DNA of 64,000 nt from Siphonodentalium dalli (lineage: Eukaryota; Mollusca; Scaphopoda; Gadilida; Siphonodentaliidae): contig CP136069.1 in assembly GCA_032622095.1 (NCBI GenBank), positions 41,950,194 through 42,014,193 on the forward strand, in the 5' to 3' direction. The position numbers were made by a program, and so were the translations under genes. Each line of letters opens with the position of its first letter. Position 1 is the stretch's first letter. Of the stretch, positions 1 through 64,000 are shown one piece after another. Under the pieces are notes generated by a model that was not told the origin of the DNA, did no database searches, and saw only the letters and a program-made list of their open reading frames with translations.

Positions 1-559
1 TTCACTCTGATAACATGTAAATCCAATTTACTCGGCGCTGATTGGTCAGTTGTCCAGGTGTATCTGTCGTAAAATCATATGATTTTACGTATCGTGACGC
101 ATGCATTCTTTAATCGAGAATATTTTATCGAATGGAGCAAAGATATATTTCGCGAGAGAGCAGCTCGAGCTCCGCAGCGAGTTCGATAACAGATTCGAGA
201 TTATGATGCAAGTTATGTTCTGTATTTATTGTACACCGTTGTGTCAGATAAATGAAATTAATTAACCGTCACCTTCATTGATACTATGCTACCGTTATTG
301 TCATTTATCTCTGATTAATAACCAGTAATTTTCGGGGCATCACCCGAAGCGGATCGTTGGAGTAATGTACGTCATCTTTCTTGGCAACAACGTCAAAAAG
401 ATTAGTTGCACTAGGGGTTTAATAATATATATTCAATGGCTCGTATTCCGTTGCGCACATGTGCCTGACGTCGATGGGTGTGGAATACAGCAATAACAGC
501 GCGCGTGCAATCACAAGTTTATAGGCTGATATAACACATTGTTCCAAGTTATTTCGGGG
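1..559. other. Unassigned AT-rich sequence with a 22-bp palindrome
   Basis: I see no gene here. Positions 69-90 are a perfect 22-bp palindrome with arms CGTAAAATCAT and ATGATTTTACG. The open frame overlapping 419-676 on the minus strand runs through a tandemly repeated segment of family L and has no recognisable protein content. Confidence 0.5.
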
Positions 560-915
560 TTGCTGGACATACGCACAAGAGTTTGGGGTGTCTCCCCCCA
601 AACTTTGGTCAAAATGTTCAACAATTGGAAATTTTATGTCTGACACAACATTAGTTGGAAATTTGATGTCTGACACAACATTAGTTGGAAATTTTACACC
701 ACATATAGGTTCATATTGTTAGATCAGCAGCAGTATATGGTTCTAATTTGGATCAACATTGTTGCCTGATATGGCCATCAGTTGGATATTTTTCAACCTT
801 ATGGGGATGTTGGGAACTTCCAACAGTTGGAAAGCTGCGTACTTGGAAGTTTGATCTTGATGTAGGGGAGGGGTGCAGTTGAAAATTTCAAGGTGGACAC
901 ATCAACGGAGACCCT
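560..915 (+). repeat. Dispersed repeat family L, copy 1
   Basis: The phrase CAACATTAGTTGGAAATTT and relatives recur here two to three times in tandem (about 610-695), with the linking phrase TGTCTGACA. The segment ends in a block reading GAGACCCTCTAGCCACG. Related blocks occur near 5.7, 15.9, 40.9, 45.9 and 55.1 kb in both orientations. Ends and class are unknown and no coding content is seen. Confidence 0.6.
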
Positions 916-2755
916 CTAGCCACGTCCCTGGTCGGACAACAAAGAACTCAAGAAAAATTCTGTCAAATCAGCATCATTCATAACGTGAAAGTACCACACA
1001 AATCCTAAAAGCATTTACATTTAATACAACGAAATGGCAAGCGCAAAAGGCTCGTTAAAATTGTTTCACTTTTAACTGTCGGATAATGAAAGTATAACAC
1101 GCATTTATTGGAATTGATCGTTTGAGTTTTTAAGCGATTTTATAAAACTTTAAAAGCCTACAAAAACTGCGTCTTCGAAAGTCGATATATGTTATTGTAA
1201 ACTCTCCGCCATGTAAAGGTTTATACTTTATAGACTCGATAGCTTTATGGTCGAACATTGACTCCATAGATAGTAGTTTTATTGTGTCAAATCGAAATGG
1301 GAATCTTTAAATATTATACAATGAATTACCGAAGAAATCAAACCACGTTTCCTTTATAGTTTATATAGTCTCTATCTCTGCGAATGTAACCCTTTCATGA
1401 CGGGAGCTGCGTAGCATTAAATAACCGGTGCCAGTGCATTCTCTTATATATGCGAGTCTCACAATAATTATGTCCTAACTCCTAAATATTGTAGTGGGAG
1501 AAAATGCAATTTGAAAATTTACATTTTTAAAACTCAATTTCACCATATCTGAGCAGCCAAACTGTTGAACGTTCGTTGTATACGAATTGGGGTCACTCTG
1601 CATGGAAATAAACATAAGGTTTAACTAAAACATATTTTGGAAAAAATTTCACTGGAGATAGAACATTATTTCGAAGAAATTTGTTCCATTGCTTTCAGCT
1701 TTTTCTATTAGCACTGCTATAACATACTTTCACAGTGAGATAAACAGTGCATTATTTTATGAATGCTTGGCTCATCGTTGGATATAGAACAATGTCGTGT
1801 TGCCGTCACAGTCTGGTAGTACTCTATATTCTTATTATAATACTGTAGTAGGGACACAACAGGTAAATATATACCGAAAAAACGATTGATATACACGGTT
1901 TATATACTCTGTTAAAAACCCCAGGGAAGTCATAAAGAATTGTCTTCTGTTTTAAATTGTTAAACGCCCAGGAAAGAGTAACAATGACTGATTTGTATCA
2001 GAAGAGAATGTGACACAAGCGAACATTACTATGTGTAAGTTAAGGCTTCAAACCGCACAGCAAATATTACACGCAGTGCGTCGTGGGGAAAAACTCTAAC
2101 ATCATTCAGTCAAGTTGCGCCACTGCAACCAATTGGAAATGAGCTCGTTGGCCGTGTAAGGCTACCTTTCAAAATTCTCAATTTTAAACTATCAATTTGA
2201 AGGAAAATCCTCTATAACCAATGTATAGTACTATAGTAACACCTGTTTACCATCACAGTGTGTGAAATTTGTTCGACATATAAGTTTGATTTATATTTTC
2301 GCAGACAGTGACGATTTCAGATGGTTGGATTCATAAGCTAGATAATGCAGTGTGTGAATTTGCAAATATTTATTGTCAAACTCTCTCGACATAACTCCCA
2401 AAAAGTTTTCTTTTTTGTTTTTAAACCACCTTTTTATTTTTACATCATTAGCTCATATCTCTCATATTATGAGAGTGAACATGTGTTGTTACAGTACTGT
2501 AGCATACGTTGGTTCTAGAGGTTTCCCCATCAAATTGATAGTTTGAAAATGAGATTTGAAAATGTATAAACGGGTTTCTAGCAGACCACAGACTGCGCAG
2601 AGCTTATAACACCAACCCTGGTTAAGTTTTAGTTTAAACATATTTATTTGTCTAATTTATGTAACATATTATATATGACACAAACATTGTATATACAGAC
2701 AATGGGATTGGAGGACAAGTGCTGACTCACTTATGGGTACCCCCCTCTCCCAGTT
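916..2755. other. Unassigned AT-rich sequence with a D-element remnant
   Basis: I recognise no gene. Positions about 1391-1470 hold a truncated left end of element family D: CCCTTTCATGACGGGAGC, then the 20-mer CATTCTCTTATATATGCGAG. The rest is AT-rich, without a long open frame or a repeat I can match within the window. Confidence 0.5.
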
Positions 2756-3640
2756 AACCCTGGTTAAGTGGTCCTACTAATTGGCTACGATGCTGGTGTA
2801 TCATGCTGACATGGTATATATGCTGGTAGGGAAAAGTCAGAGATAATATATAATATCTCTGGCAAAGCGATACTGTACCATTATCTTATTTAAAGTTGTC
2901 ATAATTTTGCGTTGTTTGGCTGGTCTGAACAATTCGAGGAAAATCCGCTATGTGCATGTGGAAAACATTCAAAACATGTTTTTTGTAAATAGTTTAATAA
3001 TGGCTGCGCTGATTGTTGCAAACCGGTCATAATTGAGATGGTTATCCCTGGCATTTTAAAGACACAAGCGCCACCATTATTAGAATATTTAAACATATAA
3101 ATGTTTTTGGATGTTTCATGCCCAACATATTCTCGTAGAAATACGCACATAATCGACCTATAATATGAAATAGGTACATAATGTGATTATTTAATTCTGA
3201 AATAAGCAGATAATGGAACATTGGTCGTTATTTCGTTTTATGGCGCGGACCAAAGTGAAAACACCTGTTGAAGAGCGTACACATGAAAAGTCATGCGTTG
3301 GCTTATTTGTGTCCTTGTCGGCACATAATCTGCTTCGAATCGCCTCATTATGAGTCAATAATGTGACTAAACTGTTCTCATTTTCAGCACATTATCGACT
3401 CAATATGAGGCGATTTGAAGCAGATTATCTACATAAAACAAGTTATGTTATAAGTAGATAATGTGCTGGCTTCGGGAGACAGGCTGTTCGTGCAGATACT
3501 GGCTATTGCTTAAACCGCTCCGATTATAGCCAACGACCACAAAATGATATTTTTTTTAGGAAAAATACCAGCACTTTTTACCAACAGTACCGCTTTCCCT
3601 ACCATCACTATAGCAATGCAGCAGGACTACTTGACTATGC
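2756..3640. mobile_element. Foldback element family G, copy 1, interrupted by an F element
   Basis: The left arm (CTGGTTAAGTGGTCCTAC, then a block shared with 20.6 and 28.7 kb) and the right arm (CAGCAGGACTACTTGAC) are inverted copies of each other. The right arm is interrupted by an F element at about 3123-3480 and resumes near 3505 with a block matching the right arms of the other G copies. No transposase is present, so this is a non-autonomous foldback. Confidence 0.65.
3123..3480 (+). mobile_element. Family F inverted-repeat element, copy 1
   Basis: Positions 3321-3432 form a large imperfect stem-loop with arms of about 45 bp; the left arm begins GCACATAATCTGCTTCGAAT and the right arm is its near reverse complement. 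The left flank carries a block beginning ACGCACATAATCGACC, and TTTATGGCGCGGACC lies in the middle. Related copies lie near 12.0, 19.1, 42.4, 50.3 and 51.7 kb. It is non-coding and sits inside a G element. Confidence 0.7.
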
Positions 3641-3973
3641 ATGTGTGACGGCGATACTTTGAACCCAAAATGCTGTCCAAGTCCGCGCTGTCAGTCGTTG
3701 CTGCAATGGCCCAGTCTGAACCCTTCCATATTGATGCATTCAGTTTCTATTTGATTGGATTATGCAGATCGAGGAGGTGACAGACTAGCAAAATTGATGA
3801 CATAAAAACGACCACGCAAATCCCATTTCAATCACCTCTCCTATTAAATATTTCAGCCTCCGTGTTCAGTTGTAGCTACGGATATTGTGGCGGGGATACG
3901 ATTTTGGAATGGAAGCTTAACTTGCGCCTATAATTAAGTTAATACCACCACCATCGATATCGTGCAGAGTGTT

Positions 3974-4085
3974 GGGGACATGACAAACTGCGGGATGGGA
4001 CGAGGTGTGGGCAGAATGACACTCTCGCGGGGACACGACAAACTGCGGGATAGGACGAGGTGCGGGCAGAATGACACACTGGAGA
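3974..4085. repeat. Tandem duplication of about 56 bp
   Basis: Two adjacent GC-rich copies begin GGGACATGACAAACTGCGGG and GGGACACGACAAACTGCGGG, with GGGCAGAATGACAC in each. The small open frames on both strands here follow from the duplication and resemble no protein I know. Confidence 0.7.
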
Positions 4086-4527
4086 CAGAATTTGCAATTG
4101 AGTGGGACGGCAGACATCTCGAAGAATAATAACACGTATGGTGGGCCAAACTCCATGCAGCGCCCTCCTCGTCAGCACTGCGATATAGCACTGTCACAAG
4201 GATGGTACTTTGCGGACCGATACATCTATTTTTACATATCGTTGGAACTATATTTGGTCACCTATTATCTTATTTTGACCACCAAAAGTTTGCAATAATG
4301 GTAATTCTTTCGGTATTGATAAGAACAATATAGACTGAGCCAGACACAGGTAATTTTAATCCTAAAACATAAGAACAAAGAACACGTAAGAACTCCTTAC
4401 CAATTGTTCTTTATGGCAGTGATATCTCAGCGGAGCGATGGGAAACAACTCTGCCTTGAGTTTGATAGTGGGATCGTTTTCGATGTCTAACGAAAGCTCG
4501 ATATTCGGCCAAAACCAAATGTATTAA
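4086..4527. other. Unassigned sequence
   Basis: No gene, RNA or repeat is recognised here. The 75-codon plus-strand frame starting at 4071 has no recognisable motif. Confidence 0.4.
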
Positions 4528-4650
4528 AGATGCATAATCCGAATTAACCCTCCCAAGTTAATATTTCGTTGACTTCGGGGGTAAAATAAATATTTCATTC
4601 GATTCGAGGAACCTACCCATCAAAGCTCAGACTGGTCAGATATTGATTAC
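4528..4650 (+). mobile_element. Truncated A element (TTAA-type)
   Basis: A TTAA at 4524-4527 is followed by AGATGCATAATCCGAATTAA and the diagnostic A-family block (GACTTCGGGGGTAAAA, then CATCAAAGCTCAGA). The similarity fades near 4650 and the other terminus is missing. Confidence 0.7.
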
Positions 4651-5694
4651 TTTTATGTTAGCCATATAACGAGCAAATTTATAGCGAGCAATAAATAACC
4701 GAACACCTTTAATATACTATATATTTGCTTCCGATGATAAATGCGTTATGTTTCTTGGAATCACTGAACTAAATGGTTTCCCATAGGCGACAGTGTTAAC
4801 GTTTCGGCCAAATTCACTGAATTGAAGCCTGCAGGCCATACCAGTGATGTTTACCCAGCTAGATTGACACCAGTTGATCACGAAAATGCAAGAAAAATCA
4901 TAGGTCATGTGTTTACTTTTTAAAATAAATCCCCAAGTCTACGACAGGGCTATCTCACAGCCAAATTTGATCTGGAAAAACCCAGGACTACAGCAGCTAG
5001 TTAAATAAATTTCCCGCTCACAAAAATCCATTCCCCCATTCATTCACCAGTTTAAATTATTTAGATATTATGTACAAATCAAATAAACGCGATGTCATCC
5101 TTTAATAACGTGTCGCATGTAGCATTCCACGGTGTACTCGCTCCCCGATTCTAGAACACATTTAGCTCCCTGATTCCTCTTTGCACCTAGTTCAGACGGG
5201 TAGACATTTCCCCCTGTAAACAATGTAAACAGATGTGTGGGCGGTATCATAGGTATATTTCGGTATCGCGTCTGTTCTCTGCAATGGGTCAGCTAGAAGT
5301 TGGGAATGCTACAGAACAGTATCAAAGTAATGTTACGCATGGATCACGAAATATAAAACCCGGACCAAAGATACTTCAGGTAATCCTTCAAGAACAATAC
5401 ACATATGAATTATATCACCGTATCATGTGTATGGTAAACATACCAGAAGGTAAATCAAACAGGATTGATCTCTCTGGCGCGATTTAGTGTCTCGTTCTTG
5501 TTTCTGGCAACTGATCATGTAATTAACCCTTAGCAAGGGGAATAATTTCTGTTTAGTGGTTTGATGCATTACTATTATTCTCAATGATACAATATGTCTC
5601 AATGTCGTATTTATGGTTTCAGGTCTTTAAAAAAAAAATGCACCACCCACAGTGTGTCGTTGACGCACTTGACGCCCAAAAGTTTTATTTTCAT
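4651..5694. other. Unassigned sequence
   Basis: No gene is supported. The open frames of 63 to 84 codons have no recognisable domain, no clear splice context and no start that stands out. A 36-40 bp block around 5657-5696 recurs diverged at 6133-6172 (core GACGCACTTGACGCCCAA against AACGCACTTGGCGCCCAA). Confidence 0.4.
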
Positions 5695-5995
5695 CCCTGA
5701 TACAACATTAGTTGGAAATATCAGACCAAAATTAGGTACATTAGTTCTCGTATTTATTGTGAAATGTGTTGTTTTTATATACATGTATTTACCAACTTTC
5801 GGTCAATTGTTATGGATGAAATGGGAATAAGTTGGGCATTTCCAGGCATGGGGGTTGTTATGTGCTTTGTTGAAAATTCTCAGTTGGAAAGTTTGTGTTA
5901 AATGGATTTCATGGACTTTGAAATTCGGTCCAGTTCAAGTGGGTGCAAGGAACTTCCAACATGAACACCTTCTAACAGAGACACTTTAGCCACGC
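5695..5995 (+). repeat. Dispersed repeat family L, copy 2
   Basis: It begins TACAACATTAGTTGGAAAT and ends near AGAGACACTTTAGCCACG, paralleling the start and end of the copy at 560-915 in the same orientation. Confidence 0.6.
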
Positions 5996-7000
5996 AATTC
6001 GTGGTCTACTGAGAACTACCGAAATCTGACTTGAACATTACTCACATTAGGGGAGTGGTCATAGATAGACTAGTTCTAGAGCTCTTTAGAGAACACATAA
6101 TTCCCCGACGTCAGCACGAATTAGAGTGAGTGTGGAGTCAACGCACTTGGCGCCCAAGAGTTTTTATTTTCTCGCATAATACGCATACTGTTTGTTTCGC
6201 AGCTGAATTATTCTTCCGTTTCCAGATCTGATTTTATAACAAACACAACCGCTGGTGGAATTATTATCAAATGTGTGTTGATGATCGTTGGCAGACGAAA
6301 CGAAAATACTCCACGTGATGAGCGCTGTGGTAGAGGACAGGGAGGTCGAAGAACTGCGTGCTTGCTTTCTCTGAAAAGCGAAAATATCGCACCGAAGGAA
6401 GAAAAATACACCAGTTGAGACAATCCGTGTTTTATCGCTAATAGTTGGGGTTACATATATCTTGCTGTGTCACTGATACTAGAAAGTTGTTTCCATCTGA
6501 CATCACACAGAAGAAAGAAAAAAAACAATGTTCTGGTGTGGTTCGTTATTGTAATGTGCTTAACTGACTCCACTTCCACGACCGTTCACTTGTGGCCGAA
6601 ATCAGTCATCACGCGACTGTCACGACGTCGTGAATGCGCCCGTAACTGAAATACAACTAACTGTAATACAACTAACTGAAATACAACTTTCATACAGTTA
6701 CACGTGTCTATTGTTTGGAGTTTTCTCATGTGTATGATATTCTCGTGTGTATGATATTCTCGTGTGTATGATATTCTCGTGTGTATGATATTCTCGTGTG
6801 TATGATATACTATGATATTGTGAAAGCAACAAAATTTTGTTTCCTCCAACATTACAAATGACGGCAGAAAAAAAATGACAATTTAGTTATAACTGTAGGT
6901 AATTAATTATGTTCTATGTGGACATAGACTAAGGTACTCTTTACATTTCAAGATCAAATACAATTCATCGTTTAGGGATAACAGTATAGTATTCACATCC
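5996..7000. repeat. Unassigned sequence with two short tandem repeats
   Basis: Positions about 6645-6692 carry three diverged copies of an ACTGAAATACAACTA-like unit. Positions about 6725-6808 carry about five copies of a 17-bp unit, TGTATGATATTCTCGTG. The histidine-rich minus-strand frame at 6586-6852 is the translation of that array, not a gene. Confidence 0.6.
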
Positions 7001-7570
7001 AGGGTTCACGCTGTCATGGGCGAAATTGGTCAATGGCCAATTTTTTTTCGAAAATGGCCCCAAAAACTTTCATTTGGCCAAACTTTAGGCCAATTTTTTT
7101 CTAAACCCAAAATTAGAAATCGAATTCAAAAACCCAAATTGATTTTGTAACGCGAGCGACATGATAATCGAATTTATAGTATCATCATCTGCTAACTGGT
7201 TTGGTGATACATCTTAATGGATAACAAAATGCACTCAAAGGCAGTGCATTGTCAACCAGATGTAATAAAACAGTAATAAGGATTAACACTAACTAATCCT
7301 TTGTCTGTCATAAGGCTGAATGGTAGATAGTGGGTAGTAATATATTGTCAAGTAACAATGATGGGTTTAAAGAAGTCTATAGAAACGGTATTTGAAGGAA
7401 TGGACATAATTATATAGAATGTTAGATGATAAATAACATAAACATATTAATTAATTGCAAGACCAGAAAATGAGGATTTGATTTGGCTAAAGTGATTTTT
7501 AATTTGCCAAAAAGATCAGAATTGACCAAAAAATTGTACAAAAGATTTGTCGGCCCAGCATGAACACTGT
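7001..7570. mobile_element. Probable non-autonomous hAT-like element
   Basis: The left end reads CAGGGTTCACGCTGTCATGG. The right end, reverse-complemented, reads CAGTGTTCATGCTGGGCC. Inward from both ends lies TTGGCCAA-type sequence in inverted arrangement. Termini of the form CAGNGTTC suggest hAT, but I could not find a convincing 8-bp duplication, so the class is tentative. There is no transposase frame. Confidence 0.5.
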
Positions 7571-7612
7571 ATAATCACACTGTATAATCACACTATATAA
7601 TCACACTTTATA
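7564..7612. repeat. 14-bp tandem repeat, about 3-4 copies
   Basis: The unit CACTGTATAATCA and variants repeat directly at the right edge of the hAT-like element. Confidence 0.65.
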
Positions 7613-8895
7613 TCAAGTGTGTCAAACAATAGTATTATGACAAAGCGCTGACGCGTATACCATAACAGTGAATTGTCAATACTAACTTGGGCCGGGTAAC
7701 GGGTGTACCGTTACGTTAGCTAAACGAATTACAACATATTCGTGTAAACGAGTCCGAATTCAAAAATTAGTTAAACATCGCGAAAGATCAGAAGACAACT
7801 ATGGCTTGCGATAAGTATAATAGGCTCGACGTAAGCTGATCTCATTGTCAGCGGGATATAAATCACCACTCAAAAACATACTAAAAATTAACAGAGTCAA
7901 ACTCTACAAACAATCAGACGTGTTGTTTCGAACGTTGAGCTGCACATGCATTAACGTTATGTACGTTATTGGGACTAATGTGCTAATCTACGTATTTTAG
8001 ATATAACATTTTCGGGTCCATTCCATGGTGAATGTCAGCCAGTACACAATTAACATCCTTGGGACAATATACGTCACACGTGGCCAAGTAGTCGAGGGGT
8101 CACTAACTTTATCATTCACATCCATAGTTTACACTGGGTGTGGCATGGACCAGTCTAGATGTTTCAAATTGGGAGAAGACAATTCTCATTGTTTGGTTAT
8201 TAGGGAGAAGTGGAATGTTATTAGGGAGAAGTAACAATAGCTGAAGATCAATTTACACTAAAGCATCGCCCTTCTATGATCCAATAAGTACTATGCAACA
8301 CAAGAGCCCATTTATAAAGCCATTATAGTGAGTAGGAGCACAAATATAATCAGTAAATATACTTTCACTATGCGGTTGGGACATAATATATATGCGTACT
8401 GGTATGTGAGACAGAAGTCATCTTCCTGGGACGAAACAATGGAGAAATGGCACATGCTGTGGAGAAGGTGACCCCCATGTCACCCTCTAGGCTAGTCACA
8501 TTGCCATGGAAATGATATATACGCTGAGGACGCGGCGTGTTCCGTGATTGAGTTGTTAGTTGACACTAGGGTTATGGATTCGTCTGCAGCAGCCCTCGGG
8601 GACATCGGATTTGAATTATACAGTATGTTGTTTTATGGAAATTCAGAGTAATCTTTTCAGGTTGTTTGGGTCAAGGCAACCCTAAGGGCGTCGTTAAACT
8701 ATCAACCGCGAGTAATAAATTGTTGAAATCGCATTATAATTAGTCAAAACACTAAGGTCGGACCGTTTGTCTCGAGATTGAAAACCAGGATTCAAGGTCG
8801 AATTCGATCTGGTCTCTTCGCCATACTATAACATCCGACGCTGATTTACAAATGTATAAAGCTTTCATCTCGTCAATCAGCGGATACTGTTTGAA
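7613..8895. other. Unassigned sequence
   Basis: I recognise no gene. A 69-codon frame at 8025-8234 ends in a short direct duplication (GTTATTAGGGAGAAGT twice, about 8197-8232). Nothing else in it looks coding. Confidence 0.4.
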
Positions 8896-8975
8896 TGGTT
8901 AACCTTTCATGACGGGCGCCACACTGCATTAAAGATCCTGTGCCAGTGCATTCTTTTATATATGCGAGTCTCCCA
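8896..8975 (+). mobile_element. Truncated D element
   Basis: GTTAACCTTTCATGACGGGC is followed by CCTGTGCCAGTGCATTC and TATATATGCGAGTCTCC. This is the left end of the D subfamily with a CCTTTCATGACGGG terminus; the second arm of its hairpin is missing. Confidence 0.65.
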
Positions 8976-9046
8976 GCAGTAGTCATCGGTTTCTTGTCAT
9001 ATATGAATAACTCAACAAAAGAAAAAAATATAGCACATGAGCCATA

Positions 9047-9310
9047 CATGATCAGTTTTTGTAGCTCACTCCGAATCCCGCCCCATATAAACAGGCCTGT
9101 TGAGAGGATATAACCGTCCCCATATAAACAGGCCTGTTGAGAGGATAAATGTGCTCATGTGATGTCGGTCACTTTTCGAGATTGTGAAATGTGAGTGCAA
9201 CTGAACATCTCTCTAAAATATGTCCGATACCCGGTTTTTCAGTATTCGAGTTGAGCTCTTTGGATAGCTCATTAGTCTAAGAACTTGCTGATATTTTTGG
9301 AAAATATAGA
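9047..9310 (+). repeat. Repeat family R fragment with an internal 35-bp duplication
   Basis: The run from GAATCCCGCCCCAT through TTTTCGAGATTGTG to TTTTTGGAAAATATAG parallels 51,953-52,140. Within it, CCCCATATAAACAGGCCTGT and its context are duplicated in tandem (about 9082-9147), which the other copy lacks. Confidence 0.6.
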
Positions 9311-10660
9311 AAAAATTCCAGGCGCCATAAAGTTAATTCGGGCCATGTAATAATAGCTTACAATTAACAACTTTACAATTTATATCAAAATCCTTAAATG
9401 TACATTCTTATCGCGTTGCGTCGACATAATCCATTGGGATGTAATAAATTTTCTACAATTGTCGAAACATTATGAGAAATTGGAGTCCAAAAACACATTT
9501 ATTAGACGTGTTGTCTTACTGTGACGTAAACAGATACACATTTTGTTGACAGAAGTTGGTCATCCCACGTGAACAAACTGTTAACCTGGTTATGTGATTT
9601 CTGTTTGATTGGCTGCGAACTCCGGCAGTAAATTGTGCATAATGCATCGATCAGTAAATTTAGTGAAGGTCATAAATTCGCGCGGGATACCCCTGATTTT
9701 TCAGAAAGATTGCGAAAAAATCACCTAATTTTCATTAACAAATACACGTGGTAATTTACAAATGTAATTTACCCGGTTATACTAGCTGTTGCCCACGTTT
9801 ATAGTCCATAGTTCATTATTTACAATTTATCAATAGAGGCCACACAACCACCACTGTGGACACCGTATAGGTGGTAGCATGCAACGTCACTTGTTCCCAC
9901 AGACTGTCATGAACGCAGACTGCCATCGCCGAGCTAGATTAATAGCAACGAATAGAGGCATAGCATAGTGACAACTGGAAAAATTAATGACACTGGCGTA
10001 AATTCCCCTGATAGTCTGCTGTAATATCCGTTCTTCACTGAATGTGACAGTGACAGTAGTTGTGATCTACTGCGAATTTCTGTCTTTGAAGATGGCCTGT
10101 CTATTCCTTGAGATTTATGTATAGGTGACACATGGATGGGTGCATAAATAAAGGGGGCATCAATTTATTGAAAATAAACACAACAAATAGACAATGACTG
10201 GCTTGCGCACATATTAGGCTTTCGTATTTTGCAACAGAATCATAATTTTACTAGGGGTACCAAGAGTTATGTTCCTTGATTTTAAAATGTAATTTTTCGA
10301 GCATAACCACCTATATATATATATATATATTGTCTGGAAGAGCACTTTTCCGTCTCACCAAATGCAAAAAAGTTCAAAATTATTACCACTGGAAATGCAG
10401 ATGACAAATCTTAGTTGCTAAATATCTGGGCTACTGGTTCGCAGAAATCGCAACTGCTTGATACGAGTGGGTTCGATGTCACATGAAATAATTTTATTCA
10501 AAACTCAGAGACATCCTCTAAAAATGCACACTTCATAAGAATCATACCTAACCCTCTCTCAATACACATACATGCTACATCGATGGCCACAGAAATCTCT
10601 GGTACTCTATTCTAAGAAATCTATCCGTACTGATCATTCAAAACTATATAGTGTAACCAT
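9311..10660. other. Unassigned sequence with a TA microsatellite
   Basis: A run of about ten TA dinucleotides lies at 10,312-10,331. I see no coding potential or repeat match in the rest. Confidence 0.45.
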
Positions 10661-10670
10661 ATATTCGGTG

Positions 10671-10720
10671 GTATAAATAGGGTGGTATAAATAGGGTGAA
10701 ACTAATTTTGAGTCAGAGAA
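10671..10720 (+). promoter_or_regulatory. Possible core promoter with a duplicated TATA box
   Basis: GTATAAATAG occurs at 10,671-10,680 and again at 10,685-10,694 in a short tandem duplication. An initiator-like AGTCAGAG follows at 10,711, about 27 bp below the second box, which fits the usual TATA-to-start spacing. No coding exon is recognised downstream, so the motif may be fortuitous. Confidence 0.25.
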
Positions 10721-12002
10721 GCGAGTGAACAGAAGCTTCTGTTAGTAAATGTTTTCAATTGTTTCCACAAACTGGAACAAAAACAATTTGAACTGTTCAT
10801 TTGTGTTTTTCGGTTGTCATTTTGTCTTTTGAAATACTTTTAGTGAAATGTGTGTTTGACACCATATATTTCTCTTGTGTTTGCAATGATTAGACACACG
10901 TGACTTGAAATATGCTTTGTGTAGTGGTGTAAACATGTTTATCTCAATCAGTGGGGGGTGTCTTGAAAAACTTTGCAGACACAGTTTCGAATTCCGCTAC
11001 ACGACCACCCCCCACCCTTTGTGCAATTTTTTTTTAACAAGGAACCTGTTGGGACAACCCCCCAAAAGAATTTAGTAAATAAATCAGAATAATATGAAAT
11101 AAAATTATATCAGCCTGTTTCCAGCAATTACTATTTCATATTCCAACATATTAATACAATCCAAAATAGTAGAATGGTAGTAGAATGACCGAAAACAAGA
11201 TAATAAAACAGTTCCTATGGGTATCGGCTTCCTATCATATTGGCACCATTGGATTACTTCTGATTGAATATATACATATATGTATTATATAAATGTATAG
11301 GGATTTCATCTTAGGTCTATAACATTCACAATTATAATGGTGCATGTGCACACACATTGTTCACCTTTGCTATCCAGTGCACTATATGTGGAACACTAAT
11401 GGGCAGTTTGTCGGTGAGCGTTTGAATTTGTATGTGTGGTTTACCACCTATACAACATAACATGTTTTGATAACCAGTGACTGATGTAAAAGGCTCAGAG
11501 GGCAAGATGATATTTGCTAATATTTTGTTATCATTTATATTGTTGACATGCAGATGTCACATTTTGTCTTTCAAAATGGCGTTATGTTTATGTATGTAGC
11601 CATGTATATGACTGCTGGTACAAGCGTATTGACTTGCATAAATACTAAGAAAGAATAAGACATCGATAACCACTGCCTGAAGTACATGTAGTAGTATTGA
11701 AAGTGGAATATATGACCAATGATATCATTTTATACATGTGCCTATGAAATAAAATGATATGAATTGTTGATTGAAGAAGCTTGAGAAATCAGCCAACTCA
11801 ATAGCTACACAACTGGGCTACATATCCCGATATAATATCACCATGATTGTCCAAACTGGTGATGCATGCAGTGTTCTCTAGCCACTAATATGGACATGAT
11901 GCAATATGTAAGCACAGTACTAAACTAAGTGATATAATTCCAATATCTTAATGTTTTCTAATTATTGTTTGATAAATATCTTGAAAGGAAAAATGTCAAC
12001 AT
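10721..12002. other. Unassigned AT-rich sequence
   Basis: A short inverted repeat with GTGGGGGGTG and CACCCCCCAC arms lies at about 10,951-11,017. No gene is seen. Confidence 0.4.
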
Positions 12003-12345
12003 GTCCTCGTGCAAATACGCACATTGACCTATAATGTGAAATAGATACATAATGTGATTATTTGATTCCGAAATAAGCAGATAATGGAGTCATGGCTATT
12101 AATCCACTTATGGCGCGGGCCACAGTGGACACACATGTTAAAGAGTGTTGGTTGGCTTACTTGTCACATAGTCCGCACATAATCTGCTTACAATCGCCTC
12201 ATTATGAGTCGTTAATGAAACTAAAATGCTCTCGTTTTCAGCACATTAACAGCTCAAAATGAGGCGATTCTAAGCAGATTTTCTACCTAAAATAAGTTCT
12301 TCATAAGCAGATAATGTGCGGATTTTCTGGACAATAGGCTGAAAA
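12003..12345 (+). mobile_element. Family F inverted-repeat element, copy 2
   Basis: It has the order of blocks of the copy at 3.1 kb: an ACGCAC-type left block, TTATGGCGCGGGCC, then a stem-loop with arms beginning GCACATAATCTGCTTACAAT (about 12,175-12,290). Here it is not inside a G element, so it moves independently. Confidence 0.7.
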
Positions 12346-12567
12346 TGTGCGTCACACATTGTCTGGATCTTTTCGTGCAGCACCTATCTCAATACCTATG
12401 TTCTGTAACGAGAACAAAGAAAATTGACTGACTTCACATCGAGTTTGATAGAATGTTAAATTTTTTTTCTGTTGGAAGTGTGACCGAAGAGATAATATAG
12501 CCTCTTTAACTGGTTCGCATTATTGAGTTTAGCTCAGTTAAATCAGTTAATTGAAGTAGGGTATCTG

Positions 12568-12641
12568 ACAGGTCCCCTGGTGCGACAACCCCAACATGAC
12601 TATATACCTTCATTGTGGGGTTGTCTCACCAGGGAACCTGT
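12568..12641. repeat. 74-bp hairpin
   Basis: The left arm begins ACAGGTCCCCTGGTGCGACA and the right arm is its near reverse complement ending GGGAACCTGT, around a loop of about 18-24 nt. The ends resemble those of the hAT-like palindrome at 27.5 kb, but no target duplication is evident. Confidence 0.7.
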
Positions 12642-12645
12642 GCTA

Positions 12646-13099
12646 ACGCAACTGAGTGTTTGAATTTTCTTGTTCAGCAGCATGGGTTCTGGCAGAAAAT
12701 TCTTATCACAATCACATTATCGCAAGAACATCTTGTTGAACAGCACAGCTGTTGATGGACAACTTCCTCTCTATAGCTTTATTATATCATCGCGAGAGAG
12801 AATGGAAAGTTGGAAACATATCAATATACATATATAAATATATATATATGGCATATGTAATTGGCTTGGTCATTTATTATATGAATTTATATGTGTATAA
12901 TGGTACATATGGTTGAGCACAGGTGTCCGCTGTTCACGCACGCTACCATATTGAGCACTGTTCACGCTACCCTATGCCCAATCTGGCGACCGCATTTAGG
13001 TCATATCGCTTTTACACAGCGAGCTAGACGACTCACGCTCACGATTGATCTTAATCCTATAGTTTTGACACATGATATCTGACTGGTTCCCACTTCGGC
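12646..13099. other. Unassigned sequence before the LINE
   Basis: It contains a short AT run near 12,825-12,850 and a partial direct repeat of TGTTCACGC-type sequence near 12,930-12,975. No gene is recognised. Confidence 0.4.
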
Positions 13100-13695
13100 T
13101 GAGCAGAAGCGGGATCATTTGTCACATGGACAACCAGCCCCTGGCCTATTTTGGGACGGGTTGTCCCGATTTTCCGAGGCTTGTTGTCCCATGATTTGTC
13201 ATCTTCACGTCCCTTTCTTCATATTTTCGCCCGTGTGGGCCCGGGGTAGAATATGCCTGCCGCCCCACTGCGAGGGTAAGAATTCCCTAATGTGGCACCC
13301 TGTTTGTTGTGGGGTGCATCCCGTGGTATGTGGTGTGTGAGTTCTGGTGGTACTAGGGCAGCCGTACCACGTGAGGCATCGACTTGCGGGTACGGATCAA
13401 CCCGAGGTCAACTTTGACCCTACGTCTCTCAATACTGGTGGTTGAGTTGACCCGGCTCAATCAATCGGCTAGTCATGCCTCTCCACATTGTTTCAGATTC
13501 AATTTGTGTTATCCGTTGTATTGTTCGTCTGCTGTATGAAGTACTGTTTTTTCACGTATGTTTCTGTTCGCTCCCGTCGCTTCGGTGTTCGTTCTGCTGA
13601 TTGTTGAATGTTGGATACTGTATTGTTCACGCCTGTCTCACCAGGAGGCTGCTACATGCAGTGGCTAAACGGATCACCGCTTCCGCTATGTACCG
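13100..13695 (+). mobile_element. Probable 5' untranslated region of a LINE
   Basis: This stretch is clearly richer in G and C than its surroundings and lies directly upstream of the decayed ORF1 at 13.7-14.9 kb. It includes phrases such as CGTACCACGTGAGGCATCGA. I infer the assignment from position and composition only. The two open frames here (12,891-13,082 and 13,119-13,340) resemble no protein. Confidence 0.45.
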
Positions 13696-14860
13696 GTGTT
13701 TGGCCCAACCATAATTCGAAGGATAGTCCGCGGCGACTGCTGGGCTAGTTGTCGATTTGTTTTTGCTTTTTATATCGCGACTCACAAAATAACACGACCT
13801 GATCGTAAGAATGATGACTCACTTAGTTTCAATGATGCTCGGGTATTCACTCAGTACTTGGTTCTTAGCTTAGATTCGACTATGAATATACCCTCTACAT
13901 TTGTCATTGATAAGACACTGCATAATGTATGTATTGCCGGAAAATTGAAATCAGTCAAATCGATCGGTCCTGACTGGCTCAGTGCCTGGCTCTCTCCTGA
14001 TTGAATGTTCAAAGAAAGTTAAATTTGATGCCTTGTTGTAGTTAACAGCTATTGCACGAACACCATGCAGTCACGGTAGCTCCTTAGAAAATATTGAATA
14101 GTAGCAGAGCAGTTTTGAGATCTCGCGATAGTGCAATCCTTGTGATCATAAACTCGCAACGAAGACGTAATACAGAAATCAGGCCTATTGATATTTTTGT
14201 TGTATCGCACAACCGTGGTCTATTAGATTTAACTTTTGTTAACAACATTGCACTCTAAAGTTTGAAAGGCTCGTCACGTCTCTCATATGAGGTTGGTTTG
14301 AATGAATCGTCTTTTGATTGGACCGTATAGTCGGAATTAGATTTTTCTGTGTTGAAATTAGATCTACCTCCTGTCCCAGAACCTGTATCACAGGCCGTAT
14401 ATTTACGATGCACCCGTTGTTCGCAAACAACCCACTCAAGTTGAACCAGTTACTGCAACACAGTCTACGAGATTTTGGCTGAATTTGCACTAGAGGGCGT
14501 TTCCAATGTTCTCATATTTTGGTGGATTGTTGGTGGACTAAAAGTTCCTTTGCATAGTTATCTTTTGACTTTCAATCGGTTCGGACAACTGCCGGAATTG
14601 AAGGTTGGATATATGGAGATACATTTGTCTACATATTTTCTAAATCCATTACGATGTTTTAAATGTCGGGGCCAGGAATACTGTAAAAGTAAAGAAACAA
14701 TATGTTTACGCTGTTCTGTTTCTGTTTATGATCATAAGGATTGCACTAAACAAAAAAGTACTCAAGCTGTCAAGGTTCACATCCTGCAATGGATCGTTCA
14801 TGTCATATATGGGACTGAATTCAACGGTGTGAGGCTGAGAACAGCTATCATATTTTGATG
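13696..14860 (+). pseudogene. Decayed LINE ORF1 (RNA-binding, gag-like CCHC protein)
   Basis: ORF1 proteins of this kind bind the element's own RNA. Four collinear pieces are readable. At 13,840-13,985 is an N-terminal part with STFVIDKTLHNVCIAGKLKS, then SVKSIG. At 14,068-14,148 is VTVAP, a stop, then KILNSSRAVLRSRDSA. At 14,466-14,580 is EILAEFALEGVSNV, then LLTFN. At 14,590-14,760 is a zinc-knuckle part with NPLRCFKCRGQEYC and CLRCSVSVYDHKDC. A frameshift then moves the sequence to GSHPAMDRSCHIW, which matches the usual start of a third knuckle. The order and spacing fit the ORF1 type with an RNA-recognition-like domain followed by CCHC knuckles. The first knuckle has lost its normal spacing, and 14,150-14,468 is foreign. 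I recognise this from motif patterns, not a search. The copy is dead. Confidence 0.75.
14150..14468. repeat. Mosaic insert made of two nearby near-identical segments
   Basis: Positions 14,150-14,363 are almost identical over 214 bp to 16,325-16,538. Positions 14,360-14,468 are almost identical over 109 bp to 14,996-15,104. The two blocks meet at a shared AGAT. The block lies between two consecutive parts of LINE ORF1, so it interrupts that frame. Confidence 0.8.
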
Positions 14861-14995
14861 CAAATACAATAGTTGGTGCTCAATTCAACCAGTCACATAC
14901 TCGGCTGTCAACAAGCGTGCTGATGCCAGCTCTCGCACAAACAACAGCCAGATAAACACCATTCATGTATCACAAGCGACATAACTTGACGTAAC

Positions 14996-15104
14996 AGATC
15001 TACCTCCTGTCCCAGAACCTGTATCACAGGCCGTATATTTACGATGCACCCGTTGTTCGCAAACAACCCACCCAAGTTGAACCAGTTACTACAACACAGT
15101 CTAC
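14996..15104. repeat. Partner copy of the mosaic insert, right block
   Basis: This 109-bp segment matches 14,360-14,468 with about two differences. It contains CCTCCTGTCCCAGAACCTGT and GATGCACCCGTTGTTCGC. One forward frame is open and rich in proline, glutamine and threonine, but I cannot assign a product. Confidence 0.75.
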
Positions 15105-15724
15105 TCATGTTTATGCTATAGTTCCACAACAAAAATCGCATACTGCTTCGACTCCAGTCATAAATTCATTTCCATTATACTTACCATGGTTTTTGCATCG
15201 TTCATAGAGCACATGCGTGTATTTTGCACTCAGCCATGGCTCAATTTCATTCATATGTTGCATATCTTCTGTTGATTATAAAACGAGATGGTCCCATAAA
15301 TGTCCGGATTTAGGGTACAGTCCCAATTTAAGGTCCGTGTACGATGATAAAAGGTTTCCACAGTCGTATTGAAATGGCATAGATAATCCAGTCACAGTGT
15401 CTATCGCGAGGGGGGTTTATTTTCATATGCAATGGGCGACATAATATATATGTGGTGAGCTATAGAGGTACCACCTCAACGTGGTGGAGGGTGGAGTGTC
15501 AGAATTGAGACAAGGACTGATATAAAGGACTGATATAGCCAATCGTCTACAATCTGGTGGTTTGAATTAGTATACTGTAGTCGTATTCACCAGACTGGAC
15601 TATTATATAGTCCAGGTGGTTTATACCGGGTGATACTCAATCTAGAGTATGACTAGTTGACCAATGTCGCCATTCATATAGAGTGATTATACTTGACGGG
15701 ACATATGTTGCTACTGAAATTCCA
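15105..15724. other. Unassigned sequence
   Basis: No gene is seen. A short direct repeat, AGGACTGATATA, occurs twice near 15,513-15,538. Confidence 0.4.
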
Positions 15725-16110
15725 GGGACATGGCTAAAGTGTGGTGTCCGTCTTGGAATTTGAAACTGCAACCCCCATTTAACCAGTCCAGGAAATACAT
15801 CAAGCTTTCCAACCGTTAGAAATTGTAACCTAAGACCTCCCATATGGTTGGAAATTACAACAAATAGCCATGTAAGTGGAATAATTTTGATCAAAAACAT
15901 AGAAATAGTCGATTTTTGGTCCAAGTCACAATATTGCACACAAAGGAATTGTTATGGGAGTGGGCATTGAGGGAGGGGGTGTTTGAGAGAAGTGAACAGT
16001 TTTAACTTTTGTTCTGTTATATCCAACTAATGTTGTGTCAGGCATGAAATTTCCAACTGCTGATTTGTTATCAAAGTTGGGGGGGGGGTGTTCTCCAAAC
16101 TCACACCTGC
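15725..16110 (-). repeat. Dispersed repeat family L, copy 3
   Basis: On the minus strand it carries the family phrases; on the plus strand these read TCCAACTAATGTTGTGTCAG and GAAATTTCCAACTG. A G10 run lies near 16,080. The 100-codon minus-strand frame across it is an artefact of the repeat. Confidence 0.55.
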
Positions 16111-16324
16111 ATCCATGTCATTGTGCATGCTGATTCCAACGTCTGAAATGAACACAATTCTTGTATAAAGGAATAGCTAGGATCACGCATTCCGCGCATG
16201 CATCAGTCATGATTAATGACATTAGCCCCCTGGTAACACAAATGCTGTGATTTGATCAATTGAGCCGCGCAATTACCTGTCAATACGGCAATCTGCGACA
16301 GTAAGCGTCCAATTGAAATATCGC

Positions 16325-16690
16325 AAACTCGCAACGAAGACGTAATACAGAAATCAGGCCTATTGATATTTTTGTTATATCGCACAACCGTGGTCTATTA
16401 GATTTAACTTTTGTTAACAACATTGCACTCTAAAGTTTGAAAGGCTCGTCACGTCTCTCATATGAGGTTGGTTTGAATGAATCGTCTTTTGATTGGACCG
16501 TATAGTGGGAATTAGATTTTTCTGTGTTGAAATTAGATGATCCGGCATATGAAGCAATAACACGCTTTTCAAAATTGCACAATGTTAGAGAAAATCTAAA
16601 TTTTGAAATTGCTACCACAGACAAACACAGTCAGTGTACAGTTACATGTATATGGAGTACGCTGACTGAAATAGATCGTCCAAAATAACA
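16325..16690 (+). repeat. Partner copy of the mosaic insert, left block, with possible coding remnant
   Basis: Positions 16,325-16,538 match 14,150-14,363. The segment continues to about 16,690 with an open forward frame that includes DDPAYEAITRFSKLHNVREN. That frame carries on from the duplicated block after one in-frame stop. I do not recognise the protein. It could be more of a retroelement or an unrelated coding relic. Confidence 0.5.
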
Positions 16691-16748
16691 AAGTATCCCC
16701 AAAGAATACATTGCTCGTGTGGATGCCTATTTGTCATATTATGTTTAA

Positions 16749-17539
16749 AGGTACTCAATCCGATTAAAGGCACGTGAGGCCTTAGTTGTCGAAAATATAC
16801 ATATTTGTTCCAATCACCGTAAACAGAAAAACATTAAAACGCATACATTTTCGTTCATATATACCATGACCATCTAGTAAACAGCATGTTATCATAAAGA
16901 CCTACTATATTTTACCTAAGCAAGAGCCTGCTTGTGTTACAGAAGACAGCACAATGCTGCTGGCTAATCACACACAAATGGCATAAACGCTCTTTATGAG
17001 TTCCATATAAGGAATTTACCAACAAAGAACGCTCTTTATGTTTACCATCATAATATAAACAAACACCAGAAAAGTAACTTTTTATGCCTTTGTTTACATA
17101 ACAATGGTCAAACATGTGACAATAACATACTGTTTATGCGATATTTCTTATTTGTATACGGACAAAGTCTGTCTACATTTTGATGTTCTTTCTGTTTGTG
17201 GCGGTTTTTGACCGGTGGAAATATTTTCACAGGATACCCACCTCCAAGGCCAACCGTACCTTTAAACACCCCTAAATTACTATAAATTACTATTGGATTC
17301 GGGGGTAAAAAAATATTTTATTCGAGTCGAGGAACCTACCCATCAAAGCTCAGAGTGATCAGATATCGATTTTTGAAGTTTGTTATTTCAATTGTTTGTG
17401 GTTTTGAGAAATTTTATACTATATTTGACAGCGGTTAGCATTATTTTGTTGCAATTAATCGATTCTGATAACTAAAGCGTATTTTGAATAAATGTTGTAT
17501 CTTGATGATATGGGGACCCTCTGATCGGATTATGTACCT
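16749..17539 (+). mobile_element. A element (TTAA-type) carrying a nested B element
   Basis: TTAA at 16,745-16,748 is followed by AGGTACTCAATCCGA. The A sequence breaks at an internal TTAA after 15 bases, resumes at 17,266 with ACACCCCTAAATTACTAT, and ends TCGGATTATGTACCT with TTAA at 17,540-17,543. An uninterrupted A copy reads straight through the same position. The A termini are imperfect inverted repeats. Confidence 0.8.
16768..17261. mobile_element. B element (TTAA-type), uninterrupted copy
   Basis: It begins AGGCACGTGAGG and ends CCAACCGTACCT, with TTAA at 16,764-16,767 and 17,262-17,265. Its interior, for example CACAAATGGCATAAACGCTC and GGCGGTTTTTGACCGG, recurs at 62.36-63.78 kb. It is 494 bp long and non-coding. 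Its insertion into the A element dates it after A. Confidence 0.8.
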
Positions 17540-17719
17540 TTAATCCTTTAAATATTGACGGTCTAGTTTAAGCATGTTGAGTTTGAGGGGGTCGTTCGCC
17601 GACCAGTTGATTGACAACTCTATTTAGAGAGAGGAGAGCGTGCACTCAAACTACCCAGAGTCAGAGGACAACTGCATATAATTTGATTAAAAGTTGAAAA
17701 AAATTGATTGATGAATTAA

Positions 17720-18365
17720 AGGGGTACTGTACACAAAGATATGCGATTTTTGTATTTACTCCCATTGAAATAACTTTCAAGTTAGATTGTGTTCGTGTTA
17801 TATGAGTTTCGTATAAACCTAATTTAGCGAAGAAAATATTGATCTTGGAAACAAAAATATTACGATTTCAAACTACGCGCCATGTTTTTGACCTTCACCA
17901 GAGAAGACGCAGGGCGCAGGAAGAACAGGAAGTTCATTGCTCACAGCTTCGATTGATGCATTTAATCTCTTCCATCGAACAATCTCACTCCCTATAAAAT
18001 ACTTGACGCTTTATGACTCTTGTTTCTTTCTCCTTTATTTCCGAATCGGTCATAACGGGCCTTCTTTTGCAGGTAACATGTTTTGTTTGCAACTCAATAA
18101 TGTTCGCGAACAGCCGTCGATAAAAGACATGCAACATATGCGATTTCAAGAACGGTAACTCGTAATGGTATAATTCTCCATTTTGTGACTCCAGCCATAA
18201 ATTAATTTATATTAAATAATTAAATTTTACTTTTACGATAGCCTGTTAACCGGAATGTTTTCAGTAGACATCGTCGACTCAAATTAGTTATTTTATAATA
18301 TAATATTCATATTAGATCGCTATATTGTCACCGGGAATTTATTGAAATTGGGGTACAGTACTCCT
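17720..18365. mobile_element. I element (TTAA-type), 646 bp
   Basis: TTAA at 17,716-17,719 is followed by AGGGGTACTGTAC, and the element ends GTACAGTACTCCT followed by TTAA at 18,366-18,369. The termini are inverted repeats of about 13 bp with one mismatch. The interior holds a 73-codon frame (17,937-18,158) without recognisable content. No other copy is in the window. Confidence 0.75.
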
Positions 18366-18740
18366 TTAAAGTCTCGGTTTATTATTATTCTATTTCCTGT
18401 ATTAAATATCCGATTGTTGTTGTTTCAGGCGAATTGTTTTGAAAACGTAGCCTATAGTTCTTCCCCACACAAACCTCCCTACTTCCAGTTGCCCACTTCA
18501 GTCCATTAACCCATTAATTACTGAATGGATTCTCCCATTCAGGCATAAAGGATACGTTGGTACGGTCGATTATTCATTTGGAAGGGTGATCAGTTAATAA
18601 AAGCAGACGACAGACAAAAAAAAACAGATGATACAAGAGCAGAATGATTCATATTCATTTGTTGGAAATGTTCAGATAATGTCAACAAATTGTCGTTTGT
18701 TTGAGAACTACTCGTTGGTGATTATTTAGTATATAAAGTT
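18366..18740. other. Unassigned sequence
   Basis: I see no gene. The phrase GGAAATGTTCAGATAAT near 18,665 recurs in a hairpin at 37.7 kb, which suggests a further unnamed repeat. Confidence 0.4.
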
Positions 18741-18900
18741 ATGGGAGTCGGACACTGCCTAATGAGTCGAGCATGATTATATAACGTCATCTCCGTAATT
18801 ACATTCGGCACAACATAATTAAGAAAGTCCATAAGGAATACGATACCGACGGTCCCTTGCCACGACATTGTCTCCAGTGAACAAGATTTGAAGGGTGCAA
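18741..18900 (-). pseudogene. Diverged duplicate of an exon-like segment (frameshifted)
   Basis: On the minus strand this segment reads GDNVVARDRRYRIPYGLS and, after a shift of frame, NVITEMTLYNHARLI. The segment at 19.44-19.68 kb gives the same order without a shift. The DNA match is diverged but continuous. I do not know the product, and a non-coding repeat with chance frames remains possible. Confidence 0.35.
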
Positions 18901-19081
18901 CGGAATTCCGAATTTTAACACGCTCAGAACGTACTGGATAAATTGTGTAACATTGGAACCGAATGTGACATTTTATCTGTCGAAACTTAGTTTTTAGTGG
19001 TTCCCCTCACCCCATGCCACCATGACCCTGCTTCCAATCGAACATATCCTGGTACAATCATGTTCATATTGAATCTAAATA

Positions 19082-19320
19082 TTCACATAAGTTCATATTG
19101 GATTAAGTTGATTCTCAAATAAGCCCACAATGGACTTGTACGCGTTATTCTGTTTTATGGCGCGGACCACAGTGAAAACACATTATAAAGAGCGTGAATC
19201 TGGAAAGTCGATTCAGGTTCATACCGAGCGTAAACAAATAATACCGATATGGGCTTATTTGTGTTTTCTAAATAAGTTAAAATAAGCCCACAAACGAAAC
19301 GACTACGCATATAAACTGTT
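19082..19320 (+). mobile_element. Diverged family F fragment
   Basis: The block TTTATGGCGCGGACCACAGT and the following AAACACATTATAAAGAGCG match the middle of the F copies. The outer blocks are replaced by inverted AAATAAGCCCACAA-type sequence near 19,110 and 19,280, which suggests a related subfamily. Confidence 0.5.
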
Positions 19321-19441
19321 GAAAAAGTTGACATAAGTTGGGGTTAAACCCCTCTTGTCGCCACATTCCTGCGTGACCTCCCTTTAGAGACGCCACTTCT
19401 TGCAGGCACCGATTTGAGCTCATCAACGAAACGACTGAACG

Positions 19442-19678
19442 TCAGTGTTTGTCAGCAATGGGAATCATAAGCACTCCAATGCGTCGATATTGATCATATA
19501 ACGCCGTCACTGTAATAACATTCGACTCAATATCTGCAAATCCAGAAGGAATTGGACGCCGACAGTCTCGTGTTCCGACATGGTCTCCAGCCAACAATAT
19601 TTGTCTGATGTCTGTTTGATTTTGGAAGACCGTGGTCGTACAGACAGAAAAACAATCAGCGGATTTGGGAAATTTGTC
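19442..19678 (-). CDS. Candidate coding segment of unknown function
   Basis: The minus strand is open for 78 codons with no ATG required, as expected of an exon, and ends at TGA (19,442-19,444). The central stretch reads LLAGDHVGTRDCRRPIPSGF and continues into NVITVTALYDQYRRIGVL. The segment at 18.74-18.90 kb encodes a related order of residues, although with a frameshift. That pairing is the only evidence for coding. A competing frame of 74 codons (19,507-19,731) overlaps on the same strand. I recognise no domain and see no convincing splice sites. Confidence 0.3.
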   Translation of the reverse strand, partial: DKFPKSADCFSVCTTTVFQNQTDIRQILLAGDHVGTRDCRRPIPSGFADIESNVITVTALYDQYRRIGVLMIPIADKH

Positions 19679-19833
19679 TTATGATTTACATATGCAACGA
19701 ATGTTCCGTGGGTGTTACGACACAGTAACATATCAACCCTGCTTAACTGGGCCTCCTAAATTACAATAATTCTGATGGTTCTTGCTGATTTAGCTATCAT
19801 GTTTATGAGACAAAGCGATGTCAAATAATTTAA

Positions 19834-20249
19834 AGGTACTCAATCCGATCAGACGCTTCTAAATTACTATTTCTTTGGCTTCGGGGGTAAAAACTATTTG
19901 ATTCGAGTAGAGGAACGCACCCATCGAAGCTCAGATATGGTCAGATATCGATTTTTGAAGTTTGTTATTTCTCGAGATGTGTAATAATATGTGGCCCAGA
20001 AACACGTGGTCAAACGGAGGGTCTCGGACAAAATTGCGGATGAAGATGGATAACTCTAAAATAAAGTGGTAATACGGTTAAATGTCGTGATACTTTTGTG
20101 ATAATACGGCCATATTTTGTTGAACAAAATGTTGATAAATAACAAGTTTTGGGAAATTTCATACCATAGTTGACAGTGGTTAGCATTATTTTGTTGCAAT
20201 AAATCGATTCTGATAACTAAAGCGTATTTTGAAGATATGTTGTTATTTA
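19834..20249 (+). mobile_element. A element (TTAA-type), right end missing
   Basis: TTAA at 19,830-19,833 is followed by AGGTACTCAATCCGA and the full family order: GGCTTCGGGGGTAAAA, GATCGATTTTTGAAGTT-like sequence, TGACAGTGGTTAGCATTATT and CGATTCTGATAACTAAAGCG. It stops near 20,249 without the GGGGACC...TACCT end. Confidence 0.8.
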
Positions 20250-20620
20250 AGGATATGCTACTGTTTAACCCTATACACGAATTATGATCTCCTGAGTACT
20301 ACTCTTACCATGCATGCATATGAGCCCACGCAACGAAAGTGTGTTTCCAAGGGACCAACGGTTTCACACATAAATCAAAGTATCAAACTATCAATTAATT
20401 GTCAACAGGAATATACCATGATGTCGCTCTCATCCGGCTGGTAAAGCTCGTTAAAACAAAATCTCAACCACAAAGACGACCTCACAACGTTTTTAAGGTA
20501 ATTCTGTCTTACCATATATTGGAATCACATTTAGTTGCACTATATATATATATAGTCAGTCTTGGAGCGTAGTCGCAAGCGTATTTAAGCAACGGACAAG
20601 CATACCGTGATGCACGAAAT
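20250..20620. other. Unassigned sequence
   Basis: It contains a short TA run near 20,542-20,556. No gene is recognised; the 71-codon frame at 20,229-20,444 starts inside the A element. Confidence 0.4.
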
Positions 20621-21125
20621 CACCCCTGGTCAAGTGGTCCTGCTTATATGCTTTGATGCTGGTGGTCCTGCTGAATTAATATGATGCGGATAGGGCAAAC
20701 TGATGCCGTTACGAAAAAAGTAACGTTATTTTTCTAAAGTTGTCATTTTCGCTGTGTTTGGCTAATCCGAGCGTTTTGAGAAAAAAAAACTGTGGGCATG
20801 AAACATATATATTTTTGAAAAATATAATAATGCCTGCGCTGATGTTTCTTAAACTACGTGAATAACCATCTAGATTATAGCCGATTTTCAGCAACTAATA
20901 CATCCAGTATTACAAATATTTCGCAATAAATATGTTTTTGAATGTTTGATACGCATAATGGCTTTTTCTGCATATGTTCATATGAACACAGCGAAAAAGA
21001 CAAATTAAAAAAATATAACGGTACTTTTTGTAAAAACAGCATCAGTTTGCCCTAACAGCATCATAGCAATTAAGCAGGACCCAATCGCAGCATAGCACGT
21101 TAGCAGGACCATTTGACCAGGGGTG
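20621..21125. mobile_element. Foldback element family G, copy 2
   Basis: It starts CACCCCTGGTCAAGTGGTCC and ends in the near reverse complement, GGACCATTTGACCAGGGGTG. The arms extend inward for roughly 240 bp, including GATAGGGCAAACTGATGC against GCATCAGTTTGCCCTA. No clean target duplication is visible at this copy. No protein is encoded. Confidence 0.75.
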
Positions 21126-21450
21126 GAATTATGTCACCCTCCCCTTCCGTTGATTATAGATCCGCGGTTTATAAATATCGAGAATCGAACCACCTTTGCC
21201 ATCGACGGACGGCTTACGATGGATAAATCCGCTACATACCATCTAAACAACCGACTATACAATGTTGGTCGGTATGACACTATATATAATGACAGGTTTT
21301 GCTACGGTGATGAGATGATAGCCGATGACATTCAGAAAAAGTAGCGCAATTTTCCTCAAATTGTTGCACTATACAACTCACGGACTGAGTCACCAGAGAA
21401 TTTCGATATATGTGAATATAATAAGGAAACTATAAGCTATAAGATATATA
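21126..21450. other. Unassigned sequence with one modest open frame
   Basis: The plus-strand frame 21,123-21,344 (73 codons) is open and not obviously repeat-derived. It has no recognisable motif and starts at the edge of the G element. Confidence 0.3.
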
Positions 21451-21628
21451 TAGTAATGCCCTAAATAATCGACTACTTAACCACAGCAGAATTATGGGTA
21501 ACTTTTCAGGATTTAGTCGGAAATAAGGCTTGTTGCCATTCGATGGCAACAAGCCATATTTCCCACTAAATCCTGAAAAGTGCATAATTCTGGTGTGGTT
21601 AAGGAGTCGATTATTTAGGGCATTACTG
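21451..21628. mobile_element. E foldback element, copy 1
   Basis: Left arm GTAATGCCCTAAATAATCGA and right arm TCGATTATTTAGGGCATTAC are reverse complements, and pairing continues almost to the middle, where TTGCCATTC faces GATGGCAAC. The flanks are TATATA on both sides. It is about 178 bp long. The minus-strand frame across it is a by-product of the palindrome. Confidence 0.8.
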
Positions 21629-22655
21629 TATATATAATCTCGTGCGATAAGAGGGATATCATGTTCAAACAGTACATAGGACCTCTTCTTGTTTCCCACT
21701 CCATCGCTATTGCTGTACGTTGAGAGTCATTCCTTTGTTCCTTAAGAGGTATTTCATCGAGTGTGGTCTTCGGAGGACTGACTGAAGCTTATCGAGTGGT
21801 TCCTACACGGCATCTCAGTGCAAACGGGTAGAGAAAGAAAACGATAATAACAGACACTTAACCAATGAGAGCACTGTGGCCGACCTGTTTGTTCTCGCAA
21901 CAATTTTACTTCGGCTTCACCTGTCCGACTTAAAACCGAACATCATGCCCAATCTCTACAAGTGCGCACAGGTCATACTTCTTTCTGATTCTGTCACAGG
22001 TTGGGTACCAGTCTATGTTTTTGTATATATATATATATATATATATATTTTAAATAATTTTTATTCAGATCTCAATATATAACATTTCGAGTACATGAAC
22101 AAATAAATTATATAATCAGTGATGTGTCAATTTGTTTATATAGTCCAAGGTGAGTTATATCTCTCTTTGTTAAATGGTTTTGGTGGGGGTAGAATCTAAA
22201 AAATGTTAATTTATGTCTGGGTATGTCTCATTTGGGGGATGCCTGGGATCACAGTAATTTGGCAAAAGTAGTCGGGGACCACTCTGAGAGACTTCCAAAT
22301 CCCCATCCTAGACCACGTACAACCGGTTCGCAGAAATCTTTGAAACTGATTACGTGATATCCCAGGAGGGAGGTCAGAAGGCACATTGAGTGGCTCCCAG
22401 ACACCTTTCCGTGGACCTACGCTGTGATATATGATGTAGAATTCAGTTAGTATATTTGCTCTATCAATTACCATTTAGGGTTTAACTTTTGAGGCATAAG
22501 CGCCTTTTTAAAATCTACAAAATTAGAGTGTTGGTTATTTAAGAAGATTTTCTATCATATACCATCTATCACGAACACAAATTTCTTTCTTTGAATCTGG
22601 ATTGGCAGGGAAATTAGTTTCTATGGCTTTGTAATATTTAGTGCGGGTTTTTTTC
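21629..22655. other. Unassigned sequence with a TA microsatellite
   Basis: A TA run lies at 22,024-22,048. The minus-strand frame 22,211-22,474 (87 codons) is open but unrecognised. Confidence 0.4.
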
Positions 22656-22935
22656 AGCCAAAATGGCGGAACCGATCGTCTCAAAGTCAGATTTCCTTTG
22701 TGCCTTGAGTCGCGCACTAAAAACTTATTGATAGAATGGAGCATTGAGAGGTAGTTCTGTTGGCGATTTTCTTTCGATGCTCAGAAAAACGGCAGCAAAT
22801 TATAATTTTTGATTTGGCTGATGTGTTCCGTGCGTGTCGCCGCGCATGCGCGTTAGACTTTTGTGTTGATAAAATAGAGAACCAAATCACACCGTTTCGC
22901 GATATAGTTGGTTCTAGTGGGACGTTCCAAACATA
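22656..22935 (+). promoter_or_regulatory. CpG-rich promoter-like patch with YY1- and NRF1-type motifs
   Basis: AAAATGGCGGAA at 22,660-22,671 matches the YY1 motif, which often overlaps the start codon in housekeeping genes. Here ATG at 22,663 opens a 22-codon frame beginning MAEPIVSKSDFL and ending at TGA 22,729-22,731. GCGCATGCGC at 22,842-22,851 is a perfect NRF1 core. CpG is much denser than in the flanks. A polypyrimidine tract ending in CAG lies just before the ATG. No gene body is visible on either side, so it may be a first exon far from the rest, or chance. Confidence 0.35.
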
Positions 22936-23877
22936 CAATTTTGCGAAAACTGAGCGATGAACTGTTAACGACGAACGAATTCTACCATTATCTAAAGAAT
23001 CACACGTGGATATACCATTTTGTTTAGAGTTAACGAGACAAAGCCTAGATAAAATCAAAATATTGTTATATATATCAAAATTTATGTCACATTTTTCAGA
23101 TATGACGAATTATGAGAAATTTAGATTTATTATGTAAAATGAACACAAAGCAACCATTAAGGTTATATGTGACATGATCCGGTCTTTCTTCACCGCTCGG
23201 GATTCCAATAAAAGCTAGTCAATTTATAACTGATGAAGTAAATTTTACGATGAAAAGAGAAAAAAGAAATTCGTTAGGAAACTACATTGTACGTGTATAT
23301 GCATATATGTTACTCATCTAATATATATAGTTACTTTTTGTGAAATTATATTATGTATTTTATTCATGTTTGCAACTGCCCACTTGGGTGTATTTTGCAT
23401 TAAAATCTTATCTTATCTTATATATTTATATATACTGTTCCACGGAGACTGACGAAAGACAACCCGCTTGGTTATGCTGTCCCCGATAGCTCATTTGATG
23501 TTATAATATTACATGGTGTAGATAATTGTATATAATAAATGACTGAGTTACGAATAAATAATCAGTCATAATCATGGCGAAGCGGTCATTCATGCCAGAG
23601 CGAGCGATGGACTCGGGGTAAGTATACATACCTCATTATTATAGATAATCTTATCGATGTCCCGATACGATGATATTTATCGCATTACAGGAAGACTATC
23701 CTCGAACTATGACTTGTTCTATCGTGTAACATCTGAGAGAAATGTGTATTTTATGGCATATACTCCATCTGACACGAAGAATTTTATGGTAAGCTGTCAA
23801 ATTGAGGCACCAGAATAGGTGAAATTTTGTTTCGTTCCGATTTGTGCCAAGCTGATAATTATAAGGATTCATGCAGT
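22936..23877. other. Unassigned sequence with a possible retroelement tail
   Basis: Near 23,385-23,425 the sequence reads GTGTATTTTGCATTAAAATC and then a short CTTAT repeat. This is the kind of simple-repeat end left by LINE or SINE insertion. No coding part is attached. Confidence 0.35.
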
Positions 23878-24509
23878 GTTCAGTCCCCTACGCAGGGCTC
23901 ACCTACACGTTATGTGAAGAAATGTCACATTTATTTATTTGAGACTCTATTCTGAGAAACTGAACTGTCCATATTCGTTTGAAAAGTGTCTAGATCAAGC
24001 CAGAATGAATTGTAACTGACAAAACACTTCGATAAAAACTGTTAGATTTAAAGTGATATGAAACACTCCGGTAGGGTGATCAAAAATAAATGAAGAATAA
24101 TCTTGTTCAAAGTAGTAATATTTACAAATATTATATCCAAATTGACGACACACAGCGTCATTTTTATATATTAATGAAATGTAGTGACTCTCAATGGCGA
24201 AATCGTTTTCGTTAGTTTATCGCCGATAGTTGCGTCCCGAATCGAGTAGTAAATATTTACATTTGAGCGTAGTTCAGACGATGTTTTCTATGGAGTAGTA
24301 CGGTCGATTTGCTTCAGATTTTCGGCGATTTTAGTAGAATGGTACATTCCTCCAGTTGACATGGCGACTTGATACTAACTTATCAATTTCACGCACCCGA
24401 ACAAGTACATAATATGTCTTTAATTAAGAAAATACACATGCCGGCAGCATTCATACATAGCGTAGCGAGGGGACTGAACTCTGTTTATGGCGTAGCGAGG
24501 GGACTGAAC
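23878..24509. mobile_element. J element with inverted ends, carrying a nested K element
   Basis: The left end GTTCAGTCCCCTACGC and the right end GCGTAGCGAGGGGACTGAAC are inverted copies. The right end is duplicated in tandem (about 24,450-24,510). The interior matches 54.88-55.08 kb, for example ATGTGAAGAAATGT and TTGTAACTGACAAAACACTT, except where the K element sits. Confidence 0.65.
24052..24419. mobile_element. K element (TTAA-type), copy 1
   Basis: AGTGATATGAAACACTCCGG follows TTAA at 24,048-24,051. The element ends ACATAATATGTCT with TTAA at 24,420-24,423. The paralogous J sequence at 55,010-55,035 has one TTAA and no element, which proves the duplication. It is 368 bp long and non-coding. 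Confidence 0.88.
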
Positions 24510-26734
24510 TGTGTTTTGCAGCTTGGATAATTATAGCAGTCGATCGGGAAAACTGTCAGAGTGGCGTCGTTGGTGTGAGGGATGGGGATCGGGATTGGCA
24601 CCGATTTATTTTTGTGGCCCATACCCACGAAACCTATATCTATATTGTCATCTTTATGTTATAACGAACCTGTTAGTGTCTGAAGTGGCGCCACTGACCT
24701 GAGTGATAAAAATGGAAAATTTATTGTTTACGTTTATTTTCATTTCTCCCCAGATAACGTAGGTGACCGAAGCATATGATTCGTTCTTTAAAGGGCCGAT
24801 TATGATTCATGTCACACTGTTTTGTTTCAGTGATTATCGTCATTTATATATAGGGAGGTTCACCTATATTAAGTTTGGCGAAAAGTGTTATGGTATTGGT
24901 TGATTATACATGCATGGGGTCTGCTAGGATTTCCAAGTATATAGAGGTTTATGGCGTAATACATGTATGCCGGAGGCATATCCCGATAACTAAAGCCTAT
25001 AACAAGGCATAATTTCACAATGAAAACCATTTCTGTCTCAAATTCACATAGAAGCATAACATTCACAATCGATGGTCGCTGAGACAAAAAACTGTATTCC
25101 AAATGTTTATAGTTGGGACATTGAAGTCAAAGTAAAACTAGATCCGATCATGAGGTTCTTTTATATACTGGTGATCTATTTCAGACATCACATTTACAAT
25201 TGTGTATACATGCATGCTACAAAGTAATTATATATTGCCTTCATATACATATAATCGTTGTGTAGTCGGCGCTTCAATTAATATGTTCAATTTTGTTGTA
25301 CGCGCAAACATGGTCGTATTATAACGCGAATAGTGGATATTTTGCAGTAGAAGTTTTCGCATCTGTTGTTACTTGTCATGATTTCTGACTCGTATATCGG
25401 TTGTTACGTCATTTCGCATCGGGCGTTATTCATTGTTGATGAAAAACATTGAGTTACTTGACACAGGACATTATCAGCGGTAACTATGTTAATGAGGTAA
25501 CTATGCTAATGAGGTAACTATCCTAATGATATTTACATGGTCACGTGGGAATCTGGGAGTGTCACAACAATAGCTACTAATTTGGATTTACTCATTATAA
25601 TACTGTTTTGAGCCGATTTTCGCGAAATCTCGCAATTCTCATCAAATTTAAAACTATATTTATTCAAACTCGGTCCACTGTCATTTTCGTGGCACGGACA
25701 GCTAAAGACTTGCTTCTCTTCAAAGCAAAACACCCACCAGCGCATTGGTAGTTAACTGAACACCCCTACGTATTGAACTATAGAACCCATTCAGTGATAT
25801 AGGGTTAAACCTATTATCCGAGTATACCCAAATAGGCAAAGTAAAGTCTGGTGTGGACATCTATGTAGACTAATTAAGTTTCCGCCCTCTGAGTTAGTTT
25901 GGGATACTGGCTACAGTGCGTCTGATGGTTTGATTTATTAGGTTTTATGGTAGTTTCGGCCGTTATAGTCCAGTGCATTTATCGTTTTATCTCAAACGAA
26001 TTGCAACACAATGTTTCTTTACAGGACTACGTACATTAACCCATTATAAATAACACACTAAAAATCAATATGAATAAAGAAAAGGGAAATTGTGAAATCA
26101 ATTGCGAAAGTTTGCTAAAATGTTCAATTAATGGGTTTTCGTGAATGTTGATAAAAAAAACTCCATTTCACAAGTCCTCCCATCCTTCCATAACATATGG
26201 ATTTTTAGCTAATTCTGAGAAATTGAGGCTCCGAAGCTAGTTACACTGCTAATTTTGGAGGCACATAACTCGAAAAAAGCTCAACGAATTTGGGAACGGT
26301 TGTATGTTCTGTTCTGTAAGCAGTATGCTAAATATGCAAACTAAGTATACAATGGAACGAATTGTGAAATGGAGTTTTATTTTATAAACATACATAAAAA
26401 TCCATAAATTGATAATTGTACCAAATTTTTACAAAACTTTGTTTCACGAAAAACAAAAAAAAAACCAAAAAAAAAACCCACCAATTTCTCTTTTCTTGTT
26501 TTGTTGTTGATTTTTAGTATGTTGTTAATAATGGGTTTAGGGCTTTTCTTACTTTTTTGCTCATACATGCACGGGGCTATATAGGCCATATCACGACGTT
26601 GTCAGTTGTGCGGTCGATGAAAAGACATTGGGTTAATTTCACAGTGAAATCAATGCACTGTACGTTGAAACCACCGATCCCGGATAGCAACGGTCAAACA
26701 TTACAATGTACATGTACACGAATCATGTTAAATA
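24510..26734. other. Unassigned sequence with short repeats
   Basis: Three exact-length copies of a 17-bp unit (GGTAACTATGYTAATGA) lie at 25,479-25,529. Inverted arms AAAACTCCATTTCACA (26,157-26,172) and their reverse complement (26,363-26,378) may bound a small element of about 220 bp. A-rich runs lie at 26,450-26,480. No gene is recognised. Confidence 0.5.
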
Positions 26735-26940
26735 CAGTAATGTCCCAAATAGTCGACTCCTTAACCACAGCAGAATTATGGGTAACATTTCAGTCGGAAA
26801 TATGGCTTGTTGCCATTCACCGGAAAGCTCTCGTTGAGAGCTTTCCGATGAATGGCAACAAACCATATTTCAGACCAAATCCTGAAAAGTTACCCATAAT
26901 TCTGCTGTGGTTAAGGAGTCGATTATTTAGGGCATTACTG
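26735..26940. mobile_element. E foldback element, copy 2
   Basis: It begins CAGTAATG and ends CATTACTG. It is almost fully palindromic over 206 bp, with the inner hairpin CGGAAAGCTCTCGTTGAGAG closing the loop. The inner part is longer than in the copy at 21.5 kb. The 187-codon frame 26,557-27,120 reads through it and is not a gene. Confidence 0.85.
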
Positions 26941-27140
26941 AAAACCTCCCGTGTGCTTGCATGGATTACAAATCCGCGTATATCTGGATTCGAGCCAGTC
27001 TTGCGGTCTCATAGCGGCTTACTTTGGATAGGGGTACTAAGCGCCAAAGGAGTGTTCTTGTGCTGGTGTTTATCGTTTTCTGAGTCGTTAAGTCATAAGA
27101 CAGCCAATAGGCATGATTGAATAGCGACATATACTTAATC

Positions 27141-27491
27141 GGGGTTCACGGTTAGATAGCGATTGATATAAATCACAATAACACGTGACACGCGAGGTTA
27201 GGATTGAGGCTAGGATTATTGACGAAATAACTGAGAAGTTTGAAGAAGTGCTTTTAAACCCTCGGCCAAGCCCACTCAATAGAAGAATTAGACTTATATT
27301 TCACCAAAGCGATCAAGTGTGGTGTTGTAAATTCTTTCATACAAATCTCCGTTATTTCTTCAATGTACGTTTTATATAGAGTTATCACCCTTCCGATTAA
27401 TTCAGGATACTCATTTCGAAATGTAATCCTAACCTCACGTGTCACATGTTACTCCGTTTGAATATCAATCGCTATCTAATCGTGAACTCCA
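27141..27491. mobile_element. Inverted-repeat element of about 350 bp
   Basis: The left arm starts near GGGTTCACGGTTAGATAGCG and includes ACACGTGACACGCGAGGTTA. The right arm is its near reverse complement, with TAACCTCACGTGTCAC and CGCTATCTAATCGTGAACTCC-like sequence. Arms are about 75 bp. The interior has overlapping short frames on both strands that arise from the symmetry. Confidence 0.7.
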
Positions 27492-27542
27492 ATTTCGTAC
27501 CGTTCGCTATCTAATCGTGTGCGTATTATAGGTGAATACGCG

Positions 27543-27645
27543 CACAGGTCCCCAGAACAAAAATTTACCCCACCCCCAATAATACTTAATCCTATAGGAT
27601 TAAGTATTATTGGGGTGGGGTCAATTTTTGTTCTGGGGACCTGTG
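27543..27645. mobile_element. 103-bp palindromic hAT-like miniature element
   Basis: It starts CACAGGTCCCCAGAAC, ends GTTCTGGGGACCTGTG and is palindromic nearly throughout, centred on ATCCTATAGGAT. The flanks are an exact 8-bp duplication, AATACGCG, at 27,535-27,542 and 27,646-27,653. An 8-bp duplication with CA...TG termini is typical of hAT transposition. Confidence 0.88.
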
Positions 27646-27653
27646 AATACGCG

Positions 27654-28044
27654 TACGAATATACGTTGTCAGCTTCCTTGGTGAAGAAAAGGGCACGCAC
27701 TGTGTTAATTTCATCAGGCAAATCACTATATACAAGCCATCAACCCCGATAAGCAATTGATGTCTCGCGTATGCATTGCCTGCCCAGTACGAGACGAGGA
27801 ACTTATGTGGTTGTCATTTCATATCATTGACTTGGATATAATATTTGAAAAGCGGGGTGTAAAACAAATTAAACAAAATACCGATTATGAATGTGCACCT
27901 GCCCATTTCATGTTCCACGTACGCATTTCGAAAGATTCGTGTTGATTAGCTCCTAGGTGTATATGATTTGACGTCGGTTACTTCAGTGTAATACCGAGTT
28001 ACCTCTCACACGTAACCCGGGTTAAATGAAATGCGTTTGATCGT
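27654..28044. other. Unassigned sequence
   Basis: A 62-codon plus-strand frame (27,757-27,945) is not recognisable. Nothing else is seen. Confidence 0.35.
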
Positions 28045-28048
28045 TTAA

Positions 28049-28417
28049 AGTGATGTGAAACACTCCGGTTTGGTGATCAAATATAGAAATGGAGAATAAT
28101 CTTGTTCAAAGTAGTAATTTTTACAAATAGAATATCCAAATTGACAACACACACCGTCATTCTTATATATTAATTAAATGCAGTGACTCTCGATGGCGAA
28201 ATCGTTTTCATTAGTTTATCACCGATAGATGCGTCCCGAATCGAGTAGTAAATATTTACAATTGACCGTAGTTCTGATGATGTTTTCTATGGAGTGGTAC
28301 TGTCGATTTGCTTCAAATTTTCGGCGATGTTAGTAGAATGTTACATTCCTCCAGTTGTCATAGCGTTTGAATACTAACTTATTGTTTCGCCCACCATAAT
28401 AAGTACATAATATGTCT
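28049..28417. mobile_element. K element (TTAA-type), copy 2
   Basis: TTAA 28,045-28,048 is followed by AGTGATGTGAAACACTCCGG, and the element ends ACATAATATGTCT before TTAA 28,418-28,421. It aligns along its whole 369 bp with the copy at 24.05 kb at a moderate level of substitution. Confidence 0.87.
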
Positions 28418-28676
28418 TTAAGGGAACAGTGTAGACCTCACACTGCCCGTGGTCAAACTTGAAATGAACTGGCATTGTATCAGTACGATATTTAGATTCC
28501 CGATTCGATGGTTCGGGTTCAACAATGACTAATCTATGGAAGTCGATGATATAATATGTTAATGAAAGTGGAAACGGATGAGAAAGTTATGTCGCAACTT
28601 TAGAACTATGACAATGCGTCGACGCTTATCGTGTCGGTGCGTCGTGTGAACAGTCAATGCAAACTTAATCAGGGTC

Positions 28677-29201
28677 CACACCTGGTCAGTTGGACCTGCT
28701 AATGTGCTATGGTACGGTTGGGTCCTGCTGAATTGCTATGATGATGTTAAGGCAAACTGATGTTGTTAACAAAAAGGACCGTTTTTTTTATATTTTTTTA
28801 ATTTGTCTTTTTCGCGGTGTTCCGATAATCTGAACATATCCGGGAAAAGCCACAATGCGTATCAAACATTCAAAAACATATCTATTGCGAAATAGAATTA
28901 ATACTGGTTGTAATAGTTGTTGAAAATCGACTATAATCAAGATGGTTATTCACGTCGTTTTAGAAACACTAGCGCAGGCATTATTTTATTTTTGAAAAAC
29001 ATACATGTTATTGGATGTTTCATACACACACTGTTTTTTCTCTCAAATCGCTCGGCTTAGCCAAACACAGGGAAAATGACAACTTTAGCAAAAATAACGA
29101 AGCTTTTTCGAAACGGCATTAGTTTGCCCTACCCGCATCATATCAATTCAGCAGGACCACCAGCAGCATAGCATATTAGCAGGACCACTTGACCAATGGT
29201 G
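28677..29201. mobile_element. Foldback element family G, copy 3, with target duplication
   Basis: The element runs from CACACCTGGTCAGTTGGACC to GACCAATGGTG and has long inverted arms. AATCAGGGTC flanks it exactly at 28,667-28,676 and 29,202-29,211, a 10-bp duplication. A duplication of 9-11 bp suits a Mutator-type or foldback mechanism better than hAT. It encodes no protein. Confidence 0.85.
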
Positions 29202-29211
29202 AATCAGGGTC

Positions 29212-29513
29212 GCGCCAGTGCCGTTTCAATGACTAAATAAAGCACTAGCGTGTGAGTGAGGCCTAATTATACTAAGCTATGCATGACAATAGCTTGTAAA
29301 TAGTCTTATTGAAACGACACTAATTTATAAATAATATCCAAAACTACAATGCTCATTTTATAAAAGTTTTAACCTGCGCAAAAATAATCTTCTAACAACT
29401 GTCTCTACATTTTTGTATTATCTCATGATCACACCCTCTATCAATATGATAGTTTTTATTAGACAGATTTACGATTTTTGTTTAAAATACCCAACTCATT
29501 GGAATGCTCCTCA
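29212..29513. other. Unassigned sequence
   Basis: It is AT-rich with no recognised feature. Confidence 0.4.
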
Positions 29514-29945
29514 TTTTAAAATGCTTAATCCGAATTAACGTGCCAAAATTACTATTTCTTTGGCTTCAGGGGTAAAAAATATTTGATTCGAGTCGAGGAA
29601 CCCACCCATCAAAGCTCAGAGTGATCAGATATCGATTTTTGAAATTTGTTATTTCTCGAGATATGTACTTATTTGTGGCCTGGACAATAATAGTCAAGGC
29701 GACGGTCTCGGACAAAATTGCTGATGAAGATGGATAACTCTAAAATCAATTGGTAATCAAGTGATAATACGGTCATATTTCGTTGAACAACATGTTGATA
29801 AATAACACCTTTTGGGAAAGTTTATACCATAGTTGACAGTGGTTAGCATTATTTTGTTGTAACTAATCGATTCTGATAACTAAAGAGTATTTGAATATAT
29901 GTTGCTGTTGTTGTAACTTGATATGGGGACCGTCTGATCGTATCG
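29514..29945 (+). mobile_element. A element, both termini imperfect
   Basis: ATGCTTAATCCGAATTAACG is followed by the family interior (TTTGGCTTCAGGGGTAAAAA, GACAGTGGTTAGCATTATT, TGATATGGGGACCGTCTGAT). It ends abruptly where the LINE sequence starts at 29,951. Confidence 0.75.
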
Positions 29946-29950
29946 AATAA

Positions 29951-30784
29951 CCAATTCTTCTATATGGAAGTGAAATATGGGGTACAGAAAACACATCAGA
30001 AATAGACAAAGTAATTTTGAGATTTTATAAACATATTCTTAAACTGAAAATCAGCACGCCCACATTCATGGTGTATGGAGAAATTGGCAGATATCCAATC
30101 AGTATCAGATGTAAGATGAGAATTATTCAATATTGGAACCGCATACTAAATGGCAAGTGTTCGCCTCTAGCGCGGGAACTTTATTTACTTTTCGTCAACT
30201 TGGGGGAGCTGGGTAGGACGAACAAGGTGAAAACGTGGATTCAATCAGTTAAAGGCATACTGGATTCCGTCGGCATGAGTTACATATGGACATGTCAGAA
30301 AATTTCATCCGAAGAAATAATGGCCATCGAAAGCACACTCAAAGATCATTTTATTCAGACCTGGTGGTGGGACATGTACAACTCCTCTCGTGGTAAATTA
30401 TACATGAACTTTAAACGGACAATGAAATATGAATCATATTTGCAAAATCTACCGCGCGACTTAGCCCAAGAACTATTACGACTAAGAACATGTAATCACA
30501 AACTGCGTTCTGAGTCTGGAAGGTGGTGTAAAAATAAAGAAAAATCCCGAGCCTGTCAAAAATGCATGACCCACATAGAAGATGAGTACCACGTTGTGAT
30601 GATTTGTCCAAAATACCTGGATTTAAGAATAAAATATATTCCGGCTACCTTTCGGCAAGAGCCATCTAGAGCACGATTTTATATTCTACTTGGTAGCCAA
30701 AACCCAGCAATTCAGAAAAGTTTAGCGATATTTGTCAAGGCGTGTATGAAGATTCACGAAAAAACAAGAGATGACAAAACGTGA
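29951..30784 (+). pseudogene. 5'-truncated LINE ORF2, C-terminal region
   Basis: The open frame runs for 277 codons from just after a stop at 29,948, and its first residues PILLYGSEIWGTEN precede the first ATG at 30,017. The pattern of a YGSEIWG-type motif, then KHILKL and a long region after the polymerase domain, is typical of LINE ORF2 C-termini. Counting from that ATG, a Cys-His cluster lies near residues 180-197, CQKC...H...C with spacing C-X2-C-X8-H-X4-C. The reverse transcriptase and endonuclease parts are absent. The frame is intact to its stop, which suggests a fairly young insertion. The clade is not determined. Confidence 0.8.
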
Positions 30785-30988
30785 TTCGATTAATCATATG
30801 TACATATGCTGTCATTATGAATGTTTAGTGTCTTATGTACCTAATCTACAAAATGAGAAAACAAATTACGACGATACTGATGATGGCGTTATAAACGTTG
30901 CCAGGACGACAATCACTAAGATGCCAATATGAAGATGATTAGCGACGATGATAATGATGACGATGATGATGATGACGACGGTGATGAC

Positions 30989-31019
<31 letters not shown>

Positions 31020-31250
31020 ATGACGATGGTGATGACGATGGACAATGATGATGAGGATGAGGAGGATGGTGATGATGATGATGATGATGAAACTGATGAT
31101 GATGACAATGTCGAGGACGATGATGACGATGGGGACATCGATGATGATGATGACGATGATGTAAGTGACCCCATTGTATATATGTATATATCCATGTTCT
31201 GCATTAATGTGCAGCTTTGACAATTAAAGCATAGCATAGCATAGCAAATC
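30785..31250 (+). repeat. LINE 3' region with GAT/GAC microsatellite and AGCAT tail
   Basis: After the ORF2 stop comes about 150 bp of untranslated sequence. Then about 230 bp of GAT/GAC triplets (30,938-31,165) follow. The stretch ends with TTGACAATTAAAGC and an AGCAT-type repeat at about 31,228-31,247, which looks like the 3' end of the retroelement. The aspartate-, serine- and histidine-rich frames on both strands come from the triplet repeat. Confidence 0.65.
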
Positions 31251-32121
31251 CACAACAAGCAAACAATTAGCCCCACAAACAACCATCTTCGACATTGACA
31301 GCGACTGGAATAATGTGCGAAGACGACGAATGCAACATCCATGCATATCAAAACAAAGGCGACGATTTTTTAAAAATTATTTTTGGTTAACTAAAGTGAA
31401 ACCTGAGTGATTTCCGATAAAATAAAAATTCAGGAGAGAGTATGTGATAATATTTGGGTCAGCATAGTTACCATTATTGGGCTATATCATATCTCACGTG
31501 ACTTTCTTGCGTTCTGATTGGTTGCACACTACTATATTACGATAGTACTCCAATTGGATTCTTACTAGCCTACTATTTTTTTCTATTTATAGAAACAGAC
31601 TCCTTTCGCGAAATCGGATTGCTGCCTGAAGACACGCCAATCTGAAACTATATACCTTTTACGATATATACTTGTTGAAATATCGGTATATCATGAGACT
31701 TATTGGTGAATTTAAAGTATCTTAACAAGCGCATGGCTATCCAATGTATATAATAGTTTGTCCGGTTAGTTGGCAAGCGGCGGACAGTCATATTTTTGTA
31801 ATGCCAGTGAACATTATTTATAACTTCCTATTCAGTTTTCATCCCATATATACAAAATGTGTCTTTACTAATGACGTATTTATAGAAATAAAGACATGAA
31901 CTACGAAGAGTTTATGTTAGTTGTAACAAATAACATAGTTATGCTCTCCCACCATCGTCAAAAGATTGCCGTAAATTGTAAAATCTGATACCAATTTCCA
32001 AAATACACGATAAATAAAAATGTGACAAAATCACACACATAAATTGTGTGACAATTGACACCAATGTTCGATATAAAATAAGAGCATACACTTCCGAAAA
32101 AACAGGGAATTTCCACCCATT
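31251..32121. other. Unassigned sequence with an inverted partner at 33.1 kb
   Basis: Positions about 32,050-32,130 are the reverse complement of about 33,075-33,165 (shared phrase TTTTTTCGGAAGT and TAATGGGTGGAAATT). No gene is recognised. Confidence 0.45.
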
Positions 32122-32275
32122 ATTATATAGATAATGCATGTCTTGTCGTTGACTATGCTAAAATAGTGGTCACCGAGGAGGAATAGTTCACTCACTTGCG
32201 TCTCGTGGACTATTCCTCATCTCGGACCATTATTTTGGCATAGTCAACTCCAAGCCATGCATTATCTATATAATA
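32122..32275. repeat. Long hairpin, arms about 65-70 bp
   Basis: The left arm includes TAGATAATGCATGTCTTGTC and GACTATGCTAAAATAGTGG; the right arm carries the reverse complements CCATTATTTTGGCATAGTC and GCATTATCTA. The loop is at about 32,190-32,205. It is probably a foldback element of unknown family. Confidence 0.75.
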
Positions 32276-33890
32276 TAATCATACGCAAGCGTAATTAACG
32301 AACCAAAGCTAAAACAATCACATAGGCCGGGGGTTCTGCATGTAGCGTTTAAAACAATTCTTGTCACAATCACTTTACAGATTCCCACCAAATAATATTC
32401 ACATGCAGACTTTTGTTTGGTGGGGTAATTATAAATAGTTATATATGTTGTCGAGAGTGCATGGAACTGGAACTAACATGTCGTCATGTCAATTTCTACG
32501 ATAGTCGACAAACGTCATAGTGTTATTTTCACCATTGACCGAATTCGCGTGGAACTGAATGTGTCTTCTGCTTTGTTCATAAGTATGTGTTTTCATTCTA
32601 TTCAAGAAAATAGGATATATATGGATTATCAGATGCATGTAAGTATGCAGACTTATGATAACAATCAAATCCAAATTAAATATTATCTTATTTCCTTTCG
32701 CGCGGTATAGTCTCTACAGAACCATGCAGTATTGATCCACTGCTGTGCACCAAATCTTTGAGATACAGATATATAGCGTTGTGTCGTGGTTATTTTAGTT
32801 TATTTATGATTTGATCCAATAGAGTGCCGGAGTATACCCGTTAGAAATGCAAATTGATGACGTTTATATAAATAGGATAATGTTATACATCGACTGATTT
32901 GTGTTGGCTTTTGACAGCCGATTACGACAATAATGCTTTAGGCCCACCGATCCTATGTGCGACATTCGTGCTTTCCAAAAATCAAAATGCCAGCGTCGTA
33001 TTACTTAATACTTGGTGACGTCACATAATCAGATATAGCCTATATACGACCCAAAGCGTCCGGCTTTGGTTCGTTATAATAATGGGTGGAAATTACCCCG
33101 TTTTTTCGGAAGTATATGCTCTGGTCCATATACAAATATGTAGAATATGTGACACCACATAAACGGGTTAATCAGATTGACGCATCGATATTGCACCATC
33201 ATTAGTAAGCCATCATTATCTTCATGGGATTCTATAAAAAGCCGAGTGGTTCTCTATACGATAATGATGCAACATAAGAGCGCGGACTTGTAGGTCAAGT
33301 GCGCGTAAGTTATGTCAAAGGTATCAGCTCGGGTGGATATATGTTAAAAAAATAATCGATGCTTTGTTAGCAAAGTGAAAAAAAGTATGCTACATCACCT
33401 CACCGTGTTAATGACAAAGAAGCCCCATTGGTACTACACCTTATGAAATCCCAAGGAGAGAGTGAACATACCCGATTATCAACGGTGTGCGCCGGACTAA
33501 CTATAAATCCGAAAGTGCGACCTCATGACATGAAATACTGAGATTACGAGTTTTTATTTTTTATTTTTAATGAGTTTTTTGTCACTTACGGGAATATTAT
33601 ATATAGCGCCATGACTTGAATTTTTTTGAAAATGTTTTCTCAATTTACTCGGAACAATGAACACCAAATACACAGTCAACATTTTACACACTAAGATATA
33701 TCAATATTAGTAGATGCGCACGTTCTATAGACCTGCTGTCGTGATGTCATAAAGGTTACAACCGATGTGGTACATGTACGTTGGTGAATTGAGAGAATGG
33801 CGTCTCATAGGAGGGGTTTACGACTCTCATATTTAATAAATGTGTGGACTTGAAATAGTCATGGGCTGTTTTTCCTGTGCCTCACGTATT
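32276..33890. other. Unassigned AT-rich sequence
   Basis: TGACGTCA at 33,016-33,023 is a perfect cAMP-response-type palindrome, and similar sites lie at 43,457 and 46,736. With no gene nearby I do not call them functional. Confidence 0.35.
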
Positions 33891-34041
33891 ATGATGATTG
33901 TAAGCTGATTGATGCTTTTGAAGATCTCGGCGATGTCGGTACTACACGAATGATGATGATTGTAAGCTGATGGGCGTCTTTAAGGATTTCGGCGATGTCT
34001 GTATACTACACGAATGGTGATGATTGTAAGCTGATGGGCGA
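33891..34041. repeat. Tandem repeat of about 65-70 bp, about 2.3 copies
   Basis: GATGATTGTAAGCTGAT begins each copy, followed by CTCGGCGATGTCGGTACTAC or variants, then ACACGAATG. The third copy is cut off where a D element begins. Confidence 0.75.
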
Positions 34042-34047
34042 TTTTTT

Positions 34048-34225
34048 TTATGGATTCTCTTATATATGTGAGTCAGATAATGTCAGATAATGCACTCGCT
34101 TACATGGTAAAGTTAAAAATATTGTTAGGCCAATGTATTCTCAAATATATGCGAGGCTCGCATATATAAGAGAAAGCATTGGCACAGGGTTTTCGAAAAA
34201 GTTCAGGAAGCTCCTGTCATGGAAG
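34048..34225 (-). mobile_element. Degraded D element
   Basis: TATTCTCAAATATATGCGAG is followed by GCTCGCATATATAAGAGAA, then GCATTGGCACAGGG and CTCCTGTCATGGAAG. This is one hairpin and the terminus of the subfamily ending in CATGA-type sequence. Confidence 0.65.
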
Positions 34226-34740
34226 ATTTAAGTGTTAATACGCGCGCGGCATACACGTAATCGAATGCTCGAATGGATAAAATGAACGAAAGATCACACA
34301 GAGGGTTAATTTCAACTGGAAAATCACTCCACTACACGACCACAAAGAAAGCACCGACGTTTGGCATGCAAATGATAACCTTCCGAGATACACGTTCAGA
34401 TTAACCTCGCTTGTAGGGATCGGACATAGAACCATGTTCTACAACCGCAGTAATTCTTGAGACGTCGCCATTAGTCATGTATACTGGGCCGATTGAGCCA
34501 CACATATCTCCAATATTTGCTGACGTACAATGTACTTGTACGCGATTCATCTAAAAGGCTTTTGTGAGTGTATATTTTGAGAGCGTCTGTGATAATTAAG
34601 TGCTTGGCTTGATAAAAATTAAGTCAAACACGGTATACCTCCAATTAACAGGGAACAATTGAAAGCGCTCTTGTGCTTAGCTAAGCACGCCGTTGCTCCA
34701 CCGGAAGGAGCTGTTTAACAACCATTAACCTTCTCGTTTA
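34226..34740. other. Unassigned sequence before the candidate exons
   Basis: It may be intron or 5' flank of the coding segment that follows. A splice-acceptor-like tract, CCTTCTCGTTTAG, lies at its right edge. Confidence 0.35.
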
Positions 34741-34741
34741 G

Positions 34742-35165
34742 AGTAATGTTGACAATTGTTCCCCATCTAATTACTTTTGAAAGCTATTACCTATCACATC
34801 ATCTTTTTGATGCTGCAAGAACAGTTCGCCGCCTTGTAGAATCACGTTTGGCGGATAATGAGTCTCAAGCAACGGGGATTAATTATCGTAGTTTTATAAG
34901 ATCCCTATGGTTGATGGCTATGGGCGGGGATCTAAATGGAACGACTGCCTCCGTTGTTGGCTACACTGGTTCTATGATCATTTATGAGGTTATACCTGTA
35001 TGGGTCGTTCTGGCCAGTAACTTCCCCAAAATATTAAGGGGTGTAACGTATCCTTGCCCGACATCTCCGTCAAAATGCCGACGACATACTGAAGACAGAT
35101 ATCGAGGACCACCTCATTATGATGATGTGAAACAAAGTGTACTCACTCTGACTCACCACAGATAA
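34742..35165 (+). CDS. Candidate exon of an unidentified host gene
   Basis: After an acceptor-like tract (CTCGTTTAG) the frame is open for 139 codons from the ATG at 34,746. It has balanced composition, unlike the repeat-derived frames around it. Residues about 22-36 are charged (FDAARTVRRLVESRL). Residues about 67-91 are hydrophobic (TTASVVGYTGSMIIYEVIPV) and could cross a membrane. Near the end is HTEDRYRGPPHYDDVKQ. That last peptide recurs at about 36,180-36,228 as HTEDKYRGPPHYEDVKQ, where the two changes are conservative, R to K and D to E. This supports a coding history. I recognise no family. A splice donor is not clear and it may be a pseudogene. Confidence 0.4.
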
Positions 35166-35222
35166 TAATTCACAATCATGGGCATTCTTGGAATACACCT
35201 AGTCTAATGTCTCTCATGTTAA

Positions 35223-35686
35223 AGGTACTCAATCCGATTCGATGGTCCCCATATAATCAGATTCCAACAACAACAACAACAACAACAACAACATTTTTTG
35301 AAATGCCGCTTCAGTTATTAGAATCGAGTAGTTGCCCAACAATAATGTTAACCATAGTCAACTATAGTATAAAATTGGCCAAACCCTGTTATTTATCAAC
35401 ATTATGTTCAACGAAATTTTGACGGTTTGTCAAATATCTGACACAAAAAAGCCACTTGATTTTAGAGTTAACCATCTTCATCCGCAATTTGGTCCGAGAC
35501 AGTCTTCTCCTCGACTGTTTACTGGGCCACATAAAATTGTCGGTCGTGAATAATAATATATTTAAAATATCGATATCTAATCACTCTGAGTTTTGGTGGG
35601 TGGGTTCCTCGACTCGAATCAGATATTTTTAATCCCCGAATCCAAGGAAATAGTAATTTGCGAGAGTTAATTCGGATTATGCATCT
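35223..35686 (-). mobile_element. A element (TTAA-type), complete, with empty site in the window
   Basis: TTAA 35,219-35,222 and 35,687-35,690 flank a 464-bp element that begins AGGTACTCAATCCGA and ends TCGGATTATGCATCT. The duplicate at 36,316-36,319 has a single TTAA in the same context, CTCTCATG-TTAA-ATTAT. An AAC triplet run (35,269-35,292) lies inside. The 71-codon frame over it is spurious. Confidence 0.92.
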
Positions 35687-35906
35687 TTAAATTATGCAGT
35701 GGTGTTGGGCTGTAAAAATCTAAGAAAACAATTTGACAAGACTGCCCAGCAAAAAAAATATAAAAGTCAACACAGCCAATTTACTGCAATCTAATGCACT
35801 GATATAATTATGTACATTATTACGTCTTGTTGTGCACATATGGTTTACGATTACTCCAGAATATTATATTGCGTTGGACAATAATATTCCTTGGTATTAT
35901 TTACAG

Positions 35907-36113
35907 CAAACTCTTCATATGACGGGGAAGCACTACCTGGAGAATTTGGGGAATTTACTGCCCTGAATAGTCGTTTCACTATGCACGCCGCCATGATGGC
36001 GACACATTCTGTTAGCAGGGCGGAGAGTCATAGAGCCAGAATCTTGAAGATGGTCAAGTTAACCAAAGGAGATTTCTATGGCCGGTTATGGGCGGGCTAT
36101 CTCAGCTTTGAAG
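35907..36113 (+). CDS. Exon-like segment, first tandem copy
   Basis: ATTTACAG precedes the segment and GTAACT follows it, as acceptor and donor. The 207-bp segment is a multiple of three and is open in the frame that ends AESHRARILKMVKLTKGDFY, then GRLWAGYLSFEG. The later copy has the same splice signals and phase but is 24 bp longer. The middle of this copy reads in a different frame from the later one, with indels that compensate. Function is unknown. Confidence 0.45.
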
Positions 36114-36545
36114 GTAACTGCTTCTCTCTCATATGTTGTAGCCATTTATTTCTGGAGGGTTTGTTCGTTTATTCGGGACATACTGAAGACAAATATCGAG
36201 GACCACCTCATTATGAGGATGTGAAACAATGTATATATACTCACCCTGACTCACCACAGAGTATAATTCACAATGGGCATCCTTGGAATTTACACCGAAT
36301 ATAATGTCTCTCATGTTAAATTATATAGTGGTGTTGGGCAGTAAGAATATCGTAAAACAATTTGTCAAGACTGTCCAGCAAAAAAAAAATTTAAAAAAAT
36401 TGGACAACACAGCCAATCTACTGCAATCTAATGCACTGCTATACTTATGTACAGTATTTACGTCTTGTTGTGCACCTTTGGTTTACGGTTACTCCAGGCA
36501 TATTATATTGCTTTGGACAATAATATTGCTTGCCATTATTTACAG

Positions 36546-36776
36546 CAAACTCTTATGAGGAAAGTTACGATGTATTTGCCCGACGACTACCGACGGGGAA
36601 GCACTACCTGGAGAATTTGGGGAATTTACTGCCTGTCGTTTCACTCTGCACACGCCACGATGGCAACATTCTGTATAGCAGGGCGGAGAGTCATAGAGCC
36701 CGAATCTTGATGATGGTCAAGTTAACCAAAGGAGATTTCTATGGCCGGTTATGGGCGGGCTGTCTCAGCTTTGAAG
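36546..36776 (+). CDS. Exon-like segment, second tandem copy
   Basis: It is bounded by ATTTACAG and GTAACT and is 231 bp, 77 codons in length, in the same phase as the copy at 35.9 kb. It reads SYEESYDVFARRLPTGKHYL, then ENLGNLLPVV, and ends RILMMVKLTKGDFYGRLWAG with CLSFEG. This copy may be nearer the ancestral frame at its start. No domain is recognised. Tandem exon duplication in a live gene, or two relics of one gene, both fit. Confidence 0.45.
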
Positions 36777-36845
36777 GTAACTGCTTCTCTCTCATATATT
36801 GTAGCTCTGGATGGTCCTTCGTCCACTCCCATAGCTATTGACAAC

Positions 36846-38016
36846 AACAATGCATGCATTTACATAAAAAATGTGATATCTCGGTTCAAGTTACAGTAAG
36901 TAACACGATTAAGAATTCGACATTAAACAGTACAAGTGTGCCATTTAACCATTTCTATTATAAATGGATTCTCCCACCAACTTAAAAAATGTACATCGGA
37001 ATGGTCTATTATTGATTTGAAGGGATCTACAGGTATCAATACACGATTTCTGGCCATTTTCACCAATTTGAAGGGGTTCCTTACAACAACCTTCTGCTGC
37101 ACCATAGTCATTGATAAACAGCACACGAGTGCTTGGTTGCAAGATACAGAAATGGTCAGAGCATTATCTGTCTGTATTTTGACAGGAATTGTCACATCAC
37201 AAGTTCAATTATCTCCCATAGACTGGCATTGCAAAAGCTTAATTTTAACCATTGTTTGGGTGAAATTTGGCCATAGCTAACCATGGCAGAGCGAATGCAA
37301 GTCTATACTCACATTATGAGCTGATAGCACCTAGATATACATTAAAACATAAAGAAAATTTATTGTATCAATTTTGAAATTTTGTCTTGGAAGTGCAGAC
37401 GACTGTTTTCAAGGGAGAGAATTCAGAGTATTTTCATGTGGAGTATCACACAGAGCTGGGCCACACCAGATACCAAAAACATACTTCGTATTCAACATCA
37501 TCCCATTTTGTATACCATGGTACCTTTATAAATTAATTAAGCCATCAAACCATATCTCCCATGAAAAGCATAGGCCAAACCGACAGTTATAGCCCTTATA
37601 TGCTTAAACTCCTATTTTTCAGCCCTCCCGCACACCCACAAAATCGTGTATTACTACCACAGGTATTATAAGTAGACAACAGATAATCAAAGTGCAGAAG
37701 GATTCCTATTTATTGAGGGAAATGTTCAGGTAATAAATTCATCAAACGACTTATTATCTGAACATTTCCTTTACCGAAACTATATATTGTCGTCAATGAG
37801 TGTTTAGCATATACAAGTGTTAATGTCGGTTCAGCCGAAATGGCTCGATCGGGGGTGCCGAGCAAATTACGCCATCACAAGCCGTGCAACCAGCGACACC
37901 GAATCTGATTCAATTCCCGATAAGCTGAATTTTAGTTATTCACACCTTTCTGGAAACTTCGTGATATGAGCTAGCATCCGAAGGATCCCCCCGTAGAAAA
38001 TATCACTGGGATTCCG
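36846..38016. other. Unassigned sequence with a perfect-stem hairpin
   Basis: GGAAATGTTCAGGTAATAA and its reverse complement form 19-bp arms, one mismatch, at about 37,719-37,771. The overlapping frames at 36,923-37,280 on both strands show no recognisable domain. Confidence 0.45.
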
Positions 38017-39402
38017 GCGAAATTCAGTCTCACCGGGATTCCAGTGGACCGTATAGTGGAGTCTCACCGGGATTCCAGTGGACCGTATAGTGGAATCTCA
38101 CCGGGATTCCAGTGGACCGTATAGTGGAGTCTCACCGGGATTCCAGTGGACCGTATAGTGGAATCTCACCGGGTTTCCAGTGGACCGTATAGTGGAATCT
38201 CACCGGGATTCCAGTGGACCGTATAGTGGAATCTCACCGGGATTCCAGTGGACCGTATAGTGGAATCTCACCGGGATTCCAGTGGACCGTATAGTGGAAT
38301 CTCACCGGGATTCCAGTGGACCGTATAGTGGAATCTCACCGGGATTCCAGTGGACCGTATAGTGGAATCTCACCGGGATTCCAGTGGACCGTATAGTGGA
38401 ATCTCACCGGGATTCCAGTGGACCGTATAGTGGAATCTCACCGGGATTCCCAGTGGACCGTATAGTGGAATCTCACCGGGATTCCAGTGGACCGTATAGT
38501 GGAATCTCACCGGGATTCCAGTGGACCGTATAGTGGAATCTCACCGGGATTCCAGTGGACCGTATAGTGGAATCTCACCGGGATTCCAGTGGACCGTATA
38601 GTGGAATCTCACCGGGATTCCAGTGGACCGTATAGTGGAATCTCACAGGGATTCCCAGTGGACCGTATAGTGGAATCTCACCGGGATTGCAGTGGACCGT
38701 ATAGTGGAATCTCACCGGGATTCCAGTGGACCGTATAGTGGAATCTCACCGGGATTCCAGTGGATGAATCTCACCGGGATTCCAGTGGACCGTATAGTGG
38801 AATCTCACCGGGATTCCAGTGGACCGTATAGTGGAATCTCACCGGGATTCCCAGTGGACCGTATAGTGGAATCTCACCGGGATTCCAGTGGACCGTATAG
38901 TGGAATCTCACCGGGATTCCAGTGGACCGTATAGTGGAATCTCACCGGGATTCCCAGTGGACCGTATAGTGGAATCTCACCGGGATTCCCAGTGGACCGT
39001 ATAGTGGAATCTCACCGGGATTCCCAGTGGACCGTATAGTGGAATCTCACCGGGATTCCAGTGGACCGTATAGTGGAATCTCACCGGGATTCCAGTGGAC
39101 CATATAGTGGAATCTCACCGGGATTCCAGTGGACCGTATAGTGGAATCTCACCGGGATTCCAGTGGACCGTATAGTGGAATCTCACCGGGATTCCAGTGG
39201 ACCGTATAGTGGAATCTCACCGGGATTCCAGTGGACCGTATAGTGGAATCTCACCGGTATTCCAGTGGACCGTATAGTGGAATCTCACCGGGATTCCAGT
39301 GGACCGTATAGTGGAATCTCACCGGGATTCCCAGTGGACCGTATAGTGGAATCTCACCGGGATTCCCAGTGGACCGTATAGTGGAATCTCACCGGGATTC
39401 CA
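38017..39402. repeat. 34-bp minisatellite array, about 40 copies
   Basis: The unit is GGAATCTCACCGGGATTCC followed by AGTGGACCGTATAGT. Most copies are identical. Variants are a 35-bp form with one extra C in the ATTCCC segment, GGAGTC in place of GGAATC in early copies, and one shortened copy near 38,760 lacking most of the CCGTATAGT part. Each unit contains GGAAT and ATTCC as an inverted pair. 34 is not a multiple of three, so the open frames reading DRIVESHRDSSGPYSG are by-products. Confidence 0.95.
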
Positions 39403-40684
39403 AAAATTCTCGACAAGAAATCCTGACGAAATTTCCATTCAAATCCCAGCAAAATTTTCTATTCAAAAAGTTCCGCTATAATCCCGACCGTGCAGAAAGT
39501 CCAAGAAACCAAACCAATCTTACGGAAACACACCTCGGTAAACCATTCCACATGTCAAGCACGTTTCTCTCTCAAAATCCACACATTATCCTCCCTCATC
39601 CGAGTGTTAGCACTGACAGAGATATATAGTATTTTAGTCCCATTTTTCTTGGCTACGTTCGCTCTAACAAGTTAACGACTTGCCACGTCATTTCCGTCTC
39701 AGTATTTTCCTCGTTATTTTAATCTTAACACCGTCGGTTGTGAGATTGTTACAATGGTGTACATATGGTTCGGAGCGCCCTCGATAAAACAGATGAGGGA
39801 GCAATTTTTAGTAGGGGGGGGGGGGAATATACACTGGACTCAGAAACGGCTTTATATTTATTTACATACAACAAAATAGGTAAAATGGCCATCAATCAAT
39901 AAAAGTTATCAATTTGTAGTGAAGTTTGAATTTTGTGGTGGAGAATGAAAAATCTCAATAAGATTAGCGAGGTTCTGACCCTAATTACGAAAAAACAAGA
40001 TGTGTATGTATATAGCCCATGCTAGGTTTATATACTTTATGTCTTTACACAAAAACAATACCCCACAATTTAATGTCAATCTTCCAGATTTCAAGAAAAT
40101 TCAGACCCTGGTCATTAAACTGAAAACAGCAAACACAACGTTTGCATTGTGGATTATGGGATTATTTACACAATTATAACCTCTAGTTTCACTTCAGATC
40201 AAACATATTATCGCGCCTTCAACAGAGTGCTATAGTACAGACACACGTGCAATCTTTTAGTGCCATCTTTCTTCTTTATGTTCGATATATAACATGTTAA
40301 CGACTTTCCGCATCATTTCCTCGTTATTTCAACCCCTTCATACATAAGTCCGCTGTTTGTGATGTGGTCCGTCGAACAGCACGATTATTGATGGTTCTAT
40401 GGATTTTAGGAAGCTATTATCGCAGCTAATTCTATTTTCCCGTCTTAAACGTAAATTGCCGAACACCAATTATTCTAAGAAGAGATGCTTATGTAATACA
40501 CATTCACAATCAACAATATAATGAGGTTGTTATAACCCCATTCCAGCTGATTCTCATTTTCTATATTCTCGTGAGGGACTTGCCCGTGCACATGCATGCA
40601 GTGAAACGTTATTTCACATTTGTGCACTAACTACGCTAGTTCAATAATACAATATTGGTGAAATCGGCATAGGTCCATCAGAGA
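39403..40684. other. Unassigned sequence after the minisatellite
   Basis: A G10 run lies near 39,815-39,825. The rest is AT-rich without a recognised gene. The two frames starting at 39,369 and 39,490 are carried over from the array. Confidence 0.4.
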
Positions 40685-41110
40685 CGTGGCTGGAGGATCT
40701 CCTTTACAAGTGTCCAACTTTGAAGAATTTCCATCTTTTTCACCACCTAACACCAGACGCAAATTCACAAGTTAGTGCACCGCACGGGTTGGAAAGTTCC
40801 AACTAGGACACCAAACTGTTCAATTGTTGAAAATTGACCAACATGACACCCTCCTGCGTTTCAAAAAATGTTTCAACTGATGGCTATTTCACTCCAAAAA
40901 AGTTACCGAAAGTTTTTAAATATTCGACTAAATTCAAAAACAACAATTGTCACAATCAATACCGGTTGGAAAATTAAACTATCAGGTGGACGCTGATTGA
41001 AATTTCCTAAGTTAGGCGGCTATTCAAGATTTGAGGTGGGGTGGTGTAGAGTTGGAAATTTGAAGGTGGGCCATATTGCTCAGTTGAAACTCATAACTGG
41101 AATACCTCCA
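40685..41110 (-). repeat. Dispersed repeat family L, copy 4
   Basis: GACGTGGCTGGAGGATCTCC at its left is the reverse complement of the right end of the copy at 560-915. TTGGAAAGTTCCAAC and TTGGAAATTTGAAGG recur inside. Confidence 0.6.
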
Positions 41111-41140
41111 AAGTTGCAAGATGTAAACCAGTCGTGTTAA

Positions 41141-41531
41141 CCCTTTACCCAACAAACCGGCCAAAACCGGCCAAATAAAGCTTCAACAGCCTAAAATATC
41201 TTCGGTCTGTCTCAATAGAACCATACAAATATGGATATCATTGAAACCGGCTCCTTGACCACATTGTGATAGTTACAGTCATGCCATGTGCCAATGCATC
41301 CTCTTATATATGCGAGTCGACCATAGGTCGCCTCGCATATATAAGAGAATGCATTGGCCTAAATTTTTTTTTTTTTAACACTTTTTACCATTTTTTCTTA
41401 CATTCTTTAACAATTTTATAATTTTTAATGTGTTAAGCCAATGCATTCTCTTATATGTGCGAGGCGACCTATGGTCGACTCGCATATATAAGAGAATGCA
41501 TTGGCACAGGGCCGTTCTGTTGGGTAAAGGG
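41141..41531. mobile_element. D element (piggyBac-like TTAA-type) with paired hairpins, copy 1
   Basis: TTAA 41,137-41,140 precedes CCCTTTACCCAACA; the other end is TGTTGGGTAAAGGG, followed by TTGA, a mutated TTAA. Two hairpins lie at about 41,288-41,360 and 41,437-41,508, each with the 20-mer CATTCTCTTATATATGCGAG or a one-base variant in both orientations. The second hairpin is the reverse complement of the first. An AT-rich spacer with poly-T separates them. CCC...GGG ends next to TTAA are what piggyBac elements have. It is 391 bp and non-coding. Confidence 0.88.
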
Positions 41532-41537
41532 TTGAAA

Positions 41538-41855
41538 CACAGACTCGACATCTATGCAGTACTGGGTCTGGAGTATTGGGGGGGGGGGTCTCTATTACCA
41601 CCAATAAGCGTTAGCTCTGTGTCGCTAAAAATAACTTCTACACTGAAAGCATGCAATATGACAGTTTGACAGACACCGGTATTGCGCTATTTTAGGTATG
41701 TGACGAATATACCACTGTAAAGGCATTCCAACAATCGCCTGATAGGATACATCGCTTTCCTGATAGATGTTGTGATTGGGTGACACTGACGCAATTGTGA
41801 TGGTGGTAATGGAAATCCCCCCAATACTCAGTACTTCATAGCTGTCGAGTCTGTG
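41538..41855. mobile_element. O inverted-repeat element
   Basis: CACAGACTCGACATCTATGC at the left is matched by the reverse complement of GCTGTCGAGTCTGTG at the right. Arms of about 90 bp include GAGTATTGGGGGG and ATTACCACCA. Related fragments lie near 62,030-62,085 and 63,890-64,000. The 113-codon minus-strand frame crossing it is not a gene. Confidence 0.65.
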
Positions 41856-42213
41856 ATGTAACCAGAACTGAATGCAAAGGTGCCAGACGAAGGGGAAATA
41901 ACATAGTGCAAGCGCCCCGTGATGTATTATTCTGAATAATCTCGCCATTCTGAATGACTTATTCATATGCGTTGAGAGAGAATATGTTTGAGTCGCCAGC
42001 CGTAATCATTGTTTGCATGTTAGAGAATAATAAGTATGCGGTTAGAATAAAGGTCAAGTTACCCCGGTACTCTCTGGTAGATGTGTGCACAGTTGCCCCA
42101 TACATGCCAACTGACAATTGATCTCCAATTGACCTCAGATGCAGTCATATTCACTAGCTGGTTCATTTTATAAACCAAGTATTTTATTCGGTAGCGTATC
42201 AATTCACATGGTA

Positions 42214-42319
42214 CAGTAATGCCCTAAATAATCGACTCCATAACCACAGCAGAATTATGGGTAACTTTTTTAGGATTTAGTCGGAAATATGGCTTGTTGC
42301 CATTCATCGGAAAGCTCTC
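42214..42319 (+). mobile_element. E element, left arm only
   Basis: CAGTAATGCCCTAAATAATC runs through to CATCGGAAAGCTCTC, the centre of the E palindrome, and then stops where an F fragment starts. The right arm is missing. Confidence 0.8.
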
Positions 42320-42510
42320 ACAAATAAGCCAATTCACGACTGTTCAGGTGTAAGCTCTTTAACATGTGTTTTCATTGTGGCCCGTACCTTAAAACGAAAT
42401 AACGAGTATGAGCACATTATCTGCTTATATTTCAGAATCAACTAATCACATTATGTACCTATTTCACATTATACATAGGTCGAATATGTGCATATTTGCG
42501 CAAGGATATG
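42320..42510 (-). mobile_element. F element fragment, reverse orientation
   Basis: ACAAATAAGCCAATTCACGA, GTGTTTTCATTGTGGCCCG and ATTATGTACCTATTTCACAT match the left half of F read on the other strand. The stem-loop half is absent. It directly abuts the half E element. Confidence 0.65.
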
Positions 42511-44832
42511 GTGCGCTTGTAACATACAAATTGTTTAAAATATAAACCCGGCTGTTGAATATGACGGTTGGCGTCTCGTTTGTTACTAATCGTCATGATA
42601 TACCCACGACTCTTGGGACACCGTTGGAAATGTGCATTTCAAATATACATAATAACTAGAATGCACTCAGAGAGATGGCAACGTGCGCAAAAATGTAATA
42701 AAAAATAATTAAAAAAATAATTTCACTGTATTTTACTTAATTAATTTAATTTAATTTAATTTAATGTTAGCAAAAAAAAAGACAATTACAATCTTCAATA
42801 GTTTTATTTAGGGGATAACAGTGTGGTGTTTTGTGATTTCGGAAAGGTACATGGCGAATATACTGTGGCAAATTTAGTTAATGGGCGACGACGGGTATTG
42901 TGCGAAATGTGCGGCCATAGAAAACACTCAGCCAATTCACGACTTTTTATTTTAAATTTAATGCGCGAGATAAAATATATTTCCCCAATTACCATCGCTC
43001 TTATCGTTAAAAATACTGATAAACATGAACAATTGCCACCTCAAATAGAAATAAATATGCACAACAATTAGTTTCTGCATGTACCTGATGTCTTTTTCAG
43101 ATGTTTACCACTTACAAATTGCGGTTTTGATTTTACCGCGATCTTGAAGTTGAATTGAAACAATGGGAAATTGTTTATTCAATGCGATGTATTTCACGCC
43201 GTGTCTGTCGCGGTTTCATGTCACGAAATTTGGTCAAATGATATCGAGACACTGACATTGGTAGGGTATAACGTTGTGGTGTTTTGTATTTTCTGAAAGT
43301 ACATGTATACAGGGCGAATGTACTGACTGTCAATTTTCGACAAAAGCCACATCGCTGGTTTGTTTATATAGCAACGAGCTAGTAACGGAAGTCAGTGCCA
43401 AGGGCGTAAACTCTATAATCTACTCCGTAACGTCGCCGGCATGTACTGCGTAAGGGTGACGTCATGGAGTGAAATCGGTAGGGTGACACCAACGTACGTA
43501 CCTACGAATCTGACTGATCGCCATACTGTTGCGCGAGCGCACGTAATAAGCGATGCATAACTATTATGTAGCGCATTCCACAGTAAATAAGATCGCAGTA
43601 CATTGATTACTCATCCTCGCTTAGGAGGAAGCAATCCGAGCAGCTAATGAGCGTATTAGGATTAGCATACTAACAATATCCATCGACTCCCGATCGGGTA
43701 CTCGGTTAACGGGCGAGTTACCAGCAACAAGTCTAGTGTGAGATTGAGCGTCGAAGGCAACCAACGTTTGACGATCAATGACATATATCGGGACTCGAAC
43801 ACATGCAGTGTTCACACCATGATGTTACGACGGGAGATAGACCTCCGATGAATATTACTTGACCGCTCATTTGTGTATTCTTCTTTATTACCTACGTATT
43901 CAAATAGATTCACGTGCGACGGTCGCTTCAAATAATGCATATTAGGCCAAAGAAATAGTTTGTAGTTGACCAGTTACATGTGCATGAGCTGAAATAATAT
44001 TTAGATCATGATTTGGTTCGGCGTGCGCACCACAGTGTTATATGCGATGACAAGTTGCCTGCTGATTGGCTGATTTTTGTCTGAATGTCAGCTGACATGC
44101 AATTTTGTACGCTTTGTTAGCTCGTGGTCCTATTTGTAAACAATCCAGGCAGCCATTTGGGGTACGTTCATACGCTGGCAAGTTTGCAAGGTATGTTTTG
44201 CATGCACTTTTCATCATAGAAAATCACATGGTGCCATAATATGAAAGTAAACTTGCATATAACATGCATCTTTACCAAAGCGAACGACATGAGAAATAAA
44301 ATTTCTGTAATTCAACTTGTAACAGCGCTACTGACATTTGCCTTCAAATACCTGTATGATTGACTGTTGCGAGATAATTGCACGATATTTAATGCAAATT
44401 CCGGTAGCATAGCTACAGGTGGAACTAGGGGATTTGACTTCGCATGTAGTTAGGTGTGGTACAGATGTATGTTATATGCTTGTTGCCGCTCATATTTTGA
44501 CACCATATCGTTTTCTAACACGAAAGGCCTGCAAACTATGTAAATTTGCCAGTGTAAGGGTAGTGAATAGGAAATAACTTACTTGCGTATTTCTGATGGC
44601 GAATGCATGAATGACATCGCTCAGAAATGTTCTTTTATTAACAGTTAATAACACAAAATAACGCGAAATTTAATAGGAGGGAAGAAATTAGTGTGCTTTG
44701 CATAAGGATATGTTTGAATACATGAGTAATCGTAGATTTTGCCGTTTATCCGGTGCAGATTAGCGCCCACACGGCATAACAACTGTGGTCAACAGAGTGA
44801 CCGACCTTGCAATTTTAGTAGATACAAGTAGT
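42511..44832. other. Unassigned sequence with an internal repeat pair
   Basis: Positions about 42,808-42,875 and 43,258-43,330 share GTGTGGTGTTTTGT-like and GAAAGGTACATG-like blocks. A TTTAA array lies at 42,738-42,766. A CpG-richer patch at 43,380-43,860 holds TGACGTCA (43,457-43,464) and an open minus-strand frame (43,621-43,815, 64 codons) that I cannot identify. The 82-codon frame at 42,823 is also unidentified. Confidence 0.4.
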
Positions 44833-45519
44833 AGCTGGGGTACCCGGCATTGCTGGGGTAAAGAATGATTACATATTATTAGTGCCCCTTCAAGTCATTG
44901 GAATTACGTATTAGTCACATGATGTAAACATCACATATTGCATGATAAAGCTATCTCATTATTTAAAGTTGATAATAAGCGATATTTATTGCTACTAATT
45001 AGTGTCTTTTTAATTCATCTGAGGTCAACGACTATTATTGCATGACACTCCCCGTATCAGATTAACTTTGTGCCAATTTGTCCACATATCTGCTGAGCTG
45101 ATAATAAACGCTCTTCGTCGATCATATATGTTAATATAATCGATTAGTCCCCATTTAAGTCATCTGATGTCAAAAGCGCATATCCCATGATATTTCCTGG
45201 TGACCCCTGTGTACCAATATTCCTACATATCGTTAAGCTGACAAGGAACGCTATTTAGTGCTCATATATGATATTATTGCATTTAAGTTCCCCATTAGTG
45301 TCAACGGAACCTATCAAATGGTACTCCCTGGGTTAAATTAATTATGTACACCAATTTCCAGCGACAGGGTCCAACCATCTGACGTCAATGGCACATATCC
45401 CATGTCGCTCCCCGCGTCAATTTACTCCTGTGCACAAAGTTTTAGCACCGATGGTCCTGCCGTTTGGTCCCCCATAGACGGACAGACACACACATAATTG
45501 AGTTTTATTGGTACAGATT
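44833..45519 (+). mobile_element. Q element, copy 1, with internal ~125-bp repeats
   Basis: It begins AGCTGGGGTACCCGGCATTG and ends AGTTTTATTGGTACAGATT. Between these lie about five diverged tandem units whose common phrases are ATTAGTGCCCCTTCAAGTCA, TCTGAGGTCAAC and ATAATAAACGCTC. Just before the end comes CCGTTTGGTCCCCCATAGAC and a GGACAGACACACACA stretch. Such ends resemble non-autonomous retroelement tails. The class is not established. Confidence 0.7.
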
Positions 45520-45714
45520 TAATTTATTTGTTACTGATATCTGTGGCCGCAGCTTAGACATAAAGTTATAGAGTGATTTGACATTCGACCCTCTATCGAC
45601 TAGGTAACCGTGCTTCCTATAATTAAACAATTAATTATTGTTTTCCATGATTACCGACAGTGACATGTAACATTAATACGATTGCAGAACTTTACATACG
45701 TCACCCCTCTGAGA

Positions 45715-46205
45715 ATGATTGGATTTCCGGTGTTACTGCATCAACCGATGTCCCTAGCATGGGATTTTTTTGAGGGATAACACATCCCAAACTTAGGCCA
45801 AATGTTTAACTGTTTGAAATTTCATTCCGGACACAACATTGGTTGGAGTTCTCAGACCAGAAACATAAACTCGATTTTCTGATTTTCCAAACAGTAAATG
45901 GTGAGATAATTGTTGTTTATTTTAAACCAATTTCTAATAGTTAATAATTGTCATACTTTCTCTAAATTTTTGGACTCAAATGGATACTAGCTGGACAAAT
46001 TCAAACCATAGCGAGTGTTAGGTTGGAATTTGTCAACCGTTGGAAAGCTTAAGATACCAGAAACTGTTGGCAAACATTATACCAGGGAGGATGTAAATCT
46101 AATATCATGGAATAGTTGGTCAGGTTAAGGTGGGAGCGCAGTTGGACATTTCATGTCGGACAGCCCCTCACATGAGACCACCCCCTCGCATGAAACCATT
46201 CAGTC
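45715..46205 (+). repeat. Dispersed repeat family L, copy 5
   Basis: CACAACATTGGTTGGAGTT, TTGGAATTTGTCAACCGTTG and CATTTCATGTCGGACAGCC follow the order of the other plus-strand copies, with more divergence. Confidence 0.5.
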
Positions 46206-46640
46206 ACGTGACTGCTAGCTAGTCCCGGTTTTACGAATATGGCAGTAATGACACGGAACACGAGACAAGGTGTTAATCACACTTCTTATTAATATCTCAG
46301 CAGATATATGTCCTCATTTCTAAATCAGTAATTTGATAATTATTCAATTACCACTCATCGTATAATGACGCACCCATTGGCACACATTAGCCAATTTTAG
46401 TTTCGTCGCCGACTATTAGTTAGTCATCTAGGCTTGTATGTCGATATCATGGCCATGCCACATAGCGGTCAGTTTGAGTGGTACTTAAAGATGGTCTCTA
46501 TCTCTTCCGAGCAGGTTTTCTATAAATTCCAAAATAATAGATATGGATCGACGACACCTGTCCGGAAAAGCTTCTATCAATGAATAACAATGTTATTATT
46601 ATCCATCCCTTAACTAACACCATTTCCCATTGGGCAAAAG
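46206..46640. other. Unassigned sequence
   Basis: No gene or repeat is recognised. Confidence 0.4.
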
Positions 46641-46647
46641 CCGCCCC

Positions 46648-47118
46648 GTGATAGTCCTGGAAAAAGTCATATTGGACTCCCGAAAGTCATATTGGACTCC
46701 CGACTGTACAATATCACTTTTTTATTGGGACTCCGTGACGTCACGAATTATCGGTGAAATTGTGATGCGCGCGCAACACTGTTGGATTTTAGCAGACGTT
46801 TCACTTCCGCATTGAGTTTTTTTTCCTCACTTCCGTGTTTACTTTTCCAAATCATGCTTTCTGATGATCAAAATACAGGATTTTATAGAGAATTAAGTGC
46901 CGACAAATACCAAAAATAACCACAAAAGTTTTATTCCCAAAATATGGATAAACATACAGATGGATAATAAAAATGTCATTATACAATGTTGTGTACAGTA
47001 TGAGTTTTTCTTGTATACTCGTCCAGGCTGTGGTGAAAAGTCATATTGGACTCGACACTAGCGTGTCTCGTCCAATATGACTTTTCACCACAACCTGGAC
47101 ACGTACAAGAAAAACACA
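46648..47118. repeat. Repeat with a shared 17-mer in tandem and in a long hairpin
   Basis: AAAGTCATATTGGACTCCCG occurs twice in tandem at about 46,664-46,701. The same phrase then appears in both arms of a hairpin at about 47,001-47,118, whose arms of about 57 bp start GAGTTTTTCTTGTATACTCG-like and end in the reverse complement. These may be the ends of one inverted-repeat element of about 470 bp. Confidence 0.6.
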
Positions 47119-47122
47119 TAGG

Positions 47123-47565
47123 CCGGATTCGTCATCTCAGGTTTAAACCTGGTCTACGTAAACCTCTAGGTTTAAACCGCCGTGAGTGAGCAAAATCCGT
47201 GGTTTAAACCTGAGACCGCAGGTCTAAGTGACGCATTCGTCATCTCTGGTTTAAACCTGGTCCAGCCAGACCAGTGGTTTAGCAGTAGTGTCTCTGTATC
47301 GTCGAGATAATTAAACGTACTTTCCTAATGCGGACCGCCTCGTTTTATTGATTGCGAAAATCAATAATTACGACAGCGGTCATATTTTGATTGGAAATTT
47401 ATAAGCGAGAAGCAGTCACACATATAAAGCATATGGGGATAAGTTTTTGTCAATTTTAATATTGTTTTTGCGTTTTATAAGCTTAAACCGGCAACCAAAC
47501 CATCTAATTCGGCGGTCCAGCTAAACCAGCTTTATCGAGGCTAAACTTGAGATGACGAATCCGTC
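47123..47565. mobile_element. Inverted-repeat element with TTTAAACC blocks, 443 bp
   Basis: The left end GGATTCGTCATCTCAGGTTT and the right end (reverse complement of AACTTGAGATGACGAATCCG) pair. The left third holds several GGTTTAAACC palindromes. It lies exactly next to the LINE fragment that follows, so it probably inserted in or beside that LINE. Confidence 0.7.
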
Positions 47566-47905
47566 TTTTCTTCATTGTTCACCTTCGTGCAATCTATTAC
47601 AGAAATGCGAATTGTGCCAGTCTGTCTTTTTTGACGAAATTCAACATACGATTTTGGAATGCGCGTCTCTGAACAAGACAAGAAATGATGTCTGGTATAC
47701 AATTCTTGAACAATTTGGAATTTCTTGTTTTTTTAAATTTGATGCATATACTTGTCCAAAACAATTAGAAATTTTCCTGGGAAATTTATCGGATCTACCA
47801 CTTGAAGATACAGATCTTGAGTCATATGAAGCTATTCACCTTTTCACTGTAAGTTGTGCACTCTTATGGAGAGAAGCTATATTCCGGAAAGCCAACCGTC
47901 CATAG
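47566..47905 (+). pseudogene. LINE ORF2 C-terminal fragment
   Basis: About 112 codons are open to the stop at 47,903. The Cys-His cluster CELCQSVFFDEIQHTILEC has the spacing C-X2-C-X9-H-X4-C, followed by a TRNDVW-type motif. This is the usual end of many LINE ORF2 proteins, beyond the polymerase domain. The ATG at 47,552 belongs to the adjacent inverted-repeat element, so it is not the real start. Polymerase and endonuclease are absent. Confidence 0.7.
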
Positions 47906-48398
47906 ACTCTTATTTTACACGAGAATACATAACTTAGACGTGAATTGAAATATTATGACTCAGTTATTTCTTTCTGATGCTACATTAGCTTAGCCGAGTC
48001 TGTAAATAAACACATGTGGATATATTCATAGTATTCATATCAAACTTGAAACTGACCTAATGTACGTCCATACATTTATGTGATATATATATGCGCCAGT
48101 TCTTGGTGTGCGATGCATCGATTCGGTGTCTGCGTGGGGTACATTTTTGAACCTCATGGAAAGTTCCCCATCTCGATTCATCGCCGTCAACAAATGACGC
48201 ATCAGTAGCACGAAATCGATAATAACCCATCTCTACTCCAATATTAGTCATTAATTGTCTGCGCCATCTTGTACTTTAGGATGTTCTGTATATATGTTGG
48301 GTTATCTTTATTTGTCATTTTGTTTTTGTTCAACTTTTGTATTTATTATATCAACTCTTCATGATATGGAGGATAAATAAAGATATATATATATATAC
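47906..48398 (+). repeat. LINE 3' untranslated region and tail
   Basis: Non-coding sequence follows the stop. It ends GGAGGATAAATAAAG and a short AT microsatellite (48,381-48,398), a typical retroelement tail. A different segment, about 48,050-48,245, could be a further insertion. Confidence 0.5.
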
Positions 48399-49168
48399 GT
48401 GGCGACTGCCGACTGGTGTTATCATGTCACAGTTGATTCATTCGCACGCGAGCTTTGCTCAGATATGGACATTGTTCCTAAATATATGATTTTTACAACT
48501 ATCTTGTGGTTTTTTTTGTTTGGCTTGTGGTGTTTTCTACGAATTTATTTGAAGGGTTCAACGTATTAATGTTGACACCAAAACGATGCTACTACATGAC
48601 CAGATATGATATACACATATTTTGCAATCCTAAACTTATATTGCTATATATGAGTCAAATTTGATAACTTATTTTGATGTAGAGCATGTCACAAAGCTCT
48701 ACTCTGGCTACGCCCATAAATTCCCATAATATTCTACCAGTTCAAAACCTGGGAACCATTGTGATTTTCTGCATGACGGGAAATTTATGAGATTGAAAAA
48801 AAAATCAACGCATTTAATATATTTCTTTATTAAAAGCTGTCTCTATGCATGGTTTCCCACTTCCAACAGTTCAGTGCCGCTTATGGTATGCACTCATAAA
48901 GCAAATTTCCTTTACTCTACTGGCCTCTTGGTCCAGGATTGACTCGATTATGGAGACTTTATTCAGCACCAGAGGGGCTTTGCGCACATTTCGATCATTT
49001 GAAAATTTTAATTTAAAATTTGTTTAATTAAATTTAAAACAAACAAATTTAAATTTAAATTTTAGATTTTGTTTCTTTTTAGATTCAACCCTTTACTCAA
49101 TTTAACACATTTTTTTCTTTTAAAAAATAATAATTATATTTTACTTATTTTTAAATCAAAATGTTTAA
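48399..49168. other. Unassigned, very AT-rich sequence
   Basis: Positions about 49,000-49,070 are built of TTTAAATT-like palindromes and can fold into a long AT hairpin. No gene is recognised. Confidence 0.45.
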
Positions 49169-50290
49169 AACCTAACTCCGTTATACAAAATCCGACAAAT
49201 TAGACAATACCTCGATGTAGACTCAACTAAGACATTGGTCCATGCTTTTGTCACGTCACACTTAGATTACTGTAATTCTTTACCGTATGGACTACCAGAT
49301 TACCAGTGTGATCGCCTGCAAAAAGTGCTAAAGGTTACACTGGTGTAAATGTTTTCCATAGGCCTCAGTGCTAACGTTTTAGCGTATAGTGTTGGCAATA
49401 TAAATGTTGGGTCCAAAATTTTCTTTAAATCTGAAAAATTGACATTTTGGGAAACGTTTTACACAAAAAAATCATGTCTGTCTAGCAGGGAATTCGCCTT
49501 TAAATCTTATGTTTTCGTAACTAGTGTCAGAACCGCATAAAAAAATACAGTCATATTTTAGACCACACCAAAAAATTCAAACTTCACTACAAAGGGTTAA
49601 TTCCTGTGCCAATGGTTATTTTACCTATGGGAAATCATAGGGAAGAGGTGTGATGATTTTTTTATGTGAAAAGCACACAAGGCTATTGACCAATCAGGGC
49701 CCAGTGTCTATTTTATTCTCTCCTATATATTCCTCCCGCATCCGCTAGATGTCACTCGGAACCTTATTTACACCAGTGTAACCTAAATGCTGCGGCGCCA
49801 GTTGTAGCATACACTCCTCGGCATGAACATATAACTCCAGTTCTCAAGCAATTACACTGGCTGCCAGTGGAGTATCGAATCATGTTCAAAATTATTTTGC
49901 TTGTCTTCAAATTACGTAATAACATGTCACCATTGTATATACAGGATATGACCAAAGACAGAAATGTGTGTACATATGAATTACGATCTGATATTAGTAT
50001 GCTTTTGTACATTCCTTTCAACAAACAGAAAAAGTTTGGCGATAGGGCATTTTCATTTTCAGGTCCACATCTATGGAATAGCATTCCATCTCACTTGAAA
50101 ATATTCACTGATTTAAATAAGTTTAAGACTGGCCTCAAAACATATCTCTTTGATGTAGCATTTAATTCCTAGATATATGTGCATGTACATGTATTATGCT
50201 GATTAGGCAATGAGCTCGATGTAATGTAAAGCGCCGTTGAATATGTACTCATAATATTGAGCGCTATACAAATTAATTATTGTATTGTAT
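49169..50290 (+). pseudogene. L2/CR1-type LINE fragment split by an inverted-repeat element
   Basis: The left part (49,169-49,332) reads KIRQIRQYLDVDSTKTLVHA, then DYCNSLPYGLPDYQ, up to LQKVL. The right part (49,786-50,172) continues NAAAPVVAYTPRHEHITPVL, then LHWLPVEYRI and GDRAFSFSGPHLWNSIPSHL, to a stop. These are standard motifs of the end of reverse transcriptase and the C-terminus in L2/CR1-like LINEs. After the stop the tail carries GTAAAGCGCCGTTGA and GAGCGCTATACAAAT before a TTG-rich end, also typical. It is 5'-truncated. Removing the insert restores the frame exactly. Confidence 0.88.
49333..49783. mobile_element. Inverted-repeat element inside the LINE, TAAA duplication
   Basis: GGTTACACTGGTGTAAAT starts it, and its exact reverse complement ends it. 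TAAA is duplicated at 49,329-49,332 and 49,784-49,787. It is 451 bp long and encodes nothing recognisable; the 63-codon frame at 49,349 has no known motif. It has no other copy in the window. Confidence 0.88.
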
Positions 50291-50291
50291 T

Positions 50292-50412
50292 GATAATGTG
50301 ACTAAACTGCTCTCATTTTCAGCACATTATATCGACTAAATTGAGGCGATTCTAAGCAGATTATCTACCTAAAACAAGTTCAATTATAAGCAGATCATAC
50401 AGGGTTTTCGGG
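50292..50412 (+). mobile_element. F element right-end fragment
   Basis: GATAATGTGACTAAACTGCT through GAGGCGATTCTAAGCAGATT to CAGGGTTTTCGGG matches the right half of F copy 1. It joins the L2/CR1 tail directly, so one may have targeted the other. Confidence 0.65.
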
Positions 50413-50466
50413 AAAACAGGATGTATTATTATTGAATTCATGGGACAGTTTTATGGGTTATATTAA

Positions 50467-50858
50467 CCCTTTACCCAACAAACCGGCCAAAACCGGCCAA
50501 ATAAAGCTTCAACAGCCTAAAATATCTTCGGTCTGTCTCAATAGAACCATACAAATATGGATATCATTGGAACCGGCTCCTTGACCACATTGTGATAGTT
50601 ACAGTTATGCCCTGTGCCAATGCATTCTCTTATATATGCGAGTCGACCATAGGTCGCCTCGCATATATAAGAGAATGCATTGGCCTAAAAAAATTCTTTT
50701 TTTAACACTTTTTACCATTTTTTCTTACATTCTTTAACAATTTTATAATTTTTAATGTGTTAAGCCAATGCATTCTCTTATATATGCGAGGCGACCTATG
50801 GTCGACTCGCATATATAAGAGAATGCATTGGCACAGGGCCGTTCTGTTGGGTAAAGGG
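50467..50858. mobile_element. D element (piggyBac-like TTAA-type) with paired hairpins, copy 2
   Basis: TTAA at 50,463-50,466 and 50,859-50,862 flank CCCTTTACCCAACA and TGTTGGGTAAAGGG. It is almost identical to the copy at 41.1 kb along its 392 bp. The hairpins lie at about 50,613-50,685 and 50,763-50,834. The near identity suggests recent movement or recent copying. Confidence 0.92.
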
Positions 50859-50862
50859 TTAA

Positions 50863-51544
50863 GACAGTTACGTGAATTACGATCGAAATAAACCACTTTA
50901 GTATGCCTTTATTGACATATAATATACCCTTTATTGACATATAATATACCCTATATTCAGTTTTATTTCTATGTTGTTCAAAAAATAGCTTTTTGTAGTC
51001 TTGATATTGGGATATAAAACAATATGTTGTTGTTGTAGTTGTGACCCAGAAGAGATAGACCACCTTTAAGGGTCAGGGGACATCAACTGGAAAACAATTT
51101 CTGTCTATTGACAATTTACAAATAACAACCCGCAAGTTGAGCTAACTATAAAACTATGCTGAACAAAATTGCAAGTGTCAATTGTATTACAAAAACAAAA
51201 AACAAGAAATTTATCTTGAAAATGATACTTAAAAAATTTGCTATTCTTTCATTATTTAAATTATAACCTATTCAGCAAATAAAATTTGCTTCTATTTTAT
51301 ATTTTTCAGAAACGGTGAAAAACGACACAGATGGACATTATATTTGCCATGCATATTCTAACTCTACCATATTATGCAGGTCTAGCCAACTGGCCATCTG
51401 TAATTGTTTTGTAATTTATGGCATTGAGACAACACACACCTCGGTAAATGAATTCCACAGTGGTTACGGACGAAAACACCAAATACAGATCCTCTTTCTC
51501 GAAATATAACAGAGCCGGAAACGTAAGTCCAGCATGTTCTCAAG
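50863..51544. other. Unassigned sequence
   Basis: TTTATTGACATATAATATACCC is repeated in tandem near 50,908-50,951 in shortened form, with a unit of about 22 bp. No gene is recognised; the 103-codon minus-strand frame overlaps the D element. Confidence 0.4.
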
Positions 51545-51870
51545 AAAACCCGCAAATTATCTGCTTATAATCTAATGTATTTTAGGCCGATAATCTACTT
51601 AGATTCGCCTCATTTTCAGTCGAAAATGATCTCAAAATGAGAGCATTTTTAATCACATTATCGACTCATCGTGACTTCATTATAGGTTCATTATGTACTC
51701 ACCACATATCAGGTGTAAGGTCTTTAAAATGTGTTTTCACTGTGACACGCGCCATGAAACGGAATAACGGATATGAGTCCATTATCTGCTTATTTAAGAA
51801 TAAAATAAACCAATATAAACCGATTTGCACATTATATGTCGATTATGTGCGTATTTGTGTGAGGATATAT
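51545..51870 (-). mobile_element. F element, reverse orientation
   Basis: The order of blocks is that of F on the other strand: TTATCTGCTTATAAT, a diverged stem-loop with AGATTCGCCTCATTTT, GTGTTTTCACTGTGACACG, then GATTATGTGCGTATTTGTG. The frame at 51,637 is spurious. Confidence 0.6.
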
Positions 51871-51952
51871 TTCTGGAACATGACGGCAAGATGTCTCATA
51901 TCAAAGAACTCAACAACAAAATACAAACAAAAAAACAGAGCAACTTAGCCGT

Positions 51953-52575
51953 GCATCAATTTTTGCTAGGTCACTATGAATCCCGCCCCATTTGAATGAT
52001 TATAAATATAAATGTTCAAGTGATTTCGGTCACAAGTTTTCGAGATTGTAGAATTTGAACCTTAAATCTACTTAAATATTTTTTTGTGATACCTCATTTT
52101 TCTAATAGATTTCTGATATCTTTGGAATATATAGCAAAAAATGTAAACAAAGATAAATAACAATAGAACGGAAAACATGAACAAAACGACTTTCATTGAT
52201 ACCCGTCAACCGGTGGCGAAGATACGGACTAAAGACAACACTTCCATAATAAACAAATATGAATAGCTCAAGAACGGAACACAGGAAAAAAACCCATACC
52301 AAATTTAATTCAGATTCCTAAACAGGTGGCGGAGATATCTGCTCGGACGTACAAAAAAATACATTACCAGATAGACAAAGATGAATAATTTTAGAATGGA
52401 AAAACACTCCGTTGAGTGCCCTCATAATAGTGAACATCCATACCGAATTTCATTCAGATCAGAAAACCGGTGATTGAGATATCTGCCCGGACGAACGGAC
52501 GGAAAACAGACGGATGTATACATGTCCGGACGGACGAGGTCAATACAGTATATACCCCCATTCTCTTCGAAAGTG
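51953..52575 (+). repeat. Repeat family R with a LINE/SINE-like 3' tail
   Basis: The first part matches 9,047-9,310. The rest has two diverged tandem segments, each with a GAGATATCTGCYCGGACG phrase. It ends GGACGGACGAGGTCAATACA and CGAAAGTGGGGGTATAA. Runs of GGACGGAC and a GGGGGTATAA end are common in the 3' ends of RTE-like elements. I infer that class only. Confidence 0.5.
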
Positions 52576-53077
52576 GGGGTATAAAAACGAATATTGAAAT
52601 TACCAGACGTGATATCTTGCCACCACTTTCGAGAACATTATGACGTATAGGTTCCCGTGCAAGCCGCTATAGCCGCGCAAATTTCTGGGCGGTTTGATGT
52701 GTCATGATGCAACATCGATAGCAACGAAGCGCCGTTTCCAATTAACCGTCGAAACTGGTTTAAATAAAGCATGTGTTCCATAAATCTGTCTATATTATCG
52801 GATAATTCCGAGGATATTTTGATAATTAAGTCTGCTTTTTGAGTCGATATATCAGTTAAGCATATCAAATTATAAGTTTGCCGATGGATTCACATATATA
52901 CGTACAGAAATGAGCATCTCCTTACATCAAACTAATTGATTCTTGCACGCAATATTATTTTTTTTTACCTCAGGTGCATGTGTATTTTCCTAATTTTCTG
53001 AGACCTAGGGATGTATTACGTTTGACACGAACATTTATCGGAAGCAAAATAAGTTTCTCAATCGTAGGCCTGTTTAA
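52576..53077. other. Unassigned sequence
   Basis: No gene is recognised. A poly-T tract lies at 52,951-52,966. Confidence 0.4.
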
Positions 53078-53298
53078 CCCTTCCATAAATGGAGCTTCCT
53101 GAAATTTTGTGAAAACCCTGTGCCAATGCATTCTCTTGTATAGGCGAATCTACCGTATGGAGCCTCACATATATAAGAAATTACATTGGCCTAACGATAT
53201 TTACCTTGACATTGTAAGCCAGGGCTTGTCTCATGTATGCGAGGCTCTCTATACATATGATTTTTAATTCTACACCAGCGCGACCGGCCATGAAAGGG
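53078..53298. mobile_element. D element, second subfamily, diverged
   Basis: TTAA at 53,074-53,077 and 53,299-53,302 bound CCCTTCCATAAATGGAGC and GGCCATGAAAGGG. One hairpin is still readable (GCCAATGCATTCTCTTGTAT against ATATATAAGAAATTACATTG); the second is degraded. It is 221 bp long. Confidence 0.8.
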
Positions 53299-53302
53299 TT
53301 AA

Positions 53303-54879
53303 AGGGACTTGACGTTTTGAAGGCTGAAAGTTTTCTCGCTGTATTCACATCGATCACAGTCCGGTTCCAGGGATAACAAACTAGACACACAGACATATTT
53401 AACTAATCACATTTATAAAGATCGGGTCCTGATTTTTCTACAGCATGGGATAATCTTCAATGAAGGGCGTTTATGTTAGTCTATTCCTAAAAGGTAAATA
53501 TAAATCGCGTTTGTGTCACTTCTTTGCGAAAACATTTTAAACAGATGGAAAATTGATATGACTGGCAAGTTCTAACTGGGAAATAACTATATATTTGTAT
53601 AAATATTTTATTGCATTTATCCCATTTTAGGTTCACGAAATTGCAACTTTTGGATCAATTCAATTTCTTTATAATTCTGGTCGTCTGCACCATAGAACGA
53701 TATTGTAATTCAAGTTCAACATTTGTCGCTAAAACACGCATTCTGATTGGTCGAGAGCTGTTAACATTCGTTTTCGTTTCACCAACATCGTCCGCTGAAC
53801 CTTGCATAAGTTTGAATATTGCACGTTTCGACGGATAAACGCGCGTCAAATACGTCACCGCGCATCCATGAGTCGACTAATAGAGTTCATCCGTCGAAAG
53901 TGGTTTACTATACAGGTACAATTACCATGGTGCTGCTCTGTCGCTGTTCCAAGTAACCCCATGGAACATATCCAAATATTTGATAATAGGAAAAGGGATA
54001 TCTAACTTCACAGCATGTAATGTCGATAAACAATGCGTTTCGTGCTGTTTCTTTTTAATTTTAGTGGATTTAATTACAAATGTACCCTGCTCCGTTGAAG
54101 ATAAGGAGGTGCAGGCATGAACAAAGCCGACTCGTTCTCAAACTGTTTCAAATATCAAACTCAACATAGTACCAAACATTCGGCCACATGTCTTCCTCCG
54201 TGATGATCCAGAATACACTTTCGGCTACATGTTATAAGATTACTTCGCTAGCCGAGGAAGGCCTGTGGGCAAAAGCTTTGACATTGATCAGCTATTATAA
54301 TTATATGTTTTCAACTTTATAAGTTTCCCTGTAAAAACTTCAAAACGTTCCCAAGTTTTTACATGGTGGAATATGATCTCTACGGGTGTTAGCCAGAGCA
54401 GAGATTTATGGCATGATATATGTATAGAAAATACCTGGTGGAGGGTTAATTTCACGGAGAAGTACAGCTTTGAACGCATGCATACAGTACATACAGTGAA
54501 CAGTACAAAGACACCCCTTGTGTTAGGCCATGTACACCACGCAGGTGCGACAAACATCTAACGTTCAGTTAATTTCTCACTTTAAAATAAATGAATTCTT
54601 AGGTGTTCGTATTCTCATCCATTTCCCATTCCATGTTATAAATATACTTGCTAAAGTTTCTATAGGATAACACGAAACAGGAAATTTATGACCCGTTTGT
54701 ATTGGGTTAGGCCTAAATAATTCATTGGTGACGAGATTGTATCCTTATCCTTTCTTAATTAGTGCCAATGGATGTCACGACACTATGATGAACTTGTGTT
54801 GTCAGGCAGACGACAGCCGATGTAATCAGAGAAGTCGGAGTAAAAGTTGGGCGCTGATAGTCTTACCGCTGCCCGCGTC
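53303..54879. other. Unassigned sequence
   Basis: Overlapping frames on opposite strands at 53,611-53,858, 54,288-54,561 and 54,725-54,964 have no recognisable domains. Short GC-rich phrases such as ACGTCACCGCGCATCC (53,853-53,868) do not form a clear promoter. Confidence 0.35.
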
Positions 54880-55080
54880 TACACGTAATGTGAAGAAATG
54901 TTACATTTATTTATTTCAGACTTTTGTAGTTTACAATTCATTCTGCATTATTCTGAGAAACTGAACGATCCATATTAATGAATTGTAACTGACAAAACAC
55001 TTCAATAACAAATGTTAGATTTAATTAAGAAAATAAGTACGCAGGCAGCGTTCAGACATAGCGTAGCTTGGCTCAGAGTG
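54880..55080 (+). mobile_element. J element fragment with the empty site of K
   Basis: ACACGTAATGTGAAGAAATG through TTGTAACTGACAAAACACTT matches J at 23.9-24.5 kb. At 55,021-55,024 it has a single TTAA where the other copy carries the 368-bp K element. It ends in GACATAGCGTAGC. Confidence 0.8.
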
Positions 55081-55089
55081 TATCTGAGG

Positions 55090-55204
55090 GGGGGGGGGGG
55101 GTGTCCAACATGGAATTTCCAACTGCACCCTCCCCCAAAGCAGACCCAAAGTACCAACTTGTAGGAATTCCGTTTGCATCCTTTGGGTTGGAATTTTCGT
55201 CAAA
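55090..55204 (-). repeat. Dispersed repeat family L, copy 6, partial
   Basis: GGAATTTCCAACTGCACCCT and CCAACTTGTAGGAATTCC follow a G-run, as in the minus-strand copy at 15.7-16.1 kb. Confidence 0.5.
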
Positions 55205-55412
55205 CATTCTCTTATATATGCGGATGGGGCCCGCGCATATATAAGAGAATGCAATGGCTTACAACGTCAATGTAAATATTGTTAGGCCAATTTATTTTCT
55301 TATATATGCGAGGCTCCCTATCGGAGACTCGCATATATGTATAAGAATTCATTGGCATAGGTGTTTCGCAACAAATACAATCAGGAAGCTCCAGTCATGG
55401 AAGGGTGTCAAC
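55205..55412 (-). mobile_element. D element, second subfamily, left end lost
   Basis: Two hairpins remain, with ACATTCTCTTATATATGCGG opposite CGCATATATAAGAGAATGC, then TATTTTCTTATATATGCGAG opposite its partner. The right end is GAAGCTCCAGTCATGGAAGG. The left terminus is missing. Confidence 0.7.
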
Positions 55413-55419
55413 CCTTTAT

Positions 55420-55710
55420 TCAGAAGGTCCGATACTCCGAAAGTCCCATATTACGAAGGTCAAATACACCGAATGTCCCATATTACGAAGGTACAGTACT
55501 CCGAAGGTCCTATATTGCATTTGCAAGACCCAATAATCCGACTGTCCGATACTCCGAATGTTTGATACTCCGAAGGTCCGATACTCCAAATGTCCGATAC
55601 CCCGAAGGCCCAATAGTCCGAAGATCCGACACTACGAAGGACTGATACCATATGAAGGTCCGATACTCCGAGGTCAGATACTCCGAAGGTCAGATACTCC
55701 GAAGATCAGA
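55420..55710. repeat. 16-bp minisatellite, about 17 diverged copies
   Basis: The unit is GAAGGTCCGATACTCC. Variants include GAAGGTCAGATACTCC and GAATGTCCCATATTAC. The short open frames on both strands here come from the array. Confidence 0.85.
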
Positions 55711-56213
55711 TTATTATAAGGACTGTCAATACAAAAGTCACAACTATTTTTTTGTAATTTGCCTTGAAGCGACTCGAACCTCATATTGCATGAACATGTA
55801 TGTTTTTTATGTCACGTTGCGTTGATAAAATAAGTCTATGTGTGCGTGGAATAATTATAGATACCGACCCTGTGCATTAGTCAAAAGATTCATAATTTCG
55901 AAAAGGAAATGGTTCTATTGTTCTTCGATGTCAAAGCATTCCTTGTTTGTTTTTCTGCCATCATATGGTTAGAATGAAGAGCGTTGGTCTTAAGTATGTA
56001 CGATAAATCTAACTTTGTTGACTTTCTCTCATATATATAGTATTTAGTGTAGTCAGTTAAATATTTTTTCATTTTTCATAAACAAGATTTCGTCAGTTTG
56101 CTAATTACGACACAACCCATGCGGAGATCGAAAAAGTAGACGCTAAATAAATTATATATATAACATAAAACTGTAGTACTTATAAACTGATGACTTAAGT
56201 TCAAGTGTTCAAT
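55711..56213. other. Unassigned sequence
   Basis: No recognised gene or repeat. Confidence 0.4.
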
Positions 56214-56515
56214 GATGGTGTTGATGATGACGATGATGATGATAACAAAGGTGATGCTGATAATGACGACGATGATGATGGTGACGATGAGGATGAGGAC
56301 GATGGTGATGAATGACGATGGTGATATGACGCGTAGTTGACTATTATGATGATTGCATGATATTGGTGATGATAATGATGATGATGGTGATGATGATGAT
56401 GCGACGATGATGATGACTGCATGACTATGTTGTAAATAGTGTATATATGTTCACATTCATCTCTAATTTCATGTTAATTCATGATTGAGTAAATAAAGTA
56501 TTACTTAGTGTTTTA
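56214..56515 (+). repeat. GAT/GAC microsatellite followed by a possible retroelement tail
   Basis: About 200 bp of GAT and GAC triplets are followed by GTAAATAGTGTATATATGTT and GAGTAAATAAAGTATTAC. The arrangement resembles the LINE 3' region at 30.8-31.25 kb, but no ORF2 sequence is attached. Confidence 0.5.
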
Positions 56516-56751
56516 TTGAATCGTACGAACTTCGATCAGGGGAAGGGGGCACAGTTGAAAACACAAATTGATTTGAAAAGGTAGCACCGAAGACCATATG
56601 TTACTATCGAAAACACTGAAATATGATCTCTTTTAATCTTAGTTGCATGTTTTATACGTTCAGAACTTCAGATCGCGTTTAAACAGAACACATGGCCAAG
56701 CCAATCAATAGACCAACGAACAGAAACACAAACAAAATTTGATTTCTTCGC

Positions 56752-57229
56752 AAAGCCCCCTTTAGTTATAAATCCCCAGCGGCTAACAAATGATAAATAA
56801 CAGTCATATGAATAACCTCGATTCCCTAACATATTCATTGGAGCATTCGAGTAACTCCATTGATCTCTACAGATTTGCGCCGATATCAGAAATCGACCGG
56901 GATTACTGTACTCTTTGCACTCTTGGAGATAGGTCCATATTCTTGATTATATTGAAGTAAACCCTGTATCGTTTCCGATGGTCATTTGGGGAGATGGGGA
57001 ATTGTAACTCTTTAGTGACGGCAGCTGTTAGGGTACATCATTAAAGATACTGTACCACAGCATTATCTGACATATGCGAGTCCCCACAGAGAGCCTCGCA
57101 TATAAATTTATAAGAGAATGCACTGACTTATGGTGGGTCTAAATGTGCAAAAATTATAACAATATGTAAAAACATCGCCACCAAGAAGAAGATGGAGAAA
57201 TAGATAAATTTTGTTCTTATATTAATTAA
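56752..57229 (+). repeat. Repeat family P, copy 1, left part, interrupted by a D remnant
   Basis: It aligns with 59,067-59,440 (shared phrases TTTGCGCCGATATCAGAAAT against TTTGCGCAGATATCAGAAAT, and TAAATGTGCAAAAA). A decayed D element (about 57,008-57,130, TGACGGCAGC and ATATGCGAGTCCCC) breaks it. P is broken again at 57,229 by a Q element. Confidence 0.7.
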
Positions 57230-58103
57230 TAGCTGAGGTCCCACCGTCAAAGGTGTGGCTCGGGTGAAGAATGCGTAATTTATTAGTGTCCCTTCAAGTG
57301 ATTTAAAATAATTATTTAGTCACCTGTGATAAACAGCGCCTACTGCATGACTCTCCGGATAAAGTTACATCTATCTTTTAACTTTATAATAAACGCTCTT
57401 TATAGTTAATTATTAGTGCACCTTTAAGTCATTTGAGATCAACAACACCTATCCCGTGACATTCCCTGCGTCATTTTACTTTTGTGCACCAATTTCCCCA
57501 CATATCGTCGGGGCTGATAATAAACGGTCTTTATTAGCCCCCTCTAAGTCATCTGAGGTCAAAGGCGCCTATCACATGACAGTCCCCTGGTCAGATGACC
57601 CATCTGTGTCAATTTCCCTACATATCTTCTACTTATAAGTTGATAATGAACGCTCTTTATTGCTCATATTTGTACATTTAAGTGGTCGGAGGTCAACTGC
57701 ATCTACGTATCTCATGACGCACTGCGGTGTCACTTTATCCCCGTGTTTCAATTTTCACCGACCAGATTGCAACTATTTTGGGTATATACTTAATTATTTA
57801 ATTACATATTAGTGCCATTTTAAGACATCTGATGTAAACGGGATATATCTATTACCATTCCCCGGGTCAAATGACACATATGTACAAATATTCAGTTCCG
57901 GGGATCCAACCGTTTGGTCGCCTCTAGCCAATATATATAATAATTATTAGTGTCCCTTTAAGACATCTGATGTGAAAGGGGCCTACCTGGTAACGCCCAA
58001 GGGTCAAATTACCCCTATATACACATTTTCAGCTCGGATGATCCAGCCGTTTGGTCGCCTATAATCGGACTAACAAACGAACGAGTTTTATTGGTATAGA
58101 TTG
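57230..58103 (+). mobile_element. Q element, copy 2, inserted in P
   Basis: It starts AGCTGAGGTCCCACCGTCAA and ends ACGAGTTTTATTGGTATAGA. Six units begin near 57,283, 57,411, 57,533, 57,660, 57,808 and 57,947, at intervals of about 120-145 bp. Copy 2 of P at 59,440-59,450 has no such insertion. Q copy 1 has about five units. Confidence 0.75.
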
Positions 58104-58180
58104 GTACAATAACGAATTTTCGCTTGTTGGAACCATTGCAATGCTTTGACATTTTCCAATGTTTGTCGTCAAGTTTTGAT
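58104..58180 (+). repeat. Repeat family P, copy 1, right part
   Basis: CAATAACGAATTTTCGCTTG continues P where copy 2 reads CAATAACGAAATTTCGCCTG. Confidence 0.65.
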
Positions 58181-59066
58181 TAAACTTGTATTGGATTAAT
58201 TGGACTTTTATGGTACTTCAATTGTAACAGTAATGTTTACATAACAGTCGTGTCGACTATGTCTCTAAATTTTGATTCACTTTTGTTTTCTGTATTGATG
58301 GGATTCAATCCATTCCATTGGTTATGGCGCAGAGCATGTGCGAGTTCATTGGTCTGTGGCGTAACATATCACTTCAAGGAAGAATCCAATTTCTATAACA
58401 AACCGACAACAATGACACACTCACTGCGTCGTGTTTTGTTATATTAAAATTGCGAGATAGGAGGTCAATGAAATTTTGACAATTTTCTCACTATATCGAT
58501 ACACAACACCTGTCACAATGCAGAATACAGGCGACAAATTCAAAATGCATTATTATCATCGCAATCTAGTAGACTTATCTTCGAGTTTTTATCAGTCAAC
58601 GCTATATATTACTGACTATTCTTTCGCATTCTGTTGTTTTTATAATTACTATTAACCACCACGATTCTCAGAAACGTTTATAGATATGCACGCCAAATTT
58701 CGAAACAATTTATTTCGTCATCTTGGGAGAAAGCCGCATCGTCCTAGAAAATGAAAAATTAATCAGAGATATATATAGAGACGTAGATCTATGAGGATTT
58801 CCGTCGGCCATTTCAAAGAGACTGTATACACTGGTAAAAACATGTTAATTGTAAGTGTCCAGCTGTTTTCAATTTCCCCCCAGAAGTATCACTGAGACAA
58901 ACGCTCTTAATTTTACCATACCATGAATAGACTATAATTAATGAACGCTCTATTATTTATTGCTCCATGATAAAGACAGTTCTTTGTCCGAGTTTCTGAA
59001 GTCTATATGACTTGGGGAAAAGTCTTCCCGTGGCATATACAATCCGTGTATATGCATTTATCCAGT
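58181..59066. other. Unassigned sequence
   Basis: AAACGCTC-type phrases near 58,900-58,990 suggest more of the Q/B-like repeat vocabulary. The 65-codon frame at 58,250 has no recognised motif. Confidence 0.35.
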
Positions 59067-59480
59067 AAAGCCCACTGTAGCTGCAGATCCACAGAGGCTA
59101 ACATATGATAAATATTAGTCCTATAAATAACCTCTAATGTCTCATAAAACTATTCATTGGGGTCCCCGAGTCACTGAATTGATCTCTGCGGATTTGCGCA
59201 GATATCAGAAATCGACCAGGAACGCTTTGCGAGGTCCAATTGTTTTGGCTATATTGGAGTCAATGCTGTATGGTGTCCTCTGGTCGTTTGAACATTTAGG
59301 AAGATGGATGATTTAAAGAAACACAAGTCACTAGCAATGGGTAAATGTGCAAAAAAATATAAATCTGAATCATCACTAAAAAGAACATAGGGATATAAAC
59401 TTTGTTATATTATATCTTATATTAATTATTTTAAATTCACCAATAACGAAATTTCGCCTGTTGAAATCATTGTTATATAA
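59067..59480 (+). repeat. Repeat family P, copy 2
   Basis: It is uninterrupted, in contrast to the copy at 56.75 kb, and therefore shows where D and Q inserted there. It is non-coding. Confidence 0.7.
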
Positions 59481-60552
59481 TAAAAACTTGTGTAGTGATT
59501 TGTCTGCAAACATCGTTAATCCGCGTAGTAAGTCCACAAATACTTTATATCTTTGAGGTTCATACTAAGCAGTTTTTGTGACAACATTTCAATCGCACCG
59601 ATCATAATACGCCAAATGGCACCATCTATCATTTTTGGTAAAAAAGAAACGCTCTTTAAATTATGTTGACCCAAATTTAGGAAAAAACTCCAAAACTAAG
59701 TAATGCAAACAAGTCAGTCCTGAAAATAGACCCACTAGGCATACAAATATGTTTAATGATGGCTTTTAGCAAGCAAAAAATATGTGATATGATATAAACA
59801 AATCTGACTATTTGTCAAACGCGTCACTAAATATCGTTTTGGGGGAGGGGTAAATTGTTGCCCTGTATTCGTGCTACGTACACCGCAGGGCCACAATAAC
59901 ACAACCATCCAATAGCAGATATGCCACGGATCACAAAAAGGCATACATATTATGACAATAGATGTTAAGTGTCTGACAAACGGAGTTGAAACCGACACAT
60001 TTAGCTGAATCAGCGAACAAAAATAAGTTCACGATTAACGACATGCGTCACAGCTCAAACGTCAAGCGATTGTCTGGCAACTTATTACCATTTTCAATAC
60101 CACTCACATAACTCTCCCCCAAATCAAAGTAAGAACAGGTTAAATTGAACATAGATTAAGAAGCTTAGACTGATGAACATCACATGAACTAACCGGAAAA
60201 ATGCATAAAAATAAGGTTGGTTAGCATGAGGGAAATGTGAAAAAATAATATTTTGCCCCATATATTGACCCCGCGACAACCGGATCCGGAAATTAGAATA
60301 GTTGGGCTACATATAGTGAAATTCCCCTTTCCCCATACTAAAGACAGTCCTTACGTGGTACATAAAGTCCGTATATGAGTATTTAACGTATTGACCGACC
60401 TCTTGTAAAGATGAATCGACCTGGTTTTATGCCCGGTCCGGACCGAGAGTAATAATGTGAATTTAAGTCGAGGCTTCAAACCTCCAAGTGCATGCATGGT
60501 TTTAATGTGGATTATGGATAGGCTGCGTGTATACTATACCAAATATTGTTAA
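59481..60552. other. Unassigned sequence
   Basis: About 60,335-60,420 weakly matches the sequence before P copy 2 (AAAGACAGTCCTT against AAAGACAGTTCTT). The minus-strand frame 59,753-59,998 is unrecognised. Confidence 0.35.
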
Positions 60553-61032
60553 AGGTACACACTCCGAATAGATGGTCCCTGTATCATCAGCTTCGAACAA
60601 CAGCAACAAAACAAAAAACATCAACAACAACAACAACAACGACGACGACGACAATAACAATGACAACAACAACGACGACGACGACGACAACAACAACAAC
60701 ATTTCTTCAAAAGACGCATTAGTTATCAGAATCGATTAATTATCAAAAAATAATGATAGCCAATGTCAATTCTAGTATAAATTTTTGTCCAAAACGTGTT
60801 TTATATCAATATTTTGTTCAACGCAATTTGGTATCGACAGTATGTCGGTCGGCACGTCGAATATTTGCTAGGCCGCCAAATATTCCAGGTGGTGAAAAAT
60901 AAATGATTTCACAAATCGATATCTGATAACTCTGAGTTTTGATGTGTGGTATCCTCGACTCCAATAACACATGTTTTACTCCCGAAGCCAAAGAAATAGT
61001 AATTTAGGAGCGTTAAATCGGATTATGTATCT
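60553..61032 (-). mobile_element. A element (TTAA-type), complete, diverged
   Basis: TTAA 60,549-60,552 precedes AGGTACACACTCCGAA; the right end is GGATTATGTATCT before GTAA (61,033-61,036), a mutated TTAA. An AAC/GAC triplet run of about 110 bp lies at 60,597-60,702, longer than the one at 35.3 kb. The leucine- and serine-rich minus-strand frame is its translation. Confidence 0.82.
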
Positions 61033-61408
61033 GTAAGCCATTGGATAGATAGACTCATTAATATTCCAATAACCATACATTATGGTAATACCGAGCATTA
61101 TATATTAATATCATATACTATGCGGGGAATGCTGATTAATGCATTTGCAAATGGAGATTAGGACCATTCGGAAGCAAAACACCATGTGCTGAAATAAATA
61201 GGCAACATCAATGTATGCTTTCGTAAGTGAATAATATACTCAATATTTAATAATCTCATTGCGAATTTCATGAACATGCATGTGTGCTGTATTAGCAGAC
61301 TCGGAGTAAATTCAGTGGCATCAGTCAGTAAAGTCGAGCTATAACATATAATTGGATTCGATTTAGGTTGAGACATACATCGATCACGTGCCATGTCTGT
61401 CATGTTAA
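61033..61408. other. Unassigned sequence between two A elements
   Basis: The minus-strand frame 61,158-61,403 has no recognisable content. Confidence 0.35.
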
Positions 61409-61895
61409 AGATGCATAATCCGAATTAACGCTCGCAAATTACTATTTCCTTGGCTTCGGGGTAAACAATATTTGATTCGAGTCGAGGAACCCAGCCATGA
61501 AAGCTCAGAGTGATCAGATATCAACATTTTGTTCAACGACATTTTGCCGGTTTATCAAATATCTGACACAAAAATGCCACTTGATTTTAGAGTTATCCAT
61601 CTTCATCCGCAATTTGGTCCGAGACCGTTTTCTCGTCAACTGTTTACTGGGCCACCTAAACTTATCGGTCTTGAAAAATATTAATCAAATGAAATAGCAG
61701 GTTTTGGGAAATTTTATACTATATAGTTGACTGCGGTTAGCATTATTTTTGGGCAATTACTCGATTCTGATAACTGAAGCCGCTTTTCATAAACTGTTGT
61801 CGTTGGAATCTGATGATATGGGGGCCATCGAATCTGATGATATGGGGACCATCGAATCTGATGATAAGGGGATCATCGAATCGGATTGAGTACCT
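61409..61895 (+). mobile_element. A element (TTAA-type), complete, with terminal triplication
   Basis: TTAA flanks lie at 61,405-61,408 and 61,896-61,899. The ends are AGATGCATAATCCGA and GGATTGAGTACCT. Near the right end a 24-bp unit, GAATCTGATGATATGGGGAC plus CATC, is present about three times (61,806-61,880). Confidence 0.88.
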
Positions 61896-61899
61896 TTAA

Positions 61900-62355
61900 C
61901 ATATTGCGTTTCGTATATTTAAATTATGGACACGACATACTATGTTAACGTCTAAATAGTTCAGGGATAAAGACAAGTTATAATTAACTTGAAACTCTCG
62001 AACAAGCTCTGAATTATTTCATTGGTGTCACATTATCACCGATATAAATAACTTCTGCACGCAATCCATGCAGTATGACATATATATCTTTATTGCCTCC
62101 TTCTAAGGAGATATTGGATATATTACAATAATATACACAGATGACAGTAAAAATTGTGATGTGGGTTTTGAGCAAAAATAAAAGGATTATTGAATGTGAT
62201 GGAAGCTCAGAATGCTTTGTGATTGATATAAATTTACGATTGACACATAATCATATCCTATCGGTTTCGGTTGAAATTCTCGGAAATGCGTAAATTTATT
62301 CTCTTTGCTAGGTATTATCGTTCAATTCTGGACTCTTCATAGACGATTTTAGTGT
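61900..62355. other. Unassigned sequence with an O-element fragment
   Basis: ATAACTTCTGCACGCAATCC at about 62,047 resembles the interior of O at 41.6 kb. No gene is recognised. Confidence 0.4.
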
Positions 62356-62359
62356 TTAA

Positions 62360-63777
62360 ATGCACGGGCGGCGTTCGTTACAGAAATATTCATGTTTGTT
62401 CAAATCGCCATCAACGGAAGGAATATTAAAAAATATATAGTTTTGTTCATGTGCCAAACATAATCGACGCGTAAATAGTATATTGTCGTCAAGACGTATG
62501 ACGGTGTACGTAAACAAGAACCTGCTCGTGTTACAGAAGTTTTGCTTCTGTTTACATAACACAGCGTAATTATATTGGTTAATCACACACAAATGATATA
62601 AACGCTCTTTATTATTTCCATATCAGGAAAACAGTAACAAAAAAACGCCCTTTATGTTTATACTATCCCACCCCATGCATCCGGATATGCCCGTAGCGGA
62701 AGACATGCCCGTAGCGGAATAACCACATGGCCCGCGATTTGCACACCATTCACGGTTAGACACATGTTGCACCGAAACCAACACATACCAGTGGTTGACG
62801 GTGGTGGTAATATTTGTGGCTATAATTTACCCAGCAGTACATCAAACTTCTTTAAACATGGACGCAGTTTAATCCTATTTTATAGCGTAGTTAGGCCAAA
62901 CATTGTGGCAAAATTTGCATTTCTTACATAAAATTATGATTTCTGTTATAACAGCCCAGACAACATAGTCTTTGCATACATTGCTATTTCCGCGGATATT
63001 CCCTTAATATAATAGACAACATTTTCAGTCATGTTTCTACATTTTTCATAGTAAAAAATTACCATATATGCAGGGCATAACAACAAAATATATGCGATGT
63101 CTATAGCAGTGGTTTTACGTTTGCTATAGACATTCCCCAAAATCAAGTGAGTGCCTCCATGGAAACTAATTTTTCGGGCACTAATATGATTGACATCGCA
63201 AAAATGTCCAGTTCATTTTGAAGCCAAGATATCATACTTTGAGAGACTGTATGTTATATAATGTGTCAATGCAAAGATTCATTAAAATTTGATAAAACCT
63301 TATATCGAGTAAGTATTTCAGATCATAATTTTCGTATAAAACCCTATCATCGAACAGAAATATGCAAATTGCGGAAACCACAACCGCTCATTTCTGTTGA
63401 CCGATTATCGCTGTTAACGTTTAAAAAATCAAGGTAAAGTAAACCGTGTTTTTATGAAATAACTTACGACAACAAAGGACGATGTGCAAATCGCGGGCCA
63501 TGTGGTTATTCCGCTACGGGCATGTTCACCGCTACGAGCATATCCGGATGCATGGGGTGTATCCGGATCTAAACAAAAGCCAGGTTCTGTAACGTTTTTT
63601 ACCTTTGTTTACATAACAAAGGGAAAACATTTGACGATAACATACTGTTTATGCCATGTTTCTCATTGGTATAAGAACAAAGTTATGTCTATATTTCACT
63701 ATTATTTCTGCTTATGGCGGTTTTTGACGGAGGTGAATATTGTAACACCATACCCACCACCAACGCCGCCCGTATCT
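62360..63777. mobile_element. B element (TTAA-type) carrying a nested C element
   Basis: TTAA 62,356-62,359 and 63,778-63,781 bound ATGCACGGGCGGCG and CGCCGCCCGTATCT. The flanking halves match the 494-bp copy at 16.77 kb, for example CACACAAATGATATAAACGC and GGCGGTTTTTGACGG. B breaks after CTTTATGTTTATACTATCC-like sequence and resumes at AAACAAAAGCC. Confidence 0.85.
62669..63559. mobile_element. C inverted-repeat element nested in B
   Basis: Inverted arms of about 77 bp lie at 62,669-62,745 and 63,483-63,559, sharing CACCCCATGCATCCGGATAT and CATGGCCCGCGATTTGC. GCCCGTAGCGGAA is duplicated inside each arm. The interior of about 740 bp has no recognisable protein. Its target duplication is not clear. 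Confidence 0.8.
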
Positions 63778-63781
63778 TTAA

Positions 63782-64000
63782 TTAGTTGCCGTAATCTCTA
63801 AATTTGTAAACACTGTGTAAAATTATCAAAGTGACAGAAAATGTTTGTTCTATTTTGTAGCTATGTGGCGAATCGACCAATGTATATATGAATTCCGAAA
63901 ATCGCTCGATTGGCTGCAGCACTTTACTAATAAATGTTGTGATTGGCTGACACTGACGTATTGCTTGTTGGTAGCAATGGGTTGACGTTCACGCAACTAG
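63782..64000. mobile_element. O element fragment at the window edge
   Basis: TGTTGTGATTGGCTGACACT and the following GACG...GGTAGCAATGG match 41,770-41,810 in O. The window ends before its terminus. The first 100 bp are unassigned. Confidence 0.45.

Follow-up and report, generated by a model that had tools for sequence, protein, structure and literature searches.

In the 64,000-nt stretch of the Siphonodentalium dalli genome analysed here (the window), a 392-bp element at 50467-50858, which we call D, encloses two 69-nt palindromes, and the question it raises is what these palindromes are for: the original prediction named a source of small RNAs and a structural need of transposition. Direct reading of the sequence bore out the layout that had been described (arms of more than 30 bp round a short GACC-ATA-GGTC-type centre, a second hairpin that is the first reverse-complemented, and the 20-mer CATTCTCTTATATATGCGAG four times per element). 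In the copy at 50 kb both hairpins have 33-nt arms that are 97% complementary, with one T.C mismatch and a 3-nt loop (ATA); the 80-nt stretches containing hairpin 1 and hairpin 2, separated by 71 nt, are 99% reverse-complementary, and the 20-mer occurs four times exactly, twice on each strand. The copy at 41 kb has two exact occurrences and two with one mismatch, and the whole window holds 18 matches at up to three mismatches compared to a shuffle mean of 0.01. The palindromes do not sit symmetrically in D: 149 bp separate the left tip from hairpin 1, and 26 bp separate hairpin 2 from the right tip. No open reading frame of at least 110 amino acids overlaps the element.

Table 1. Features of D and of the sister family in the window.
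Feature	Position	Strand	Remark or basis
Left TTAA target-site duplication, 50-kb copy of D	50463..50466		sequence
Left terminal inverted repeat of D, CCCTTTACCCAACA	50467..50480	+	
Two CCGGCC motifs, 10 bp apart	50483..50498	+	register as at the left ends of L098/L099, resident piggyBac genes (CGGC in L087)
Hairpin 1 of D	50616..50684	+	33-nt arms, ATA loop, one T.C mismatch
A+T-rich spacer separating the D hairpins	50685..50763		20 variants common to at least 2 loci
Hairpin 2 of D	50764..50832	-	hairpin 1 copied inverted
Right terminal inverted repeat of D, TGTTGGGTAAAGGG	50845..50858	-	
Right TTAA target-site duplication, 50-kb copy of D	50859..50862		sequence
Second copy of D, 391 bp, 97.4% identity	41141..41531	+	flanks TTAA 41137-41140 (left), TTGA 41532-41535 (right)
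Hairpin 1, second copy of D	41290..41358	+	one mutation in arm
Hairpin 2, second copy of D	41437..41505	-	one mutation in arm
Decayed sister-family element, ends CCCTT..CATGAAAGGG	53078..53298	+	TTAA both sides; first hairpin 53122-53190 readable
Decayed sister-family hairpin pair	55205..55361		element ends not fixed; blastn to D
Decayed sister-family hairpin pair	34050..34189		element ends not fixed
Decayed sister-family hairpin	57050..57130	+	
Sister-family half-hairpin remnant	1425..1458	+	
Sister-family half-hairpin remnant	8937..8970	+	

The TTAA flanks, the CCCTTT ends, the very high copy number and the similarity of its left end to those of intact resident piggyBac genes make it almost certain that D belongs to the piggyBac/TTAA superfamily as a non-autonomous element (MITE). 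MITEs of this superfamily are described as having a terminal CC[C/T]T motif and terminal inverted repeats (TIRs) of 12-19 bp (PMC2872659), and the TIR of D is a perfect 14-bp repeat beginning CCCT. The target-site duplication reads TTAA/TTAA round the 50-kb copy and TTAA/TTGA round the 41-kb copy, and the element is short, non-coding and abundant, with 91,621 exact TTAA-plus-TIR sequences in the 2.23-Gb genome (45,789 + 45,832; reversed control, 0). Foldback (FB) elements have long terminal inverted repeats that make up their whole ends, and this class was rejected for D, whose terminal repeats are 14 bp and whose palindromes are internal. Hairpins with exact inner arms number 144,688 genome-wide and exact 20-mers 307,191 (153,681 and 153,510 on the two strands; reversed pattern, 0), a very large natural data set on strong MITE amplification, which also bears on the possible use of palindromes as movable end modules by piggyBac-type transposases. 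Eighteen of 39 further loci (L008-L046, picked by one exact end sequence, two being flank duplicates) carry all four 20-mers exactly; because the pattern used to choose genome loci included TTAA at one end, that end is not independent support. Some copies have rearranged, single or broken hairpins. A 2.4-kb gap between two D ends at C1:6269628, considered as an autonomous copy, turned out to be a D whose spacer carries an insert at TTTAA, and contains no stop-to-stop frame above 104 amino acids.

Candidate sources of transposase are plentiful: we found at least 128 piggyBac-domain matches in the genome, many with open frames (116 of 649 candidates scored), and the frame at locus L087 combines DDE_Tnp_1_7 with a zf-Tnp_2 zinc domain and matches PDB entries of piggyBat and piggyBac. 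In a comparison confined to left ends (the right end of no full-length element was reached), D is identical at 24 of 31 bases to L098/L099 and at 22 of 31 to L087, with CGGC at 18-21 and 28-31 in all of them. No transposase gene with exact D ends was found among the loci read, four sets of transposase flanks giving only related left ends. The hairpin 20-mer was absent beside transposase genes in all 6 stretches scanned at up to five mismatches and in all of 40 and 18 stretches scanned at up to four, and its closest match in L087-L094 has at least six. Two untranslated stretches of L087 contain no inverted repeat of at least 12 nt with arms within 120 nt; inverted repeats occur downstream of L106 (a single pair) and of L110 (eight pairs), two other transposase loci, with a sequence unlike that of D.

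The paired hairpins recur in a sister family whose ends differ from those of D. The pairs are laid out alike, the common tip differs from the D tip by two pair-preserving changes (T-A to G-C and C-G to A-T), and the hairpins are common to CATGAC-ended and ACCCAACA-ended elements, an internal core across different TIRs like that of the CMITEs of Acropora corals. Measured in five elements, the distance from hairpin to tip is 30-51 bp on both sides, so this spacing is not fixed. An ungapped search returned only 5 full sister-family hairpins.

Inserted copies of D decay without pair maintenance: none of 2,100 readable pairs was doubly changed in 35 copies (of 41; L009, L038, L012, L040, L043 and L046, which are tandem-array or flank duplicates or poorly alignable, were left out). 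Shared variants were distributed unevenly. Those present in at least two loci numbered 4 in the arms versus 36 outside, compared to 39 versus 89 for private variants (Fisher P=0.012), and those in at least three loci 1 versus 23 (P=0.005), in a set of 42 loci with few arm variants, all on C1 apart from the two window copies (52 loci, less 8 with duplicated flanks and 2 too divergent or ill aligned; the TIR, with 4 private variants, and the loop, with 1, are omitted). By this comparison, spreading lineages seem to keep the hairpin arms. The contrast of decay after insertion with a scarcity of shared changes among spreading lineages distinguishes a requirement for jumping from a requirement of the host.

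Taken together, the TTAA/CCC ends, the few shared arm variants and the sister family with its pair-preserving tip difference favour a role in transposition, the second of the two ideas originally put forward, over small-RNA genes acting copy by copy, the first. The account we prefer, and to which we give an even chance of being right, is that D is a piggyBac-type MITE moved by a resident transposase, which would cut it at TTAA/TIR and paste it into new TTAA sites, and that the two palindromes would be cis-acting subterminal sites helping mobilisation or amplification, retained in source lineages and free to decay once a copy has landed. By analogy, their likeliest form would be putative binding sites for a dimer of the transposase C-terminal cysteine-rich domain (CRD): in piggyBac the CRD dimer binds an internal repeat that is a 19-bp palindrome (PMC7351741), and in piggyBat a palindrome is read by CRDs (PMC11707139). 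Several observations run against this account of D: no transposase-gene stretch scanned carries the hairpin 20-mer, no transposase gene read has exact D ends, the hairpin-to-tip spacing varies in the sister family, and palindromes of 69 bp far exceed the known 19-bp site. The first of these would also be expected if the paired-hairpin core were just a successful passenger, carried by several sets of piggyBac-type ends and palindromic only because abortive transposition or template switching had duplicated it in inverted form, with no part in mobility. This alternative, which we regard as doubtful, accommodates a core common to families with different ends, four arms that differ together between families, as inverted duplication predicts, and the irregular hairpins of some D copies; the scarcity of shared variants in the arms relative to the spacer and left part counts against it, since nothing in copying errors by themselves would protect the arms.

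It is conceivable but unlikely that the palindromic form itself, beyond its sequence, is selected in propagation, mobilisation of D-type MITEs needing two inverted extrudable hairpins or a 69-bp palindromic tetramer site. Under such a requirement, tip changes would be limited to steps that preserve pairing in each of the four arms, and the paired hairpins could move to families with new ends as a portable amplification module.

We consider it improbable that D is a small-RNA source, in which read-through transcripts would form an 80-bp stem or two 33-bp hairpins, and the Dicer products of these would silence the family or genes that contain D. The predicted folds are very stable on both strands: the best single-strand RNA fold of D pairs hairpin 1 with hairpin 2 in a single stem (-155.4 and -158.9 kcal/mol; z -25.1 and -24.4), and none of 200 shuffles was as stable on either strand. 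The expectation that transcripts of either strand would contain the same two hairpins held when pairing was restricted to a span of 70 nt (-116.6 and -118.5 kcal/mol) but not for the best fold. A precedent has been proposed in the Made1 MITE and hsa-mir-548 (PMC1784062). Scanned against Rfam at gathering thresholds, the window yielded no hit, on which ground a small RNA of a known family was rejected, and pairing kept by compensatory change, the mark of a MITE-derived microRNA, is missing from the inserted copies. Arms that decay at about the neutral rate and carry no paired changes, named beforehand as part of the outcome that would contradict the prediction, are what the sampled copies display; individual copies therefore do not behave like maintained RNA genes. 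At one CpG-site pair in D tips genome-wide, paired double changes were no commoner than unpaired ones (38 versus 38 and 28, if both CpG transitions have equal rates).

Those 38 paired doubles are nonetheless 3.6-fold above the 10.6 expected under independence, an excess for which, with unpaired doubles about as frequent, uneven age or mutability is the better explanation. An all-tip count (769 doubles, 109 expected) had suggested strong pair maintenance and was set aside after this control and a split by tip type. Of the 769, 50 places were listed and 44 of these used; the other 6 have tips of other lengths, and at least two that were used seem to be a single place duplicated. Compared to independence alone, subtraction leaves 731 double changes versus 302 expected for hairpins without the strict D tip, so the older family may keep its pairing. 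Arm-to-arm gene conversion or template-switch repair keeping the four arms alike without selection is very unlikely and, at copy level, already disfavoured: it would fit the single tip in all four arms of D and the excess over independence, but not the frequency of unpaired doubles, nor the absence of any hairpin-1 change mirrored in hairpin 2 (0 of 21), nor the second hairpin, which at all 9 of 20 paired-double loci where it is readable in the fetched stretch keeps the original letters at the site.

Among known systems, MITE-like elements of Anopheles gambiae are likewise interspersed and are palindromic in 6 of 32 clusters, but they are 430-1,678 nt long and are described with no identity to known transposons and no mention of TTAA (PMC3212995). 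Made1 is likewise a palindromic MITE, itself a near-perfect palindrome, but is built of two 37-bp terminal repeats round 6 bp, whereas D has internal palindromes and 14-bp terminal repeats (PMC1784062). The CMITEs are piggyBac/TTAA MITEs, most families of which have CCCTTT-type ends, and share with D a setting of tandem arrays, an internal region better conserved than the TIRs across families, and resident piggyBac-like genes as the likely transposase source (PMC2872659). They are about 100 bp long with a 75-base internal region and an estimated ~1,600 copies, whereas D is 392 bp long, has two long palindromes and exists in tens of thousands of copies. The likeness is one of description rather than of internal sequence, and the words 'hairpin' and 'palindrom' are absent from the text on CMITEs (PMC2872659). 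The ends of Myotis piggyBat share with D the TTAA target and subterminal palindromes, there read by CRDs, although these are short, imperfect and confined to the left end, with none matching on the right; piggyBat subterminal sequences restrain activity in human cells (PMC11707139). In piggyBac itself the repeat is 19 bp, at bp 17-33 of the left end, while the palindromes of D are 69 nt long, 149 and 26 bp from the tips of an element without coding sequence; both have a TTAA target, and the palindromic internal repeat found in each of the two asymmetric piggyBac ends, where the CRD binds it, may have a counterpart in the palindromes of D (PMC7351741).

Each of the two window copies of D, the 392-bp non-autonomous piggyBac-type MITE, contains two 69-nt palindromes with arms of 33 nt, a single T.C mismatch and an ATA or TAT loop; the second is an inverted copy of the first inside an 80-nt inverted repeat. 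The two copies in the window are 97.4% identical, and in both of them the two palindromes lie inside the 80-nt inverted repeat, in agreement with the original prediction that the second hairpin is the reverse complement of the first. Its coordinates, its arm length and its count of four occurrences of the hairpin-arm 20-mer (two per strand), read directly, are correct for the 50-kb copy, but two of the four 20-mers in the 41-kb copy carry one mismatch. When 50600-50840 was folded as RNA, a single long stem joining the palindromes was preferred on either strand to two separate hairpins. D starts with CCC, ends with GGG, and has a 14-bp TIR and TTAA flanks, features stated as hallmarks of piggyBac and piggyBac MITEs in the part of PMC2872659 consulted.

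The element is abundant. A scan of the genome (2.23 Gb, nine contigs), in which all counts are of exact matches only, returned 45,789 plus 45,832 TTAA+TIR sequences (none for the reversed control, i.e. the same pattern written backwards), 153,681 plus 153,510 occurrences of the 20-mer, 144,688 hairpins in which the inner 10 nt of both arms are exact (reversed control, 1) and 117,588 strict D tip hairpins, the tip being the innermost part (reversed control, 0). On contig C1, D-end and hairpin matches recur at steps of ~14,558 bp and ~11,175 bp, a pattern suggestive of D being contained in large tandem arrays. Another region looks duplicated, because six D copies have flanks that match from one of its two parts to the other.

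Coordinates of D copies and other features (window positions unless contig C1 is given)
Feature	Location	Remarks
D, 50-kb copy	50467-50858	
D, 41-kb copy	41141-41531	
Another foldback	47004-47117	55-nt arms, 4 nt apart, 82% complementary
Degenerate 16-bp tandem repeat	55411-55727	type GATACTCCGAAGGTCC, beside a sister-family element
Tandem arrays holding D (suggested)	G000:C1 ~0.73-0.92 Mb	
Duplicated region (apparent)	G000:C1 5.93-6.08 Mb and 6.38-6.50 Mb	
D copy L007	G000:C1:6269590-6272070	~2-kb insert at TTTAA in the spacer; stop-to-stop frames of 104 aa at most
Satellite L132	G000:C1:4326500-4327000	37-bp unit, 13.5 copies; unit resembles the terminal bases of a CATGAC-family element, with TTAA as the junction

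The hairpins are not maintained in the inserted copies examined. Hairpin arms diverging at the neutral rate with no paired changes had been named beforehand, together with a lack of small RNAs, as what would refute the original prediction, and paired changes are indeed absent from the sample: among 2,100 readable base pairs in the hairpins of 35 D copies, one side was changed in 35 and both sides in none, and none of 21 changes in hairpin 1 was mirrored in hairpin 2. One G-C pair was followed genome-wide in the strict D hairpin: it was unchanged in 117,588 cases, singly changed in 1,127 and 1,105, and doubly changed in 38, against 10.6 expected if the changes were independent. Control counts of double changes alike in type but not paired with each other (38 and 28) are near the paired count, so that uneven age or mutability accounts for this excess better than pairing does. 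Twenty of the 38 paired-double loci were fetched, and in all nine with a readable second hairpin the latter had the original letters at the site. Older tips gave 731 double changes against 302 expected, by subtraction, a figure without an unpaired control.

A different picture emerged when variants were sorted by the number of loci sharing them, in 42 of 52 loci (the others were dropped as duplicates or ill aligned). Private variants, found at a single locus, were close to equally frequent in the arms (39 in 5,108 aligned bases, 0.76%) and outside (89 in 8,935, 1.0%). Of the variants in at least two loci, 4 lay in the arms and 36 outside them (Fisher P=0.012), and of those in at least three loci 1 and 23 (P=0.005), although numbers are modest and all but two of the loci lie on one contig. 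Spreading lineages thus apparently keep the hairpin arms. If most private changes postdate insertion and most shared ones go back to source elements, the arms count for being copied and not for the function of an inserted copy.

Hairpin pairs like those of D also occur in a sister family with CATGAC ends. Its end, TTAACCCTTTCATGAC, has 7,649 plus 7,867 exact genome matches, satellite arrays counted in; match spacings are multiples of 37 at several places on C1. Among 19 such loci from outside arrays (L113-L131), the right end was within reach in nine and an arm search found at least one hairpin in 11, with both in L114 and L123; by eye, L116, L125 and L131 have two, one of them decayed, and the remaining loci have half hairpins, decayed hairpins or none. 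The five elements measured are 240-258 bp long, except for one of 468 bp, and their hairpins lie 30-51 bp from the tips. The common tip, T-CTCCC-ATA-GGGAG-C, accounts for 42 of 44 transcribed 15-nt tips, drawn from rows selected for double arm change and hence leaning to old copies. Both D hairpins have T-CGACC-ATA-GGTCG-C instead; the difference is in two pairs (T-A to G-C, C-G to A-T) and leaves both the pairing and the T.C mismatch intact. Since L123, L124 and L127 (the last with part of one arm lost) combine CATGAC ends with D-type tips, the hairpins are common to elements with different ends. Other repeats were seen at CATGAC-ended loci: a 79-bp tandem unit of half hairpin plus spacer in L126 (4.1 copies, 100% matches), and in L119 another near-perfect palindrome, whose arms exceed 40 nt.

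The genome holds at least 128 matches to the piggyBac transposase profile PF13843, of which many have long open frames (116 of 649 candidates were scored); in one lineage many matches list a single TGA within a 562-aa frame, not necessarily the same codon. The exact left end TTAACCCTTT[AC] was present in 9 of 40 stretches upstream of transposase matches, and TTAACCCTTT in 6 of 11 further ones (five extensions of earlier stretches and six at other matches); both strands of seven downstream stretches were devoid of a TTAACCCTTT-type end. This type of left end was present in L087, L088 and L094, absent from L093, and not found in downstream stretches L089-L092. Resident left ends sort into groups, of which CCCTTTAGCCCGCAATCCGGCCGTATCCGGC (L098, L099) shares 24 of 31 bases with the left end of D and CCCTTTACCCATCACATCGGCATTTGTCGGC (L087, L088, L094) 22; L100, a relative of L098, shares 23, and the remaining ones 13 to 19; CGGC at positions 18-21 and 28-31 is common to D, L087 and L098. 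The 680-aa ORF of L087 has a transposase domain and a C-terminal zinc domain, and resembles piggyBat and piggyBac entries of the PDB. No partner with D's exact ends was found among the transposase-gene stretches read, which reached no full-length element's right end. Downstream of piggyBac genes, L106 has an inverted repeat (71-nt arms, 85%) and L110 several 30-35-nt inverted-repeat pairs, of sequence other than the D hairpin.

By analogy with palindrome reading in piggyBac and piggyBat, the D palindromes may serve a resident piggyBac-type transposase as cis sites. According to the sections consulted, a dimer of the cysteine-rich domain binds a palindromic 19-bp repeat in piggyBac ends, and, given the native transposase, asymmetric ends are the only ones to achieve both excision and integration in cells (PMC7351741); the cysteine-rich domain of piggyBat recognises a palindrome, and activity can also be restrained by subterminal sequence (PMC11707139). 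The main evidence against such cis sites is that the palindrome is absent from readable transposase-gene stretches: the 20-mer was missing from six stretches at up to 5 mismatches and from sets of 40 and 18 at up to 4, and its best match in L087-L094 had 6 mismatches. A passenger or enhancer module therefore remains the chief rival to the cis-site reading.

The 20-mer had no match as text in the open-licence PubMed Central literature. Within that literature, no hairpin pair of this kind was found for any piggyBac MITE in the portions consulted, the comparison taking in PMC11707139, PMC9942856, PMC2872659, PMC7351741, PMC3212995 and PMC1784062. Akin to the hairpins of D and its sister family, an internal region is conserved among coral CMITEs with different ends, as described in the part of PMC2872659 consulted.
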